DNA of 7,258 bases. Source: Halobacteriales archaeon QS_5_70_15 (GTDB lineage: Archaea > Halobacteriota > Halobacteria > Halobacteriales > Haloarculaceae). The notes under the pieces are model-generated. The model saw only the letters and a program-made list of their open reading frames with translations, was not told the origin of the DNA and searched no databases. The position numbers were made by a program, and so were the translations under genes. The stretch's first letter is position 1; each line of letters begins with the position of its first letter. The stretch covers positions 1 to 7,258 of the forward strand of contig PXRQ01000028.1 in the NCBI GenBank assembly GCA_003022005.1, written 5' to 3'. Positions 1 to 7,258 of the stretch are shown piece after piece.

Positions 1-240
1 CGAAGACGCCGTGTTTCTCGTCGATGGATCGCACTCCTTGCAAGATGCTTGCCAACGGCACGGCTTCAATTTCAGATACGAGAAACATGGAAATCGGAAC
101 GCTGTTGAACGTATATTTAGAGAGATAAAAAATCGAACTATCTGTTTCTCAAACTGTTTCAGCAACGCCAACGCAGAAACAGCCGATGACTGGCTCAGAT
201 CGTTCAGCTTCGCATGGAATCAGCTTATCTGAACACTACC
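1..240 (+). mobile_element. 3' end of an IS6-family insertion sequence (partial)
   Basis: This stretch is clearly richer in A and T than the rest of the window and carries the transposase 3' end. The element probably ends at about 240: the transposase stop codon runs straight into ACACTACC (233-240), and GC-rich host-like sequence starts at 241. IS6 elements usually have the transposase stop just inside the terminal inverted repeat, so the terminus would read inward as GGTAGTGTTCAGAT. The other end lies outside the window, so neither the inverted repeat nor a target duplication (candidate right copy starting at 241) can be confirmed. The exact boundary is inferred. Confidence 0.6.
2..232 (+). 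CDS. IS6-family transposase, C-terminal 76 residues (partial)
   Basis: This is the C-terminal end of a DDE transposase that moves the insertion sequence. The reading frame is open to the window edge from base 2 (Glu-Asp-Ala-Val-Phe-Leu-Val-Asp-Gly), so the start and the first catalytic Asp lie outside. The Asp in LVDG is the likely second catalytic acid. The Glu in NAVERIFREIK is the likely third, because that pattern sits where IS6 proteins carry the catalytic Glu. The FSNCFSNANAETADDWLRSF tail ending in WNQLI is typical of the compact haloarchaeal IS6 (ISH) group. The frame is intact as far as seen, with TGA at 230-232. Base composition differs sharply from the neighbours, as expected for a mobile gene. 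Activity cannot be judged from a fragment. Confidence 0.85.
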   Translation, partial: EDAVFLVDGSHSLQDACQRHGFNFRYEKHGNRNAVERIFREIKNRTICFSNCFSNANAETADDWLRSFSFAWNQLI

Positions 241-294
241 GCGCCCGGGGAGGCCGGTTTTCGGACGCGTGTCGGGTTGGGACGTCAGGTGGGA

Positions 295-397
295 TGAAAG
301 GGGCCGCCTGCTCCGGGAAGCACGGCGAAGTAAGCACCGCAGGCCGAAGGCCGAGGAGCGCAGCGACCGCGCGACCGGAGCAGGCGGGGGCTTTCGA
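295..397 (+). repeat. Structured repeat unit, copy 1 (hairpin with terminal inverted repeats)
   Basis: The unit starts with TGAAAGGGGCCGCC (295-308) and ends with GGCGGGGGCTTTCGA (383-397). Its two ends pair with each other: 296-300 pairs with 391-395, then GGG faces GGG (301-303 against 388-390), then 304-316 pairs with 375-387 as 13 perfect Watson-Crick pairs. The interior includes a small GGCC-GAA-GGCC hairpin (342-352). A leader of about 15-20 bases before it (from ~277, containing ACGTCAGGTGGGA) is also shared with copy 2. After TCGA at 397 the similarity stops abruptly. It behaves like a short non-coding repeat or MITE-like unit. No coding potential is credible. Confidence 0.75.
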
Positions 398-439
398 GAC
401 GTTGCCAGCTGTTTCGCGGTAGACAACGAGAGGGACAGT

Positions 440-553
440 TCGAAAGCCCCCGCCCGTTCGGCTCCCGGGACTCGCTGTGGTCCTCGTGGCTCGCTTCGCT
501 CGCTCCTGCGGTCCTTGCGTCGTCCGGGTTCGCCGAGCGGGCGGCCCCTTTCA
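440..553 (-). repeat. Structured repeat unit, copy 2 (inverted relative to copy 1)
   Basis: Read on the minus strand this unit starts with the same 14 bases as copy 1 (540-553) and ends with the same 15 bases (440-454), while the interior has diverged and is 11 bases longer. It folds the same way: 442-446 pairs with 548-552, CCC faces CCC (447-449 against 545-547), then 450-462 pairs with 532-544 as 13 pairs, including one G-U (457/537). The interior contains the purine-rich minus-strand stretch GAGCGAGCGAAGCGAGC. The leader (minus strand ACGTCGGATGGGAC, 554-567) matches that of copy 1 with small indels. It lies 40 bases past the CBS gene stop and could shape that transcript's 3' end. Confidence 0.75.
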
Positions 554-592
554 GTCCCATCCGACGTAGCCCATCACACCACCCTCCTACAC

Positions 593-1408
593 CTACCGTC
601 CCTGGAGTCGTTCGGTCGTCTCCACCAGCGGGTGGTGTGCGTAGTCGACCTCCTTGATGTCCTCGATGGACTCGAGGTTCTCCTTGCGGGCGGTTTCGGC
701 CATCCCGAGCGCCACGGGCTCGTCGAGTACGATGACGTAGGCGTCCATCTCCTCGATACCGAGCCGTCGGGCGGCCTTCACCCGGTGGTGCCCGTCCGCG
801 AGCAGCAGCTCCTTCGAGCCGTCGCCGGTCACGGAGAGGGGGTTGTCGATGACGACCAGCGGCTCCGCGAGCCCGTTCTCGAGTTCGTAGCGCCGGCCCT
901 CGAGTTCGTCGGAGTAGACCTTCGTCTGCGTGGGGACGACGTCGTCGAGTCCGACCGTCCGGCGCTCCTCGGTCGCGCCGACCCCGTGGATGTTCTCGAG
1001 GGTACGCATCAGCTTCCCCACCTTCTCGGGGGTGGCCCGCTCGATCTGCGAGCGGATGACGTCCGCGTTCGAGATGATACCCACGAGGTTCCCCGTGTCG
1101 TCGACCACGGGGAGCTTCTGGATCCCCGACCGGAGGATCACCCGCGCGGCGTCGTTGACGCGCATGTCCGGGTGGGCGACGATCAGGTCGCGGGTAATCA
1201 CCGTAAACACGGGGGCGTCGTCGGGTTCGAGCAGGAGGTCGCGCGCGGAGACGAACCCCTCGACCCTGCGGCCGTTGGTCACCGGGAACCCCCCGTGCTC
1301 GCTCTCGGCGATCGCCTGCGCGACGTCGGCCACGGTGTCGTCGCCCGAGACGGTCTCGACATCCCGGGTCATGTAGTCCCTCACCCGTGGTTTGGCTCCG
1401 CGCTCCAT
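593..1408 (-). CDS. CBS-pair protein with C-terminal ParB/Srx-like domain
   Basis: This is a 271-residue soluble protein. Two CBS repeats occupy roughly residues 9-62 (VRDYMTRDVETV...GFVSARDLL) and 70-125 (ITRDLIVAHPDMRVNDAA...LVGIISNADVI), the classic adenine-nucleotide-binding Bateman module. Residues ~155-240 form a ParB/sulfiredoxin-like domain with the signature LLLADGHHRVKAARRLG, DGHHR at 205-209. Databases often label such proteins partition proteins, but there is no helix-turn-helix DNA-binding domain. The fold is shared with the free-serine kinases SerK and SbnI and with sulfiredoxin, so a small-molecule role is at least as likely. The start is ATG at 1406-1408, supported by a TATA-like box 25-32 bases upstream (leaderless). 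The stop is TAG at 593-595. It follows the DHH gene on the same strand but with its own promoter-like element. Domains are clear; the reaction is unknown. Confidence 0.85.
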   Translation of the reverse strand: MERGAKPRVRDYMTRDVETVSGDDTVADVAQAIAESEHGGFPVTNGRRVEGFVSARDLLLEPDDAPVFTVITRDLIVAHPDMRVNDAARVILRSGIQKLPVVDDTGNLVGIISNADVIRSQIERATPEKVGKLMRTLENIHGVGATEERRTVGLDDVVPTQTKVYSDELEGRRYELENGLAEPLVVIDNPLSVTGDGSKELLLADGHHRVKAARRLGIEEMDAYVIVLDEPVALGMAETARKENLESIEDIKEVDYAHHPLVETTERLQGR

Positions 1409-1432
1409 CGCCCGAACCGATGGGGTCCGCCG

Positions 1433-1440
1433 ACAAAAAC
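1433..1440 (-). promoter_or_regulatory. TATA-like box for the CBS-protein gene
   Basis: The minus strand reads GTTTTTGT at 1440-1433, which is 25-32 bases before the A of the ATG at 1408. This is the only A/T-rich run in a GC-rich spacer. In haloarchaea a TATA box at this distance from the start codon is typical of leaderless transcripts, so it supports both the start choice and independent transcription. It is a sequence reading only; no transcription start is known. Confidence 0.55.
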
Positions 1441-1519
1441 CTCGTGGGCCCTCGGCCCGCGTCAGCCCCGTGCCGGCCGGCGGACCGCCCGGTTCGGCGG
1501 CGCCGCACCGGGTCGTCTC

Positions 1520-1600
1520 ATACGGTCGTGCGTACCGATGTACCGGCGATAACCCGGACAGGGTCGGGTATCGACGGGAAAAGACGACGCACGACCGTAT
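1520..1600. repeat. 81-bp nested palindrome between the DHH and CBS genes
   Basis: ATACGGTCGTGCGT (1520-1533) and ACGCACGACCGTAT (1587-1600) are a perfect 14-bp inverted repeat. Inside the 53-base loop a second hairpin pairs CGATAACCCG (1547-1556) with CGGGTATCG (1565-1573), with one bulged base and an 8-base loop. The right arm contains the first base of the DHH stop codon (1600-1602, TGA on the minus strand). A TTTT run on the minus strand (1579-1582) follows the stop. It could be a terminator or mRNA 3'-end structure for the DHH gene, or a small mobile remnant. The sequence alone does not decide. Confidence 0.65.
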
Positions 1601-3147
1601 CACTCCGCTGGTCCCCCCTCGGAGGCCCCGGTTCCCCCTTCGTCGTCCGTCCCCGCCGAGGTGTGGTACTCGGAGGTGCCGATGTAGTCGCCCTCCGCGT
1701 AGACGGCGGTCGCCGCGCGGTTCGGACTGACCCCGAGGGTGTCGAAGAACCGCTCGGTGACGACCGCCTCGATGACCCCCTCCGGGTCCTCGTCCCCCTC
1801 GTCGATCAGCATCCCGACCGGGATCTGTGCGCCGGCCATGTCCGCGTGGCCGCCGGCGCTGCCGACCTGCCCGAACGCGTCCCGGAGCGCCTCGCCGAGG
1901 TCGAGGTCGGCCCCGCGGGCGCGGGCCGACACGTAGACGACGGCCTCCTGGTCGACCCCGGTGAACCCGAAGACGAACGTCACCGAGGCCCCCTCGAGGT
2001 CGAGCAGGCGGTCGGCCGCCTGCGCGAGCGCGTCGCGGTCCGACACGGTCCCGAGGCAGGTGACGAGCACGTCGTCGCGAACCTCGCGGTTCCCGATGGC
2101 GGCCGCGATGGCGTCCATCGTCTCGGGGCTCATCGACGGCGACTCGATCCGCTCGAGCGCCCCCGTGTCGGCGAACGAGTGCAGGAACGCCGCCGCCCGG
2201 AAGTCCTCGGGATCGACCTCGCGGGAGAAGTCGTCCGTGTCGACCCGGATACCGAACAGCAGCCCCGTCGCGAGCTCCCGGCCGGGGTCGACGCCGAGGT
2301 CCCGGAGGTACCCCGCGAGGAGCGTCGAGGTGGCGCCGACGTTCGACCGCAGGTCGACGAACCGCGCCTCGACAGGCGCCCGCGGCGGGTGGTGGTCGAT
2401 GACCACGGACACCTCCGTCTCCGGCGGGAGCCCGTCGTTGACCCCCGGCCGGGAGTGGTCGACGATCGCGAACGATCCGAACCGGTCGAGCTCCGACTCG
2501 GCGTCCAGCGCGGTGAGGTCGTAGTCGAGCAGGTTGACGAACGCCCGGTTCTCCTGGTGGTTGATCTCGCCGTAGTAGCAGACCTCCGCCTCGAGGCCGG
2601 CGGTCTCGGCGATGCGCTCCAGGGCGACCGCCGAGGAGATGGCGTCGGGGTCGGGGTTGTCGTGGGCGACCACCGCGAGCGGGCCGTCGAGCGACCGGAG
2701 GACGCGACGGAGCCGCCGGGTCCGGTGGCCCGGCTCGTCGATGCGGCCCCGGAGCGACTCCGCCGTCGCCGTCCCCTCGTCGACCGCGTCGTCGGCCACC
2801 TCCCGCACCGCCGTCCGGTCGGTCCTCGTCGGGTTTCGACCCGTGTACGCGAGCAGGAACGCATCGGGGAACGCCTCGTTCGCCGCCTCGGCCGCCGCGC
2901 GGTTCTCCGCCGGGTCGTCGCCGGCCACGACCACCGTGTCGACGGTCTCCAGCGGGTCGGTCGCCCGACGACGTATCGCGCCGGGATCGGTCGTCTCGGC
3001 CTGCTGGGCACGGATGCCCTCGTCGCGGAGCCCGTCGACCCGCCCGCCGTCGGGATCGAGGACGAGCAGCGGCTCGTGCCGGCCCCCGAGGTCGAGCGCC
3101 AGCCGTCGCCCGAACGTCCCACAGCCGAGGACGAGCCGCGACGTCAC
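1600..3147 (-). CDS. TrkA-N / DHH-DHHA1 family phosphoesterase
   Basis: This is a 515-residue predicted cytoplasmic enzyme. Residues 1-~115 form a Rossmann-type TrkA-N domain, with LVLGCGTFGRRLA (GxGxxG at 8-13) and an acidic residue after the second strand (LLVLDPD, Asp31), the usual NAD or nucleotide-binding layout. A DHH phosphoesterase domain follows: motif I HDNPDPDA (162-169), motif II IVDHS (228-232), motif III VIDHHPPR (DHH 251-253) and motif IV VDTDDF (302-307), which supply the metal ligands. The C-terminal DHHA1 domain carries GGHADMAGA (442-450 region starts at 442). All expected catalytic residues are present. The family cleaves phosphodiesters in short oligonucleotides or cyclic dinucleotides; the substrate here is unknown. 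The tail (~498-515) is acidic and Gly-rich. The start is GTG at 3145-3147: an in-frame TGA lies at 3163-3165 and no other start codon precedes GxGxxG. A promoter-like box supports it. Confidence 0.9.
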   Translation of the reverse strand: MTSRLVLGCGTFGRRLALDLGGRHEPLLVLDPDGGRVDGLRDEGIRAQQAETTDPGAIRRRATDPLETVDTVVVAGDDPAENRAAAEAANEAFPDAFLLAYTGRNPTRTDRTAVREVADDAVDEGTATAESLRGRIDEPGHRTRRLRRVLRSLDGPLAVVAHDNPDPDAISSAVALERIAETAGLEAEVCYYGEINHQENRAFVNLLDYDLTALDAESELDRFGSFAIVDHSRPGVNDGLPPETEVSVVIDHHPPRAPVEARFVDLRSNVGATSTLLAGYLRDLGVDPGRELATGLLFGIRVDTDDFSREVDPEDFRAAAFLHSFADTGALERIESPSMSPETMDAIAAAIGNREVRDDVLVTCLGTVSDRDALAQAADRLLDLEGASVTFVFGFTGVDQEAVVYVSARARGADLDLGEALRDAFGQVGSAGGHADMAGAQIPVGMLIDEGDEDPEGVIEAVVTERFFDTLGVSPNRAATAVYAEGDYIGTSEYHTSAGTDDEGGTGASEGGPAE

Positions 3148-3343
3148 ACGGGTCCGTTTCGGTCACACCGTCTAAAACCCACCGTCCTCGGCGGTCCGGT
3201 CGGTGAAGCCGGCGTCGACGCGTCCGGAACGGGTAGCGGTGGCCACCGAGCACCGGACGGGGAACGAGGGACGGGGCGCGGCGACCGGGGAGAGCGGGCA
3301 GAGACGAGCGAGGGACGAACGCGAGATCCCTGCCCCCTCCCCC
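3148..3343. other. Intergenic spacer between nuoN and the DHH gene
   Basis: No gene is visible in this 196-base spacer. Just past the nuoN stop the minus strand is very G-rich (runs of G5, G5 and G3 around 3327-3343). A perfect 12-bp palindrome CGGTGGCCACCG lies at 3237-3248. The DHH promoter-like element lies at the far end. No T-run terminator is obvious after nuoN, so read-through from the nuo operon remains possible. Confidence 0.5.
3171..3178 (-). promoter_or_regulatory. TATA-like box for the DHH phosphoesterase gene
   Basis: The minus strand reads GTTTTAGA at 3178-3171, 24-31 bases before the GTG start at 3147. That is the spacing of a haloarchaeal leaderless promoter. It suggests that the gene is transcribed separately from the nuo operon upstream. 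Two copies of GTGTGAC follow on the minus strand, at 3169-3162 (as GTGTGACC, 3168-3162 for the core) and 3149-3143. Confidence 0.55.
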
Positions 3344-4870
3344 TCAGAACAGCGCGGCGGCGGCCTCGAACGCCGTCCCGGAGAAGAGCCCGATGGCCGG
3401 GAGTAGCAGCACCGTGACGACGCCCGCGGCGACGACGGCGGCGTAGAGCCCGCTCGGGTAGCCCCGGCGGTCGATGGCGTCGAGGTTGCCGTTCGGCTCC
3501 TCGATCCAGATCGCCTTCACGACCCGGGAGTAGTAGAACAGCGACAGGGCGCTGTTTATCGCGCCGACGAGCGCGAGCCACCAGACGCCCGCCCCGACCG
3601 CGCCGGCGAACAGGTAGTACTTCGAGAGGAACCCGCCGCCGACGGGCAGGCCCGCCAGCGAGAACATGAACACGGTCATGGCGACGCTCGCGACGGGTGC
3701 CTTCGTCGCCAGGCCGTTGTAGTCCTCGAACGTGCGGCCGACGCCCCAGTACTCGACCATGGCGATGAACAGGAACGCGCCGGTGTTCATGAACCCGTAG
3801 ACGAGCATGTGGATCATTCCGGCCCCGAGGACGATCTCGGCGTTGCCGGCACCGGTCAGGGCCGCCACGCCGATGAGGACGTAGCCCGCGTGCCCGACGC
3901 TGGAGTACGCGAGCATCCGCTTTACGTTCTCCTGGGTGGCGGCCGCGAAGTTGCCGATCGTCATCGTGACGACCGCGAGCACCTGGAACGCGAGCACCCA
4001 GTCGATGCTCGCGGCGACGTCCGCGATGGGGAACGCCGTCACGAACACGCGGTAGAGGACGACGAACCCGGCGGCCTTCGAGGCCGAGGAGAGGAACGCG
4101 CTGACCGGCGCGGGCGCGCCCTCGTAGGCCTCCGGCGCCCAGAAGTGGAACGGGACGCTCGCGGTCTTGAACGCGAAGCCGCCGGCGATCATCAGCACGC
4201 CCACGCCGAGCAGGCCGGGCAGGCTCGTCCCGCCGGCGAGCGCCTCGGCGACCGACGGGAGCGAGAGGGCGCCGGTGACGCCGTAGACCAGCGAGATGCC
4301 GTAGGCGAACACCGCCGAGGAGAGCGCCCCGATCAGGAAGTACTTCAGCCCCGCCTCGACGCTCCCGCGGTTGTTCTTCAGGAACGCCACGAGCGCGTAG
4401 GAGGGCAGCGACGCGAGCTCCAGCGCGACGAACACCGTCGCGAGGGAGTTCGCCGCCGCCATCACCGTCATCCCGAGCGTCGCCAGCAGGACGAGCATGT
4501 AGTACTCGGCCTGGTACTGCTGCCCCTCGAGGTAGTCGTAGCTCGCCGCGCAGACCAGCGCGGCGACGCTCGTGAAGATGAACGTGAAGAGCAGGGCCAT
4601 CCCGTCGACGACGAGCGAGCCCGCGTAGAGTCCGACCGCCCCGTCGGTCTGACCGACGCCCGCGACGAGGTAGACACCGGTGACGACCGTGGCGGTGAGC
4701 GCGCCGAGCGTCGCGACGCCCGCGAGCAGGTCGTTCCGCGACGAGTCCGGGTCGACGCTGTCGATCGCGAACAGTGTCAGGACGAAGACCCCGAGCACGA
4801 GCGCGGGCGCCATCGCCGCCCAGTCGGGGCTGATGGCCAGCGGTGCGAGTGCGAGGTCGGCTCCGGACAT
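3344..4870 (-). CDS. nuoN: Complex I-type oxidoreductase membrane subunit N (NuoN)
   Basis: This 508-residue polytopic membrane protein is one of the three antiporter-like proton-pumping subunits of the respiratory complex I-type oxidoreductase that reduces membrane quinone. Key charged residues of the family are present: Glu151 (FVALELASLPSY), Lys235 (GFAFKTASVPFHFW), Lys265 (SSASKAAG) and Lys417 in a late helix (GGGFLSKYYLF). AYSSVGHAGY (321-330) is the conserved broken-helix region. The length fits full-length NuoN of about 480-510. The start is ATG at 4868-4870, sharing its A with the TGA stop of nuoM and preceded by an SD-like GGGGGTGG. The stop is TGA at 3344-3346. It appears to be the last gene of the nuo operon. 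Haloarchaeal complexes generally lack the NuoEFG NADH module, so NADH may not be the donor; this is background knowledge, not visible here. Confidence 0.95.
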   Translation of the reverse strand: MSGADLALAPLAISPDWAAMAPALVLGVFVLTLFAIDSVDPDSSRNDLLAGVATLGALTATVVTGVYLVAGVGQTDGAVGLYAGSLVVDGMALLFTFIFTSVAALVCAASYDYLEGQQYQAEYYMLVLLATLGMTVMAAANSLATVFVALELASLPSYALVAFLKNNRGSVEAGLKYFLIGALSSAVFAYGISLVYGVTGALSLPSVAEALAGGTSLPGLLGVGVLMIAGGFAFKTASVPFHFWAPEAYEGAPAPVSAFLSSASKAAGFVVLYRVFVTAFPIADVAASIDWVLAFQVLAVVTMTIGNFAAATQENVKRMLAYSSVGHAGYVLIGVAALTGAGNAEIVLGAGMIHMLVYGFMNTGAFLFIAMVEYWGVGRTFEDYNGLATKAPVASVAMTVFMFSLAGLPVGGGFLSKYYLFAGAVGAGVWWLALVGAINSALSLFYYSRVVKAIWIEEPNGNLDAIDRRGYPSGLYAAVVAAGVVTVLLLPAIGLFSGTAFEAAAALF

Positions 4871-6418
4871 CAGGAACCACCCCCGACGTTCAGCGTTACC
4901 TCACTCAGATCGATCACCGGGTTGACGGCGTCCTGTATCATGGCGAATATCAGCTCCGGGAACGTGCCCAGCGCGACGATGATCACGATGAGCGTCACCA
5001 GCGGGACCACGTCGTGGCGTGCGGCCCGCGTGATCTCGTAGTCCGTGTCGACCCGGAACGGGCCGAACAGCGTGCGCTGCATCGCCCACAGCAGGTAGCC
5101 GGCGACGATCACGATGCCGAACATCGCGACGGCCGTGAAGACCGCCATTCCGTCCCCGCCCAGCACCTCGGAGTTGAACGCGCCGACGAAGACGAAGAAC
5201 TCGCCGGCAAACCCGGCCATCAGCGGCAGGCCGGCGTAGCCGAACGCGCCCGCGACGAACGTCCCGACCGTGACGGGCATCCGCTCGGCGAGCCCGGCCA
5301 TGTCCCCCACCATCCGCGTGTGGGTGACGTTGTAGACCACGCCGACGCAGGCGAACATCAGCCCCGAGATGAGCCCGTGGGCCACCATCTGGAACGTCGC
5401 GCCGCCGAAGCCGTACGTGTTGTACGCGATCAGCCCGAGGATGACGTAGCCCATCGAGGAGACCGACGAGTAGGCGACGATGCGCTTGAGGTCCTGCTGG
5501 GCCAGCGCGAGGAACGCGCCGTAGATGACCGACACCACGGCGACGACGGCGATGGGCACCGCCCACGCCCGGGCGACCCCCGGGAGCATCGTGAAGTTGA
5601 ACCGCAGCAGCGCGTACGTCCCCATCTTCAGGAGCACGCCCGCCAGCAGCACGGAGATCGGCGTGGGCGCCTCGACGTGGGCGTCGGGCAGCCAGGTGTG
5701 GAACGGGACGATGGGCACCTTGACGCCGAAGCCGACGAACATGGCGATGAACGCCAGCGAGGCGAAGGCCGAGCCCGCCGAGTTCGCCGGCCCGCAGCGC
5801 GCCCGCGATGGCCGGCATGTCGAGGGTGGTGATCGAGTCCCCGAGCCCGAAGACGAGCCCGAAGAACCCGATGAACATCACCAGCGACGCGATGTTCGTG
5901 TAGACGAAGAACTTGATCGCGGCGTACCTCCGGCGGGGCCCGCCCCAGACGCCGACGAGGAAGTACATCGGCACGAGGACGGCCTCCCAGAAGACGAACC
6001 AGACGAGGAAGTCAAGCGCCGAGAAGACGCCGATCAGCGCCGCCTCCATGAACAGCACGAGGCCGTAGAACTGGCTCTCGCGCTCGTCGATGGGCGTCCA
6101 CGACGCCAGTATCGCGAGCGTCGTCAGCACCGTCGCGAGCAGGACCAGCGGCATCGAGACCCCGTCGAGGCCCACGTGCCAGTTTATGCCGTACGGACCG
6201 AGGGTGATCCATTCGGTCATCGTCTCGAAGGCGACGTCCGAATCGGGACCGGCGACCAGCGCGTTGCCGGCGCCGTCGAAGACGGCGTACATGTACAGCG
6301 AGACCAGCAGCGGCGCGAGGCTCCACCCCAGCGAGAGCTTCGGGGCGTACTCGTCGGGGAGGAAGAAGGTCACCACCGCCCCGAGCAGGCAGAGCGCGAT
6401 CAGCAGTTCGATCAGCAT
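4870..6418 (-). CDS. nuoM: Complex I-type oxidoreductase membrane subunit M (NuoM), frame disrupted
   Basis: This is an antiporter-like proton-pumping subunit. The sequence holds all of NuoM but in two frames. Residues 1-215 run from ATG 6416-6418 (MLIELLIALC...) to the Gly codon at 5774-5776. The rest (SAFASLAFIAMFVGFGVK... to VTLNVGGGS) is read one base out of step, ending at TGA 4870-4872. Removing one base near 5774-5776 joins them into 515 residues, the expected length. Family residues then fall where expected: Glu145 (FVFWEAVLVP), Lys233 (GFGVKVP), Lys264 (GVLLKMGTY), His347 (QMVAHGLISG) and Glu406 (MAGFAGEFF). Without correction the protein would carry a scrambled C-terminal half. nuoL ends immediately before (TAGATG) and nuoN overlaps by one base. 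Because respiration depends on this gene, a sequencing or assembly error is the likeliest explanation; a real mutation is possible. Confidence 0.9.
4877..4884 (-). promoter_or_regulatory. Shine-Dalgarno-like site for nuoN
   Basis: The minus strand reads GGGGGTGG at 4884-4877, six bases before the nuoN ATG, and is encoded within the last Gly codons of nuoM. It matches the archaeal GGAGGTGA consensus at 6 of 8 positions. With the TGATG overlap it suggests translational coupling of nuoN to nuoM. Confidence 0.5.
5770..5778 (-). other. Frame-disruption site in nuoM
   Basis: Between the frame-A peptide ALRAGELGG and the frame-B peptide SAFASLAF the minus strand reads GGCGGGCTCGGC. Dropping one G of the GGG at 5774-5776 gives GGC GGC TCG GCC TTC (Gly-Gly-Ser-Ala-Phe) and restores one open frame. 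Another single-base removal within a few bases would also work, so the exact base is not fixed. Confidence 0.8.
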
Positions 6419-7258
6419 CTAGAACCACCCTCCGGTGACCCCGAAAGCCACCAGCAGGAGCACGAGCCCCAGCGTGATGAGGGCGGCGTAGTTCGAGACG
6501 ACGCCGGTCTGGATCCGGCGGATCCGGTCCCCGGACAGCAGCGAGACGTCCGAGACGGCGTTCACCGCCCCGTCGATCACCCCGAGGTCGAACCGGTCGG
6601 TCGCCCGGGCGATGCCGACGCCGACGTCCCGTGCGAGCCAGACCTGGTACTCGTCCTGGTAGTAGTTCGCGAAGACCAGGTCCCGGACGCCGAGCTCCTC
6701 GACGTGCCGCTCGGGCTCGGGCACGTTATAGAGGCTGTAGGCCAGCCCGGCGCCCGCGAGCGCCAGGCCGAGCGAGACGGCCGCCGAGGCGAGCATCGTC
6801 GCGGTCTCGCCGAGCGGGTAGACCGACTCGTAGGGGAGCAGCTCCTCGTAGTGGTGCAGCCCGGTGAACAGCTCCTCCGGGGTCCCGACGAGCCACGCGT
6901 GCAGGAAGTCGACGTGGAGGCCGGTGACCTGCGCGATCGGGGCCGCGTTGATGAACCCGATGACCGCGGCCAGTATCCCGAGCACGACCAGCGGGAGCTT
7001 CACGTTCCACCGGACGGAGTGTGGGTCCTCGGCCGTCTCCGTGCGGGGCTCCCCGTGGAAGGTGAGGAACACCATCCGGAAGGTGTAGAAGCCGGTGAAG
7101 AACACCGCGATCAGCCCCATCGCGTACGCGAGGAACAGCAGCGGCGAGTCGAACGCGTGGACGAGCGCCTCGAACAGCACCTCGTCCTTCGACCAGAATC
7201 CCGAGAACGGGACGATGCCCGCGAGCGCGAGCGACCCCGAGAGGAACGCGTAGTAGGT
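6419..7258 (-). CDS. nuoL: Complex I-type oxidoreductase membrane subunit L (NuoL), C-terminal 279 residues (partial)
   Basis: This is the largest antiporter-like subunit of the complex I-type oxidoreductase, cut by the right window edge. The frame is open to base 7258, so the GTG near 7180 is internal and not the start. The first visible residues (TYYAFLSGSLALAG) lead into the NuoL signature IVPFSGFWSKDE, in which Lys24 of the fragment is the conserved buried lysine of the late proton channel. Further membrane segments follow (LFLAYAMGLIAVFFTGFYTF, LPLVVLGILAAVIGFI, a segment near fragment residues 150-170). A hydrophilic amphipathic stretch (about 177-245, RHVEELGVRDLVFANYYQDE onward) fits the lateral helix that runs along subunits M and N. 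The last segment YAALITLGLVLLLVAFGV anchors the end. The stop is TAG at 6419-6421, directly before the nuoM ATG. No frame break is seen. Confidence 0.95.
   Translation of the reverse strand, partial: TYYAFLSGSLALAGIVPFSGFWSKDEVLFEALVHAFDSPLLFLAYAMGLIAVFFTGFYTFRMVFLTFHGEPRTETAEDPHSVRWNVKLPLVVLGILAAVIGFINAAPIAQVTGLHVDFLHAWLVGTPEELFTGLHHYEELLPYESVYPLGETATMLASAAVSLGLALAGAGLAYSLYNVPEPERHVEELGVRDLVFANYYQDEYQVWLARDVGVGIARATDRFDLGVIDGAVNAVSDVSLLSGDRIRRIQTGVVSNYAALITLGLVLLLVAFGVTGGWF
6425..6433 (-). promoter_or_regulatory. Shine-Dalgarno-like site for nuoM
   Basis: The minus strand reads GGAGGGTGG at 6433-6425, six bases before the nuoM ATG, inside the last codons of nuoL (Gly-Gly-Trp-Phe). GGAGG is the core complement to the 16S rRNA 3' end. 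The nuoM-nuoN junction carries a similar motif at the same spacing, consistent with coupled translation of L, M and N. Confidence 0.55.

What the first reader, a model, noticed from the sequence alone, without database searches (positions are those of the whole stretch)
277..574. Two inverted repeat units whose hairpin stems covary
Units 295-397 and 440-553 (minus strand) share perfect 14-base and 15-base ends, but their interiors differ. Within each unit the two ends pair: 304-316 with 375-387, and 450-462 with 532-544. At three stem positions the copies differ yet both keep a pair: T309-A382 against C-G (539/455), C314-G377 against G-C (534/460), and G316-C375 against C-G (532/462). A fourth changes C-G to a G-U-type pair (457/537). 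This pattern argues that the folded form is maintained, as a structured RNA, a hairpin DNA element or a transposition end, and that this is not mere junk homology. A shared outer leader and an abrupt inner edge at TCGA define a unit with direction.
Basis: partly seen in the sequence, partly recalled or inferred. Interest (0 to 1): 0.72.

Follow-up and report, generated by a model that had tools for sequence, protein, structure and literature searches.

The report
Haloarchaeal mobile hairpin repeats, one-strand fold
The two matching hairpins are copies of a non-coding repeat found in many salt-loving archaea, often in dozens of copies, in which one DNA strand (or its RNA) seems to be under pressure to keep folding even though the paired letters keep changing.

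Summary
Units 295-397 (+) and 553-440 (-) belong to a very large haloarchaeal family. An exact two-ended pattern occurs in 76 of 391 genomes of the class (reversed control 0); a covariance model built from 44 copies (both window units among them) finds it in 41 of 59 genomes, over 50 copies in seven. Stem covariation is overwhelming. In 63 copies from two genomes not used for the model, 96-99% of pairs are standard, with 50 G-U against 6 A-C, so the constraint acts on one strand (leader first), as RNA or single-stranded DNA. The units travel at least partly as mobile DNA: in four genomes pairs of units sit head to head inside miniature elements with IS6-type ends and exact 8-bp duplications, and empty sites exist. 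The window's left edge is itself an IS6/ISH15-type element. No IS6-type ends were found around 104 of 113 copies, so how most spread is open. No Rfam family matches. The closest described kind is the ~110-bp 'small mobile repeats' of Haloquadratum; the model finds none in one Haloquadratum genome. One detail fails: pair 457/537 is A-C on unit B's own sense strand. Tandem tails spaced mostly in multiples of three remain unexplained.

The parts
1..240 (+). 3' end of an IS6-family (ISH15-like) insertion sequence: last 73 codons of the transposase and the right terminal repeat CTTATCTGAACACTACC (224-240)
   Evidence: blastn 91.5% over bases 5-240 to an annotated IS6 transposase on Haloglomus halophilum plasmid NZ_CP101167; terminal 40 bases identical to the Haloglomus copy, which is flanked by CAGCAGAC on both sides
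286..295 (+). leader of unit A (CAGGTGGGAT, family consensus GGG[T/C]GGGACT)
296..300 (+). outer helix of unit A, 5' side (GAAAG), pairs with 391-395
301..303 (+). GGG side of the GGG/GGG internal loop of unit A (partner 388-390)
304..316 (+). 5' arm of the stem of unit A (pairs with 375-387); 308-316 are the variable, covarying positions
317..374 (+). type-G interior of unit A
375..395 (+). 3' arm of unit A: stem 375-387, GGG 388-390, CTTTC 391-395
398..439 (.). 42-bp spacer between the tails of A and B (tail-to-tail pair; the only clear one among 113 copies)
440..462 (-). 3' arm of unit B (CTTTC = 442-446, GGG = 447-449, stem 450-462)
463..531 (-). type-G interior of unit B
532..552 (-). 5' arm of unit B (stem 544-532, GGG = 547-545, GAAAG = 552-548)
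553..562 (-). leader of unit B (GGATGGGACT), about 30 bp downstream of the stop codon of the CBS gene
593..1408 (-). neighbouring CBS-domain gene, read towards unit B
   Evidence: Pfam PF00571; homologous genes in haloarchaeal genomes, best 78% identical

Best explanation
The units are copies of a class-wide haloarchaeal family of short (about 90-115 bp) non-coding repeats. Each copy is a leader, GGG[T/C]GGGACT, followed by one long imperfect hairpin. SHOWN: the hairpin is kept on the leader-first strand. Its stem letters turn over by compensating changes, while the GGG/GGG loop and the purine-rich internal loops of the commoner (type G) interior stay nearly fixed. Copies lie between genes, in both orientations; genomes that have them carry from one to over a hundred; at the two places tested related species lack the copy. 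In four genomes two units sit head to head inside miniature elements with IS6-type ends and exact 8-bp target duplications. INFERRED: they are non-autonomous mobile elements. The fold is read as a single-stranded nucleic acid, more likely RNA than single-stranded DNA, in a step needed for their spread, so that only copies that fold leave descendants; IS6-type transposases carry some of them as passengers. NOT SHOWN: the molecule that recognises the fold, any transcript, and the way the copies without IS6 ends move.
For: Family size: strict pattern in 8 of 30 genomes and 76 of 391 (reversed control 0); leader plus 5' arm in 64 of 126, up to 63 copies, control 0; model R1 in 8 of 10 and 41 of 59 genomes, copy counts being floors because at most 150 or 62 candidates per genome were scored. 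Covariation: nine stem columns 96% Watson-Crick (924 of 963) in the 107 of 110 distinct units that fit the register; corrected mutual information 0.45-1.09 for paired columns against at most 0.33 for the 144 other column pairs; pairs with changes on both sides 19 of 32 (type G, 44 rows), 16 of 35 (type H, 25 rows), 20 and 21 of 32 (22 high-ranked and 20 lower-ranked G100 copies), 23 of 32 (21 G055 copies), 0 of 500 shuffles reaching any of these. One strand: G-U against A-C 24:1, 16:3 and 10:2 in those G100 and G055 sets and 20:3 in the nine-column stem. Internal loops less variable than helices in type G: entropy 0.44 against 0.64 and 0.28 against 0.53. Outer pair G-C of the strict copies replaced by C-G in 41 of 42 G100 copies. 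Mobility: empty sites at L191 in all six other genomes of the genus searched and no unit between the L166 flanks in seven relatives; exact 8-bp duplications at 8 of 23 IS6-type-end sites listed, and at L283; the Haloglomus IS6 element has the same kind of ends and an 8-bp duplication. 0 of 113 copies lie inside a called gene; 5 of 6 annotated plasmid copies are intergenic.
Against: IS6-type ends were found at only 9 of 113 strict copies, both ends at only 4. One search preferred partner ends whose flanks matched, and one of its eight exact cases (L266) has a poor right end. For copies outside such elements no junction or target duplication was found: at L166 the flanks are too diverged and four of the seven relatives hold other sequence there; at L140 the two flanking genes are not neighbours in relatives. 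The G-U excess is weaker in the mixed type-G alignment (32:12; 7 columns to 4) and in type H internal loops vary more than stems (0.60 against 0.36). The high-ranked G100 copies were chosen from the top of a model ranking, which leans towards G-U; the lower-ranked set gives 16:3, with 4 columns to 2. Ends look invariant in strict copies because the pattern demanded them. Orientation along genes is only slightly biased (50 against 27; p 0.012). 18 of 59 genomes have no match.
Confidence: 0.58

Rival explanations
1. A structured RNA that serves the host at each place: a 3'-UTR, processing, stability or attenuation element in messenger RNAs, with multiplication a by-product.
For: One-strand constraint and nearly fixed purine-rich internal loops in type G; unit B lies about 30 bp behind the CBS stop codon in the gene's direction; slight excess of copies co-directed with both neighbours, 50 against 27.
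Against: 20 of 111 copies lie between divergent genes and 14 between convergent ones; related species lack the copy at the two places tested; copies packed in IS6-type miniature elements. Whether particular neighbour genes recur was not tested.
Confidence: 0.2
2. Single-stranded DNA hairpins moved by a Y1 (HUH) transposase, as REP/BIME sequences are by RAYTs or PATEs by IS200/IS605 proteins.
For: Hairpin with a mismatched bubble, many intergenic copies, head-to-head and tandem arrangements, one-strand constraint.
Against: Y1 transposase genes do not follow the repeats: no Y1_Tnp match in G055, G021, G117, G002 and G045, which carry units, but matches in G007, G050 and the Haloquadratum genome G409, where the type-G model finds none. 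Where ends are known they are IS6-type repeats with 8-bp duplications.
Confidence: 0.14
3. Plain inverted-repeat DNA: the arms match because one arm is copied from the other during repair or replication, without any use of the fold.
For: Interiors are occasionally inverted between the arms (L126; also G244 in the listing) and tails are tandemly duplicated (11 of 113 copies), so exchange within the element happens.
Against: Such copying treats both strands alike and would not give 50 G-U against 6 A-C over the three single-genome sets, nor unpaired loops that vary less than the stems.
Confidence: 0.06

Closest known systems
Small mobile repeats SMR-A of Haloquadratum walsbyi (HqIRS42, 43, 55; PMC3119063, passages read)
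   Same: About 110 bp, prominent terminal inverted repeats, non-coding, up to 54 copies, sit in the palindromes of other mobile elements; mobilisation called enigmatic there.
   Different: Their letters were not available to compare; the type-G model finds nothing in one Haloquadratum metagenome-assembled genome (G409). Covariation, strand bias and a class-wide spread are not mentioned in the passages read. Here the host palindrome belongs to IS6-type miniature elements in the cases resolved.
MITEs of the IS6 family (ISH15-like)
   Same: IS6-type ends and 8-bp duplications around head-to-head units.
   Different: Found for a minority of copies; most units were seen without such ends.
Bacterial REP/BIME/REPIN repeats with RAYT
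   Same: Intergenic hairpins in many copies, inverted pairs and arrays.
   Different: Longer (about 100 bp against 20-40 in the abstract of PMC3733652, seen in the listing), hypervariable stems, no matching Y1 transposase distribution.
PATEs (palindrome-associated transposable elements)
   Same: Palindromes, no own transposase, haloarchaeal; one in Halobacterium is reported as an ncRNA (PMC10544981, passage read).
   Different: Longer in the example read (489 bp), without terminal inverted repeats, tied to IS605-type transposons.
Structured RNA families of Rfam 15
   Same: Covarying helices and nearly fixed loops.
   Different: No family matches the window or L105; one sub-threshold hit away from the units in five further loci.

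Membership tests
SMR-A small mobile repeats | about 110 bp with prominent terminal inverted repeats | tested here: met
   strict unit lengths 89-114 but for two longer, ends GAAAGGGGCCGC/GCGGGGGCTTTC; the search patterns themselves limited length and ends
SMR-A small mobile repeats | no target duplication | tested here: inconclusive
   filled and empty arms of IS6-type miniature elements differ by one unit next to short G runs; direction of change unknown
SMR-A small mobile repeats | insertion into palindromes of PATEs or IS605-type elements | tested here: inconclusive
   units sit in palindrome arms of IS6-type elements; IS605 or PATE context not tested
SMR-A small mobile repeats | sequence relation to HqIRS42/43/55 | tested here: inconclusive
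IS6-type MITE | terminal repeats of an IS6-family element | tested here: inconclusive
   found at 9 of 113 strict copies (both ends at 4), control windows 0 of 112; not found at the rest
IS6-type MITE | 8-bp target duplication | tested here: met
   exact at 8 of 23 sites with such ends (one, L266, with a poor right end) and at L283; holds for those elements only
REP/BIME with RAYT | cognate Y1 transposase in the genome | tested here: not met
   G055, G021, G117, G002 and G045 carry units without any Y1_Tnp match
Rfam RNA family | match to a curated covariance model | tested here: not met
structured RNA in general | covariation with one-strand wobble pattern | tested here: met
   would also fit single-stranded DNA
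structured RNA in general | a transcript | not testable with these tools
   no RNA data available

The most novel reading that the evidence does not exclude
A class-wide family of selfish structured RNAs in haloarchaea: the transcript of the leader-first strand is itself the replicating or targeting intermediate (an archaeal counterpart of SINE-like elements, or an RNA that recruits IS6-type or other machinery), which is why each copy keeps its fold while its stem sequence drifts, and why its 3' end is drawn out into tandem tails with spacing in threes.
Probability: 0.2. Interest if true: 0.88.

Novelty: new variant of a known kind. Interest (0 to 1): 0.62.

Why it matters
By these counts it would be among the commoner non-coding repeats of haloarchaea, it matches no Rfam family in the searches made, and it is a case of a dispersed repeat whose single-stranded fold is visibly under constraint. 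It gives a testable handle on the question, left open for Haloquadratum SMRs in 2011 (PMC3119063), of how transposase-free repeats of about 110 bp spread in haloarchaea, and a covariance model to find the copies.

Tried and rejected
Looked for the element in viral contigs (strict pattern, 0) and phage records (none). Rfam: nothing at the window or L105, one sub-threshold hit elsewhere in L172. Terminator or promoter reading: copies lie between co-directed, divergent and convergent genes alike, so not preferred. G-quadruplex reading of the leader: the second G run is only GG in a recurrent leader variant (GGGTGGACT/GGGTGGAT) and pairs with its mirror image in head-to-head copies, so dropped. 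RAYT-like mobiliser: not supported. Coding reading of the tail arrays, suggested by spacings in multiples of three (79 of 91) and three-base composition periodicity: dropped because every frame has stops and substitutions are equal by phase (49, 53, 60); the periodicity stays unexplained. Empty-site junction at L166: flanks too diverged. L140: flanking genes not adjacent in relatives. The long centre of the Haloglomus elements: at E 1e-20 found only in G004 among 12 genomes of the family, partial matches on 2 plasmids. Papers: the searches list no description of this motif by title or abstract; only PMC3119063 and PMC10544981 were opened (passages). Supplements were not readable here, so HqIRS sequences could not be compared.

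I also corrected the relatives at L166 (seven, not six) and L191 (six, not five).

Full report
CHECK. Unit A runs 295-397 on the plus strand and unit B 553-440 on the minus strand, with exact shared ends. Stem A pairs 13 of 13. Stem B pairs 12 of 13, the exception being 537/457, which is G-T on the plus strand but C-A on unit B's own sense strand.

SURROUNDINGS. Bases 1-240 are the 3' end of an IS6-family element close to one annotated on a Haloglomus halophilum plasmid (91.5%); the Haloglomus copy is flanked by the same 8 bases on both sides and its last 40 bases are identical to the window's. Unit B stands about 30 bp behind the stop codon of a CBS-domain gene. No whole genome is held for the window, and the closest CBS relatives found are 78% identical, so the host is not identified beyond the haloarchaea.

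THE FAMILY. A strict two-ended pattern was found in 8 of 30 and 76 of 391 genomes of the class, with none for the reversed control. The leader plus 5' arm, GGGYGGGAMTGAAAGGGGC, occurs in 64 of 126 genomes, up to 63 copies, control none. From the loci fetched up to then I took 113 copies (110 distinct units): 74 with one interior (type G), 29 with another (type H), 10 unclassified by that rule. A covariance model from 44 type-G rows, both window units included, matches in 8 of 10 and 41 of 59 genomes, with at least 106 copies in G004 and 104 in G100; these counts are floors because few candidates per genome were scored. It finds none in Halobacterium salinarum (G007) or in a Haloquadratum MAG (G409). 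BLAST shows related stretches on 42 plasmid records, those listed all haloarchaeal, none in phages; the strict pattern finds none in viral contigs.

COVARIATION. In 107 of 110 distinct units the nine stem positions inside the fixed ends are 96% Watson-Crick (924 of 963), with 58 different 5' arms. All nine paired column pairs stand above every one of the 144 other pairs in corrected mutual information. On alignments, 19 of 32 (type G), 16 of 35 (type H), 20 and 21 of 32 (G100, two sets) and 23 of 32 pairs (G055) change on both sides, beyond all 500 shuffles; covariation scores 0.26-0.49 compare with 0.007-0.100 in slid registers. In G100 the outermost pair is C-G in 41 of 42 copies where the strict copies have G-C, while the GGG/GGG loop is unchanged in the 22 copies checked.

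ONE STRAND. A palindrome kept at the level of double-stranded DNA should show G-T and A-C mismatches alike. Counts of G-U against A-C: 20:3 in the nine-column stem of the mixed set; 24:1 in 22 high-ranked and 16:3 in 20 lower-ranked copies of G100, 10:2 in 21 copies of G055; 7:0 in type H and 32:12 in the mixed type-G alignment. By columns the three single-genome sets give 10:0, 4:2 and 6:1, type H 6:0, type G 7:4. Alignments fitted to a structure, and ranking by the model, favour G-U; the nine-column register was chosen by Watson-Crick pairs only. I conclude that the leader-first strand is the one that folds. In type G the internal loops (GA, AA, A, GCA, GGG) vary less than the helices; in type H they vary more.

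MOBILITY. None of the 113 copies is inside a gene called by a simple codon-usage gene finder, and 5 of 6 annotated plasmid copies are intergenic (the sixth overlaps a hypothetical protein). At L191 the element is missing in all six other genomes of the genus searched (G107, G079, G337, G289, G167, G172). At L166 none of seven relatives has the unit between the same flanks: in two (G408, G403) the flanks lie 47-78 bp apart, one (G404) keeps a tail-like remnant, four hold 700-760 bp of other sequence. In G117, G079, G351 and G031 two units stand head to head around a short palindrome inside elements of about 310-420 bp whose ends GG[C/T]NGTGTTTAGTTAAG or GGTCGTGTTCAGATAAG are IS6-type, with exact 8-bp duplications (L248, L257, L263, L134, L272, L283); L134 and L248 read as the same insertion in two species. 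In all, 8 of 23 such end sites listed have exact duplications, four of them (L262, L266, L268, L271) in elements without two recognisable units. Within these elements either arm may be empty; the empty reading GGGTGGGGCTTTC or GGGCGGGGCTTTC was seen at 8 sites, one of them in another context; whether this is the state before insertion or after deletion is not known. IS6-type ends were found at only 9 of 113 strict copies. Elsewhere the leader is preceded by tandem 27-bp palindromes or, in Haloglomus, by a conserved centre of about 270 bp.

UNEXPLAINED. Behind 11 of 113 copies the 3' arm recurs in tandem. The tail motif pair is found at 44-66-base spacing in 13 of 24 genomes (three matches of the backward control in all). 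Of 91 distinct strings taken from that list, 79 have spacings divisible by three, and the spacers show three-base periodicity, but they are not coding.

READING. I take the family to be non-autonomous mobile repeats whose spread needs a folded single strand, RNA more likely than DNA. Y1 transposases do not track them. The closest described kind is the Haloquadratum SMR (PMC3119063, passages), whose mode of movement was called enigmatic; membership could not be tested by sequence. The searches list no account of this motif in the open-access library. That the tandem G-A loops resemble RNA non-canonical pairs is my recollection of RNA motifs, not a test.

Noticed in passing
window 1-240: 3' end of an IS6/ISH15-family insertion sequence with its right terminal repeat; the rest lies outside the window.
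   Followed up: yes
window 1520-1533 and 1587-1600: A perfect 14-bp inverted repeat between the CBS and DHH genes, unrelated to the units by eye.
   Followed up: no
window about 5780-5790: The nuoM-like frame looks broken: a 505-aa ORF (6418-4901) loses sense where a 290-aa ORF (5742-4870) carries on; sequencing error or decay.
   Followed up: no
L126 1500-1606 (minus) and G244:C1:494894: Interior of the unit inverted relative to its ends, as if the arms had recombined.
   Followed up: partly
L139, L143, L145, L103; arrays in G199, G021, G411, G320: Tandem repeats of the 3' arm with locus-specific spacers, spacing mostly a multiple of three.
   Followed up: partly
L279, L285 (G100): Several tandem 57-bp tail repeats, different at the two places, next to the units.
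   Followed up: no
L092-L108 (G004): A conserved centre of about 270 bp between head-to-head units in Haloglomus; the copy in L105 has no Rfam match.
   Followed up: partly
L247, L271, L268 (G320, G351): Very short IS6-type miniature elements of 90-122 bp without units; L271 has an exact 8-bp duplication, L247 7 of 8.
   Followed up: partly
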